Assembly (NCBI GenBank): GCA_021733795.1
Contig: JAIPKB010000021.1
Location: 1-45,618, forward strand
Origin: Akkermansiaceae bacterium
Lineage (GTDB): Bacteria; Verrucomicrobiota; Verrucomicrobiia; Verrucomicrobiales; Akkermansiaceae
Reading direction: 5' to 3'
DNA length: 45,618 bases
Below the pieces are notes generated by a model that saw nothing but the letters and a program-made list of their open reading frames with translations, did not search any database and was not told the DNA's origin. Shown here piece after piece: positions 1-45,618 of the stretch. The translations under genes and the position numbers were made by a program. Each line of letters opens with the position of its first letter. Position 1 is the first letter of the stretch.

Positions 1-474
1 GATCGAGGGTCGTTCGGCGTTGTCCTTCCACGGTGCCAGCCAGCGTGCGCGTCTCATAATGTATTGGAGTTCAATGGTTTAGATTCACATCCAAGCGAGC
101 ACCGCGGTGGCACCCGTCCCGGAAAGGCGGAATATCACCGAAACCAACCCGGCTGTCAACTGATATCGCCCCCGTCCCCTTCTCACGGCTCCACCGGGGG
201 CGAACTGATCGAAGGGGTCACCGTCGTCCCCCTCGACGATGAGCAGCGACGCCAACACGGCGTCCCCGGCCGGATCGGCGGCTTGATCATCACCGACATC
301 GACCCCGCATCGGTCTACGCCGGCTCCCTCTCGCCCGGCATCGTCCTCATCGAGATCAACGATCAGCGCGTTGACACTCTCGACCAGGCACGCAAGGTCC
401 TCCGCAACGGCATCAATAAGATCTACCTCTACAGTGAAGGCCGGGTCGGATACGTCGCGCTCCGCATCAACTAG
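1..474 (+). pseudogene. Decayed 3' end of an HtrA/DegQ-type serine protease (PDZ remnant)
   Basis: The reading frame is open from the first base of the window to a TAG at 472-474. The last 90 codons (about 202-471) read as a clean second PDZ domain of a Do-family periplasmic protease, with segments such as GGLIITDIDPASVYAG and GIVLIEINDQRVDTLDQAR. Upstream, the DNA resembles the end of a first PDZ domain (VLEFNG at about 61-78, then SHPSEHR and TRPGKAE), but only fragments line up and the spacing is wrong, as if several small indels had accumulated. No catalytic triad is present in the window. I infer a decaying htrA-like gene; the protease domain may lie beyond the left edge. An intact but divergent PDZ protein is possible, and the only in-frame start seen is TTG at 64. 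Confidence 0.6.
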
Positions 475-538
475 AGTCCTTGAAACCCAAAAGACGTGGT
501 TGATAGGTCAAGTTTTCGGGGCGGCCAGCGTTCCGGCT

Positions 539-570
539 TGGTCTGAGGCGAAGCCTCGCCAGCGAGACCA
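539..570. repeat. Nested palindrome, REP-like
   Basis: An inner hairpin (GAGGC, loop GAA, GCCTC, at 545-557) sits inside outer arms TGGTCT (539-544) and AGACCA (565-570). It lies in the gap at 475-745, which holds no convincing gene. The same gap shares a 15-bp string, TATCGCCCCCGTCCC, with 164-178. A folded intergenic repeat or a weak terminator is possible; there is no T-run. Confidence 0.4.
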
Positions 571-745
571 CCGGCCGTGATAGGTTGGCGCGGTCGCGAA
601 GGCGGCGGGTTGGATGGGGAGCGCTCACCGGGCAAGACCCCACGCAACGGCCTATCGCCCCCGTCCCTCTGTTTCCGTCCCATTATTTCCTGGTGGAGCC
701 AGATCGCATGGGGGTGCGGAGGTGGTGAGGCGCCGGGCCACCCCG

Positions 746-1930
746 TCACTTGTCGGGCTGATAGAACGGGGTCATCACCTTGAGAATCGCGTCCAGCAAT
801 TCCTCCCCGTTGATTTTCCCGTTGTGGCGGAAGACGATTTCGCCGCCGGGAGCAATCAGCACGGTGTGCGGCTGGGGCCCGGCCCATTCGGGGTCGAGCG
901 CCTTGATCAGCGGATCCATGCTGGGCTCGGTGTAGAGGTAGCTGTTGGTGCTGCGGCCTTCTCCTGCCAAGCTGGCCTTGAGGTGATCCGGCAGGCCGGC
1001 ATGGTGCTTTTTGAGAAACGCTTCGGCCTTGGCCTTGTCCTCGGGGAGGTCGGTGGAAATCGTGACCCACTCGAACGGCCGCAAACCCATCCGGCGGGCC
1101 ACCCGCACCAAGCCGGGAAACTCCTCGATACAAGGCGCACAGGTGGTGGACCACACATTGATCAGACGGTATTTGTCGGTCCGGTTGGCACGGAGTTTGA
1201 TTACCCCCGCCGCATCGATCAGGTCGATCGCGACCGGAAGCGCAGCCCACTTTGCATCATCCTTGAGGACTTCGGCGTTCTTCATCCGCCACTTGGTCGA
1301 GCAACCAATCGGTCGGGTAATCTCCACCGGCACCGGCTTACCGGCGATCAGGGCGGCCACCGCGTTGCGCAGGTCGGCTTGCGTGACGTACTCCTCGCCG
1401 GGAAACCGGCAATCGTCGATCCAGCCCTTGTAACGCAGCTTGCGTTCGCGGTCGAAGAGGAAGACATGCGGTGTCGCCAGGCAGCCGTAGGCCATCGCCA
1501 CCGACTGGGTTTCCCCATCGTAAAGGAACGGAAACGGAAACCCCATTTCCTTGGCGTAGAGCTTCATTTCCGGGAAGCTGTCGCCGTATTTTGAGTAGCC
1601 AAGTTCGTCCGGGCGCAGGCCGTCGGGGTGGTTCGGATTGATGGCAACCACGCCGAAACCACGGTCTCGGTATTCCTGATAAAGCTTGATCAAGCGCGGT
1701 TCGGCGGCGTGCGAGACCGGACAGTGATTGGAGGTGAAGACGACCGCAAGCCACTCCGGATCCTTGAAGTCGGCCAGCGCCATCACCTTGTCGTCGACGC
1801 CGATGAGTTTGAAATCAGGGGCCGGGTCGCCGATCTTCAGTTCCCTGAAGCCCGGCGGGTTTTGAGCACCGGCGAAAGAAGCCAGCATGGCAAGACACAG
1901 CAGGAAACGGACGATGAGGGGGCGGATCAT
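746..1930 (-). CDS. Exported two-domain redoxin/thioredoxin-like protein
   Basis: Read from the Met at 1930 (394 aa), it starts with a Sec signal peptide (basic MIRPLIVR, a hydrophobic stretch, then AGAQ). Domain 1 (about 30-205) is an AhpC/TSA-type redoxin with a single-Cys site TSNHCPVS (Cys70), the cis-Pro region YGCLATPHVF, and the GCSTKWR motif usual in this family. Domain 2 (about 215-394) is TlpA-like and keeps a full CXXC, STTCAPC (Cys264 and Cys267). It probably acts in the periplasm as a thiol-disulfide or peroxide-linked reductase; the substrate is unknown. An upstream Met at 1963 would spoil the signal peptide. It converges with the decayed PDZ gene on its left, and no partner gene is adjacent. 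The fold is sure, the exact role is not. Confidence 0.85.
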   Translation of the reverse strand: MIRPLIVRFLLCLAMLASFAGAQNPPGFRELKIGDPAPDFKLIGVDDKVMALADFKDPEWLAVVFTSNHCPVSHAAEPRLIKLYQEYRDRGFGVVAINPNHPDGLRPDELGYSKYGDSFPEMKLYAKEMGFPFPFLYDGETQSVAMAYGCLATPHVFLFDRERKLRYKGWIDDCRFPGEEYVTQADLRNAVAALIAGKPVPVEITRPIGCSTKWRMKNAEVLKDDAKWAALPVAIDLIDAAGVIKLRANRTDKYRLINVWSTTCAPCIEEFPGLVRVARRMGLRPFEWVTISTDLPEDKAKAEAFLKKHHAGLPDHLKASLAGEGRSTNSYLYTEPSMDPLIKALDPEWAGPQPHTVLIAPGGEIVFRHNGKINGEELLDAILKVMTPFYQPDK

Positions 1931-2051
1931 GGCAAAGGGAGAAATGCGGGTACGCCGCAGCATAGCACAGAAGCCACGCCCTGCAACCCTTTCAATCCCG
2001 CCATCCCCGGCATCCGTGACTGATCATCCCCTGCTCGGGAACCGCACGCCC

Positions 2052-3083
2052 CTACCCCCCCAGCAGCGCGGTGAACCCACTGAACAAACCCGAGTCCTCC
2101 GGCGGGCGGACCGGCAACGGCCCGTCATGATCCAGATGAGCGCGGCAAATCGCCCAGAATTCGTCGGGCGTCCGGCAACGCCGGATTTCATACTCGAAAT
2201 CCACGCCCAACCCGTGACTGATATAACCCACCGTCCGCTTCATCCGCTGCACATGGCCGTTCGGGCAAAACCGCTCGGCCGAGGCCGCCAGCTCGGCATA
2301 GAGATCCTCAATGTATACCAATAGATTCCGATGGGTCGGTATGTTCTGCGGACCGCCCTCCCAGGCAGCCGCCAGCTGGGCGAAAACCCACGGGTTGCGG
2401 ATCGCCCCGCGGCCTACCATCAGTCCCGCCGCGCCGGTGAGGGCGTGATAGGCCCGACCGGTGGTGACATCCACAATATTGCCGTTGGCGACCACCGGAC
2501 AGTCCATCACCCCCACCGCTTCGCGGACCCGATCGGTGGCCACTGCCCCCTGATAACCCTGCTTGACGGTCCGCGCGTGGATGGTGAGTCCGTCCAGACC
2601 GATTCCCTGGAAAATTTCCAGCAGGGCACTGAACTCTCCGGACTCGGCGAAACCAAGGCGCGTTTTCACGGTAAACCGGCCGGGAATCGCCGCGCGGAGC
2701 GCGGTGAGCAGATGCTTTAGCCGCTCGGGATCCCGCAACAAGCCGCCACCCGCATTCTTGCGACAAACAATCGGTGCCGGACACCCCAGGTTCAGGTCGA
2801 TTCCCTCAATCGGATAGTCCGCCAATTCCCCGGCGGCACGGATCAGGCTTGGCAAATCGTCGCCGATCATCTGTGCGAATACCGGTCGGTTGGTTTCGTT
2901 TTCGGTAATTGCTCTGAGGAGGTGTTTGTTGAGTTTGGAATCCGGGTGGACGCGGAAGTATTCGGTGACGAACCAATCCGGCAGGCTGCGTTTGGCGAGC
3001 ACCTTGATAAAGGGCAGTTGGGTGACGTCCTGCATGGGTGCGAGCACCAGGGCTGGGCGGTGGCTGGGGATGAGTTCACGCAT
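2052..3083 (-). CDS. tRNA-dihydrouridine synthase
   Basis: This is a 343-residue FMN-dependent TIM-barrel enzyme that reduces uridine to dihydrouridine in the D-loop of tRNAs. Family motifs appear in order: LAPMQDVT (14-21), NLGCPAP (98-104), RKNAGGGLLRDPE, VKTRLGF, GLTIHARTVKQGYQG, CPVVANGNI and GLMVGRGAIRNPWVF, the last being the FMN phosphate-binding end. Length suits the family; I cannot assign it to DusA, DusB or DusC by eye. The ATG at 3083 is preceded by a long array of 7-bp repeats rather than a Shine-Dalgarno site. An imperfect copy of its first six codons (17 of 19 bases) lies beyond the array at 3208-3226. It stands alone on the minus strand, divergent from the octahaem cytochrome gene. 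Confidence 0.9.
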   Translation of the reverse strand: MRELIPSHRPALVLAPMQDVTQLPFIKVLAKRSLPDWFVTEYFRVHPDSKLNKHLLRAITENETNRPVFAQMIGDDLPSLIRAAGELADYPIEGIDLNLGCPAPIVCRKNAGGGLLRDPERLKHLLTALRAAIPGRFTVKTRLGFAESGEFSALLEIFQGIGLDGLTIHARTVKQGYQGAVATDRVREAVGVMDCPVVANGNIVDVTTGRAYHALTGAAGLMVGRGAIRNPWVFAQLAAAWEGGPQNIPTHRNLLVYIEDLYAELAASAERFCPNGHVQRMKRTVGYISHGLGVDFEYEIRRCRTPDEFWAICRAHLDHDGPLPVRPPEDSGLFSGFTALLGG

Positions 3084-3098
3084 GGCAATAGAATCCCA

Positions 3099-3203
3099 AA
3101 TCTGAAAGCTGAAAGCTGAAATTTGAAATTTGAAATTTGAAATTTGAAATCTAAAATCTGAAAGCTGAAAGCTGAAATTTGAAATTTGAAATTGGAAATT
3201 GGG
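3099..3203. repeat. Array of fifteen degenerate 7-bp repeats (AATTTGA type)
   Basis: Fifteen consecutive heptamers fill 3099-3203. The variants are AATCTGA, AAGCTGA and AATTTGA, with AATCTAA, AATTGGA and AATTGGG as odd ones. There is a higher-order order: one AATCTGA, two AAGCTGA and a run of AATTTGA occur twice. The block lies between the start of dus and the divergent cytochrome gene, so it falls in the dus leader or promoter region. Units abut with no unique spacers, so this is not CRISPR. Confidence 0.95.
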
Positions 3204-3325
3204 AAGGGGCTGGGAATGAGTTCGCGTCGGGTGGGAAAGAAGGGCTGTGGGCCGCAGTTTGAAACGGTTCCCGGTTGATGGCCGAAATCCACCACCCAGT
3301 CAATCTCCGGTTGGATCTGCTTGCC

Positions 3326-5557
3326 ATGGGGGGGCTTGAGCGCCAGTCTTCAGGTGTGCGTGCTTCAAATTGTTGGCTAATGATTCTGGTGGTGTCCGGC
3401 CTGGTTGCGTGCGGGCGCAAGTCGGGCGGCGGAGATGGTGTCGGAAAGTCCGGAAACCGGCGGGTCATGGCGAAATCCCCGGAGTGCCAGGTGTGCCATC
3501 AGCAGGCGCACCAGGTGTGGCAGGCGTCCCACCATGCGCTGGCGCACCGGAAGGTCGGCAGGGTGGAAGACTCATGGGCGTTTCTCGACCGCTCGCTCAC
3601 CGCTGGCAAGGCGGAGTGGAAATTCTCCGGAGGGGTGAAAACCCCGCTGATCGAGTGGCGGGACACCGGAAGCGGTGCCAAACCGATCTCGCTGGCACCG
3701 CCGATGGTGATCGGGCACCGGCCGTTGATCCAGTATGTGATGGATTTCGGCAATGGCCGCTATCAAGTGCCGGACGCCTCCTGGGATCCGGTGAAACAGG
3801 AATGGTTCAGCATGTTCGGGGCGGACCAACGGAGTCCCCATGAGTGGGGCAACTGGACGCAGCGCGGGATGAACTGGAACAGCCAATGCGCCTATTGTCA
3901 TTTCACCCAATTCCGCAAGAACTACGACGACGAAAGTGATGGTTACCGCACCACCTGGCTGGAACAGGGCGTGGGCTGCGCCCAGTGCCACGGGCCGAAC
4001 CGGGCAGAACGGGCGTCGAACGAATGCATGGTGGACCCCAAGCAGAAATTCACTCCGAAGCAATGGATGCACTCCTGCGCCACCTGCCACGCCCGGCGCG
4101 AGGAGTTTGATGAAAAATTCCAGATCGGCGACGACTTCTACGACCACTACAATCTGGCCCTGCCCAGCCAACCGGGGCTTTATCACCCGGACGGCCAACA
4201 GATCGATGAGGACTACAACACCACTTCCCTGCTGCTTTCGCGGATGGGTCACAAGGGGATTTCCTGCATTGATTGCCACGACTGGCATGCGGCCACTCCG
4301 AAGGGGGGCCAGCCTGCGGTGCAGAGTGACGCCCTGTGCCTCCAGTGCCACGCCACCGGCCTCCGTGAGGCCAAGGTGATCGACCCGGCGGCGCATTCGT
4401 TTCACAAACCCGGCACGAAGGGCAGCCGGTGTGTGGAGTGCCACATGCCCAAGACCGCCTACATGGCGCGGGACCCTCGCAGCGATCACCGGTTTCCCAG
4501 CCCGGATCCGCTGTTGACCAAGGAACTCGGGATTCCCAACGCCTGCAACGACTGCCACGCGGACAAGGGCCTGGATTGGCAAATCGAATGGACCGACAAA
4601 TGGTATGGTGCCCGTGACCGGCCCCATGATCGCGAACGGACCCGGGCGGTCGCCGCAGCCCTGAGAAACGAGCCGGATGTTCTGCCCAAACTATTGGGAG
4701 CATACGATCAGGAAGACAACGCCGCCTGGCTGGCCACCCTGATCCGGTTGATGGCTCCCTGGACGGGTGACGGGCGTGTGCTGGAACGGGCGAACCGCAG
4801 TGCGGGGCATGCCGACCCGCTGGTGCGGGCAGCCGCAGCCTCGCTGCTGGGGCGCTGGCCGCAAAGCGGAGACGCATGGACTCGTCTGACCCGTGATCCG
4901 GTGCGCGCCGTGCGACTGGAGGCGGGATGGGCGGGCGTGGAGCGCTTGCCGCCAACCGATGGCTTGTTAGAGGAAATGAACCAGGTAGCCATCCACCAGA
5001 GTGACCAGCCGGGAGGCCGGATGAGGTTGGCCCAGTTGGCGATCCGGCGCGGGGATCCGGCGGCAGCCGAGGGCCACATGCGACGGGCGGCCGCTTGGGA
5101 TCAGGGGTCCTACGCCCCGTTGCGGGATCTGGCGGTGCTGATGGCGGAAAACGGCAAACCCCGTGAGGCGGTCGCCGCGCTGGAGGAGGCCGCCAAACGC
5201 GCACCTGCGGACGCCCAGATCCCCTATCTAACCGCCCTGGCGCTCGCCGAACTCGGTGATCAGCAGGGCACCGAGGCCAAACTGCGGCAGGCGATCAAGC
5301 TGGATCCACGGTTTTCAAGGGCCTACTACAATCTGGGTTTGTTGCTTTCCGCCCAAGGGCAACTGGAAGCGGCGATCATTTCCCTCCGGAATGCGAGCGA
5401 CACCGAGCCGGCTGATCCGGGCCCTCCCTACGCGCTGGCCACGATCTATCTGCGGCTGGGCCAGCCCGCCGCCGCCGAAACCGCCGCGCGCGAGGCGCTC
5501 CGCCGGAATCCCGGCCACCAACAGGCCACCGAGTTGCTCCAGTCGCTCAAACGGTGA
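3326..5557 (+). CDS. Octahaem cytochrome c / TPR lipoprotein
   Basis: A fusion protein. The N-terminal hydrophobic segment MILVVSGLVAC ends in a lipobox (LVAC), which suggests a lipid-anchored envelope protein. Eight CXXCH haem-c motifs follow: CQVCH (3485), CAYCH, CAQCH, CATCH, CIDCH, CLQCH, CVECH and CNDCH (4544). After a HEAT-like stretch, the C-terminal 250 residues hold tetratricopeptide repeats, for example YNLGLLLSAQGQLEAAI and YLRLGQPAAAETAAREAL. The haem spacing resembles the cytochrome c554/octahaem families. It probably takes part in electron transfer at the outer face of a membrane; donor and acceptor are unknown. Start is uncertain: I chose Met at 3326 because Met 3380 leaves almost no basic n-region and the most upstream Met, 3275, adds a poor leader. 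It ends 13 bp before the convergent ruvA. Confidence 0.85.
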   Translation: MGGLERQSSGVRASNCWLMILVVSGLVACGRKSGGGDGVGKSGNRRVMAKSPECQVCHQQAHQVWQASHHALAHRKVGRVEDSWAFLDRSLTAGKAEWKFSGGVKTPLIEWRDTGSGAKPISLAPPMVIGHRPLIQYVMDFGNGRYQVPDASWDPVKQEWFSMFGADQRSPHEWGNWTQRGMNWNSQCAYCHFTQFRKNYDDESDGYRTTWLEQGVGCAQCHGPNRAERASNECMVDPKQKFTPKQWMHSCATCHARREEFDEKFQIGDDFYDHYNLALPSQPGLYHPDGQQIDEDYNTTSLLLSRMGHKGISCIDCHDWHAATPKGGQPAVQSDALCLQCHATGLREAKVIDPAAHSFHKPGTKGSRCVECHMPKTAYMARDPRSDHRFPSPDPLLTKELGIPNACNDCHADKGLDWQIEWTDKWYGARDRPHDRERTRAVAAALRNEPDVLPKLLGAYDQEDNAAWLATLIRLMAPWTGDGRVLERANRSAGHADPLVRAAAASLLGRWPQSGDAWTRLTRDPVRAVRLEAGWAGVERLPPTDGLLEEMNQVAIHQSDQPGGRMRLAQLAIRRGDPAAAEGHMRRAAAWDQGSYAPLRDLAVLMAENGKPREAVAALEEAAKRAPADAQIPYLTALALAELGDQQGTEAKLRQAIKLDPRFSRAYYNLGLLLSAQGQLEAAIISLRNASDTEPADPGPPYALATIYLRLGQPAAAETAAREALRRNPGHQQATELLQSLKR

Positions 5558-5570
5558 GTTGGTCCCCGCC

Positions 5571-6167
5571 CTATTTCTGCATGGCGCGCAGGGCGCCGCG
5601 GATGAGATTCTCGGCGGGGGCGAGCGGCTCGGATTCGAGCACTTTGCGAACGGCCTTGCGGGCATCCACTTGTTTGTAGCCGAGGGCCAGCAGCGCGAGT
5701 TCGGCATCGGCTGCGGCCGGGCTCATCTGGCCGGCGGCGGCATCCTGCCAGGTTTCCGCCACGCCCACCTTGTCCTTGAGTTCGAGTACGATCCGTTCGG
5801 CGGTTTTCTTGCCGATCCCCTTGATGCGGGAGAGTTCGGCCACATCTCCGGAGACCACGCAGGACTTGAACCGACTGACCGGCAGACCGCTGAGCACCGC
5901 CATCGCGATGGCCGGGCCGATGCCGCTGACGCGGTCGATGAGCATGAGAAACACATCCCGCTCCTCCTCGCTGGCAAAGCCATATAGCGTATGAGCGGTT
6001 TCCCGGATATGCAGGTGGGTGCGCAGGTCCACTTCCAAGCCTTCCGCCGCGTGAAGACGATCAAAGGTGGAGAGCGGCACGGTCACTTCGTAGCCCACAC
6101 CCTGGACATCCACCACCAGGCGGTTGGGGTAGGCCTCAATCACTTTTCCTCGGAGTCGCGCAATCAT
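5571..6167 (-). CDS. ruvA: Holliday junction branch migration protein RuvA
   Basis: A 198-residue protein of standard RuvA length. The N-terminal OB-fold opens MIARLRGKVIEAYPNRLVVD. Two helix-hairpin-helix motifs follow, VSGIGPAIAMAVLSG (about 80-94) and IKGIGKKTAERIVLEL (about 114-129). An acidic/Ala linker leads to a C-terminal domain III (LLALGYKQVDARKAVRKVLE) that contacts the RuvB motor. RuvA tetramers hold the four-way junction during recombination repair. Neither ruvB nor ruvC is adjacent, so the locus is split in this genome or the partners lie elsewhere. It is convergent with the cytochrome gene and divergent from the small metallopeptidase gene. Confidence 0.95.
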   Translation of the reverse strand: MIARLRGKVIEAYPNRLVVDVQGVGYEVTVPLSTFDRLHAAEGLEVDLRTHLHIRETAHTLYGFASEEERDVFLMLIDRVSGIGPAIAMAVLSGLPVSRFKSCVVSGDVAELSRIKGIGKKTAERIVLELKDKVGVAETWQDAAAGQMSPAAADAELALLALGYKQVDARKAVRKVLESEPLAPAENLIRGALRAMQK

Positions 6168-6273
6168 TCGCCGCCGAGTGTGGCGTCCCCGCCCGGCAGG
6201 TCAATAGCGATGTGACCCATCCCGGGTTTTCGGGCTTGCCCGGAAGGAGAAGTTGATATAGTAAAAACCAATC

Positions 6274-6639
6274 ATGGATTTCGACACCTTGAACCGTTGG
6301 GCGGAGGAGGAGGTACGGGGGCTTACCCGGGTGCTGCCACCCGACGTGCAGACCGCCGCAGGCAGGTGCCTGATCAGCTACGAGAAGCGTCCCGGGCAAG
6401 GCATGTTCGACTGCGAATTGGAAGGCGACGAGTTGGGGTTGTTCGAGGGTGCCTGCCTGTTGGATGAGCCCGACCCCGACGGCCAGCCGCAGATCCGCCT
6501 GTTTTTGCAGAATCTTTGGGAATGGGTGGACCAGGACGAGCAGGATTTCCGCGACGAAGTGGGCACCACCCTGCTGCACGAACTGGGCCACTACCTCGGC
6601 TGGGACGAGGATGAGGTGGCCGACCGTGGATTGGAATGA
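6274..6639 (+). CDS. Small zincin-type metallopeptidase-family protein
   Basis: A 121-residue acidic soluble protein ending in a zinc-binding motif of the HEXXHXXGXXXXE/D kind: LLHELGHYLGWDEDE (about 100-114). This matches the small predicted zinc-peptidase family (PF06262 type). No signal peptide or membrane segment is seen. A purine run, GGAAGGAG, lies about 25 bp upstream of the ATG, too far for an ordinary ribosome binding site. It converges with thiE, with only 7 bp between the two stops. Function in the cell is unknown; an endopeptidase role is inferred from the motif alone. Confidence 0.8.
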   Translation: MDFDTLNRWAEEEVRGLTRVLPPDVQTAAGRCLISYEKRPGQGMFDCELEGDELGLFEGACLLDEPDPDGQPQIRLFLQNLWEWVDQDEQDFRDEVGTTLLHELGHYLGWDEDEVADRGLE

Positions 6640-6646
6640 GGACTGG

Positions 6647-7258
6647 CTAACCAAGCATCCCAACCACCTCCCGGGTGGCGGCCTCGATGTCCGGGGCTTG
6701 GAGCAGGGCGGACACGATCACCACCCGCCGGGCGCCTGCGGCGAGCACCCCAGGCAGGTTTCCCGGATGGATGCCACCGATGCAGTAGGCGGGAATGTGC
6801 GAGCCCACCTCGCGCTCCATCGCGGCGATGTCGTCCAGGCCGATGGCCACCCGACCGGCTTTGGTGGGGGTGGGAAACAACGGGCCGAAGCCGATATAGT
6901 CAAAGCCCTCGGCGAGGGCGGCGCGGGCTTGGTCGAGCGAGTGGGTGGAGCGGCCGATCCGCATTCCGGGACCGGTTAGAACGCGGGCTGCGGCCAGCGA
7001 GCCGTCGTCCTGGCCAAGGTGCACTCCGTCGGCCCCCACCGCTGCGGCAAGGGCCGGGTGGTCGTTGAGGATGAACGGGATGCCGGCGGCGCGGCAAAGC
7101 GGAAGCACCCGCCGGGCAACTGCCTCGATTTGTTCCAGCGGACAACCTTTCGCCCGCAGTTGAAGCAACCCGGCCCCGCCCGCCAACAACGCGGCAGTGA
7201 CCCGTTCGGCAGCGGCATCCTTCACGTAGCCGAGATCAAGGATGGAGTAGAGGCGCAT
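6647..7258 (-). CDS. thiE: Thiamine-phosphate synthase ThiE
   Basis: A 203-residue TIM-barrel enzyme that joins HMP-pyrophosphate with the thiazole phosphate to give thiamine phosphate. Visible motifs are LLQLRAKG (substrate pyrophosphate side), PFILNDHPALAAAVGADGVH with LGQDD (Mg binding), GRSTHSLDQA, DYIGFGPLFPTPTK and YCIGGIHPGNL. The start is set at the ATG at 7258 (MRLYSILDLGYV), 8 bp after the accC stop, because longer frames run back into accC. It is probably the last gene of accB-accC-thiE. I see no TPP-riboswitch-like leader, and no other thi gene is nearby. Confidence 0.93.
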   Translation of the reverse strand: MRLYSILDLGYVKDAAAERVTAALLAGGAGLLQLRAKGCPLEQIEAVARRVLPLCRAAGIPFILNDHPALAAAVGADGVHLGQDDGSLAAARVLTGPGMRIGRSTHSLDQARAALAEGFDYIGFGPLFPTPTKAGRVAIGLDDIAAMEREVGSHIPAYCIGGIHPGNLPGVLAAGARRVVIVSALLQAPDIEAATREVVGMLG

Positions 7259-7266
7259 GGTGGATG

Positions 7267-8649
7267 TCACCTCATCAGCGGCCGGCCATCCGTGGCGTCC
7301 AGTTTGCGTTCCTCGATGAACCGTGACACCCATCCGATATCGTATGTTCCCGCAATGAAATCCGGGTGGTTGATGATTTCCTGTTGGAACGGGATGGTGG
7401 TCTTGATGCCGTGGATCATGAACTCGCCGAGAGCCCGTCTCATGCGGGCGATGGCCACCTCGCGGGTGGATCCGGTGACAATCAGCTTGGCGATCATCGA
7501 ATCGTAGTGCGGCGGCACCGTGTAGCCTGAATAGACGTGGGTATCCACCCGCACGCCCTTGCCGCCGGAAGCATACCACATTTCAATCTTGCCGGGGCTG
7601 GGAATGAAATTATTATATGGGTCCTCGGCATTGATCCGGCATTCGATCGCGTGGCCGCGCGGGGAGGACTTGTAGACATTGTGGGAAAGCGGTTCGCCGG
7701 CGGCCACCCGGATCTGCTCCTTGATGAGTTCGCAACCCATGATCTCCTCGGTGATGGGATGCTCCACCTGGATCCGGGTGTTCATCTCCATGAAGTAGAA
7801 ATTCTCCGCGGCTTGATCGACGAGATACTCGATGGTGCCCGCGTTCTGATAATTGATCGCGCGGATCAGATTGACCGAGGCCTCACCCATCCGGGTGCGC
7901 AGTTCCGGGGTGAGCAGCGGCGAGGGGCATTCCTCGATGATTTTCTGGTTGCGGCGCTGCATCGAACAATCCCGCTCCCAAAGGTGGATGAAATTGCCAT
8001 GGGAATCACCGAAAACCTGGAACTCGATATGATGCGGATTGATGACGAGTTTCTCCAGATAGCATTCGCCATTGCCGAAGCTGGCCATCGCCTCATTGGA
8101 CGCCGCATGGAACAAATTGATGAAGTCCACCTCCTTGAAGCAGGGCCTCATGCCGCGGCCGCCGCCACCGGCGGTGGCTTTGATCATGACCGGGAAACCG
8201 ATCTTGCGGGCCTCGATGAGAGCCTCATCCGGGGTGGCCATGATCCCGGAGCCGGGGGTGACCGGCACGCCGTTGGCCAGCGCGGTCGCCCGCGCGGTCG
8301 CCTTGTCCCCCATCATCGCAATGATATCCGCCGAGGGGCCGATGAAGGTAAACCCCGAGGCCGCACAGATCCGGGCGAATCGGGCGTTTTCCGAAAGGAA
8401 GCCGTAGCCCGGGTGGATCGCCTCGGCACCGGTGATCTCTGCCGCAGCGATGATCCGATCCGGCATCAGATAGGATTTCTTGCTGGGAGCGGGACCGATG
8501 CAGACGGCTTCATCCGCAAGCTGGACATGCATCGAATCGACATCGGCCTCCGAGTACACCGCGATCGATTGGACGCCAAGCTCACGGCAGGCGCGGACAA
8601 TCCGCAGGGCGATTTCGCCACGGTTGGCGACCAAAACTCGCTTGAACAT
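7267..8649 (-). CDS. accC: Acetyl-CoA carboxylase, biotin carboxylase subunit
   Basis: A 460-residue ATP-grasp enzyme that carboxylates biotin on AccB, the first step of fatty acid synthesis. The start MFKRVLVANRGEIALRI is the conserved biotin carboxylase N-terminus. The ATP-binding Gly loop KATAGGGGRGMR, the catalytic segment FMEMNTRIQVEHPITEE and the closing IHGIKTTIPF region are all present. Length is close to the usual 450. It follows accB by 23 bp and precedes thiE by 8 bp, so the three are likely co-transcribed. The C-terminus (GRPLMR) is unremarkable. The transferase genes accA and accD are not in the window. Confidence 0.97.
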   Translation of the reverse strand: MFKRVLVANRGEIALRIVRACRELGVQSIAVYSEADVDSMHVQLADEAVCIGPAPSKKSYLMPDRIIAAAEITGAEAIHPGYGFLSENARFARICAASGFTFIGPSADIIAMMGDKATARATALANGVPVTPGSGIMATPDEALIEARKIGFPVMIKATAGGGGRGMRPCFKEVDFINLFHAASNEAMASFGNGECYLEKLVINPHHIEFQVFGDSHGNFIHLWERDCSMQRRNQKIIEECPSPLLTPELRTRMGEASVNLIRAINYQNAGTIEYLVDQAAENFYFMEMNTRIQVEHPITEEIMGCELIKEQIRVAAGEPLSHNVYKSSPRGHAIECRINAEDPYNNFIPSPGKIEMWYASGGKGVRVDTHVYSGYTVPPHYDSMIAKLIVTGSTREVAIARMRRALGEFMIHGIKTTIPFQQEIINHPDFIAGTYDIGWVSRFIEERKLDATDGRPLMR

Positions 8650-8672
8650 GAGAAAGGGGGGGAATTGGGGGG

Positions 8673-9143
8673 TTACAGGACGCGGAACAGAACATCGCCG
8701 AACTGCACGGGCGCTCCGTCTTCGGCGATGATGGCACTGACGGTGCCGCTTTTCTCCGCCTTGATCTCGTTCATCACCTTCATCGCCTCGATGATGCAAA
8801 GGGTCTGGCCGACCGAGATGGAATCGCCAACGTTGACCAAGGGCGGGGCATCGGGAGAACTGCGGAGGTAGAAGGTGCCGACCATCGGCGAAGTCAGTTC
8901 CGTACCGGCAGGAGCCCCCTCCGCAGGGCTGGCGGACTCGGCGGCGGCAACCGGGGCGGGCATGCCATGGCCGGCTGGGGCCGGAGGAGCGGGGTGGTAC
9001 GCGCTGGCCATCAGGGAGCGAAGGTCATCGAGGTCCGCGCCCTTCTTGAGTTTGAGATGGAAGTCTTTCTTCGTGAGGTCAAAGAGAGTGAGCCCGTGCT
9101 CGTTCATGAGCGCGACGACTTTTCGGATTTCCTGAAGGTCCAC
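8673..9143 (-). CDS. accB: Biotin carboxyl carrier protein of acetyl-CoA carboxylase
   Basis: The N-terminal helix ([19 protein letters not shown]) is followed by a Pro/Ala-rich swinging linker and a C-terminal lipoyl/biotinyl domain with the biotinylation site [12 protein letters not shown], in which the Lys of AMKVM is modified. The carboxylated biotin shuttles between AccC and the transferase. I prefer the GTG at 9143 (156 aa), because AccB proteins usually begin at this helix. A TTG at 9170 would add nine residues. Neither start has a Shine-Dalgarno site, and the TTG lies right against a strong hairpin at 9174-9198. It is the first gene of accB-accC-thiE, divergent from the VWA genes. Confidence 0.93.
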
Positions 9144-9173
9144 GGTAAGAAGGTGTTGGTTGGTTGGCAAAGG

Positions 9174-9198
9174 AGGCGGGACTGCTTGGGTCCCGCCT
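9174..9198 (-). promoter_or_regulatory. Leader hairpin upstream of accB
   Basis: A perfect 9-bp stem (AGGCGGGAC at 9174-9182, GTCCCGCCT at 9190-9198) with a 7-nt loop sits in the 5' leader of accB. A second small palindrome, CCCCT-ATT-AGGGG, lies at 9276-9288 in the same divergent gap. There is no T-run, so a plain terminator is unlikely. A regulatory hairpin or operator is only a guess. Confidence 0.35.
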
Positions 9199-9392
9199 GC
9201 GAGGGCAGCAGATTAGGTCCGGGGACAGTAGAAGTCAAGCCGCTGTTTGGGCCGTTCCAAGTCGCGGGGTAGGTGCCCCTATTAGGGGATTGTCAATCCC
9301 GCCCAAAAGCCGGAACATCCACCGCAACCACCGTGCGGATCGTCGCCTTGCTTGTTCTCTCGACCGTGCGCCGGCCGCCACCAACCTGAGCC

Positions 9393-11459
9393 ATGGGTTT
9401 TCTCTCGCCATTTTTGTTAGCCAGTTTTGCCGCGCTTGCGGTGCCGCTGTGGCTGCACCTGCGGCGGCGGCGGCGGCAGCAACCGGTGGAGTTTCCCTCG
9501 CTGCGGTATCTGAAAACGGCGGCGGCCCGGATGAAACGGCAGGCACGGGTCGAGGATCTCGGATTGCTGCTGCTGCGCTTGCTGCTGATGGCCCTGCTGG
9601 CGGCCGCCTTCGCCCGACCTGTCGTCCGCTCCAGCGGAGGCTGGCTGGGTGCGGGCCGCTCGGTGGAATCCGTGGTGGTGATCGACGCCACCGCCAGCAT
9701 GGGTTGGCGCGGATCAGCCGGCAGCCGGCTGGACGCCGCCAAACGCCTGGCCCGCGAGTGGGTGGATGGACTGGACCGGTCGGATGCGGTGGCGCTCTGG
9801 GTTCTAACCGACAAGTTGGAACAACCGGTGCCCGTGCCGATCGCCGACCGGGGGTATTTTTTTCAGCAACTTGATGCCCTGATGCCTGCTGAAGGCTCGG
9901 CGAGCCTGGCTTCCGTGTTCAACGCCGCGCGCGAGTGGGCGGAGACCCGCAGCCCCGGCCGCAAGGAGCTGGTAGTTATCACCGACAACCAACCGGCAGC
10001 CTGGGACTGGCCCGCCGAGGGGTTTTTCCGCAGTTCCTGGCAGCGCGGCAACACCCATCTGGTGGTGCTGGCCTCGGATTCGCTGAGCCCCTCGAATCTG
10101 AGCGTGGCCGCCGTGGAGTGGGGTGGCAAAACGGTGCGCGAAGGTGCCCTGCTAATTGGCGTGGCCCGGTTGGAGAACCACGGCGGCACGGCCGCCAGTG
10201 ATTTGCTGGAGTGTCGTTTCGGGGATCGGGTGGTGCTGCGCAAACCGGTGGAAATACCCGCCGGGGGCTCGCTCGACGTGCCCTTGTCGCTGACGGTAGC
10301 AGCGGTGGACGGCCCCATGCTGGTGGGCGAGCTAGCCCTCGCGGGGGATGGTTTCGCGGGTGACGACCACTGGTATTTCGCCCTGCCGGTGCGGCGGCCG
10401 GGGCGCGCGCTGGTGATCGAACGCGGTGGTGGGGCGGGTGGCGGGATGCACCCGGCGTTTTTTCTAACCAAGGCGCTGGCCGCCGGCGGGGCTGGCCGCG
10501 CCGAGGTCCTGGATGCCCCGGAATGGGAAAAGCAAGCCACTGCCGATTTTGACTCGATCTGGTTCACGGGCGGTTCCCTAACGGGTGACACAGCGTGGCC
10601 CAAAGCCCTGGCCTACACCGAGGCCGGCGGCACGGTCGTACTGACCGGAGATTCGCAACCGGAGCCGCTGCCCGCCGCCTGGCCGGTCTCGGCCGGCGAG
10701 GAGACCCGGCTGCCCGCCGGACGGATGGCAACGCGGCTATTGACTCCCACCCATCCGCTGTTCGACGGGGTTTGGAGTGAACGGATGCCGTTTCCGCCGC
10801 TGCCGCAGCGGACGGCGAGGCGGTGCACTGCGGCGGACGGAGGCCGGGTGCTGGCCACGCTGGCGGGTGAGTTTCCATTGCTGGTGGAAGCTCACCGGGG
10901 CCTGGGAAGGATCTATTGGCTCAACGCGAGCGCGGATCGCGGCTGGGGAGATCTGCCGCTTTCCCCGGTCTATGTGGCGTTGGTGCAGCAGTTGGGGCGC
11001 GCCGGAGACCTGGCGTTGCAAACCGGCACCTCGGCCTGGGTCGGTGAATCGTGGCCGGATCTATCCAGCTTCGGCGGCCGCGCCGCGTGGTCCCCCACCC
11101 CGCCCGGAGAGCAAGCAACCCGGGTCCTCCACAGCGGCGTCTTCGATGCCTTGGCCAACGACGGGACTCCGCTGTGGCGCTGTGCCGTGAACGTCCGCCG
11201 GGCCGAGTCCGAGCTGCGACCGCTCGACCCCGCCAAACTCCAGGCCATGCTCCCCGGCCGGTTGGCGACCGGCACCGGGGGCATCCGGGAATGGCGGGAG
11301 ACCATCCGCCGCGAGGTCCCCTTGTGGCCGTGGCTGCTGGGTGCTGCGGCGCTGGTTTTCATCGCTGAAGGTTGGGTCGCCACGCGAGCGGCGGCACGCC
11401 GGGGGGTGGTGGCGGGCACCGCCCTGCCGAAGGGACTGGAAAGGAGGGGCTGGCGATGA
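9393..11459 (+). CDS. BatA-like VWA-domain membrane protein
   Basis: A 688-residue protein. It has an N-terminal BatA-type membrane hairpin: a hydrophobic helix at 4-22, a basic loop LRRRRRQ, and a second helix LLLLRLLLMALLAAAFARP at about 57-75. A von Willebrand A domain follows, with a MIDAS-like VVVIDATASMGW (DXTXS instead of the canonical DXSXS), then a CARDB/GATase-like middle region and a C-terminal helix PLWPWLLGAAALVFIAEGW. VWA membrane proteins of this type usually sit with MoxR ATPase and DUF58 genes and assemble or sense periplasmic complexes; neither partner is here. The next gene overlaps by 4 bp (ATGA), which implies translational coupling. The substrate is unknown. Confidence 0.85.
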   Translation: MGFLSPFLLASFAALAVPLWLHLRRRRRQQPVEFPSLRYLKTAAARMKRQARVEDLGLLLLRLLLMALLAAAFARPVVRSSGGWLGAGRSVESVVVIDATASMGWRGSAGSRLDAAKRLAREWVDGLDRSDAVALWVLTDKLEQPVPVPIADRGYFFQQLDALMPAEGSASLASVFNAAREWAETRSPGRKELVVITDNQPAAWDWPAEGFFRSSWQRGNTHLVVLASDSLSPSNLSVAAVEWGGKTVREGALLIGVARLENHGGTAASDLLECRFGDRVVLRKPVEIPAGGSLDVPLSLTVAAVDGPMLVGELALAGDGFAGDDHWYFALPVRRPGRALVIERGGGAGGGMHPAFFLTKALAAGGAGRAEVLDAPEWEKQATADFDSIWFTGGSLTGDTAWPKALAYTEAGGTVVLTGDSQPEPLPAAWPVSAGEETRLPAGRMATRLLTPTHPLFDGVWSERMPFPPLPQRTARRCTAADGGRVLATLAGEFPLLVEAHRGLGRIYWLNASADRGWGDLPLSPVYVALVQQLGRAGDLALQTGTSAWVGESWPDLSSFGGRAAWSPTPPGEQATRVLHSGVFDALANDGTPLWRCAVNVRRAESELRPLDPAKLQAMLPGRLATGTGGIREWRETIRREVPLWPWLLGAAALVFIAEGWVATRAAARRGVVAGTALPKGLERRGWR

Positions 11460-13609
11460 CTGGAAACCTGGTCTTCTGGTTGCTCGCCCTGGGGGTCCTC
11501 GGCTCCACCGGCTGGCATCTATATGGTCAGCGCCACGATCCGGACCGCGTCCGCGCACGCTGGTTGGCGGGGCTGCGGGGCGGGGCCGCGCTGCTGCTAG
11601 CCGCAATCCTCCTGCAACCCCAATTCCGGCGCCGGGAAGCGGTAATCGAACGACCGGTGATCGGCGTGCTGGTGGATACCTCGCAGAGCATGAACGACGG
11701 CCCGGCCTCCGCGACCCGCGGCGAGATGGCGCTCAAGTGGCTCCGCTCCCCCGCGTTTCGGGAAGCCTCGAACACCTGCGATTTCCGCTATTTTTCCGTC
11801 GCCTCCGACCTAACTGAAACCGTGCCGGGCGAGCTGGCATTCGAGGGTGCCGAGTCCCGCATCGGCAGCGCGCTGGCCGACTGGACCCGACGCTGGGGAC
11901 GCGAGGCGGCGGCCGGGGTGGTGCTGCTGTCCGACGGTCTGGATACCGCCGGCGGGCTGCCAACCGGCCTTGATTTGCCGTGCTGGGTGTTAGAAGTGGA
12001 ACCGCCGGAAGAGGCCGCCCTCGCGCGGGTCGCGGTCTGGCAGGTGGAACCGCCGAGGCGCCCGGTGGCGGGTGCCGAAACCAGCGTGCGGGTGGTCCTG
12101 CAGGGGTGGGGTGTGGACGGCAGTGACATTCCGGTGGAACTTTGGAGCGAGGGCCGGAAAGTCGGGGAAAAGCGCCTGCGTTTCACCCGCCGGGGCGAGG
12201 TCTTGGAGACGATGCTGCCGCTCAAGCCCGAGCGCCCCGGCAGCTATGCCTACGAAATCCGGGTGGCCGATGCCGCCGCCGACCCCGCCGCAAAATCCCA
12301 GCCGTTCGTCGTCGCCGTCCGGCAGGAAGGACGCAGCGTCCTGCTGCTCACCAACACCCTCGGGTTTGAGGGGAAATTCCTCCGTCGCGCCCTAACGACC
12401 GACCGCAACGTGCGACTCGACAGTTACACCCGCTGGCCGGACGGACGCTGGGCATGCTTCGGGGACAGCGGAGCGGATGCCAACGGCACCCTCAACCTCA
12501 GCGCGGCCGCCTTGTCATCCCGCAGCGCGGTGATCCTGGCGGATGTGGCACCGGAGTCCCTCAATCCCGCCCAATGGCAGGCACTCGCCGACTATGCCGG
12601 CCGGGGCGGCGGATTGATTGTGTTAGGCGGCCCGAATTTGTTAGGATCGCCCCGGACGGCCGCCGTGCTCGGCCGGATCCTGCCGGTGCCGACTCCCGCA
12701 CCGCACCACGACGGGCGCTTCGGGGTGAAACTCACCGACGCCGGCTTGCGCCATCCGGTATTCGGTCCCTTGTTCGAGGCGGTGAAGGATTTCCCCGCCC
12801 TGCAGGGTGCCAATCTGGCAAGCGGCGTGGCGGGCAACGCCCAGGTACTGATGGAGGCCATTGCCGACGGCCGGTCGCGACCGCTGGTGGTGGTCAAGCA
12901 ACAAGGCAGCGGGCGGGTGGCGGTGGTTCTCAGCGACACCCTCTGGCGTTGGCGGGTCGCCGCTCCGGGGTGGACGGGTCGCCAATCGCCCTACGACACA
13001 TTCTGGGGGCAGATGCTCGATTGGCTGGCACCGGATCAGGAAGGTTTGCAAAGCGGCGGCAGAGTCGAACTAACCGCCGACCGGCCGTTTTACCGGCAGG
13101 GAGAGCGGGTCGCCCTGCTGGCCGAGTGGATTGGCAAGGGGCCGCCCCCGTTTGAAGCGCTGGATGCCCCCGACAAATCCCCGACCGGCGACAGCCGCCC
13201 ACTGGCGTTGACGCCCGCGGTTTGGCAGAATGCCGACGGGCGTCGCGTGACCGGCTTCCGTGGCGAAATCGAGACCGATGCCACCGGCGTCCACGAAGTG
13301 GACGCTCATGCCGGATGGGCGGGCGGCGAGGCGCGCGCCAGCCTGCGGTTTGCCGTGGCCGCCTCCGCCGAAGAACGCCGCGGCGAACCGCCGGACGCCG
13401 GGTATTTGAAGGAACTCGCCAGTCTCAGTCACGGCGGATATTTCTCGCTGGAGGCGGCGGACCAGTGGCTTGAAGCCCTGCCCAAACCCGACCGCCAGAC
13501 CGAGCGCGTGGTGGTCAGCGACGCCTGGAACCACCCGCTCGCGGTGATTGTTCTGCTAGGTTGTCTCGCTGCCGAATGGTGGCTCCGCCGGCGGCGCGGC
13601 CTGGCGTGA
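11456..13609 (+). CDS. VWA / glutamine-amidotransferase-like membrane protein
   Basis: This 717-residue protein is coupled to the previous gene by an ATGA overlap, which fixes the start at 11456 (MTGNLVFWLLALG). Two N-terminal helices (about 4-20 and 38-56) precede a VWA-type segment with a proper MIDAS motif, GVLVDTSQSMND. A large extracytoplasmic part follows with a class-I amidotransferase-like stretch (LADYAGRGGGLIVLGGPN) that lacks an obvious nucleophile Cys. A C-terminal helix (LAVIVLLGCLAAEWW) ends in RRRR. It is likely a partner of the BatA-like protein in one membrane complex with both VWA domains exposed. The biological task is not known. No MoxR or DUF58 gene lies downstream; the next DNA is a methyltransferase relict. 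Confidence 0.82.
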   Translation: MTGNLVFWLLALGVLGSTGWHLYGQRHDPDRVRARWLAGLRGGAALLLAAILLQPQFRRREAVIERPVIGVLVDTSQSMNDGPASATRGEMALKWLRSPAFREASNTCDFRYFSVASDLTETVPGELAFEGAESRIGSALADWTRRWGREAAAGVVLLSDGLDTAGGLPTGLDLPCWVLEVEPPEEAALARVAVWQVEPPRRPVAGAETSVRVVLQGWGVDGSDIPVELWSEGRKVGEKRLRFTRRGEVLETMLPLKPERPGSYAYEIRVADAAADPAAKSQPFVVAVRQEGRSVLLLTNTLGFEGKFLRRALTTDRNVRLDSYTRWPDGRWACFGDSGADANGTLNLSAAALSSRSAVILADVAPESLNPAQWQALADYAGRGGGLIVLGGPNLLGSPRTAAVLGRILPVPTPAPHHDGRFGVKLTDAGLRHPVFGPLFEAVKDFPALQGANLASGVAGNAQVLMEAIADGRSRPLVVVKQQGSGRVAVVLSDTLWRWRVAAPGWTGRQSPYDTFWGQMLDWLAPDQEGLQSGGRVELTADRPFYRQGERVALLAEWIGKGPPPFEALDAPDKSPTGDSRPLALTPAVWQNADGRRVTGFRGEIETDATGVHEVDAHAGWAGGEARASLRFAVAASAEERRGEPPDAGYLKELASLSHGGYFSLEAADQWLEALPKPDRQTERVVVSDAWNHPLAVIVLLGCLAAEWWLRRRRGLA

Positions 13610-13680
13610 ACGGTTGCAGCAGCCCAATACTGTCAATTCAACTCGAATTACGATCCCTTGAGGTTGTTCGGGGATCAGAA

Positions 13681-14325
13681 ACCACTGATACACTGAAGAC
13701 CAAGGAAAAGCTCATCCGGTGACACAGGGTCTCGTCACCGTCCTCAAGCAGTTCCACGACGAACTGGATGCGGCGGTGTTGGAGGCCTGTGGCTGGCAGG
13801 ATATCAAGGCAGGGACCGTCTCTCCGAGCGGTCCGGCGAGTGAACCGCCCTTGGATCGTGCCCAAGTGCCCGCAGACAAGGACTCCTCCATTCACACCGC
13901 GAGCGCCGGACCGCTCGGAGATCGGTCCCTGCCGGTCTCCGAACTGCCCACCCGCCTCGTCGCCCTCAATCACGAGCGCGCCGCCGAGGAACGCCAAGGC
14001 CAAATCCGCTGGCCGCGCCCGGACTATCAGAATCCGGTAGGGTGCGGCGATCTGCCAACGCCCATTTCTCCCACCATAGCTCAGCCCGAACTCGCCGGTA
14101 CCGAAACCTCTGAACATTCAAAATCCAAAATCCCCGCCCCCCTGGTCGGAAAGATTGCCGGACCAAGTCACCCTCATCCGCAATCTCATTGGCAACCACG
14201 ACAATAAGGTCGTGGCTCCTTATGATGCCGAAACTATCTCCGCCCTCTTCGGCCACAAGAACAAGAAACGCAGCGAGCAGATCGAGGGGATTATGGAGAC
14301 TCTGAAGGGGCTGGGGCAGTTGTAA
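13681..14325 (+). pseudogene. Broken 3' end of a large DNA methyltransferase (restriction-modification type)
   Basis: Three reading-frame pieces together look like the C-terminus of a large class I SAM-dependent DNA methyltransferase. Frame 1 gives KTKEKLIR up to about 13719, then shifts to frame 3 for VTQGLVTVLKQFHDELDAAV. An unrelated stretch holding a palindromic repeat pair follows. Frame 3 resumes with LPTRLVALNHERAAEERQGQ and IRWPRPDYQNP, and shifts back to frame 1 near a C-run at about 14136-14142 for SERLPDQVTLIRNLIGNHDN through SEQIEGIMETLKGLGQL and a TAA. At least two frameshifts and one insertion are therefore visible. The catalytic domain is absent, so this is a dead remnant. Family assignment rests on remembered C-terminal motifs. 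Confidence 0.65.
13808..13933. repeat. Inverted pair of REP-like palindromes inside the methyltransferase relict
   Basis: A 31-base palindromic unit at 13808-13838 (core GGGACCG...CGAGCGGTCC) and its near-identical inverted copy at 13904-13933 enclose 65 bp. Each unit can fold by itself (GGACCG against CGGTCC). The same unit and an inverted partner occur again at 37087-37263. This layout matches REP doublets (REPIN-like). No transposase-like gene is linked. Confidence 0.75.
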
Positions 14326-14566
14326 GCGGCACTCAAAAACCTCAAAATGGACCTCGCTGGATCGAGGCAGATTGGAATGATAGGACATTCTGCATTAGCC
14401 ATGGCAAGTTCATCTATGGAACAGATTCTGCCGCCTCTGGGCAGTGAGGGCCAATCTCCTGGGCTGGCGTAACCGTTACTTCGATCACGTCCGGCCCATA
14501 CAGAGGCGCGATCTGAAGTCTCACGTATGGTTGTTCTAGCTGGATGCACCAGCTTCAAAGGGATGG

Positions 14567-15133
14567 TCAAGGAATCATCTTTGATTGGATCTTGTGCGGA
14601 AAATGCGTGTCCCACGCTCCATCGTGCATCTGATGGAAATGCTTTGTTATATCAACTCGGCCTCTGTCCAACGTGATGATCGGGTTGGTCCGGCACCTAA
14701 ATGTGAAGCAGAATGTTAGAGTACCTGAGCTGGCATTTTCCCGAGGTTTCGCTAGACTTCCAATCTTGTTTTGCTTGTGAAGCTTCCTCGAATCGGAGGG
14801 AAGAAAAAGCGCCAACCACCAAACCAATCCATCCCAGAATACTGCACTAACACAATCCAGGCCGATGTGTTTCTCTAAGACGCAGGCAGGCAGCGGTATG
14901 TGGATCGAAATGGCAGAGTCGTTGTCGGTATCCCAGATGAATGAAATGCTCTTGACCTGAAATCGCCAGATTCTTGAGCCACCCTGATGAGACAGGTAAA
15001 AGTCATCTGACGGACCATGATCAAAAAGTGGTCGAGCTGGGTTGTATCCCCGAAGAATCAGATGTGCGAGGGTGGCATGAACAGCAGCTCCCCCAATATA
15101 ATTGGTTAGGTCCCCCTGATGAAAAACCCATAT
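14567..15133 (-). pseudogene. PD-(D/E)XK nuclease-like protein, frameshifted near its start
   Basis: An open frame of 188 codons on the minus strand (15133 down to the TGA at 14567) reads as a typical small endonuclease-like fold. It has LTNYIGGAAVHATLAHLIL, then RGYNPARPLFDHG, SDDFYLSHQGG and RIWRFQVKSISF. The Asp of SDDFYL and the Lys of QVK fit the D...XK part of a PD-(D/E)XK site; the first acidic residue may be missing (GAAV). No usable start codon exists in this frame: its first codons are ATA TGG GTT. An ATG at 15131 in another frame would join it if one T were lost from the T5 run at 15122-15126 (minus-strand sense). I therefore infer a one-base frameshift or a decayed gene. It lies downstream of the zinc-ribbon gene on the same strand. 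Only 14326-14566, with no gene I can support, separates it from the methyltransferase relict. Confidence 0.55.
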
Positions 15134-15262
15134 TCAATTTTGCATGGTTAGAAAAAACACCAAGGCCGGTTATGTGCTACAGAAACACGGCTTCTGTAGC
15201 GAGCGACCACAGGAACCACGGCGGCTTTGGTCTTGATCATTGATCGTTCCTGATTCACGGAC

Positions 15263-15778
15263 TCAACGATCATATTCGCTCCCTCCGGTTGACCATAGGT
15301 AGAGAATGTGAAAATACGGAAGCGATATAACTTTCCGCTCAGCGACGATCTCTCCAATCTTACCCAAAACTATTCCCCGGCCAAATAGAGTCACCTTGCC
15401 GGTTTCGCGTTTCAGAATTCCGTCAGCGGATTCGATGAACTTCATATTAAGTCCTTGGCGGCAATAGACGACCGTGGCGCCATCCGGGAGGGCTCCGATA
15501 GGCTGGATAACGAACACTCCAAAAAGAAGCCAAAAACAAAGAGCCGTTACAACCATAACCACAAGGCCAACGGTAATTGGCCTTCGCTTGCGCAGAATCC
15601 TGGTTTCGATCCCAGCCTTTGGATGTTGGACATCGGGAATCGCCGGGGGCTCCGGCCCAGATTGGGCTAAGTTAGGCACAACAAGTTCGCAACCACATGA
15701 TGGACATCCTGCAATTCCACCACTATCCGTATCGGCAGCTTCAATTCTCTGACCGCAACCCTGGCATGCAAATTTCAT
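15263..15778 (-). CDS. Zinc-ribbon membrane protein of unknown function
   Basis: A 171-residue protein. The N-terminus carries a zinc ribbon, FACQGCGQRIEA followed by GCPSCGCEL (two CXXC knuckles, about 4-31). A basic stretch RKRRPITV then leads to one transmembrane helix, VGLVVMVVTALCFWLLFGVF (about 69-88). The C-terminal 80 residues have no family I recognise. Similar short zinc-ribbon plus single-helix proteins are common in planctomycetes and verrucomicrobia. GC is visibly lower than in flanking genes, which agrees with an accessory pocket. It lies 130 bp upstream of the frameshifted nuclease-like gene on the same strand. It could be a sensor or an anchor; I assign no function. Confidence 0.6.
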   Translation of the reverse strand: MKFACQGCGQRIEAADTDSGGIAGCPSCGCELVVPNLAQSGPEPPAIPDVQHPKAGIETRILRKRRPITVGLVVMVVTALCFWLLFGVFVIQPIGALPDGATVVYCRQGLNMKFIESADGILKRETGKVTLFGRGIVLGKIGEIVAERKVISLPYFHILYLWSTGGSEYDR

Positions 15779-15902
15779 AACTTCTCCAGTTTAAAGGAAG
15801 CAGCTCCGCAACGTCTTCTATCGGCCAATTCTGCTACTGTCAATTGGAACTCCCGCATCCCTGATGCGATTCGATGGGAAAAGTTCTCATCGGAATAGAT
15901 CC

Positions 15903-16295
15903 TCATGCGGCCTTCTGTTGTTCGAACATGTTGGCCGCCATGATCGCCGCTGGAGCAACCCTGAATGACTCGGCGATGTTTTCGACCGCTTCGCCCCCGC
16001 GCAACCGGGACATGATGGCCTCGGTGGTCAGATTGGTGCCGTCGATCACCGGACGGCCGAAGGCGCGGCGCGGATCGACCACGATCGGATGCTGGCGGCC
16101 CCGTGAAAAATGGCGGTCAGCACCGGTTCCCTTTGTGGCAAACTCCCCGACTGGAAAGTGGCGGCGTTCGCCCCCCATCCTGCCGCTCACCCATGAGCGC
16201 AGCACGGCCACGGGCAGCCGCATGATGCGAGCGGCGTCCGGCACCAGGTACACGCCCCGAGTCCACGGGTCGGCGGATGGTTTGGTGAGTGTCAC
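15903..16295 (-). CDS. Shortened DUF433-type antitoxin-like protein
   Basis: A 130-residue protein. Residues 14-37 look like a helix-turn-helix start (YLVPDAARIMRLPVAVLRSW). Residues 65-130 are a DUF433 domain: HPIVVDPRRAFGRPVIDGTN then TEAIMSRLRGGEAVENIAES. Full-length proteins of this type, as I remember them, carry about 100 further residues between these two parts. Here a short linker (FPVGEFATKGTGADRHFSRG) joins them, which suggests an internal deletion. DUF433 proteins usually act as antitoxins beside a PIN-like (DUF5615) toxin; none follows here. It may be a relict antitoxin or a stand-alone regulator. The GTG start at 16295 is assumed. Confidence 0.55.
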   Translation of the reverse strand: MTLTKPSADPWTRGVYLVPDAARIMRLPVAVLRSWVSGRMGGERRHFPVGEFATKGTGADRHFSRGRQHPIVVDPRRAFGRPVIDGTNLTTEAIMSRLRGGEAVENIAESFRVAPAAIMAANMFEQQKAA

Positions 16296-16405
16296 GGCCG
16301 GAACTTATCACAGATTCCCGGGGAGCGGCAATCGAACCCATCTTCATCCTTGCGGTCCGTCGCCGAAAGGAGGATTTTTCTGTCCCAGAACCACCCGATC
16401 CCCCA

Positions 16406-16717
16406 ATGAAACTCGAATTCCACATGGTCACCGGATTCGGCGAGTTCCTCGCCGACGGGCACCTTGGCAACCAATTCCGCAACCTGCGCATTGAAAGCGT
16501 GTGGAGTCGGGTGGAGTCGGTCGTATTCGATTTTTCCGGGGTTACCAATCTGACGGATTCGTTTGTTCACGCCACCTTCGGCAACATGGCGGAGGAAGAC
16601 GGAGAGGAATTCATGGCGAAGGTGCGGTTCAAGGGCTGCTCGCCGCTGGTGAAGTCCTTTCTCTCCATCGCGGTGGGCGAGGGAATGAGGAGACACCAAG
16701 ATCTGCATTCCCGTTGA
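16406..16717 (+). CDS. STAS-like DUF4325 protein
   Basis: A 103-residue protein from the ATG at 16406 (MKLEFHMVTGFGEFLADGHL). The core VESVVFDFSGVTNLTDSFVH followed by ATFGNMAEEDG is the conserved part of the STAS-like alternating DUF4325 domain, a small phospho-switch or partner fold often paired with a histidine-kinase-like ATPase. No such kinase is adjacent. A GAAAGGAGG sequence lies about 35 bp upstream of this ATG, so a more upstream non-ATG start cannot be excluded. It converges with map across about 110 bp. Its role is probably regulatory but is not shown by context. Confidence 0.65.
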   Translation: MKLEFHMVTGFGEFLADGHLGNQFRNLRIESVWSRVESVVFDFSGVTNLTDSFVHATFGNMAEEDGEEFMAKVRFKGCSPLVKSFLSIAVGEGMRRHQDLHSR

Positions 16718-16828
16718 GGGTCGCGGATTTTTCCGTCTCCCTTGTCCACCGCTGGACGGAACCGCGTTGCGGTTCATTTTCGGGACAAACCACGAAGGTC
16801 ATGGACCGCCGCTAGGGGACCACCCGGC

Positions 16829-17632
16829 TCAGAGCGGCGGCAGGCCCAACATTTCCGGCAGCGCTTCGCGGGGGCGCCAGGTCAGGATCTCCGGGTCGCC
16901 GTCGGTGACCAGCACAGTGTGCTCGAAATGGGCGGAAGGTTTGCCGTCGAGGGTGACGGCAGTCCAACCGTCGGCCAGGATGCGCATTTCCGAGACCCCG
17001 AGGTTGACCATCGGCTCGATCGCGAGGGTCATGCCGGGGGCGAGGATGGCGGTCTTGCCGGGCGGGCGGAAGTTGGGGATTTGGGGTTCCTCGTGAAGTT
17101 TCCGCCCGACGCCATGGCCGACGAACTCCCGGACCACGGTGTAGCCGCGCGGTTTGACGTAGGCCTCCACCGAGCCGCAAAGCTCAGCCAGGCGGACACC
17201 TGGCCGGGCATGGCCGATGGCTTCGAACAGCGATTGTTCGGTGACGGCGAGGAGACGTTTCAGAGCCGCGGGGATGTCGCCGGCGGGAACGGTGGTGGCG
17301 TTGTCGCCAATGAAACCGTTTTTGACGATGCCCACATCGATGCTAACGAGGTCACCCGGCAGAACCCGGCGCGGGCCACCCATGCCGTGGACGATTTCCT
17401 CATTGATGGAAATACAGGTCTGGCGGGAAAACCCCCGGTAGCCAAGAAAGGCACTGCGACAGTCGTGCTGGCGCATCAGCTCACCCGCGTGTTCGTCGAT
17501 CTCGCCGGTGGTGACGCCGGGCTGGACGGTTTTGGCGAGGGCCTGCAGGATGGTGGAGGCAGTGGTACCGGCCACCCGCATCAGCTCGATTTCACGAGCC
17601 GATTTGATGGGAATGCGGGGAATGCGGGACAC
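16829..17632 (-). CDS. map: Methionine aminopeptidase type I
   Basis: A 267-residue metalloprotease that removes the initiator Met from nascent proteins. The five metal ligands are visible: Asp in VSIDVGIVKNG, Asp in FIGDNATTV, His in VGHGVGRKLHEEP, Glu in LAIEPMVNLG and Glu in HFEHTVLV. I set the start at the GTG at 17632 (SRIPRIPIKS), 22 bp after the secY stop, because the longer frame would run through the secY 3' end. It is the last gene of the ribosomal cluster. A CCGCCGCT/AGCGGCGG inverted repeat (16806-16840) spans its stop codon and may end the operon, though it has no T-run. infA, rpsM, rpsK, rpoA and rplQ do not follow. Confidence 0.95.
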   Translation of the reverse strand: MSRIPRIPIKSAREIELMRVAGTTASTILQALAKTVQPGVTTGEIDEHAGELMRQHDCRSAFLGYRGFSRQTCISINEEIVHGMGGPRRVLPGDLVSIDVGIVKNGFIGDNATTVPAGDIPAALKRLLAVTEQSLFEAIGHARPGVRLAELCGSVEAYVKPRGYTVVREFVGHGVGRKLHEEPQIPNFRPPGKTAILAPGMTLAIEPMVNLGVSEMRILADGWTAVTLDGKPSAHFEHTVLVTDGDPEILTWRPREALPEMLGLPPL

Positions 17633-17654
17633 CGGATAACGCGGTAATCGGAGC

Positions 17655-19163
17655 TCAGAGCACCTTCTGGGAAATATATACGGTGACACTGATGATCACG
17701 AGCACGGCAATCACCAGCCACAGATAGATAATCGCGGAGCGCGAGGCGCCGGAACCACTCTGGGTGAGACGGTCATAGCGGCCGCGGAGCTTGCCCTTGC
17801 GGAGGAAGCCATCGTAGTGCTTCTGCAACAGGTGGGTCTCCACCTGGCGCATGACGTCGAGCACCACGCCGACCATGATCAGCAGCGAGGTGCCACCGAA
17901 GAACTGGAGCACCAGCGAGCCCGGGGGCAGCCCGACGACCTTGCCGGTAAGCACCGGCAGCACGAAGATCATCGAGAGGAAGATGGCACCGGAGAAGGTG
18001 AGCCGGGTCATGGTGAAATCGAGGAAATCAGCCGTGGGTTTGCCGGGACGGACACCGGGGACGTAGCCGCCGTTGCGCTTGAGGTCCTCGGCGATCTGGG
18101 AAGGCTGGAACATCATCGCCACCCAGAAGTAGGAGAACATGAAAATGCCGACTCCACCCATCACATAGAACCAGGTGCCACCGCTGGCGAACTCCCCGTA
18201 AAGCTTGGTGGCCCACGCCTGGCCCTGGAACCAGGGGATCTGGGTGAGCAGGATCGGCGGCAGCGAGAGCACGGCGGTGGCGAAGATGATCGGCATCACC
18301 CCCGCGTAGTTAACCTTGAGCGGGAGATACTGGGTCTGGCCACCGAACTGCTTGCGCCCGACGTTGCGCTTGGCATAGTGGACGGCGATCCGCCGCTGGG
18401 CTTGGGTGATGGCGATGGTGCCGGCGATGACCAGCAGCAGCAGGCCGATCATGACGACCATCATGATCGAGCGGAACTGGTTGCCGTCACCGGTCACGAA
18501 GTAGTTCCACGCCTGGAGCAACGCTCCGGGCAGGGCGGAAATGATGTTGACCGTGATGATGATGGAGGTGCCGTTGCCGATGCCTTTCTCGGTAATCTGA
18601 TCGCCGATCCACATCAGCAGGATGGTGCCGGCGATGATGGTGAGTACGGTCAGGGCCATCCACGACCAGGAGGGATCCGGCACCAGGGTGCCGAACTTCT
18701 CAACCCCGGACATGTAGGGGATGCTGCCCGGGTTGATCAGCGACTTGGTGACGAAGAACCCCTGGACCAGGGCGATGCCGATCGTCAGATAGCGGGTGAG
18801 CTGGGTGATTTTCTGACGACCACCGTCCTCGCGGGCCAGCTTGGAGAGCTTGGGCACGATGGCAGTCATCAACTGGACCACGATCGATGCGGAAATATAG
18901 GGCATGATGCCCAAGGCGAAAATCCCGGCCTGCTGGAGACCGCCACCGGAAAACACGGTGAGCAACGCGGTGAGCCCGCCAGTGGGGTTGGTGGGGTCGC
19001 TGTTGGCCTGCAAATCATCCATCCACGCTTTGATGACCGTGGCATCGACCCCCGGCAAGGTGATGTGGACGCCGAGACGGATGATCACGATCAGTGCGAG
19101 GGTGAACAGAATGCGGTCCCGGAGTTCCGGGATTTTCCAGGTATTGGTAAAGGCAGAAATCAT
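17655..19163 (-). CDS. secY: Preprotein translocase subunit SecY
   Basis: A 502-residue ten-helix channel protein of the Sec translocon. It begins MISAFTNTWKIPELRDRILF. Signatures include LGIMPYISASIVVQLM (helix 2 region), GNGTSIIITVNI, LPLKVNYAGVMPIIFATAV and VPGVRPGKPT in the cytosolic loop between helices 8 and 9. It is about 60 residues longer than the E. coli protein, partly in the first periplasmic loop and plug region (AWMDDLQANSDPTNPTGG). It sits between rplO and map, the normal spc-operon place, but adk is absent. The leader before the ATG has no Shine-Dalgarno site. Confidence 0.97.
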   Translation of the reverse strand: MISAFTNTWKIPELRDRILFTLALIVIIRLGVHITLPGVDATVIKAWMDDLQANSDPTNPTGGLTALLTVFSGGGLQQAGIFALGIMPYISASIVVQLMTAIVPKLSKLAREDGGRQKITQLTRYLTIGIALVQGFFVTKSLINPGSIPYMSGVEKFGTLVPDPSWSWMALTVLTIIAGTILLMWIGDQITEKGIGNGTSIIITVNIISALPGALLQAWNYFVTGDGNQFRSIMMVVMIGLLLLVIAGTIAITQAQRRIAVHYAKRNVGRKQFGGQTQYLPLKVNYAGVMPIIFATAVLSLPPILLTQIPWFQGQAWATKLYGEFASGGTWFYVMGGVGIFMFSYFWVAMMFQPSQIAEDLKRNGGYVPGVRPGKPTADFLDFTMTRLTFSGAIFLSMIFVLPVLTGKVVGLPPGSLVLQFFGGTSLLIMVGVVLDVMRQVETHLLQKHYDGFLRKGKLRGRYDRLTQSGSGASRSAIIYLWLVIAVLVIISVTVYISQKVL

Positions 19164-19257
19164 GGCAGTGTGACGGGAACGGACAGGAGGCTTATACGAA
19201 AGGCGAGGAAGCGCGCAAGCCCTTCCTCACCGGAAACAAAACCGAGCTTGAAATGCT

Positions 19258-19707
19258 TCAAGCGGGAGACTGGATGGAACCACCCGCCTTTTCGATTTTC
19301 TCACGGGCGGAAGCGCTGACCCGGTCCACCACGAGGGTGAAGGACTTGGTGACTTCACCGGTGCCGAGCACCTTGACAAAATCGCAGCGGTTGTTGAGCA
19401 GGCCGACCTCGCGCAGACAGGTTTCGTCGATGACGGCACCGGCTTCAAAGGCGTCGTCCAAGTCACCGACGTTGATCACGCCGGGAACATCACGGAAGTC
19501 GTAGTTGTTGAAGCCGCGCTTGGGCAGGCGGCGGTGAAGGGGCATCTGGCCGCCTTCGAAACCAACGCGGGTGCCGCTGCCGGAACGCGCTTTCTGGCCT
19601 TTATTGCCTTTGCAGGCGGTTTTTCCGTGGCCGGAGCTTTCGCCGCAGCCTAGCCGCTTGACGCGCCGCTTGGCTCCGGGATTGGGGCTGAGTGTATGGA
19701 GGTTCAT
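19258..19707 (-). CDS. rplO: Large-subunit ribosomal protein uL15
   Basis: A 149-residue rRNA-binding protein of the large subunit. The N-terminus MNLHTLSPNPGAKRRVKRLG and the Gly/Lys-rich loop GHGKTACKGNKGQKARSG are characteristic; the globular end follows with LPKRGFNNYDFRDVPGVINV. Length is close to E. coli L15 (144). It follows rpsE by 75 bp, a gap too short for rpmD (uL30), which normally stands here. The sequence upstream of the ATG shows no Shine-Dalgarno site. It precedes secY by about 95 bp. Confidence 0.97.
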   Translation of the reverse strand: MNLHTLSPNPGAKRRVKRLGCGESSGHGKTACKGNKGQKARSGSGTRVGFEGGQMPLHRRLPKRGFNNYDFRDVPGVINVGDLDDAFEAGAVIDETCLREVGLLNNRCDFVKVLGTGEVTKSFTLVVDRVSASAREKIEKAGGSIQSPA

Positions 19708-19782
19708 GGGAAGTATGCTAGTTTGAAGGGTTCGGTATTCAGCGAGCCGAGTCCGCGTTGGGAGCCAGCCGCCGGTGGCGGG

Positions 19783-20556
19783 TTAGATCGCTGGTTCGCG
19801 TTTTTTCTTACCGCGGCTGGAGAGGACCTGGTCGCGGGTGCGGAGCTTGGAAAGCGCCTTGAGGGTGGCCTTGACCACGTTGGCGTGGTTGGAGGAGCCC
19901 ATCGACTTGGCGAGGACGTCGCGGATGCCGACCGCCTCGCAGACGGCGCGGACACCGCCTCCGGCGATGATCCCGGTACCCGGCGAGGCCGGCTTGAGGA
20001 GCACCTTGCCACCCCCAAATTCGGCGTAGATTTCATGGGGGATGGTGCCACCGACGATGCTCATTGGCTTGAGCACCTTCTTGGCACCCTCGCTGGCCTT
20101 GCGGATGGCCTCGGCCACTTCGTTGGCCTTGCCGAATCCGAGACCGACGCGACCGAGCTTGTTGCCAGAGACGACCAGGGCGGAGAAACTGAAACGACGC
20201 CCCCCCTTGACCACCTTGGCGCAGCGGTTGATGAAGACCACTTTCTCCGAGAGTTCATTGCCTTCCGAATCGGTGGCGACAGGACGTTCCTCACGGCGCG
20301 GACCACGACCACCACGGCCGCCTCCGGGACCGCCCGGGCCGCCCGGACCGCCACGACCACCGCGCCCACGGAAATCACCGCGGGAGTCGGCTGGAGGCGC
20401 GGAGCCCTCCACGGGGCCGAGAGGAGCGGGCTTGGGAGCATCGGTAGCGGCGGCCGGCGCCTCTGCGGCGGGCGCTTCCGCGGCGGGCGCAACGCCGGCG
20501 ACAGGGGCGGGTTTTGGTTCGTTATCGGGCAATGGAGTTTCGGGAGTGGTAACCAT
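19783..20556 (-). CDS. rpsE: Small-subunit ribosomal protein uS5 with long RGG-rich N-terminal extension
   Basis: The S5 core (about 101-257) opens [20 protein letters not shown] and carries [20 protein letters not shown] and [14 protein letters not shown]5 helps form the mRNA entry site and controls decoding accuracy. Before the core lie about 100 extra residues: a Pro/Ala tract (1-55) and then a Gly/Arg block [15 protein letters not shown] with [13 protein letters not shown] (62-90), an RGG-box-like RNA-binding pattern. Usual S5 is about 165 residues; this is 257. The ATG at 20556 gives one continuous frame, 14 bp after rplR. The extension could bind RNA or be removed; its function is unknown. 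Confidence 0.95.
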
Positions 20557-20570
20557 AATCGGGGAGGGCG

Positions 20571-20927
20571 TTAGAATTTGAGTCCGCCCGCACGAGCGGC
20601 GTCGGCGAGAGCTTTGACTTTTCCATGGTAGAGGTGGCCACCGCGGTCGAAGACCACGGCACTGATGTTGGCGGCGAGGGCGCGCTCGGCGAGGAGTTTA
20701 CCGACGTTGGTGGCCGAGGTGACGTTGGAGGATGCGTTCTCCATGGCCGACTCCTGAGTGGAGGCGGAACAGAGGGTGCGGCCTTGGGCGTCGTCGATGA
20801 CCTGGGCGTAGATGTGCTGATTGGAGTAGTGGACGGCGAGCCGCGGACGGGCGGCGGTGCCCGCGACCTTGCGGCGGATGCGGGAGTGGACGCGTTTGCG
20901 GATTTCCTTGCGATTGATGATACTCAT
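20571..20927 (-). CDS. rplR: Large-subunit ribosomal protein uL18
   Basis: A 118-residue protein that binds 5S rRNA and carries it into the central protuberance together with uL5. The basic N-terminus [19 protein letters not shown] and the core [20 protein letters not shown] are typical, and the end [20 protein letters not shown] is the conserved C-terminal signature. Length equals that of the E. coli protein. It lies between rplF and rpsE in the normal spc order. Only a faint CAGG upstream of the ATG could serve as a ribosome binding site. Confidence 0.97.
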
Positions 20928-20968
20928 GGAACCTGGTGGTAAGTGGGGTGGCTGAGGGAAAGTGGGGG

Positions 20969-21508
20969 TTATTTACCGACGCTCTTGCCTTCCTTGCGGC
21001 GGACGTGTTCGCCGACGTAGCGGACACCCTTGCCCTTGTAGGGTTCGGGCGGGTAGAAAGCGCGGACTTCCGCGGCGAACTGGCCGACGAGTTGTTTATC
21101 GATGCCTTCCACCTTGATTTTGGTATTGTCCGCGACCGTCACGGTGAGTCCGGCGGGGATCGGGTGAAGGAGCGGATGGGACTTGCCGAGGGAAAGGTCA
21201 AGATCGGAACCCTTGACGGCGGCACGGAGACCGACACCCTGGATTTCGAGATTCTTGGTGAAGCCTTCGGAGACCCCGAGGATCATGTTCTGGACCAGGC
21301 TGCGGGCGGTGCCGTGAAGGGCACGCTGCTGGCGCAGTTCGGTGACCCGGGAAACGACGACGGTACCGTCTTCCGAGCTGAGGTTGATACCGTCCGGCAA
21401 GTTGAAGTCGAGTTTGCCCTTGGGGCCTTCGACAACGACCGTGCGCCCGTCCAGTTTGACGGCGACTTTATCCGGGAGAGAGATTGGTTTGAGACCGACT
21501 CGTGACAT
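20969..21508 (-). CDS. rplF: Large-subunit ribosomal protein uL6
   Basis: A 179-residue two-domain protein near the sarcin-ricin loop and the factor-binding site. I place the start at 21508 ([20 protein letters not shown]); the frame is open further upstream, but those residues (MANSSPSSGKPP...) do not fit the family. Conserved parts are [14 protein letters not shown] and the C-terminal [20 protein letters not shown], the L6 signature with the usual EG-KGKG pattern. A purine string AAAGGA lies about 13 nt before the ATG, which is weak. It follows rpsH and precedes rplR. Confidence 0.97.
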
Positions 21509-21539
21509 GGTGGTGTGTTTTCCTTTGCGAGTTGGGGGT

Positions 21540-21941
21540 TTACCAGACGATGGCGAGGAGTTCGCCACCGAGTTTCTGACGTTTGGCGGCAGCGCCCGAC
21601 ATGACCCCTTTGGAAGTGGAAAGGATGGAGATGCCGAGGCCGGACATGACCGGCGCGATCTTGGTGGAGCCGACGTATTTGCGGCGACCCGGTTTGGAGG
21701 CTCGCTTGAGGTCGGTGAGGACCGGGCGGCCTTCGATGAATTTCGGTTTGACCTTGAGCTTGACGCCCTTGCCCTCGGTGGTGACGACCTCGTAATTCCA
21801 GAGGTAGCCCTCTTCCTGAAGGACGCGGGCGATGTCCGCCTTGATTTTGGAATAGGGAGCGAAGAAGGCTTCGTTACCGGCGATGCAAGCGTTCTTGAAT
21901 CGGGTGAGGAAGTCGGAGACTGGATCAGTTAAAACGGCCAT
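21540..21941 (-). CDS. rpsH: Small-subunit ribosomal protein uS8
   Basis: A 133-residue primary 16S-binding protein that organises the central domain and, in E. coli, represses the spc operon. The start MAVLTDPVSDFLTRFKNAC is typical, and the end SILSTSKGVMSGAAAKRQKL matches the conserved STS-GVMT-A signature. It follows rplE by only 36 bp, so rpsN (uS14), which usually lies between them, is not here. A weak AGGAA stands about 11 nt upstream of the ATG. Whether S8 autoregulates this cluster cannot be told by eye. Confidence 0.97.
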   Translation of the reverse strand: MAVLTDPVSDFLTRFKNACIAGNEAFFAPYSKIKADIARVLQEEGYLWNYEVVTTEGKGVKLKVKPKFIEGRPVLTDLKRASKPGRRKYVGSTKIAPVMSGLGISILSTSKGVMSGAAAKRQKLGGELLAIVW

Positions 21942-21977
21942 GGTGGATGGTTCCTGGGGTTGGCGGGTGGTTGAGTG

Positions 21978-22580
21978 TTAGACGGTGGCTGCGGCTGGTT
22001 CTTCAGCTTCCTTGCCGGGGGCGTTGGCCTTCTTCATGTCGCGGAACGGCATGCCGAGTTCGGCCAGGAGCGCACGGCCCTCGGCGTCGGTGGCGGCACT
22101 GGTGACGAAGATCAGGTCGAAGCCGATATGGCGTTTGATCTGGTCAATCTCGATTTCCGGGAAGATCGTCTGGTCCTGGATGCCGCAGGCGTTATTGCCG
22201 CGGCCGTCGAAGGACTTGGGGGAGATCCCGCGGAAGTCGCGGATGTTGGGTGCGGTGACATTGATGAAACGATAGAAGAACTCCCACATGCGGGGACCGC
22301 GCAAGGTGACGCGGGCACCGAGCGGCTCGCCATCGCGGAGCTTGAAGTTGGCGACGGATTTCTTGGAGAACGAGATCGACGGGCGCTGGCCGGTGATCTT
22401 GGTGATCTCCGCCACGGCGTCATCGACGGCGAGTTTGCGGTCCGGGGCATTGCCCATGCAGGAGGTGACGACGATTTTCTCGAGGCTCGGGACCTGATGG
22501 GGGTTGGTGTAACCGAACTTCTCTTTGAGGTTCGGCACGACCTTGTCTTTGTAGTGCTGTTGCAGTGGCGGTGTGTTCAT
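21978..22580 (-). CDS. rplE: Large-subunit ribosomal protein uL5
   Basis: A 200-residue 5S rRNA-binding protein. The core is standard: LQQHYKDKVVPNLKEKFGYT, KLRDGEPLGARVTLRGPRMW, FFYRFINVTAPNIRDFRGIS and DQIKRHIGFDLIFVTSA. Compared with the 179 residues of E. coli L5, it has a C-terminal tail rich in Ala, Glu and Lys (KKANAPGKEAEEPAAATV). Similar low-complexity tails occur on rplV and, at the N-terminus, on rpsE in this cluster. It follows rplX by 66 bp. No Shine-Dalgarno site is seen. Confidence 0.97.
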   Translation of the reverse strand: MNTPPLQQHYKDKVVPNLKEKFGYTNPHQVPSLEKIVVTSCMGNAPDRKLAVDDAVAEITKITGQRPSISFSKKSVANFKLRDGEPLGARVTLRGPRMWEFFYRFINVTAPNIRDFRGISPKSFDGRGNNACGIQDQTIFPEIEIDQIKRHIGFDLIFVTSAATDAEGRALLAELGMPFRDMKKANAPGKEAEEPAAATV

Positions 22581-22646
22581 GGTTTCAGCGGGTCAGCGCG
22601 ATTGGTGGTTGCTTGGGGCGCTTAAGCGCGGGCGGAGGGGGTGGCC

Positions 22647-22880
22647 TCAGCCCAGTTTCTTGACGTTGGAGATGTGGACGGGACCATCGATGTTGATGAT
22701 GCCGCCATCGGGGTGTTTTTCCGATCGTTTGACGGCTTTTTTGAGTGGGCGGACGCCATCGACGATGACCTGGCCCTTGACGGCATTGATGGAGGTGACT
22801 TGGCCGGTTTTGCCTTTGTGGTTACCGGCGATGACCTGGACTTGGTCGCCTTTGTTGACGTGAGTCTTGATGCGGCTCAT
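22647..22880 (-). CDS. rplX: Large-subunit ribosomal protein uL24, short form
   Basis: A 77-residue KOW-domain protein that starts assembly of the large subunit. The sequence runs [31 protein letters not shown], then [18 protein letters not shown] and ends [11 protein letters not shown]. coli L24 has about 104 residues; here the C-terminal zinc-knuckle-like or basic end is missing, and the stop follows directly after the fold. There is no sign of a frameshift downstream, so this looks like a naturally short form. The leader is C/A-rich, without a Shine-Dalgarno site. Confidence 0.95.
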
Positions 22881-22912
22881 GGTGCGGTGGGGTGGGAAAG
22901 GGGTTGGTGGGA

Positions 22913-23278
22913 TCAGAGGACCTCGGGGGCGAGGGAGACGATTTTCATGAAGCCGCGCTCGCGGAGTTCGCGGGCGACGGGGCCGAAGATACGGGTGCCG
23001 CGGGGGTTGTTATCCTTGTCAATGAGAACCATGGCATTGGAGTCGAAGCGGAGGATGGAACCATCGGGACGGCGGATGGGATAGGAAGTGCGGACGATCA
23101 CTCCCTTGACCACTGAGCCCTTTTTGACGGAGGCGGTGGGGATGGAGTCGGTGATATGGGCGGTGATGATATCACCGATCCCGGCGGTGCGGGTCGCCTT
23201 GCCGATCACACCGATCATTTTAGCGGCGCGGGCGCCGGTATTGTCGGCGACGGCCATTGAGGATTCCATTTGAAGCAT
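22913..23278 (-). CDS. rplN: Large-subunit ribosomal protein uL14
   Basis: A 121-residue protein at the subunit interface, near the binding site of silencing factor RsfS. It begins [20 protein letters not shown] and holds [20 protein letters not shown] and the end [13 protein letters not shown], all typical. The gene is preceded by four 7-bp repeats (23290-23317), which end 11 bp from the ATG; no Shine-Dalgarno site lies between. It precedes rplX by 32 bp. Nothing else is unusual. Confidence 0.97.
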
Positions 23279-23289
23279 AGCGGTAGGTA

Positions 23290-23317
23290 TTTGAGATTTG
23301 AAATTTGAGATTTGAAA
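23290..23317. repeat. Four 7-bp repeats in the leader of rplN
   Basis: The units are TTTGAGA, TTTGAAA, TTTGAGA and TTTGAAA on the plus strand, placed between rpsQ and rplN inside the ribosomal cluster. On the coding (minus) strand they read TTTCAAA/TCTCAAA and end 11 bp before the rplN ATG. They belong to the same family as the arrays at 3099-3203 and 29117-29158. Confidence 0.9.
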
Positions 23318-23332
23318 TCCGGCGGAGCCGGC

Positions 23333-23599
23333 TCAGTGGGAGAGGATCTCTTGCACCGCCCAGCGCTTCATTTTGGAAAGCGGGCGGGTTTCGACGATGC
23401 GGACGCGGTCGCCGATCTTGGCCTGGCCGTCTTCGTCGTGGACGTAGTATTTCTTGGACCGTTTGACGATCTTGTTGAAGCGGGGATGGGGGACGCGGGC
23501 GATGTGCTCAACGACGATGGTTTTGTCCATCTTGTCGGAGATGACGGTGCCGACGCGGGTCTTGCGGCTGGAGGTGGTTTCCTGGGGAGTCTCGCTCAT
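23333..23599 (-). CDS. rpsQ: Small-subunit ribosomal protein uS17
   Basis: An 88-residue OB-fold protein that binds 16S rRNA early in assembly. The pattern RVGTVISDKMDKTIVVEHIA, VKRSKKYYVHDEDGQAKIGD and RVRIVETRPLSKMKRW is the standard S17 sequence. The first ten residues (MSETPQETTS) are a short acidic extension. It lies 33 bp after rpmC. The leader CCAACCGCCTAACCATTT before the ATG has no Shine-Dalgarno match. Confidence 0.97.
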   Translation of the reverse strand: MSETPQETTSSRKTRVGTVISDKMDKTIVVEHIARVPHPRFNKIVKRSKKYYVHDEDGQAKIGDRVRIVETRPLSKMKRWAVQEILSH

Positions 23600-23632
23600 G
23601 GTGGGAAATGGTTAGGCGGTTGGGCTGCTGGA

Positions 23633-23833
23633 TCAGGCGCGTTTGCGGGCTGACGCGGCAGTGAGAGTCCGGGCGATCTGGCGGCGGACGATGCGGATGC
23701 GGGCGGAGTTTTCCAACTGGCCGGTGGCTTGTTGGAGGCGGAGGTGGAGGGCCTCCTGCTTGAGTTCGCGAAGTTGGGCGGCGAGTTCGTCGACGCTGGC
23801 CTCGCGGAGGTTCGTTTCTTTGGTCTTGGCCAT
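23633..23833 (-). CDS. rpmC: Large-subunit ribosomal protein uL29
   Basis: A 66-residue helical hairpin protein next to the polypeptide exit tunnel, near the docking site of signal recognition particle and trigger factor. The sequence has [20 protein letters not shown] and [20 protein letters not shown], then [16 protein letters not shown], all in place. It stands between rplP and rpsQ as usual. The leader is a C/A-rich repeat (CCACGCCCACCACGCCCACC) without a Shine-Dalgarno site. Confidence 0.96.
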
Positions 23834-23880
23834 GGTGGTGGGCGTGGTGGGCGTGGTATGAGGTTCGGCAGGCGTAGGGA

Positions 23881-24300
23881 TCAGGCGTGAGGATCGCGGG
23901 CGACCAGGCGGGTGCGGATGCCGAGTTTGTAGGAGGCGAGACGCATGGCCTCACGGGCCTGGGTTTCCGAGACACCCGCGACCTCGAACAGGATGTTTCC
24001 GGGGCGGATCACGGCGACCCAGCCTTCGACCGCGCCCTTACCCTTGCCCATCCGGGTTTCCGGAGGGCGGGAAGTGATCGGCTTGTGGGGAAAAATCCGG
24101 ATCCAGACTTTGCCCTTGCGTTTCATCGAGCGGTTGATCGCGATCCGGCAAGCCTCGATCTGGCGATTGGACATCCAGCCGCGGTCGAGGGTTTGCAGGC
24201 CGTAGTCACCGAAGGCGACAGTGGTCCCGCGCTGGGCGTTCCCGGCGCGGCTTCCGCGGTGGCTTTTGCGGAACTTGGTTCGTTTGGGCATCAAGGGCAT
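23881..24300 (-). CDS. rplP: Large-subunit ribosomal protein uL16
   Basis: A 139-residue protein near the peptidyl-transferase centre that supports A-site tRNA accommodation. Typical parts are [60 protein letters not shown] and [10 protein letters not shown]. Two Met codons lie close together (24300 and 24291). The first is preferred because a full AGGAGG stands 8 nt upstream of it. That makes rplP one of the very few genes in the cluster with a strong Shine-Dalgarno site. Confidence 0.97.
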
Positions 24301-24362
24301 GGCTCGGTCCTCCTAGGTAGATATGGGGTGGTGTTGAAAAATGATGTGTGAACGGGATGGTC

Positions 24363-25064
24363 TTAACTGCGGGCCGGGCGGCGGTCCGGGCGGTCACCGC
24401 GCGGCGGGCGGTCACCACGGCCGGAGGACGGCTTGGCATCCTCTTCCTTTTTGTTGATCCAGCACTTGACGCCGATGACGCCGTAAAGGGTGCGGGCTTC
24501 GGCAAAGCCGTATTCGAGAGGGACGCGGAGCGTCTGGAGAGGCACCTTGCCTTCGCGGTAGGATTCGGCGCGGGCGATATCGGTGCCGCCGAGGCGCCCG
24601 GAGACGCGGAGGCGGACACCGTCGGCACCGAACTCCATGGCGGTCTGGATGGCACGTTTCATGGCACGGCGGAAGGCGATGCGGCGTTCGAGTTGGATGG
24701 CGACCTGCTCGGCGATGAGCTGGGCGTCGAGTTCCGGTTTGCGGATCTCGAGGATATCGAGTTTGACCTGGGCGCCCTGGCAGAGTTTCGAGATATCATG
24801 GGTCATGATCTCGATTTCCTTTCCCTGGCGGCCGATAATAAGGCCCGGGCGGGAAGTGTGGAGGGTGACGCGGACGCTGTTCCAGGCGCGCTCGATGACC
24901 ACCTTTGCCAGGCCGGCGTTCTGCAGTTTGTTACGCAGGTATGAGCGGATGGAGAGGTCTTCGTGAAGCTTGATGGTGAAGTCCTTGCCGGCGGCGTACC
25001 ATTTGGAACGCCAGTCCTTGGAGACTGCGAGACGGAAGGCGATTGGATTGACTTTCTGGCCCAT
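24363..25064 (-). CDS. rpsC: Small-subunit ribosomal protein uS3
   Basis: A 233-residue protein of the 30S head, part of the mRNA entry helicase site. It starts MGQKVNPIAFRLAVSKDWRS and contains the KH-domain segment RPGLIIGRQGKEIEIMTHD and the C-terminal domain GVRLRVSGRLGGTDIARAES. The last 25 residues (SSGRGDRPPRGDRPDRRP) form an Arg/Asp/Pro-rich tail, another charged low-complexity end in this cluster. It follows rplV by 36 bp. The leader CCCACCCCTCATCCATT lacks a Shine-Dalgarno site. Confidence 0.97.
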   Translation of the reverse strand: MGQKVNPIAFRLAVSKDWRSKWYAAGKDFTIKLHEDLSIRSYLRNKLQNAGLAKVVIERAWNSVRVTLHTSRPGLIIGRQGKEIEIMTHDISKLCQGAQVKLDILEIRKPELDAQLIAEQVAIQLERRIAFRRAMKRAIQTAMEFGADGVRLRVSGRLGGTDIARAESYREGKVPLQTLRVPLEYGFAEARTLYGVIGVKCWINKKEEDAKPSSGRGDRPPRGDRPDRRPARS

Positions 25065-25100
25065 AATGGATGAGGGGTGGGATTTAAAAAGGAGACGGGG

Positions 25101-25535
25101 TTAGGCTTGTTCTTCAGTGGCGGTGACTTCCTCTGCTGCGGGAGCGGCGGGCTCGGTCTTCTTGTGGACGATCTTGGAAACGGGACGCTTTTTCTTTTCC
25201 GGGGCGGAACCGACCAACGTGATGTAGATGTGGCTGGTGCGCTTGAGAATGGGGCTGGCGGAACCCTTGGCCCGTGGAGTGTGGCGGCGCAGCGTGGGGC
25301 CCGCGCCGATCGTTGCTTCCTTGATGATCAGGGTGTTGGTATCAAGCGAGTAGTTGTTCTCCGCATCGGCGATGGCGGTTTTGAGAGTTTTGCCAATCAG
25401 GGTGGCTGCCTTCTTCGGGGTGAAGTTGAGAATATCCAGAGCGGAGGAAACGGGGAGTCCCTGAATCTCGCGGGCGACGTCACGCGCTTTTTGAGGCGAG
25501 AGACGAACGTATTTGGTGGTGCTTTTGACTTCCAT
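25101..25535 (-). CDS. rplV: Large-subunit ribosomal protein uL22 with C-terminal tail
   Basis: A 144-residue protein whose beta-hairpin lines the exit tunnel; changes in it affect macrolide sensitivity. The core has KYVRLSPQKARDVAREIQGL, AADAENN-like IADAENNYSLD, and the hairpin GPTLRRHTPRAKGSASPILK. The core ends near HIYITLVGS, then about 30 residues rich in Lys, Pro, Ala and Glu follow (KKTEPAAPAAEEVTATEEQA), absent from the 110-residue E. coli protein. Upstream, in place of rpsS, stands an unrelated exported protein gene, 38 bp away. Confidence 0.96.
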   Translation of the reverse strand: MEVKSTTKYVRLSPQKARDVAREIQGLPVSSALDILNFTPKKAATLIGKTLKTAIADAENNYSLDTNTLIIKEATIGAGPTLRRHTPRAKGSASPILKRTSHIYITLVGSAPEKKKRPVSKIVHKKTEPAAPAAEEVTATEEQA

Positions 25536-25573
25536 GGTCGGCTGGCGGTGAGGGGTGGTGGTTGGAGATGGGG

Positions 25574-26287
25574 CTATTCGGTTTTGAGAACGGCGAGATC
25601 GCCGGTGCGTGGGGATTCCACAGAGGGGTCTGAGTGTTCGATGAAGGCTCCGCTGACGGCCTTGCGGACATCGGCGAGAATGGCTTTCCCGTAGTGTTGC
25701 TGAGCGCGGAACAGGTCGAAGGTCATGCCGATTTTGGCATTCTGGTTTTCACCCACATTGAGGACGATCAGACCGCTTTCCTGGTCGATGCTGACGATCC
25801 GGGCTTGCTGAAGCGAGCCGGTTCGGACATCGGGACGGGGTTTGTGCTTGAATCCGAGGACCGAGTCAAGCTCACGCAGCGAGGTTTCCAAGCGGAGTCG
25901 CGAATCGGGATCGGAAACCACCGCCTGGCGCAGGTAATCCAGGATGGAGGAGATGACCCGGGTGGAGGCGGCTTCGAGTTCAGCGTTGCGTTCCCGAGCC
26001 AGTTCGAGGTCGGCCGCGGCCTGAATGAGTCGGTCATTGCCCCCATCGAGGAGGTTTTTGCCGAGCGCTTCGAGGCTGAGGCGGACCTGGGCGAGTTGCT
26101 CGGTGGCGTCTTTCTCGGCGCGGTTGGCCTGGAGCAGGCTGCGTTGGAGGCTGACGTTTTGCGCCCGGAGGTCGGCGATGAGGTCCTGCATTTCCTCCGC
26201 TGTGGGTTCGGCCGCCTGGGCCAAACCGACCGTTGCCAGCAGCCCGAGGGCGGCGGCGATGGTGCGGAAGTGACGGCGGGAACTCAT
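25574..26287 (-). CDS. Exported coiled-coil protein inserted in the S10 cluster, unknown function
   Basis: A 237-residue protein that I do not recognise. Residues 1-25 form a Sec signal peptide (SSRRHFRTIAAALGLLAT, then GLAQAAEP with an AQA cleavage site). Residues 30-140 are a predicted coiled coil rich in Leu, Ala, Glu and Arg (EEMQDLIADLRAQNVSLQRS onward). Residues 160-237 form a small beta-rich end (ARIVSIDQESGLIVLNVGEN, AKIGMTFDLFRAQQHYGKAI, SPRTGDLAVLK), like the SH3/FlgT-like C-terminal domains of other envelope proteins. The gene lies between rpsS (23 bp upstream) and rplV (38 bp downstream) on the same strand, so it is probably co-transcribed with ribosomal genes. Base composition is like that of its neighbours, so recent foreign origin is not evident. 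Confidence 0.75.
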   Translation of the reverse strand: MSSRRHFRTIAAALGLLATVGLAQAAEPTAEEMQDLIADLRAQNVSLQRSLLQANRAEKDATEQLAQVRLSLEALGKNLLDGGNDRLIQAAADLELARERNAELEAASTRVISSILDYLRQAVVSDPDSRLRLETSLRELDSVLGFKHKPRPDVRTGSLQQARIVSIDQESGLIVLNVGENQNAKIGMTFDLFRAQQHYGKAILADVRKAVSGAFIEHSDPSVESPRTGDLAVLKTE

Positions 26288-26310
26288 GATGAAGGAGGGG
26301 TGGGCAGGGG

Positions 26311-26583
26311 TTACTTTTTGCCGATGCCGCCGTGCTGGCGGAAGATGCGGGTAGGGGCGAACTCACCGAGTTTGTGGCCCACCATGTTCTCGGTGACATA
26401 GACCGGAACGAAGGTTTTACCATTGTGGACGGCGAAGTTATGGGAGACGAAGTCCGGAGTAATCATGGAGCTGCGGCTCCAGGTTTTGATGGGCTTGCGA
26501 TCAGAACCGGTGGCGGCCACGGCATCGATCTTGGCGAGAAGCTTCTGATCGACGAACGGGCCTTTCTTGAGGGAGCGGGGCAT
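26311..26583 (-). CDS. rpsS: Small-subunit ribosomal protein uS19
   Basis: A 90-residue protein of the 30S head that contacts uS13 and the A-site finger. The sequence [20 protein letters not shown], then [20 protein letters not shown] and [29 protein letters not shown] is the full S19 signature. It follows rplB by 45 bp. Normally rplV comes next, but here the exported coiled-coil gene intervenes. No Shine-Dalgarno site is visible. Confidence 0.97.
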
Positions 26584-26628
26584 GGTGTGCGGGGCGTTGA
26601 AGTGCGGATGGTGGGGCGTAAGAGGCGG

Positions 26629-27468
26629 TTAGTGCTTCTTGTGGCGGGATTGAACGATAAATACAGAGGTGGTCTTGTTGCGCTTGCGGGTTTTCTGGCC
26701 CTTGGCGTGCCCCCATGGACTGAGGAGATGCTGGCGACCACCACCGGATTTCGATTTGCCTTCACCACCGCCGTTGGGGTGGTCCACCGGGTTCATGGTC
26801 ATGCCGCGGACGGTGGGACGGACGCCCATCCAACGGGTGCGGCCAGCCTTGCCGGAGACCTCGTTCATGTGGTCGCGGTTGCCGACCTGGCCGATGGTGC
26901 AGAAGCAGGCTTCGTGGAAGCGGCGGATCTCACCGGATGGCATTTTGACCAGCGCCCAGCCACCGTCGCGGTTGGAAAGGACGGCTTGCTGACCGGCGGA
27001 CCGGGCGACCTTGCCGCCGTTGCCAGGAAGCAGTTCGATGTTGTGAATGGCGGTGCCGAGTGGCACTGCGCTGAGCGGCATGGCATTGCCGGTCTTGGGA
27101 GCGACCTTGTCACCGGAGACCACCGTGGCACCAACTTCCAGCCCGACCGGGGCAAGGATGTAGGATTTCTGACCGTCCTCGTATTGGATGAGGGCGATGC
27201 GGCAGGTGCGGTTGGGATCGTATTCGATGGCAGTCACCGTGGCAGGCATGTCACGCTTCTTGCGCTTGAAGTCGATGATCCGGTAGTGGCGCTTGTGGCC
27301 ACCGCCGATATGACGGCAGGTGATGCGGCCGGTGTTGTTGCGGCCACCGGAGCGCTTGAGCGGAACGATGAGGCTTTTCTCCGGCTTGCTCTTGCTGATC
27401 TCCTCGAACGAGGGATGTGCCTTGTAGCGTGCGGATGGGGTGATCGGGTTGTAAGTTTTGAGGGGCAT
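26629..27468 (-). CDS. rplB: Large-subunit ribosomal protein uL2
   Basis: A 279-residue, highly conserved protein needed for subunit joining and peptidyl transfer. The start is put at 27468 ([20 protein letters not shown]); upstream residues in the same frame do not fit the family. Signatures are [47 protein letters not shown] and [17 protein letters not shown], with the last holding the conserved functional His region near HPNGGGEG. Length is six residues over E. coli L2. It lies between rplW and rpsS. Confidence 0.97.
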
Positions 27469-27515
27469 GACTCGCGGAACGGTGAAGGTTGCGTTTGGAG
27501 TGGTAGGCGGGAGGA

Positions 27516-27800
27516 TCAGACGAGGTCGAGAGACTCTCCTTCCGCCAGACGGACGATGGCTTTTTTCCAACTGGCGGTGCGCCCGGCATCGGCCCGGCGG
27601 CGGCGGCGAAGCTTGCCGGAACAGTTGGCAGTGCGAACGGCAACGACTTTCTTGTCAAACAAGCTTTCGACGGCGCGCTTGATGTCAAGTTTGTTGGCCT
27701 TGCGGTCAACTTCGAGAACGATCTCGTTGTTGGTTTCCTGGAGCAGGGTAGCCTTTTCGCTGAGGCGGACGTTTCTAACGACCTGGTAAATGTCTTTCAT
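27516..27800 (-). CDS. rplW: Large-subunit ribosomal protein uL23
   Basis: A 94-residue protein at the tunnel exit, the main docking point for trigger factor and SRP. It reads [40 protein letters not shown] and [20 protein letters not shown], then [18 protein letters not shown]. The central loop is short but within family range. It follows rplD by 23 bp and precedes rplB by 47 bp. The leader has no Shine-Dalgarno site close to the ATG. Confidence 0.96.
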
Positions 27801-27823
27801 GGTCTGTGGGAGTGATCCTGGGG

Positions 27824-28432
27824 TCAGGCGGTGCGATTGGCCAAAGTGGTGAGGGCGTCACCCACGAGGATGACTGACTTGGCGAGAAGGAGTTGTTCGA
27901 TGTTGACATCGGAGGCGGTGACCAACTGGACCCAACTGACGTTGCGGCCGGCGAGGTAGGTGGTTTCGTCAAAAGTGTCGCTGACAATGAGAATCTTGGC
28001 GGGAGGGGTCATGGCGCTCACGGTTGCGATGAATGACTTGGTCTTGCCATCGGCAACGGAGAACGAATCGACGGTAAGGATCTTACCGGCGCTGGTCAGG
28101 TCACCCAACACGCGGCGGAGAGCCAGGCGGCGGGTGGTCTTGTTGACTTTTTTGGAGTAGTCGCGGGGGCGGGGGCCGAAGACCACACCACCACCGACGA
28201 AGATCGGGGCGCGCTTGTCGCCGTGACGGGCGTTGCCGGTCCCTTTCTGGCGATAGATTTTCTTGTTATTCCCGGAAACCTCGCCGCGGGTCTTGGTGCT
28301 GGCGGAACCGGTGCGGCGGTTGGCACGGTAGGCGGTGACGAGGTCGTGGACGGCTTGACGGCCCTTTTCGGCACCGACCAAAACGATATTGGCGGCTTGG
28401 GCGTCTTCAGCAGTGAAGGTCTTTGCGGACAT
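27824..28432 (-). CDS. rplD: Large-subunit ribosomal protein uL4
   Basis: A 202-residue protein with an extended loop in the exit tunnel. The loop is visible as TKTRGEVSGNNKKIYRQKGT followed by GNARHGDKRAPIFVGGGVVF; the globular part has RRLALRRVLGDLTSAGKILT. In E. coli L4 also represses the S10 operon by binding its leader; here no separate S10 leader is evident, since rpsJ follows fusA directly. The first residues (MSAKTFTAEDAQAANIVLVG) are typical of the fold's start. Confidence 0.96.
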   Translation of the reverse strand: MSAKTFTAEDAQAANIVLVGAEKGRQAVHDLVTAYRANRRTGSASTKTRGEVSGNNKKIYRQKGTGNARHGDKRAPIFVGGGVVFGPRPRDYSKKVNKTTRRLALRRVLGDLTSAGKILTVDSFSVADGKTKSFIATVSAMTPPAKILIVSDTFDETTYLAGRNVSWVQLVTASDVNIEQLLLAKSVILVGDALTTLANRTA

Positions 28433-28472
28433 GTCAGTATGGCGTGTGATGGTTCAGTGTGACCGGATGAGG

Positions 28473-29108
28473 TCAGGCGGTCTTTTTCTTGGCCGCGCGG
28501 ATGGTGAGGTAGCTGCCTTTGGCTCCGGCGACCGGGCCGGAGACGAGGATGACCCCATCCTCCGGGCGGATGGCAACGATCTTGAGATTCTGTACGGTGC
28601 GGCGGGCGCCGCCCATGCGGCCGGGCATTTTCTGGTTTTTCCAAACCCGGCCGGGAGTGGAGCTACAACCGATGGAACCGGTCCGGCGATGCATCATCGA
28701 ACCGTGGGTCTGGCGGAGACCGCCGAAGCCGTGGCGTTTGTAGGCGCCTTGGAATCCGCGACCGATGGTGGTGCCGATGACATCGACCCATTGGCCGGTG
28801 GTGAAGAGTTCCATGCCGGGATGGGCGGTGGGAGGAGTGGTGCCGTCAACGAGCCGGAACTCCTTGACGAAGCGCTTGGGCGCGGACCCGGCTTTCTTGA
28901 AGCGACCGAGATCCGGCTTGTTGACGCGTTGTTCCTTTTGATCGTCGAAACCGACTTGCACGGCTGTGTAGCCATCGGATTCCGGAGTTTTCACCTGAAG
29001 AATGGTGTTTCCGGAGACATCGATGACGGTGACGGGGATCATGCTGCCGGCCTGTTGATCGAACAGGCGGGTCATGCCGAGCTTTTTACCTAGGAGACCG
29101 AGGGACAT
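28473..29108 (-). CDS. rplC: Large-subunit ribosomal protein uL3
   Basis: A 211-residue protein that reaches the peptidyl-transferase centre and starts 50S assembly. The start is set at 29108 (MSLGLLGKKLGMTRLFDQQA); the frame upstream is only translated 7-bp repeat. Signatures are GTTIGRGFQGAYKRHGFGGL, RQTHGSMMHRRTGSIGCSST and GRVWKNQKMPGRMGGARRTV. Six heptamer repeats (29117-29158) end 8 bp from the ATG, and there is no Shine-Dalgarno site. It follows rpsJ by 70 bp. Confidence 0.97.
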   Translation of the reverse strand: MSLGLLGKKLGMTRLFDQQAGSMIPVTVIDVSGNTILQVKTPESDGYTAVQVGFDDQKEQRVNKPDLGRFKKAGSAPKRFVKEFRLVDGTTPPTAHPGMELFTTGQWVDVIGTTIGRGFQGAYKRHGFGGLRQTHGSMMHRRTGSIGCSSTPGRVWKNQKMPGRMGGARRTVQNLKIVAIRPEDGVILVSGPVAGAKGSYLTIRAAKKKTA

Positions 29109-29116
29109 GGCGAGTG

Positions 29117-29158
29117 AAATTTGAAATTTGAAATTTGAGATATGAAATATGAAATATC
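29117..29158. repeat. Six 7-bp repeats in the leader of rplC
   Basis: Three AAATTTG units, then AGATATG, AAATATG and AAATATC, stand between rpsJ and rplC on the plus strand. In the coding sense they read CAAATTT and lie 8 bp before the rplC ATG, in the same orientation as the array before dus and the one before rplN. Confidence 0.9.
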
Positions 29159-29178
29159 GGATGCGGGAGCGGCCCCTG

Positions 29179-29487
29179 TCAGATCCGGATGGTGATGTCA
29201 ACGCCGGCGGGGAGGTTGAGCTTTTTCAGTTCATCGACGGTGCGGGCGGTCGGGTCCACGATGTCGAGGAGCCGCTTGTGGGTGCGGATCTCGAACTGTT
29301 CGGCTGACTTTTTGTTGACGTGGACGGAGCGGTTGACGCTGAACTTCTCGATGCGGGTGGGCAGCGGAATCGGTCCGGCGACGCGGGCTCCGGTGCGTTT
29401 GGCGGTCTCCACGATTTCCTTGGCCGAGCGGTCGATGGCGCGGTGGTCGTAAGCACGCAGACGGATGCGAATTTTCTGGTTTTCCAT
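29179..29487 (-). CDS. rpsJ: Small-subunit ribosomal protein uS10 (NusE)
   Basis: A 102-residue protein of the 30S head that also serves in transcription antitermination with NusB. It has [60 protein letters not shown] and [10 protein letters not shown], all conserved. It follows fusA by 46 bp, and tuf, often between them, is missing. Thus the str and S10 parts run on without a clear break. Confidence 0.97.
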
Positions 29488-29533
29488 GGCGTTGGGTAGG
29501 TTGGCGGTTGAGCGTGACGGTGGGGTTGATCGG

Positions 29534-31678
29534 TTAGTAGCCGGGGAAGTCGCCGACGATGGACTCGACGACGCTTTTGGGGACTTGTTCGAAATGGGAG
29601 GGGGTCATGGCGTGGGAGGCACGGCCAGAGGAAAGGGTGCGGACATCGGTGGAATATCCAAACATCTCCTTGAGCGGGACATTGGCGTGGACGATGGCGA
29701 AGCTGCCTTTGGACTCGGTGTGCTGGATCTGGCCGCGGCGGCGACTCAGGTCGCCCATCACGTCCCCCTGGAAATCATCCGGGGTGGAAACCTCAACGGC
29801 CATGATCGGCTCCAGCAGTATGGGGCCGGCTTTGGCGAAGCCATCCTTCACGGCGAAATAGGCGGCCATTGAGAAGGCCCCTTCGTTGGAGTCCACCTCG
29901 TGGGAGGAACCGCCGGTGATGTCCACGTGGACATCGACCACCGGATAGCTGGCAATGATGCCATTGGTGAGTGCTTGGGAGACGCCCTTGAAGACGGCTG
30001 GCATGAACTCCTTGGGAATGGAACCGCCGATGGTCTTGTCCTCGACCGAATGGCCTTCGCCCTTGCCGTTGGGGCGGACGTTGAGGATCACATGACCATA
30101 TTGGCCGCGACCACCGGTTTGGCGGATCAGCTTGCCTTCGCCTTGGGCCGCCTTGGTGATGGTTTCGCGGTAGGCGATCTGGGGAGTGCCGACGTTGACG
30201 CCGACCTTGAACTCGTTGCGGATGCGGTCGACGATGATCTCCAGGTGGAGTTCGCCCATGCCGGAGATGATGGTCTGGGCGGTTTCCTCATCGGTCTTGA
30301 CCGTGAAGGTAGGATCCTCCTCGCTCAAGCGGGTGAGCACGGTGGCGAGTTTGTCCTGGTCGGCCTTGGTTTTGGGCTCGACGGCCATGGAGATGACCGG
30401 CACCGGGAAGGTCGGGGGCTCGAGCACCACTTCGTGACCGGGCACGGTGAGGGTGTCGCCAGTGGCCACGTTTTTCAAGCCGACCATCGCTGCGATGTCG
30501 CCGGCGTAACAGGCATCGACGTCCTTGTGGGAGTCTGCCTGGACCTGGATGAGGCGACCGATGCGCTCGGAGCGGCGGGTGCGCGGGTTGTAGACAGTGT
30601 CTCCCTTTTTGATAACCCCTGAGTAAACGCGGAAGAAAACGAGCTTGCCGACGTATTTGTCGGCCCAGAGTTTGAAGGCGAGCGCGGTGAACTTGCCGTG
30701 GTCGGTGGTTGGCACGCTGATCGAGATCCCCTCATTTTCCGGGTCCATGCCGACGGTATCGGCGATGTCGAGCGGGCTGGGAAGGTAATCGACCACGGCG
30801 TCCAGCAGGTATTGGACGCCCTTGTTTTTGAAAGCGGAGCCACCGGCCACGGGCACCAGTTGGTTGGCAATGGTGGCGCGGCGCAAGGCCTGTTTGAGTT
30901 CCAACCGGGAGATTGGCTGCTCGTGGATGAATTGCTCGCCGAGTTCATCGTCCACATCGGCCACCGTGTGGATCAAATCATCGTAGGCCTGGCGACCGAT
31001 CTCGACGAGATCGCCCTCGAGGTTGCAGACGGTGTAGGTCGATCCGAATTGGTCGTCGCTGGAGAAATAGACGGCCTTTTGGTTGACGACGTCGAGCTGG
31101 CCGATCAACTGGTCTTCCGCCCCGATCGGGATGAGGACCGCGGCCGGAATGGCTCCGAGTTTCTCACGGATTTCATCGACGACGGCCTGGAAGTTGGCAC
31201 CGGTGCGGTCCATCTTGTTGACGAAGACGATCCGCGGGACGTGGTATTTGGTGGCTTGGCGCCAAACGGTTTCGGTTTGCGGCTGGACGCCGGCGACCGC
31301 ACAGAACACCACGATGGCACCGTCGAGCACCCGGAGCGAACGCTCGACCTCGGCGGTGAAATCGACATGCCCGGGAGTGTCGATGATGTTGATCCGGATT
31401 TTCTGCTCCGGAAAAAGTTTATCAGTTCCGTCTTCGGGCCGCTGGCACCATTCGGTGGTGACGGCGGCGGAGGTGATGGTGATCCCGCGCTCGCGCTCCT
31501 GCTCCATCCAGTCGGTGGTGGTGGCACCGTCGTGAACCTCGCCGATCTTGTGGATCAGGCCGGTGTAAAACAAGGTCCGTTCCGTGAGGGTCGTCTTCCC
31601 CGCATCGATGTGCGCCGCAATCCCGATATTCCGGGTGCGTTCAAGCACATACTGGCGGTTTGGACTGTTGGGATTCAC
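29534..31678 (-). CDS. fusA: Translation elongation factor G
   Basis: A 714-residue GTPase that drives ribosomal translocation. The G motifs are present: [15 protein letters not shown] (P-loop), the switch I region [40 protein letters not shown] and [11 protein letters not shown]. Domains II to V follow, with [40 protein letters not shown] and the end [20 protein letters not shown]. The start codon is GTG at 31678 ([19 protein letters not shown]). It lies between rpsG and rpsJ. A single EF-G gene is seen here; a second copy elsewhere cannot be excluded. Confidence 0.98.
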
Positions 31679-31720
31679 GGGCGGTGACTGGAATGCGGCG
31701 GGTAGCGGGGTGGCGGAAAG

Positions 31721-32194
31721 TTACCAGCGGAAGTGGGCGAAGGCGCGGTTGGCCTGGGCCATCTTGTGAACGTCGTCGCGTTTGCGGACGGCGGAACCCT
31801 GGTTGTTGGCGGCGTCCTTGATTTCGTTGGCGAGCGCGACGTGCATCGGGGTGCCCTTGCGGTTGCGGGCGTAGTTGACCAACCAGCGCATCGCCAGCGA
31901 CTCGGAGCGACCGGCCTCGACTTCGAGCGGCACTTGGTAAGTGGCGCCACCGACCCGGCGGGATTTAACTTCGACGCGGGGCTTGGCGTTTTCGACGGCG
32001 CGGGTGACGACTTCCAGCGGATCGACGGTGTCGATGCCTTCGTTGGCCCGGTCGATCGCCGCGTAAACGATCCGTTGGGCTAGGGAACGCTTGCCGTCAA
32101 ACATGACCTTGCTGATGAGGTGTCCGACGAGGGAACTGTCGTAACGTGGGTCGCGACGGTCTGGCTTGGTGAAAACTCGCTTGCGGCGTGGCAT
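31721..32194 (-). CDS. rpsG: Small-subunit ribosomal protein uS7
   Basis: A 157-residue primary 16S-binding protein of the 30S head and, in E. coli, the repressor of the str operon. The sequence MPRRKRVFTKPDRRDPRYDS and SLVGHLISKVMFDGKRSLAQ, then RRVGGATYQVPLEVEAGRSE and the end KMAQANRAFAHFRW are standard. It follows rpsL by 35 bp and precedes fusA by 42 bp. The leader is C/A-rich (CAACCCCTCCCACCCCACC), without a Shine-Dalgarno site. Confidence 0.97.
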   Translation of the reverse strand: MPRRKRVFTKPDRRDPRYDSSLVGHLISKVMFDGKRSLAQRIVYAAIDRANEGIDTVDPLEVVTRAVENAKPRVEVKSRRVGGATYQVPLEVEAGRSESLAMRWLVNYARNRKGTPMHVALANEIKDAANNQGSAVRKRDDVHKMAQANRAFAHFRW

Positions 32195-32229
32195 GGCGTG
32201 GTGGGGTGGGAGGGGTTGGTGGAGGTTGA

Positions 32230-32616
32230 CTAGCCTTTGGCGGCGGCCTTGGGCCGTTTGGCACCGTATTTGGAGCGGCTTTGGCGGCGCTTGTCGACAC
32301 CCAGGGTGTCAAGCGAACCACGGACGATGTGGTATCGCACGCCGGGAAGGTCTTTCACCCTGCCGCCGCGAACGAGGACGATCGAGTGTTCCTGGAGGTT
32401 GTGGCCTTCGCCGCCGATGTAGGCGATGACTTCGAAGCCGTTGGTAAGGCGGACCTTCGCCACCTTCCGAAGCGCGGAGTTCGGCTTCTTGGGTGTGCGG
32501 GTCATGACCTGGAGGCAAACTCCGCGGCGCTGGGGGCAGTTCACCAGAGCGGGCGACTTCGACTTTTCGGCCGGAGTGTGGCGTCCCTTGCGAACGAGCT
32601 GATTGATAGTAGGCAT
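32230..32616 (-). CDS. rpsL: Small-subunit ribosomal protein uS12
   Basis: A 128-residue protein of the decoding centre and first gene of the ribosomal cluster. The start is set at 32616 ([20 protein letters not shown]); the frame runs on upstream but without family likeness. Signatures are [40 protein letters not shown] and [17 protein letters not shown]. The Lys residues tied to streptomycin binding (TPKKPN and GRVKDLP) are wild type. An AGGAA just upstream of the ATG makes this one of few genes here with a fair ribosome binding site. Confidence 0.97.
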
Positions 32617-32774
32617 GATTTCCTGCGTGGTTGTGATTGATCCGTGGGGACAAACCGGTGCGCCAGCGAGAATCCTCGCAGGAGCCTGTTTTCCGGAGCT
32701 GCACCCGATAATATCCCCCGATTTGGCGACCCGCACCGTTGCTTGGCGGCGGCAGGTCGCGTTGGGGGGCGGCG

Positions 32775-32802
32775 AATCTACCGGGCAATCCGACCAACGC
32801 AA
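32775..32802 (-). promoter_or_regulatory. Possible sigma-70-like promoter of the ribosomal cluster
   Basis: On the minus strand TTGCGT (32802-32797) and TAGATT (32780-32775) are 16 bp apart, each matching about four of six consensus bases. It lies about 160 bp before rpsL, in the divergent gap (32617-32899) shared with the acyl-CoA dehydrogenase gene. The gap has an A/T-rich stretch (about 32808-32845) that could serve either direction. Weak evidence. Confidence 0.25.
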
Positions 32803-32899
32803 GCCCTAATTTCATATTTTTTCGTTTTTTCCTCAATTTCTTGCATTTCGGCCGGAAGTCCCCAAGCTCGCCGCCGCATCAGCCCAACCGAACACCACC

Positions 32900-35134
32900 A
32901 TGCCCACTCAGGATCCCGTCCCCACTCTGCAAACCCTGCCTTCCGACCAACTTCGCGCGCTGCAATGGCGCTTCGCCGAGCGTTATGACCTCACCATGCT
33001 CGTGCAGTCGGTCCGGCAGGTCGCGCGCGGCCCGGTCGCCCGGTTGGTCGCCAACGGCGGCCGCAACAGCCACGACTGGACTCCCGAGAAAAACTCGCTG
33101 CTGGCGATCTACGACGAATCCGGCATCACTGCGGCATTCATGGATCCGGAGCACGGCGGCTTCATCGAGGGCCCGAAAAACCTCGCGCTCGCCCTGGTCG
33201 CCTTCGAACTTTCCTGGGTGGACGCCGGTGCCGCCACCTGCAGCCTCGCCAGCAACCTCGGCGTGGCCCCCATCCACGAGCGCGGCACGCCCGAGCAGGT
33301 GGCCCACTACATGCCGATGGTCTGCCCGCCCGCACCCGGCGACACCCGCGAGCCGACCCGGGTCGCCTTTGCCCTCACCGAGCCGATTCCGTTCGTGGGG
33401 GTGGAAACCGGTTTGTTAGGTGGAAAGATGCGGGTTTCCTCGTGGGAAGACGGCGGGGAACCGATGCTTCACATCGATAAACGCGGCCGTTTCATCACCA
33501 ACATGGATTTTGCCAACGTCGTGACTGCGGCCGTCGATTCCGCCGATCCGCGGATCAAGGGGAGTTGCATCGTCATCCTCGAAAAGACCGACCCCGGCCT
33601 GTGGGACTCCGGCGTGCCCACCCGCAAGATGGTCCACCAACTTTCGTCCACCTGCGACCCGGTGTTCAACCTAACCGTGCCCGCCTCCCGCATCGTCGGC
33701 GGCTACCAGGTGAAGGATGGAGTGATCATTCCGAACTTCAGCCACAGCGAGGTGATCGAGGCGGTCTTCCGCCGCACCCGCGTCACGGTGGGGCTGATGA
33801 CCTCCGCCAAACTTCTTTCCGCCATCGAACCGGTCATCCGCTACCAGCGTTCGCGCTTCCGCGGCGGCGAAACGGGCACTCCGGGGTCCCCTCGCTACGA
33901 TCTCGGCCTGCAAACCAAACAGGATGTCGTCCACCGCCTCGTCGATATCTGGGCCACCGGTGAGGCCGGTGCCTCGCTCGGGTTTGAAACCGCCCGCATG
34001 TTCGATGTGCTCGATCCGCTCGACCGCGAGAAGGACCGCCTGTTTGCCGAACAGAAACTCACCGGCCGCAGCGCATTCAAGGCGCTTGCCAAACTCCAAC
34101 TGGACGCCGCCGACTGCGTCAATCTCCGCCGCCTGCCCGCAGGGTCCCGCGACGAAGCGCGCCTCGCCGCGCTGGAAGCCAATCCGCTCGTCCAATACTC
34201 GATTCTCGACGCCCAGGCCAACGTTTTTTGCCCGGCCTGCAAGCTCTGGAACACCGGCCACGGTGCCACCATCATGCGCGAGGCGATCTCGTTGATGGGC
34301 GGCTACGGCATCACCGAGGATTGCCCCGGATTCCTCCCCCACAAGTGGATGGACGCCCAACTCGAAGCCACCTACGAAGGCCCGGAAGCCGTCCAGCGCC
34401 GCCAGCTTTCGGTCACCATGATCAATACCCTGTTCCTCAATCTCTTCGAGGGCTGGATCAAGGACCTCAAGCACCTCGCCTCCAGCTACCCGGAAACGGG
34501 TGCCTGCGCGCTCGGCTCGGCCATGGCCCTCTGGCTGTGGACCGTCCGCCACCTCCAGGACGCCACCGACGCCAACGGCGCCAAGCTCTTCAATTCCAAC
34601 CGCCACGGCATCACCTTCCCGCTCGCTGACGCCCTCTGCTGGCTGATCGCCTCCCGCCAGCAAGTCCTCGATCTCGTCCACCTCGCCGAGACCGGCCCCA
34701 CCGATCTCTCGGTCGCCGAGGAACTCCCGGGCGCGCTCTCCTTCCTCACCGACCTTTGCCACGTCCAGGCCGCCCGCGCCGCCGGCGAGACCGCCCGCAT
34801 CTGTTCGGAACTCGTCTTCGGCTACAACCACCACCCGGAATGGACCGAACACGCCTGTGCCTCCTGCTACGGCACCGCCGATCTCGACGAACTGGAAGGC
34901 ATCATGCCCGGGATCGCCAGCGGAGCCCGCGACCTCGCCGACATCGCCCCGGAAGGCCAGACCCACCCGGACAAGGCCGGCCCTTGCCCCACCGCCTCCG
35001 CCCGCATCCAGTCGTTTCTCCGCATGCGTGCCAAACTCGATGGCTGCCTCTACGGCTTCGGCCTCGCCAAAGACCGCGCCGCCAACGCGCTCACCACCGT
35101 GATGATCCCGGAAGCGCTGGATTATCCGATGTGA
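32900..35134 (+). CDS. Large acyl-CoA dehydrogenase-family flavoprotein
   Basis: A 744-residue FAD-dependent dehydrogenase. Acyl-CoA dehydrogenase features include AFALTEPIPFVGVETGLLGG (FAD/substrate loop), the helical C-half REAISLMGGYGITEDCPGFL, and YEGPEAVQRRQLSV, where the Glu of YEG is the expected catalytic base. It is about twice the length of common dehydrogenases (about 390), with some 100 extra N-terminal residues and about 200 C-terminal ones. It would oxidise an acyl-CoA or similar thioester and pass electrons to ETF; the substrate is unknown. The partner genes (ETF-QO-like, etfB, etfA) lie 4-10 kb downstream on the same strand. A copy of the last 41 bp, through the final ATG codon, occurs at 35817-35857. 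Confidence 0.85.
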   Translation: MPTQDPVPTLQTLPSDQLRALQWRFAERYDLTMLVQSVRQVARGPVARLVANGGRNSHDWTPEKNSLLAIYDESGITAAFMDPEHGGFIEGPKNLALALVAFELSWVDAGAATCSLASNLGVAPIHERGTPEQVAHYMPMVCPPAPGDTREPTRVAFALTEPIPFVGVETGLLGGKMRVSSWEDGGEPMLHIDKRGRFITNMDFANVVTAAVDSADPRIKGSCIVILEKTDPGLWDSGVPTRKMVHQLSSTCDPVFNLTVPASRIVGGYQVKDGVIIPNFSHSEVIEAVFRRTRVTVGLMTSAKLLSAIEPVIRYQRSRFRGGETGTPGSPRYDLGLQTKQDVVHRLVDIWATGEAGASLGFETARMFDVLDPLDREKDRLFAEQKLTGRSAFKALAKLQLDAADCVNLRRLPAGSRDEARLAALEANPLVQYSILDAQANVFCPACKLWNTGHGATIMREAISLMGGYGITEDCPGFLPHKWMDAQLEATYEGPEAVQRRQLSVTMINTLFLNLFEGWIKDLKHLASSYPETGACALGSAMALWLWTVRHLQDATDANGAKLFNSNRHGITFPLADALCWLIASRQQVLDLVHLAETGPTDLSVAEELPGALSFLTDLCHVQAARAAGETARICSELVFGYNHHPEWTEHACASCYGTADLDELEGIMPGIASGARDLADIAPEGQTHPDKAGPCPTASARIQSFLRMRAKLDGCLYGFGLAKDRAANALTTVMIPEALDYPM

Positions 35135-35175
35135 AGACACAAGACTTAAAGACGCAAGACGCAAGACGCAAGACG
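35134..35175. repeat. Six 7-bp repeats (CAAGACG type) after the dehydrogenase
   Basis: AAGACAC, AAGACTT, AAAGACG and three CAAGACG units start at the last base of the dehydrogenase stop codon. A similar but shorter, less regular tract (CTCAAGACTTCAAGAC) follows the duplicated end at about 35863-35880. The rest of 35176-35272 holds no gene I can see. Confidence 0.85.
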
Positions 35176-35272
35176 GGAGCGCGCGTCACCATCACGCCCT
35201 TTTGCCTGCGTTCTGATCTCAACTTGCCTTATCCGTCAGTTGCCGTATCTGCTCCCACAAGCCAGCCTCCCA

Positions 35273-35500
35273 ATGAACACCCCGGACATCCTCGCCACTC
35301 TGATGAAACTGCCCGAAGCCGAGCGGTTCGAAATCGCCATGACGGTTCTCGACTGCAGCTCGCCTTCAGCGATGGCGGAAAACGAAATCCGCAAGGACGC
35401 CGCCCACAGACAGGATGAATTGGAGTCGGGCGTGGTTCGCGACATCAGCTACGAGGAACTGCTTGCCGGGATTGCTTATCGGCCGACAAGCAACCCATGA
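35273..35500 (+). CDS. Antitoxin of the addiction-module-component (RelB-like) family
   Basis: A 75-residue acidic protein (MNTPDILATLMKLPEAERFE) of the type called putative addiction module component (TIGR02574-like). It has an N-terminal helical pair and the C-terminal SGVVRDISYEELLAGI segment that would wrap the toxin. Its stop overlaps the toxin start by 4 bp (ATGA), which implies coupled translation in the usual antitoxin-first order. The ATG at 35273 is chosen because upstream residues (MPYLLPQAS) do not fit the family. Antitoxins of this kind neutralise the toxin and repress their own promoter; no operator is recognised by eye. Confidence 0.8.
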   Translation: MNTPDILATLMKLPEAERFEIAMTVLDCSSPSAMAENEIRKDAAHRQDELESGVVRDISYEELLAGIAYRPTSNP

Positions 35501-35793
35501 AGCTGCGATTCCATCCCGCCGTCCAGAGTGATATCAATGAGGTGCCCGACTGCTACGCGGAGCGCTCGGAAACAGTTGCCGACCGTTTTTGGAAAGAGTT
35601 TCACGATCGGCTCGCCTCGATAGAGCAGGATCCAGGGCGCTCTGGATTCCTCGACCTCGGGCGCGGTCTTCGCCGGGCGCGGTTGCGGGATTTCCCGCAC
35701 CTGATCATCTTTTATCAATTCGACAACACAGTGAAGGTTACCTGCGTCAAACACGAGAAACGCCACCCCCTCCGGGGACTCAGGCGACGGTGA
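35497..35793 (+). CDS. ParE/RelE-family toxin
   Basis: A 98-residue protein with the ParE/RelE start MKLRFHPAVQSDINEVPDCY, a helical hairpin (VADRFWKEFHDRLASIEQDP) and the strand-rich end GLRRARLRDFPHLIIFYQFD followed by VKVTCVKHEKR. The pattern suits the ParE subgroup (gyrase poisoning) as well as RelE (mRNA cleavage); I cannot decide. It overlaps the antitoxin by 4 bp. The cassette is bracketed by the real 3' end of the dehydrogenase gene and a copy of that end at 35817. It appears intact. Confidence 0.8.
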   Translation: MKLRFHPAVQSDINEVPDCYAERSETVADRFWKEFHDRLASIEQDPGRSGFLDLGRGLRRARLRDFPHLIIFYQFDNTVKVTCVKHEKRHPLRGLRRR

Positions 35794-35816
35794 ACGTCTC
35801 GCGACCTCGCGCATCC

Positions 35817-35857
35817 TCACCACCGTGATGATCCCGGAAGCGCCGGATTATCCGATG
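35817..35857 (+). repeat. 41-bp copy of the 3' end of the acyl-CoA dehydrogenase gene
   Basis: Bases 35817-35857 match 35091-35131 at 40 of 41 positions. Both encode LTTVMIPEA(L/P)DYPM followed by a stop (TGA in the gene, TAG in the copy). The following bases are also related (CAAGACTT then AAGAC). The two copies lie 726 bp apart and enclose the toxin-antitoxin pair, like a target duplication or an ectopic crossover. Confidence 0.95.
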
Positions 35858-35916
35858 TAGAGGCTCAAGACTTCAAGACAAGAAGACACCTCTTCACGGC
35901 TCAGGCGAGTCTGGTC

Positions 35917-36351
35917 TTACGGCTTGACCTTCAATCCGGCTTTCACGGCAAGGGTCTTTTGGCGGGAGTCGAAGGTGAGAAAGTCTTTGGTCCCGAGCGC
36001 GATGGCGGTGGCGACATGCAACACGTCAAAGCCGCGGGTGCCGAGTGTCTTCGAGTGGGCCGCGCTGAGTGCCTCCGCCCCGGCAAAAACTTCCGCCCAT
36101 GACACGGGAGTTTCGACCAGCACGCCGGTCTTGATATCTACCTCGATTTCCACCAGCACGGCCTCACAGCGTTCCAAGGTCATCACCTTCCGAAATACGG
36201 CGAGCCGAAAGGCGTTGCGGAGTTCATGCCGCTGCAACAGCGTCAACGCAAGCGGGATTTTGAGCGCGTTGCCCATGGTTCTGGCCTGTGTGCTGTTGGC
36301 GTCATGCCCATACAGGGAGTAGAGGAAACTGGTATCCGCGTAGGCTACCAT
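35917..36351 (-). CDS. VapC-like PIN-domain toxin
   Basis: A 144-residue PIN-domain ribonuclease. The acidic site is complete: Asp6 in AYADTSFLYSLYG, Glu in LQRHELRNAF, Asp in RGFDVLHVATAIALG and Asp in FLTFDSRQKTLA. VapC toxins cut tRNA or rRNA when free of antitoxin. Its ATG at 36351 lies inside the last codons of the antitoxin gene (7-bp overlap), a standard vapBC layout. It is transcribed opposite to the surrounding redox genes. Confidence 0.88.
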   Translation of the reverse strand: MVAYADTSFLYSLYGHDANSTQARTMGNALKIPLALTLLQRHELRNAFRLAVFRKVMTLERCEAVLVEIEVDIKTGVLVETPVSWAEVFAGAEALSAAHSKTLGTRGFDVLHVATAIALGTKDFLTFDSRQKTLAVKAGLKVKP

Positions 36352-36590
36352 TGCCTTTCCTCCCGTTCTTCAAGGACGATATTCGGCATCAGTTTCGAAT
36401 CCCCGAAGATGGCCTTGGCGCGGGCGGCGAAATCCGGCATCTTGAACTCGGCCGGAGCCTGGGGCAGCGGCGGGCAAATGCGGGCGACGGGACGGGTCCG
36501 GTTCAACACCGTGACTTCCTCCCCCTGCGCAACCAGCGCAAGGACCGCGCGGAAGTCGTGATGGATTTGACGGATGGTGACTGTTTTCAT
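36345..36590 (-). CDS. Phd/YefM-type antitoxin of the VapC pair
   Basis: An 81-residue protein from the ATG at 36590. The N-terminal half MKTVTIRQIHHDFRAVLALV and GEEVTVLNRTRPVARICPPL is a Phd/YefM-type DNA-binding fold. The C-terminal half (FKMPDFAARAKAIFGDSKLM) would block the toxin's site. A longer frame to 36626 exists, but the residues (MTPGAMWNILWH) look unrelated. It overlaps the toxin start by 7 bp. It is intact. Confidence 0.85.
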   Translation of the reverse strand: MKTVTIRQIHHDFRAVLALVAQGEEVTVLNRTRPVARICPPLPQAPAEFKMPDFAARAKAIFGDSKLMPNIVLEEREERQW

Positions 36591-36735
36591 GTGCCACAGG
36601 ATGTTCCACATTGCCCCGGGCGTCAAGCACCGGAGTCAGGATTTTTTTGGCCGTCATCTCAAACCTCCGCCCTGAAGTGGAGTGCACAGGACCATCAACA
36701 CCGCCCCGCCAAGCCCGGCAGACAGACGGACGGCG

Positions 36736-36885
36736 CTATTCCTCATCATCTTCGCCGGTTTGAAGGATCATCCCGATCCCGGCATCCGAGTATCCCTGCT
36801 CCGCCAGCGCCTCCCGCCCCCATCCCCAGTCCCCTTCGGGATCGAAGATATAGCGATACAGATTGTTTGAATTGAGGCGGCCCAT
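36736..36885 (-). CDS. Possible small protein of 49 residues
   Basis: An open frame from the ATG at 36885 to the TAG at 36736 encodes MGRLNSNNLYRYIFDPEGDW followed by GWGREALAEQGYSDAGIGM and an acidic end GEDDEE. The composition looks protein-like rather than random, and no overlapping frame is better. I do not recognise a family. It stands about 145 bp upstream of the vapBC-type pair on the same strand. No Shine-Dalgarno site is present, in line with many genes here. Confidence 0.4.
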   Translation of the reverse strand: MGRLNSNNLYRYIFDPEGDWGWGREALAEQGYSDAGIGMILQTGEDDEE

Positions 36886-37086
36886 CTTGAACCCCGCCCG
36901 CCTAGCGAAATTCGATCACAGGCGCCCCTCGCGGTAAAGGTTTTTTCCTTCGAAAACGCCCACGGCTGGGCTCGGAATTCAGCGTTCGACGTCAAAAGAG
37001 CCGGGATGTCGGGCAAGTTGGATTCTCCAGAGGTGGGCGGGGTGCATGACCATAAAGTCAAAATTCCGCAAGCACAGGCAGGGACA

Positions 37087-37263
37087 GGCAGGGACCGATC
37101 TCCGAGCGGTCCGGCGGGGGCGAGACCGCACTTCCATCCAATCCCAAGCCACCCGGACCGTCCGTCCGCCCCCATTTCAGGATCGGGATGGCGGCGACCC
37201 CATGCCGGTTTTCCCGCACACGGGGCTGTTCCCACCTGGACCGCCCGGAGGTCGGTCCCTGCC
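37087..37263. repeat. Second inverted pair of REP-like palindromes
   Basis: The unit at 37087-37116 (GGGACCGATCTCCGAGCGGTCC core) is identical in its core to the inverted unit at 13904-13933. An inverted partner at 37238-37263 (GGACCGCCCGGAGGTCGGTC...) matches in 24 of 26 bases. The pair encloses 121 bp. It lies in the gap 36886-37324, which otherwise holds no gene I can support, just before an antitoxin gene. Confidence 0.75.
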
Positions 37264-37324
37264 TGCGGTTCCCGGGGTAGCGGGGCGTTTGACTTGTTTG
37301 TCGTACACGGTGTATTCTCCGTTC

Positions 37325-37573
37325 ATGCATGCCTCCACCCTCACCATCCGGCTGCCCGAGGTGCAACGCACCGCCTTGAAGGAGACCGCCCTCCGGCTCA
37401 AGAAGTCGGAATCGGAACTCGTCCGCGAGCTGCTGGTGCGGGAGTTCGGACAGGTTTCGTTTGGCGAGCGGGCGGCTGAGTTCGTCGGCTCCCTGACCTC
37501 AGCAACGGCCCACCCCGCCAAACCGGACTCGTTCCGTGACGCGATCAAGCGTAATAACAGGCGCCCCCGATGA
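37325..37573 (+). CDS. Ribbon-helix-helix antitoxin (CopG/VapB-like)
   Basis: An 82-residue protein from the ATG at 37325. The N-terminal ribbon STLTIRLPEVQRTALKETAL and helices RLKKSESELVRELLVREFG are the MetJ/Arc-type DNA-binding fold; the C-terminal tail (SLTSATAHPAKPDSFRDAIK) is the toxin-binding end. The final ATGA (37570-37573) overlaps the start of a broken vapC, so this is the surviving half of a once complete pair. It may still repress its promoter or cross-neutralise related toxins. Confidence 0.78.
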   Translation: MHASTLTIRLPEVQRTALKETALRLKKSESELVRELLVREFGQVSFGERAAEFVGSLTSATAHPAKPDSFRDAIKRNNRRPR

Positions 37574-37735
37574 AACCCGGATTCCACCTTGAAAATGGAT
37601 TTTGCCGACGCCACCCTGTCACTGCTGGCTGAACGCCTCGCCACCCCCAGCATCCTCACCCTTGACGAGCGCGGCTTCCGCACCTTCCGCTTTGCCGGGA
37701 AGCGGCATTTCCGGTTGGTATTGCAAGACGGATGA
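37570..37735 (+). pseudogene. vapC toxin relict with internal deletion
   Basis: The toxin start is intact (ATG at 37570, MKPGFHLENG) and overlaps the antitoxin stop. From about 37592 the frame changes and only the C-terminal PIN part remains: MDFADATLSLLAERLATPSI then LTLDERGFRTFRFAGKRHFR, ending at 37735. The Asp residues of FADATL and LDERGFRTFRF are those of the PIN C-half. A stretch of roughly 80-90 codons that would contain the first acidic residues is missing, so the toxin cannot be active. Confidence 0.75.
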
Positions 37736-37941
37736 TAGCGTTGCCGGAGGGGAACGAAAGGCTGAAGTCCCGAATGGAACAGCCCCGAATAGGGTTGAGC
37801 ATCCGCCCGGGAACCACTACCTTGACGCCGGTTGGCGGTTCGTTGGTCATGTTCCATGCCGGGTGGCGGGATTTGCACTCCAACGTCTGCCCGTTTCAAC
37901 TCCCAATGATGCCGTCCTGTGGGATGGCTGTGAATCCGATC

Positions 37942-39177
37942 ATGATCCAGCGCCTTTTACTATCAGTTTGCCTGTTGGTCGCCGGCGGAACGGCGGCGGC
38001 AGACGCGGCTGATTCTGCCACCAAACGCTTCCCACAACCGTCCACGGTCGATCAAATGCATACCGATGTCGGGGCAATCGATCGCGACCGCATTCTGAAA
38101 GCCGCCACCGCCGCCACCGCATTACCGCCGATCACCATCACCACCCATCACGCCGCGCTCAGCGAAGGCGGGCCAAACGACTATTATTCCAACGGCGATT
38201 ATTGGTGGCCCGATCCCGCGAAAACCGATGGCCTGCCCTACCTCCGGCGTGACGGCCAGACCAACCCGGGGAATTTCCACCATCACCGGCTCGCCCTCCG
38301 CGGTTTGCGGGACGCGGTGGCGGCGCTGGGTGCGGCCTTCAAAATCACGGGGGACGACCGCTATGCCGGCAAGGCGGCGGAATTGCTGCGGGTGTTCTTT
38401 CTCGACCCTGCGACCCGCATGAATCCCAACCTGCAATATGCGCAGGCCATTCCAGGTGTTTCCCCCGGACGCGGCGTCGGCATCATTGACACGCTGCATC
38501 TGATCGAAGTGCCCGTGGCGATTGAAGCCATGCGCTCCTCACCGGCATTTCCGGCGGCAACACGCAACGGCCTGCAGCATTGGTTTCGCGAATACACGGA
38601 GTGGATACTGACGAGCAAAAACGGCCGGGACGAAGCCGCCGCAACGAACAACCACGCGGTCGCGTTCTGGCTGCAGGTGGCGGTGTTCGCGGAATTCACG
38701 GGCGACGGGGCGCGTCTCGCCGGGTGCCGGCGGCAGTTCAAGGAGGTCTTCGTGCCAAAGCAGATGGCCGCCGACGGGAGTTTCCCGCAGGAGCTCGAAC
38801 GCACCAAACCCTACGGATACTCGATCTTCCAGCTCGATAACATGGTCACCCTCTGCCAGGTGCTTTCGACGCCGGAAGATAACTTGTGGAATTTCCAACT
38901 GCCGGACGGCCGCGGCATCCGCAACGCCGTGGCATATCTATATCCCTTCCTCGCCGACAAATCCAAGTGGCCGCTCAAGCCCGACGTGCAGGCGTGGGAG
39001 GGTTGGCCGGCGCGGCAGAGTTCGCTGCTGTTTGCCGGCCTCGCATTTGACGAACCGCGCTATCTCGAACTCTGGCAAAAGCTGCCGTCCGACCCGGCGG
39101 ACGAAGAAGTCCGGCGCAACATCGCCATCACCCAGCCGCTGCTCTGGCTGGATCTTCTGTCGGCTGCATCTTCTTGA
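37942..39177 (+). CDS. Secreted alginate-lyase-family protein
   Basis: A 411-residue protein with a signal peptide (MIQRLLLSVCLLVAGGTAAA) and an (alpha/alpha) barrel of the PF05426/PL5-like family. Family features are YYSNGDYWWPDP, NFHHHRLALRGLRDAVAALG, NLQYAQAIPGVSPGRGVGII and the active-site segment AAATNNHAVAFWLQVAVFAE. It probably cleaves a uronate polysaccharide in the periplasm or outside the cell; the substrate is unproven. I start at 37942; ATG at 37924 is an alternative, and longer frames run into the vapC relict. A 7-bp array begins inside its stop region (39173-39207). It lies between two genes of the electron-transfer set, and no polysaccharide-utilisation partner other than the distant sulfatase is present. 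Confidence 0.85.
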   Translation: MIQRLLLSVCLLVAGGTAAADAADSATKRFPQPSTVDQMHTDVGAIDRDRILKAATAATALPPITITTHHAALSEGGPNDYYSNGDYWWPDPAKTDGLPYLRRDGQTNPGNFHHHRLALRGLRDAVAALGAAFKITGDDRYAGKAAELLRVFFLDPATRMNPNLQYAQAIPGVSPGRGVGIIDTLHLIEVPVAIEAMRSSPAFPAATRNGLQHWFREYTEWILTSKNGRDEAAATNNHAVAFWLQVAVFAEFTGDGARLAGCRRQFKEVFVPKQMAADGSFPQELERTKPYGYSIFQLDNMVTLCQVLSTPEDNLWNFQLPDGRGIRNAVAYLYPFLADKSKWPLKPDVQAWEGWPARQSSLLFAGLAFDEPRYLELWQKLPSDPADEEVRRNIAITQPLLWLDLLSAASS

Positions 39178-39280
39178 CACTTGAATCTTGAAACTTGAAA
39201 CTCAAAGCCCGCCGCCGCGAACCGATTCGAAAGCAAAATTTAATCTTCTGTCTTCTGTCTCAAAATCTTCTGTCTTCATC
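39173..39280. repeat. Two short 7-bp arrays before the ETF-QO-like gene
   Basis: Units CTTGACA, CTTGAAT, CTTGAAA, CTTGAAA and CTCAAAG (39173-39207) overlap the alginate-lyase stop codon. A second block, two TCTTCTG units, TCTCAAAA, TCTTCTG and TCTTCAT (39244-39280), ends 4 bp before the next ATG. The sequence between them has no gene. Confidence 0.85.
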
Positions 39281-39284
39281 TACC

Positions 39285-41138
39285 ATGACCGATCCCATCG
39301 ACCGCCCGCAAATGGAAGCCGACATCGTTTGCGTCGGCTTCGGCCCCGCGTCCGGCGGGTTTCTCACCACCCTCGCCGCCGCCGCCCTCAACCCGGACGG
39401 CACTCCAGCGCTGGAAAGCCCGTCGATTCCCGGCATGCCGCTGCAGGTGATGTGCTACGAACGTGCCGATGACATCGGCTTCGGTGTTTCCGGGATCGTC
39501 ACCAATGCCAAGGCGATCCGCGAGTCGTTCCCGGACCTCGACCCCGCCGCCATTCCGATGGCCGCCCCGGTCGGTGAGGAGAAAATCCTCTACCTACTGG
39601 ATCCCGTAGGGGCCAGCCGCCGGCCACTGATGATGCGCGTGGCGGACCGGGCGATCCGCGCCGCCAGCCATCTGATCGACGTCAAAGACGACGCGCTGGA
39701 ACTCCCCTGGACTCCCGCCTTCCTCCACAAGCACGGCGGCCTGGTCCTCTCGATGGGGCAGTTCACCCAGTGGGTGGGCTCCAACCTGATGGCCACCGGC
39801 GCGGTCCAAATCTGGCCCGGCAGTCCGGTTGCCGAAGCCATCATTGAAAACCGGGGCGTCGCCGGCGTCCGCCTGATGGACCAGGGGACCAACAAGGACG
39901 GCAGCCCCGGGGACGGCTTCATGCCCGGCATGGATGTCCGCGCACCGCTCACCGTCGTCGCCGACGGCCCGGTCGGGGCGATCGGCCAGCAGCTCGATCG
40001 GGAACTCGGCGTGCCCGACGGCCACCACCTCCACGACTGGGCGCTCGGGATGAAATTCGTCGTCGACCTGCCGGCGGATTGCGAGCTGAAACCCGGCACC
40101 GTCCTCCACACCATCGGCTACCCGGAACCCGAGATTTTCGGCTTCCTCTACGTCCATCCCGACAACGTCGCCTCGTTTGGGATCTTCGTGCCCTCGTGGT
40201 TCGACAACCCGGCGCGCACCGCCTACCGCTACCTCCAGCACTGGATGCAGCACCCGTATTTGTGGCGTCACCTCAATGGCGGCAAACTCCGCTCCTGGGG
40301 TGCCAAAACCCTCCAGGAATCCGGCCGCCGCGGCGAACCCCATCTAACCGGCGACGGCTTCGCCCGCATCGGCGAAGGCAGCGGCTCCACCAACGTGCTG
40401 ACCAATTCCGGCGTCGATGAGGCCTGGGCCACCGGCACCCAACTCGCCGAAGCGGTCATCGAACTGCTCAAGGCCGGCAAACCCTTCACCAAGGAAAACC
40501 TCGACGCCACCTACCTGAAACGCCGCCGCGCAAGCTGGGTCGAGACCGAGGGCCGCATCGCCGAGAAAGCCCGCGACGGCTTCCAGCGCGGCGTGATCCC
40601 GGGTTTCATCGGGACGTTTCTAACAGGCCTGACCCATGGCCGCCTCAACCTTCCCGGCAAACCCGGCCCCACCCACTCGCGGGTGCCCGATCCCGCAACC
40701 TACTACGAAGGTCGTATCGCCCCGGAAGAGATCGCCCGCATCCGCAAGGAATGCAACGCCAAGGGCCTCGCCGTCAGCAACGCGCTGATGGATGCCGTCG
40801 GCTGGCCGGAAATCCCGTTCGACAGCGAATTGTTGGTTTCCCATCAGGACGCGCTGCTGATGGGCGGCAAGGTCCAGGCCCCGCACGGCTACGCCGACCA
40901 CGTCACGTTCCCCTTCCCGGTAGCCTGCGATACCTGTGCCAGCCTGATCTGTGTGGAAATGTGTTCCGGCCAGGCCATCACTCCCAGCGAATCCGGCCGC
41001 CCGGTGTTCGACCGCGAAAAGTGCGTCCACTGCGGTGCCTGCCTCTGGAACTGCGCCAAGCCCGATCCGCAGAACCCGGAACTCACCGCCGTTTCCTTCG
41101 AAGCCGGCCCGGGCGGGTTCCACTCGGGGGAGAATTAG
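39285..41138 (+). CDS. ETF:quinone oxidoreductase-like flavoprotein with ferredoxin-type end
   Basis: A 617-residue protein (ATG at 39285, MTDPIDRPQMEADIVCVGFG). An N-terminal FAD-binding Rossmann motif (VGFGPASGG) and FixC/ETF-QO-like substrate parts are followed by a C-terminal iron-sulfur end with CDTCASLICVEMC and CVHCGACLWNC. It would take electrons from ETF and pass them to membrane quinone. The known ETF-QO has one [4Fe-4S] cluster (four Cys). Here eight Cys are arranged almost as in a 2[4Fe-4S] ferredoxin (CX2CX4CX3C and CX2CX2CX3C), so a second cluster may bind. It is about 60 residues longer than usual. Upstream and downstream partners are the dehydrogenase gene and etfB/etfA. Confidence 0.87.
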   Translation: MTDPIDRPQMEADIVCVGFGPASGGFLTTLAAAALNPDGTPALESPSIPGMPLQVMCYERADDIGFGVSGIVTNAKAIRESFPDLDPAAIPMAAPVGEEKILYLLDPVGASRRPLMMRVADRAIRAASHLIDVKDDALELPWTPAFLHKHGGLVLSMGQFTQWVGSNLMATGAVQIWPGSPVAEAIIENRGVAGVRLMDQGTNKDGSPGDGFMPGMDVRAPLTVVADGPVGAIGQQLDRELGVPDGHHLHDWALGMKFVVDLPADCELKPGTVLHTIGYPEPEIFGFLYVHPDNVASFGIFVPSWFDNPARTAYRYLQHWMQHPYLWRHLNGGKLRSWGAKTLQESGRRGEPHLTGDGFARIGEGSGSTNVLTNSGVDEAWATGTQLAEAVIELLKAGKPFTKENLDATYLKRRRASWVETEGRIAEKARDGFQRGVIPGFIGTFLTGLTHGRLNLPGKPGPTHSRVPDPATYYEGRIAPEEIARIRKECNAKGLAVSNALMDAVGWPEIPFDSELLVSHQDALLMGGKVQAPHGYADHVTFPFPVACDTCASLICVEMCSGQAITPSESGRPVFDREKCVHCGACLWNCAKPDPQNPELTAVSFEAGPGGFHSGEN

Positions 41139-41155
41139 AGAAGGCGCCCCGTGGC

Positions 41156-41172
41156 GGCGGTTTCCAACCGCC
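41156..41172 (+). terminator. Hairpin after the ETF-QO-like gene
   Basis: GGCGGTT, loop TCC, AACCGCC forms a perfect 7-bp stem 17 bp after the stop codon. A T-run is lacking, so it may be a factor-dependent terminator or just another folded intergenic repeat. Confidence 0.35.
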
Positions 41173-41217
41173 ATGCCCCACCACAACCCGGAGCAGCCAT
41201 GGGTGCGGAGTAATCTT

Positions 41218-41257
41218 CTGCCACCTGCCGGGGATATGGGAATGATGGGAATGATGG
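41218..41257. repeat. First copy of a 40-bp element with 9-bp repeats
   Basis: A CTGCCACC...GGGG head is followed by two GGGAATGAT nonamers. It matches 42451-42490 in 34 of 40 bases. It lies 95 bp before the relict antitoxin-toxin pair. The remainder of 41139-41351 holds no gene. Confidence 0.8.
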
Positions 41258-41351
41258 CGCTGACCATGCTCCTGTTCATTCTCCCCACCTCAACTCAAAA
41301 AGACCTGAATTCACCGCTTTTCTTGGGACGGTATCCGGGCTATGCTGCGCC

Positions 41352-41576
41352 ATGAGCATTGACCAAATTGCCCCCGCAGCCCTTCGTCTTCCGCCCAGAG
41401 AGCGGGCGTTGCTTGCCGCGTCGCTGTGGGAGAGTGTTGAGGATCCCTACCTTCTGGCAGCGGATCGCAGCGACGAAGACGCAATCACCCTGGCGCTGGC
41501 TCGTGACTCCGAGTTGGAATCAGGGACGGTCAACCCGCTATCCCATGAGGAACTCATGACTCGTTTGAGGCGATGA
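41352..41576 (+). CDS. Addiction-module antitoxin (RelB-like family)
   Basis: A 74-residue acidic protein of the same family as the one at 35273, but diverged: MSIDQIAPAALRLPPRERAL, LAASLWESVEDPYLLAADRS and ESGTVNPLSHEELMTRLRR. The helix, the acidic central part and the C-terminal SHEEL motif are preserved. Its stop overlaps an ATG by 4 bp (41573-41576), as in the intact module, but the toxin that follows is destroyed. It may be an orphan antitoxin that persists. Confidence 0.75.
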   Translation: MSIDQIAPAALRLPPRERALLAASLWESVEDPYLLAADRSDEDAITLALARDSELESGTVNPLSHEELMTRLRR

Positions 41577-41709
41577 GGATCGACTACCATCCCGCTATTG
41601 CAGCCGACATTGCACCGGATGCCCCCAGACTTCCCCTTGTCCTCTTCATTTTCCCAACCGCCATTTCCCGCTTGCCAAGCCCGGCTCTACGGGCCAACCT
41701 CCCCCTATG
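41573..41709 (+). pseudogene. ParE-like toxin relict
   Basis: The frame starts ATGA in overlap with the antitoxin and encodes MRIDYHPAIAADI, the N-terminal strand and helix start of ParE/RelE toxins (compare MKLRFHPAVQSDI at 35497). After that the sequence is unrelated (APDAPRLPLVLFIFPTAISR) and stops at 41709. Nearly the whole toxin fold is missing, so it is dead. Confidence 0.65.
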
Positions 41710-41781
41710 AAAGGTCGTTTCAGAGAAGTATCCAGCCGGGTCGTTGAGCTACCGGACCAACGAACGAGGCGTTGAACGATT

Positions 41782-42135
41782 GTGAAACCGACACGTCATT
41801 CAACAAGATTGATAGAACACAGCGCACCACACCAACAGATGATTCCCGGATTGACCATTGATGTTGAACATTTTAGTTCGAGTGAATCGTTGCACGAAGG
41901 ACTCGCCCCCATTCTGGGATTTCCCGGTTGGTATGGGAAGAATTGGCACTCCTTCAATGATGGCGTTACTCACCCCGATATTTCTACGATGCCGTCGTTG
42001 TTAGTTATCCGTGACTACGAGACACTCTCCGAAAAATTGCCACGCGATGCTCGACTACGGCGTGAGTGCCTTGATGAGTTGAAGACCGTACGACCAGCGA
42101 TTCAGTTGTTGTGGGGGGTTGTTCATGAAGGTTAG
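41782..42135 (+). CDS. Orphan barstar-like immunity protein
   Basis: A 117-residue protein (GTG at 41782). The core LHEGLAPILGFPGWYGKNWH then SFNDGVTHPDISTMPSLLVI is the barstar pattern: the G-W-Y-G-K-N-W and D residues that bind the RNase active site. The C-terminal helix RRECLDELKTVRPAIQLLWG completes the fold. Barstar proteins inhibit barnase-like RNases of the same or rival cells. No barnase or polymorphic toxin is next to it, so it is an orphan immunity or regulatory gene. GC is lower than in its neighbours, which hints at transfer. Confidence 0.7.
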   Translation: MKPTRHSTRLIEHSAPHQQMIPGLTIDVEHFSSSESLHEGLAPILGFPGWYGKNWHSFNDGVTHPDISTMPSLLVIRDYETLSEKLPRDARLRRECLDELKTVRPAIQLLWGVVHEG

Positions 42136-42400
42136 TTTTATCGAGTTCATGTGGCCATCCATGCGCTGCAGCGAACGACAGCGGGCGGTCGCAGTGCATT
42201 CGCCGCGTCTCGTGGCCGCCGTCACTGAGCTTCAGGGGTTGCCAAAACATGAGGAACCCCATTCGCAGGAACAAGAGCATAAGGAAGACCCAAGGCAAAC
42301 GGGTTTCAGACGGCAATGCCTCAGAAAAGCGCTCGAGGATGTTCTCACGTCATATTCGGGCACGGAAGCTCAACGTGCTACGGACGGAGTAGTAGGCGGG

Positions 42401-42490
42401 CATCCTTCCCATCCTTCCCATCCTTCCCATCCTTCCCATTTTTCCAACTGCTGCCACCCGCTGGGGCTATGGGAATCATGGGATTCATGG
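42401..42490. repeat. 9-bp repeats and second copy of the 40-bp element upstream of the sulfatase
   Basis: Four exact CATCCTTCC units and one CATTTTTCC (42401-42445) are followed by a copy of the 41218 element (42451-42490), whose nonamers read GGGAATCAT and GGGATTCAT, with GGGAAATAT beyond it. The gap 42136-42548 otherwise holds no gene; the part 42140-42400 shows nothing I recognise. Confidence 0.85.
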
Positions 42491-42548
42491 GAAATATGGT
42501 GCTTTCCATTTTTCTCTCATTCTCCCATTCTTCCCATCCATCATCAAA

Positions 42549-44060
42549 ATGAAACACCTCCACCTCATACCTGCCGCCGTCTTGGCCCTGTTTGCCCCGG
42601 CCACCACCCATGCCGCCGCCAAGCCCAACCTCATTTTCATCAACATCGATGACCTGGGCTATGCGGACATCGGACCCTTCGGCTCCAAGCTCAACCGCAC
42701 CCCCAACCTCGACCGGATGGCGAAAGAAGGCCGGAAACTAACCAGTTTTTACGCCGCTCCCGTGTGTTCGCCGTCGCGGGCGGCGCTGATGACGGGTTGC
42801 TATCCGAAGCGGGGGCTGCCGATTCCCCACGTGCTCTTTCCCACCTCCGCGGTGGGCTTGAATCCGGCAGAGCGCACGGTGGCTGAGGTCTTGAAGGACG
42901 CGGGCTACACGACTGCCTGCATCGGCAAGTGGCACCTCGGCGACCAACTGGAGTTTCTCCCGACCAACCAGGGGTTCGACTACTCCCTCGGCATCCCCTA
43001 TTCGAACGACATGGGGATCAGCTCGGAGGGCTCGAAAAGCGACCTTGGCGTGCCGTTGCCCAAACCTGCCGCCCCCCTGAAGGCGGGCAACCAGCGCGGC
43101 GATGAAGCCGGCCTGAAGGGCAACAGCCAGCCGCCGTTGCCGCTGGTGGAGAACACCGTGGTCGTCGGCCGGGTCAAGCAGGATGAGCAACAGGGCATTG
43201 TGGAAACCTATACCAACGCCGCGGTGAAATTCATCAGGGACCACCGCGACCAGCCGTTCTTCCTCTACCTGCCCCACAGTGCGGTGCATTTCCCGATCTA
43301 CCCCGGCAAGAAGTGGGCCGGTAAATCGCCCAACGGTATCTACAGCGACTGGGTGGAGGAAGTGGATTGGAGCGTGGGCCAGGTGCTCGATACCCTCCGC
43401 GAACTGAAACTCGACTCGAATACGCTGGTGATCTTCACCTCCGACAACGGTGGCACGCAACGCGCCGTGAACACCCCGCTACGCGGCTACAAAGCCAGCA
43501 CTTGGGAAGGTGGCATCCGGGTGCCTACCATCGCCTGGTGGCCGGGGAAAATCCCCCCCGCCACCAGCACCGATGCCATCACCGGCATGTTCGATATCCT
43601 CCCGACCTTCGCCCGCCTCGGCGGCGGCACCCTGCCGCAAGACCGCAAGCTCGACGGTATGGACATCTGGCCGCTGCTCGCCGGTGAGCCGGACGCGAAA
43701 GGCCACGAGGATTTCTTCTACTTTCGCGGCCTGAAACTCGAAGCCGTGCGCTCGGGCCCGTGGAAGCTGAAACTCGCCGGGACCCCTGCACCGGCCGGAA
43801 AGAAAAACGCCCCATCGGCGGGCCCGCAACTCTACCATCTCGAGTCCGACATCGGAGAATCCAAGAACGTGGCGGCGGCGAATCACGCGGTGGTGAAACG
43901 CCTGCAACAACTCGCCGAAACGATGGCGAACGATCTCGGCACCGACGGCGAAGGGCCCGGCGTCCGGCCTCTCGGGCGGGTGAAGAATCCCCAGCCATTC
44001 ATCGCCCTCGACGGCACGGTCCGCGAGAATGCGGTCGGCACGAAGAAACGCTTCGAGTGA
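42549..44060 (+). CDS. Secreted type I sulfatase
   Basis: A 503-residue enzyme with a signal peptide (MKHLHLIPAAVLALFAPATT, then HAAA). The sulfatase consensus CSPSRAALMTG places the formylglycine precursor at Cys73, and metal ligands appear in FINIDDLGYADIG and FTSDNGGTQRAVNTPLRGYK. The second signature GYTTACIGKWHLGDQLEFLP is also present. It would remove sulfate from a polysaccharide or glycan; the substrate cannot be told. Activation needs a formylglycine-generating enzyme, not in this window. It has no susC/D-like partner. The 9-bp repeat tract stands in the promoter area. The C-terminus is unremarkable. Confidence 0.93.
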   Translation: MKHLHLIPAAVLALFAPATTHAAAKPNLIFINIDDLGYADIGPFGSKLNRTPNLDRMAKEGRKLTSFYAAPVCSPSRAALMTGCYPKRGLPIPHVLFPTSAVGLNPAERTVAEVLKDAGYTTACIGKWHLGDQLEFLPTNQGFDYSLGIPYSNDMGISSEGSKSDLGVPLPKPAAPLKAGNQRGDEAGLKGNSQPPLPLVENTVVVGRVKQDEQQGIVETYTNAAVKFIRDHRDQPFFLYLPHSAVHFPIYPGKKWAGKSPNGIYSDWVEEVDWSVGQVLDTLRELKLDSNTLVIFTSDNGGTQRAVNTPLRGYKASTWEGGIRVPTIAWWPGKIPPATSTDAITGMFDILPTFARLGGGTLPQDRKLDGMDIWPLLAGEPDAKGHEDFFYFRGLKLEAVRSGPWKLKLAGTPAPAGKKNAPSAGPQLYHLESDIGESKNVAAANHAVVKRLQQLAETMANDLGTDGEGPGVRPLGRVKNPQPFIALDGTVRENAVGTKKRFE

Positions 44061-44086
44061 TCCGCCTCCTGCCCCCAACCGATCAA

Positions 44087-44350
44087 ATGGGCATGGCCGG
44101 CTTCATCCGCTCCATCCGTGACGCCCTTTTCCTAGGGAGCTGTGCCACCGCCATGAAATTCGATGGCGCGGTGCTGACCGTTTCGGGTGACAAGCTGCCC
44201 ACCCGGACGATTGCCGACATTGAAGCCGTCCTGCGGTCGGCGGGGCTCCGGGAGGGAACCATCCGGATCTCCCAAAACGGCAGGATTTTCTTTGCCAACA
44301 TCGACGAAAACCTCCACCAACAGCTCCGAAACATCCTCAACAACGCCTGA
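44087..44350 (+). CDS. Small DUF3634-like protein
   Basis: An 87-residue protein (ATG at 44087, MGMAGFIRSIRDALFLGSCA). The core FDGAVLTVSGDKLPTRTIAD then IEAVLRSAGLREGTIRISQN, GRIFFANIDENLHQQLRNIL resembles the DUF3634 family of short proteins of unknown function. A shorter start at 44153 (MKFDGAVLT) is possible and would keep the family core. It follows the sulfatase by 26 bp, so it could be co-transcribed with it, and lies before etfB, separated by a repeat tract. I give no function. Confidence 0.6.
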   Translation: MGMAGFIRSIRDALFLGSCATAMKFDGAVLTVSGDKLPTRTIADIEAVLRSAGLREGTIRISQNGRIFFANIDENLHQQLRNILNNA

Positions 44351-44388
44351 TCGCCCATGCCACCGGCTAAAGTTCAGCGCAAATATCG

Positions 44389-44416
44389 CTTGAAACTTGA
44401 AACTCAAAACTTGAAA
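44389..44416. repeat. Four 7-bp repeats before etfB
   Basis: CTTGAAA, CTTGAAA, CTCAAAA and CTTGAAA run in phase, about 45 bp before the etfB ATG. In coding sense this is the TTGAAAC orientation, opposite to that seen before rplC, rplN and dus. Confidence 0.85.
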
Positions 44417-44461
44417 CTCCCCCTCCCAACTTCCCAAACCACCACCAACCACCGACACCTC

Positions 44462-45262
44462 ATGCACATCATCGTCTGCGGCTCCCTCGTCCCCGATCCC
44501 CTGCAAACCCTCGAACCCATCACCGGACCCACCGGACCGGTCCTCAAGAACGAGATGATGCTGCCGTCCTGGCTCGATCCCTGGGCCGGCCACGCGCTCT
44601 ACGAAGCCGCCAACCTCGCCGCCAAAACGCCCGGCAGCAAGGTCCATCTGGTCAGCCTGGGCCCCAAAGCCAAGCTCCAGCAGGTAATGATGACCGTCGC
44701 CCAAAAAGTCCCCTTCGAACTTGTCGCGCTCGACGGTCCGGCCGGCGGCTTCACCGATGCTGCGGAGACCGCCGCCGCCATCGCCGATGCCATCCAGGCC
44801 ATTCCCGGCCTTGATTTGGCGAACACCCTGATCTTCGGCGGGTGGGAATCCGCCTCCCGCGGGGCCGGAGCCACCATGCAGATCGTCGGCGAGCGCCTCG
44901 GCATCACCGAGCAGTTCCAAGGCGTGGACGCCCTCGAAGTCCAGCCCGACGGCTCGCTCAAAATCCTGGAACGCGTGGAAGGCGGCAAGCATCAGGTATC
45001 GGTTTGCAGCGCCCCGCCCGCCGTCCTCGGCTGGGCCACCGGCAACCTCCCGGAGCCCCGCAACAACCCGCAGGTCGGCATGGCCAACATGCGCGGCATC
45101 ATGCCCTCGCTGCAAAAAGCCAAGCCGTCCCCGGTCACCACCGGCGACATCACCTTCACCTCGGTGTCCCTCCCCAAACAAACCCGCAACACCCAAATCA
45201 TCAAGGACACCCCGCCGGAACAGATCGCCGCGGAACTGGTCGCTTGGATCAAGGGGGACTAA
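44462..45262 (+). CDS. etfB: Electron transfer flavoprotein, beta subunit
   Basis: A 266-residue ETF beta subunit (ATG at 44462, MHIIVCGSLVPDPLQTLEPI); the frame is open further upstream only through repeat DNA. Family parts are DPWAGHALYEAANLAAK, KVHLVSLGPKAKLQQVMMTV, LIFGGWESASRGAGATMQIV (nucleotide-binding side) and the late segment PPAVLGWATGNLPEPRNNPQ. With EtfA it carries electrons from dehydrogenases to ETF:quinone oxidoreductase. It is followed by etfA after 128 bp of repeat-rich DNA. Its length fits the family. Confidence 0.93.
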   Translation: MHIIVCGSLVPDPLQTLEPITGPTGPVLKNEMMLPSWLDPWAGHALYEAANLAAKTPGSKVHLVSLGPKAKLQQVMMTVAQKVPFELVALDGPAGGFTDAAETAAAIADAIQAIPGLDLANTLIFGGWESASRGAGATMQIVGERLGITEQFQGVDALEVQPDGSLKILERVEGGKHQVSVCSAPPAVLGWATGNLPEPRNNPQVGMANMRGIMPSLQKAKPSPVTTGDITFTSVSLPKQTRNTQIIKDTPPEQIAAELVAWIKGD

Positions 45263-45390
45263 AGACAGAAGACCGCTGCGCTCCCAGACAGCAGACAGAA
45301 GACCAGATGAAACGTGCCAACCCGCCACTGACCATTGTCCTCGTCTTCCCTGAAAACTTCAAAACTGAAAACTGAAAACTTGAAACTTAT
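45263..45390. repeat. Repeat-rich spacer between etfB and etfA
   Basis: Two 7-bp tracts: AAGACAG/CAGACAG/CAGAAGA-type units at about 45264-45307, and CTGAAAA, CTTCAAAA, CTGAAAA, CTGAAAA and CTTGAAA at 45350-45385, which end just before the etfA ATG at 45391. No gene is seen in this spacer. Confidence 0.8.
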
Positions 45391-45618
45391 ATGAACCTCA
45401 TTATTCTTCACTCCGAAGCCGACGGCAGCCTTTCCAAGCTCTCGCTTGAGACCCTCTCCGCCACCATCGCACTGGGCGCGCCGTTCACCGTCGGCCTCAT
45501 CGGTGAAAACCCCGGGCCGGCCGCGGACTCGATCGCCTCCTGCGGCGCGGCCAAGTTTCTAACCATCACCGGCTCGGAATATGGCCAGGCCCGCCACGCC
45601 ACTGATGCCGCCGCCGCT
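45391..45618 (+). CDS. etfA: Electron transfer flavoprotein, alpha subunit (5' part)
   Basis: The first 76 codons of etfA (ATG at 45391): MNLIILHSEADGSLSKLSLE, TLSATIALGAPFTVGLIGEN, AADSIASCGAAKFLTITGSE. This is the start of the N-terminal domain; the FAD-binding C-terminal domain lies beyond the right edge of the window. It forms a heterodimer with EtfB. The ATG follows the 7-bp array with almost no space and no Shine-Dalgarno site. Confidence 0.88.
   Translation, partial: MNLIILHSEADGSLSKLSLETLSATIALGAPFTVGLIGENPGPAADSIASCGAAKFLTITGSEYGQARHATDAAAA

Follow-up and report, generated by a model that had tools for sequence, protein, structure and literature searches.

A conserved, apparently unnamed gene between rpsS and rplV in Verrucomicrobiota encodes a predicted exported protein with a FlgT-type barrel fold

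An apparently unnamed gene, here called X, lies between two ribosomal protein genes in the S10 operon of an Akkermansiaceae bacterium, in a window (the whole stretch of DNA analysed) of 45,618 nucleotides. The location, age and architecture of X are well supported, and its function we infer as follows: in the reading that we favour, to which we assign a probability of roughly 0.55, X is a housekeeping periplasmic scaffold or adaptor of the Verrucomicrobiota that is made together with ribosomal proteins. X would be transcribed with rpsS and rplV and thereby made in proportion to growth; it would be exported by Sec, its helical stalk would provide spacing or oligomerisation, and its small C-terminal barrel would be the part that binds, docking X to some other assembly in the periplasm in the way a FlgT-type domain does in a flagellar ring. 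X also bears on the balance between envelope and ribosome production. As a single-copy gene of vertical descent it can serve as a marker, and it offers a definite envelope protein to work on in culturable Verrucomicrobiota.

Few gene pairs in bacteria are as reliably adjacent as rpsS and rplV. In the window, X (25574–26287, minus strand), an open reading frame (ORF) of 237 amino acids with an ATG start, is embedded between the upstream rpsS (S19; 26311–26583, minus strand) and the downstream rplV (L22; 25101–25535, minus strand), with 23 nt from the end of rpsS to X and 38 nt from X to the start of rplV; length, strand and gaps had all been given correctly in the first-pass annotation. No terminator-like or promoter-like sites were found in either gap flanking X, and because the gaps are short and free of terminators, co-transcription of X with rpsS and rplV is likely, judging from the sequence. 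The CAI of X (0.574) falls at the low edge of the range covered by the ribosomal genes of the operon (0.55–0.82) and above that of many other ORFs in the window, which fits high expression without proving it. The base composition of X (GC 0.63, GC3 0.75) matches that of its operon neighbours (GC 0.55–0.67, GC3 0.70–0.86), in agreement with the similarity noted earlier. Between close pairs the dN/dS of X is 0.03–0.27, and purifying selection acts on the gene; conservation, dN/dS and gene order together rule out that X is mere ORF noise. A Shine–Dalgarno-like motif is missing within 20 nt upstream of most gene starts of the S10/spc region (positions 20556–29111 of the window), X included, a few of the starts being mis-set, and at positions 29179–31678 rpsJ directly follows fusA.

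Within the family, X is present as a single copy in 94 of 97 genomes and in all 80 that are near-complete, and the order rplB-rpsS-X-rplV-rpsC was seen, as far as contigs reach, in 78 of the 79 loci read; the sole exception (L068), from a family member of 82% completeness, is a contig stretch that holds an X homologue but no ribosomal genes. Among the named relatives are MAGs labelled Prosthecobacter, Luteolibacter and Akkermansiaceae. A search with a single sequence recovered X from 160 of 286 genomes of the class, and homologues occupy the same spot in about 30 of its families. The rpsS–rplV gap holds an ORF with the X barrel motif in 38 of 40 loci fetched from distant families, and the two others are a locus that starts inside the operon (L123) and a probable paralogue (L128). 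This comparison of gene order across verrucomicrobial genomes places X at a position that is conserved across the class. In several genera of the family (L042, L043, L050, L051, L057, L058, L063, L073) rplV carries a fused C-terminal domain of ~75 amino acids with the motif DDLKxISGVGPxLExKLxxFGxYxYxQI...FDxLLSFKGRIERDxW, which we take to be a helix-hairpin-helix type sequence of a kind known from other ribosomal proteins.

For the phylum, a sample of 144 genomes was searched with an X profile, the location of each match relative to S19 and L22 was read, and the counts were made by hand. Outside the class, rpsS-X-rplV occurs in 15 sampled genomes (G348, G353, G371, G377, G383, G389, G391, G395, G405, G409, G415, G419, G424, G428, G438). 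In 28 sampled genomes X is the gene immediately upstream of rplV, and rpsS lies at another site or on a different contig (G346, G349, G351, G352, G354, G358, G364, G370, G372, G374, G378, G380, G388, G392, G398, G400, G402, G420, G421, G425, G426, G427, G429, G431, G433, G435, G437, G440). Different contigs in draft genomes are by themselves no proof that the S10 operon is split, and the split is beyond doubt where the genome is one contig or where both parts share a contig, as in G349, G400, G421, G426 and G435, among others. Loci read from the rpsS side (L133, L135, L136, L139, L140, L184) have other genes after rpsS, and X is found directly upstream of the rplV region in L185, L187, L189–L191, L193, L196 and L198–L200. 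When the operon breaks, X usually stays attached to rplV. In several of the phylum's families, rpsS is the last gene of the S10 operon, and the portion with rplV lies at another genomic site. The remaining sampled genomes either have rpsS and rplV adjacent (e.g. f61, f63, f67, f68, f8 and most of f13) or are unresolved. X is missing from the locus in f8, most of f13, f61, f63, f67, f68 and the 0.9-Mb genomes of f15, and its absence from several lineages means that it is not universally essential. The reduced 0.9-Mb f15 genomes (G112, G120) are without X yet have kept a secretin and MreC; X is retained in a congeneric genome of 2.5 Mb (L113).

The divergence of X tracks that of ribosomal proteins (Mantel r 0.862, 122 loci, 0/999 permutations), and the conclusion that X is ancient and vertically inherited is strongly supported. 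The same holds for the long residence in the operon that had been proposed from base composition, given the position of X across class and phylum and its co-divergence, while a recent insertion unique to this strain is excluded by the phylum-wide distribution. The simplest history is an ancestral insertion followed by losses and by operon breaks between rpsS and X; horizontal spread is less likely because of the co-divergence with ribosomal proteins. Literature searches turned up no description of a gene between rpsS and rplV in Verrucomicrobia, and nothing on X was found in the essentiality and proteome literature on Akkermansia. CT421.2 is a named PVC signature protein (PMC3444138).

The retention of X between rpsS and rplV across the class, and beside rplV after breaks, suggests that the gene probably matters to cells. 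It is tentatively conceivable, at odds clearly short of even, that throughout the phylum this ancestral S10-operon gene encodes an unnamed core envelope protein that would build or anchor some structure in the periplasm and whose dose would follow ribosome synthesis; this would amount to a phylum-specific envelope system hidden within an operon that is among the best known in bacteria. Slightly less probable is that X is useful while its position is meaningless, persisting since breaking a ribosomal operon is costly. The ribosomal operon cluster does resist change, being a prominent exception to the fast turnover of bacterial gene order (PMC8046335), but after breaks X usually remains beside rplV (the 28 sampled genomes), and lineages in which rpsS and rplV are adjacent without X indicate that removal is possible. 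The first-pass annotation had proposed instead that X, or its position, couples envelope growth to ribosome synthesis. The gene has long kept its place in an operon that, in the bacteria where it has been studied, is under growth control, and the X–rplV linkage outlives the operon in many lineages; however, no regulatory element or sensor domain was found for X, co-expression, itself inferred, would alone account for the position, the rpsS–X linkage is dispensable, and several lineages grow without X. We consider such coupling improbable.

From sequence inspection and hydropathy, residues 1–25 of X (26213–26287, minus strand) form a predicted signal peptide of ordinary type, in which a basic n-region and a hydrophobic core lead to an AxA-type site (AQA/AE); the N-terminus reads MSSRRHFRTIAAALGLLATVGLAQA up to this site and AEP beyond it. 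The AlphaFold2 (AF2) model has a helix at residues 7–16, within the signal peptide region. A comparable hydrophobic N-terminal segment occurs in 133 of 138 X homologues and is retained in short forms of the protein, so that the signal peptide claimed at first pass finds support in the n-region, the core, the AxA site and the homologues alike. A convincing lipobox is present in one homologue (L181), and forms from outside the class include some that seem to be anchored in the membrane (L150, L156); together with the signal peptides, these point to the periplasm. The predicted export signal argues against X being a cytoplasmic, ribosome-bound ribosomal protein. An export- or envelope-side gene within a ribosomal-protein operon is familiar from secY, which lies inside the spc operon; SecY, however, is the universal translocon, whereas X, predicted to be exported, is known here from this phylum alone.

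The remainder of X is predicted to consist of a helical stalk, probably a coiled coil (residues 30–144; 25856–26200, minus strand), and a C-terminal six-stranded beta-barrel with the fold of the FlgT C-terminal domain (residues 160–237; 25577–25810, minus strand). The AF2 model, built with 91 homologues, has helices at residues 30–77, 84–120 and 127–144 and strands between 161 and 234; its mean pLDDT is 86.5, with 90–97 in the barrel, and at a pTM of 0.47 the placement of the helices relative to the barrel is unreliable. Of the two domains described earlier, the small beta-rich C-terminal one is borne out by the high-confidence barrel, while the 'long coiled coil' stands as far as long helices are predicted, but the 3.5-residue periodicity of helix 30–77 is not significant against shuffled sequences (48 of 300 reach it). 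Conserved barrel residues are G179, G187, R194, R208 and G229-D230. These near-invariant positions, that is, glycines, a Gly-Asp turn and two arginines, look structural and suggest binding rather than catalysis, so that X is most likely a structural scaffold or adaptor and not an enzyme.

X is distinct from FlgT, TsaP and MreC and has no match above cut-off in Pfam and none in NCBIfam; sequence searches of solved structures yielded mostly coiled-coil noise, and of the families that recur among X homologues, FlgT_C aside, most are coiled-coil matches. In structure comparison the best matches of the barrel are two FlgT entries, at Z 11.9 (rmsd 1.9, 74 aligned) and Z 11.1 (rmsd 1.7, 75 aligned), and Foldseek gives the fold E values of 2.7e-4 and 3.5e-4. 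It is important to point out that the barrels of F1/V1-ATPase subunits share this fold and follow close behind FlgT at Z ~10; the fold alone therefore does not demonstrate a ring or adaptor role. FlgT, a component of the Vibrio flagellar H-ring whose C-terminal domain is PF16538, resembles X in its barrel and in being an exported periplasmic protein. X differs in that it is without the N-terminal and middle domains (only residues 153–237 align, the rest being signal peptide and helices), scores below the family cut-off and lies outside any flagellar locus.

The barrel could also mark X as an accessory akin to TsaP or FlgT that stabilises an outer-membrane secretin or similar ring of a type IV pilus or type II secretion system, a role that we regard as unlikely, though more plausible than envelope–ribosome coupling. 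Beyond the FlgT fold itself, weak FlgT_C sequence matches occur in 12 of 91 X members (best E 6.2e-5), but none of the members scanned reaches the curated cut-off (23.8 bits against 27 for the best homologue), X itself has no FlgT_C match, and none was found in 20 related genomes. TsaP, the type IV pilus secretin-associated protein, is likewise exported and was matched weakly in the barrel region by a PDB profile search (E 0.019); X, unlike TsaP, has a helical stalk, is encoded in the S10 operon and contains no LysM domain, for which Pfam searches gave no match at E up to 10 in X and up to 0.05 in 10 homologues. In the phylum sample, a secretin is present in every genome that has X at the locus, and the sole secretin-less family, f8 (4/4), is also without X there. 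Since secretins are present in 140 of 144 genomes, however, this link rests on one family, and a secretin without X is found in the majority of f13 and in the f15 genomes of reduced size. PilN as a marker for a type IV pilus link was uninformative, as its Pfam model finds matches in only 51 of the 144 genomes and misses many that have a secretin.

MreC, of the rod-elongation machinery, shares with X the plan of membrane signal, helix and beta domain, and a profile search gave a weak match of X to solved MreC (E 0.0036), raising the idea that X is an MreC-like partner of this machinery. Pfam MreC (PF04085) finds no match in X, however, and a true MreC is encoded separately, on another contig of the genome. 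With verrucomicrobial MreC (a small alignment that leaves out the MreC of the same genome), hhalign gave a probability of 40% for a stretch within the barrel. At E 1e-5 no MreC was found in 15 near-complete genomes of genus g3 (G002, G028, G038, G063 and 11 others), whose relatives have it; all 15 retain X in place, which excludes MreC as an obligate partner of X. Conversely, MreC occurs where X is missing from the locus, namely in f8, in the majority of f13 and in the f15 genomes of reduced size. With a separate MreC in the genome and presence patterns that do not match, X as MreC or its partner is largely refuted, and we rate this the least probable of the roles considered.

Short versions of X (111–130 amino acids), found in families f9, f34, f42 and f45 and in parts of f13 and f39, consist of signal peptide and barrel and have no stalk. 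They align by hhalign with a probability of 98.7 (E 1.7e-16), and the predicted fold of a 130-residue homologue has the same six strands in the same order. These forms suggest that the protein works through its barrel and can do without the stalk. X is single-copy in its own genome at the sequence level, and a profile search adds three more distant relatives. A paralogue family 'Y' in the same genomes (for example L232:4227-5941, L233:4319-5910, L235:4604-5347 and L237:3999-4745, or to 4748) matches X by hhalign at a probability of 99.4 (E 1.3e-21) and shares the barrel, along with a membrane segment and a helical stalk; in contrast to X, the N-terminal membrane segment looks uncleaved, the genomic neighbours are different and the genes are sometimes in tandem. 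Such stalk-plus-barrel paralogues elsewhere in the genome could share or replace the role of X. In genus g3 a tandem 'Y' pair is sometimes found near dnaX.
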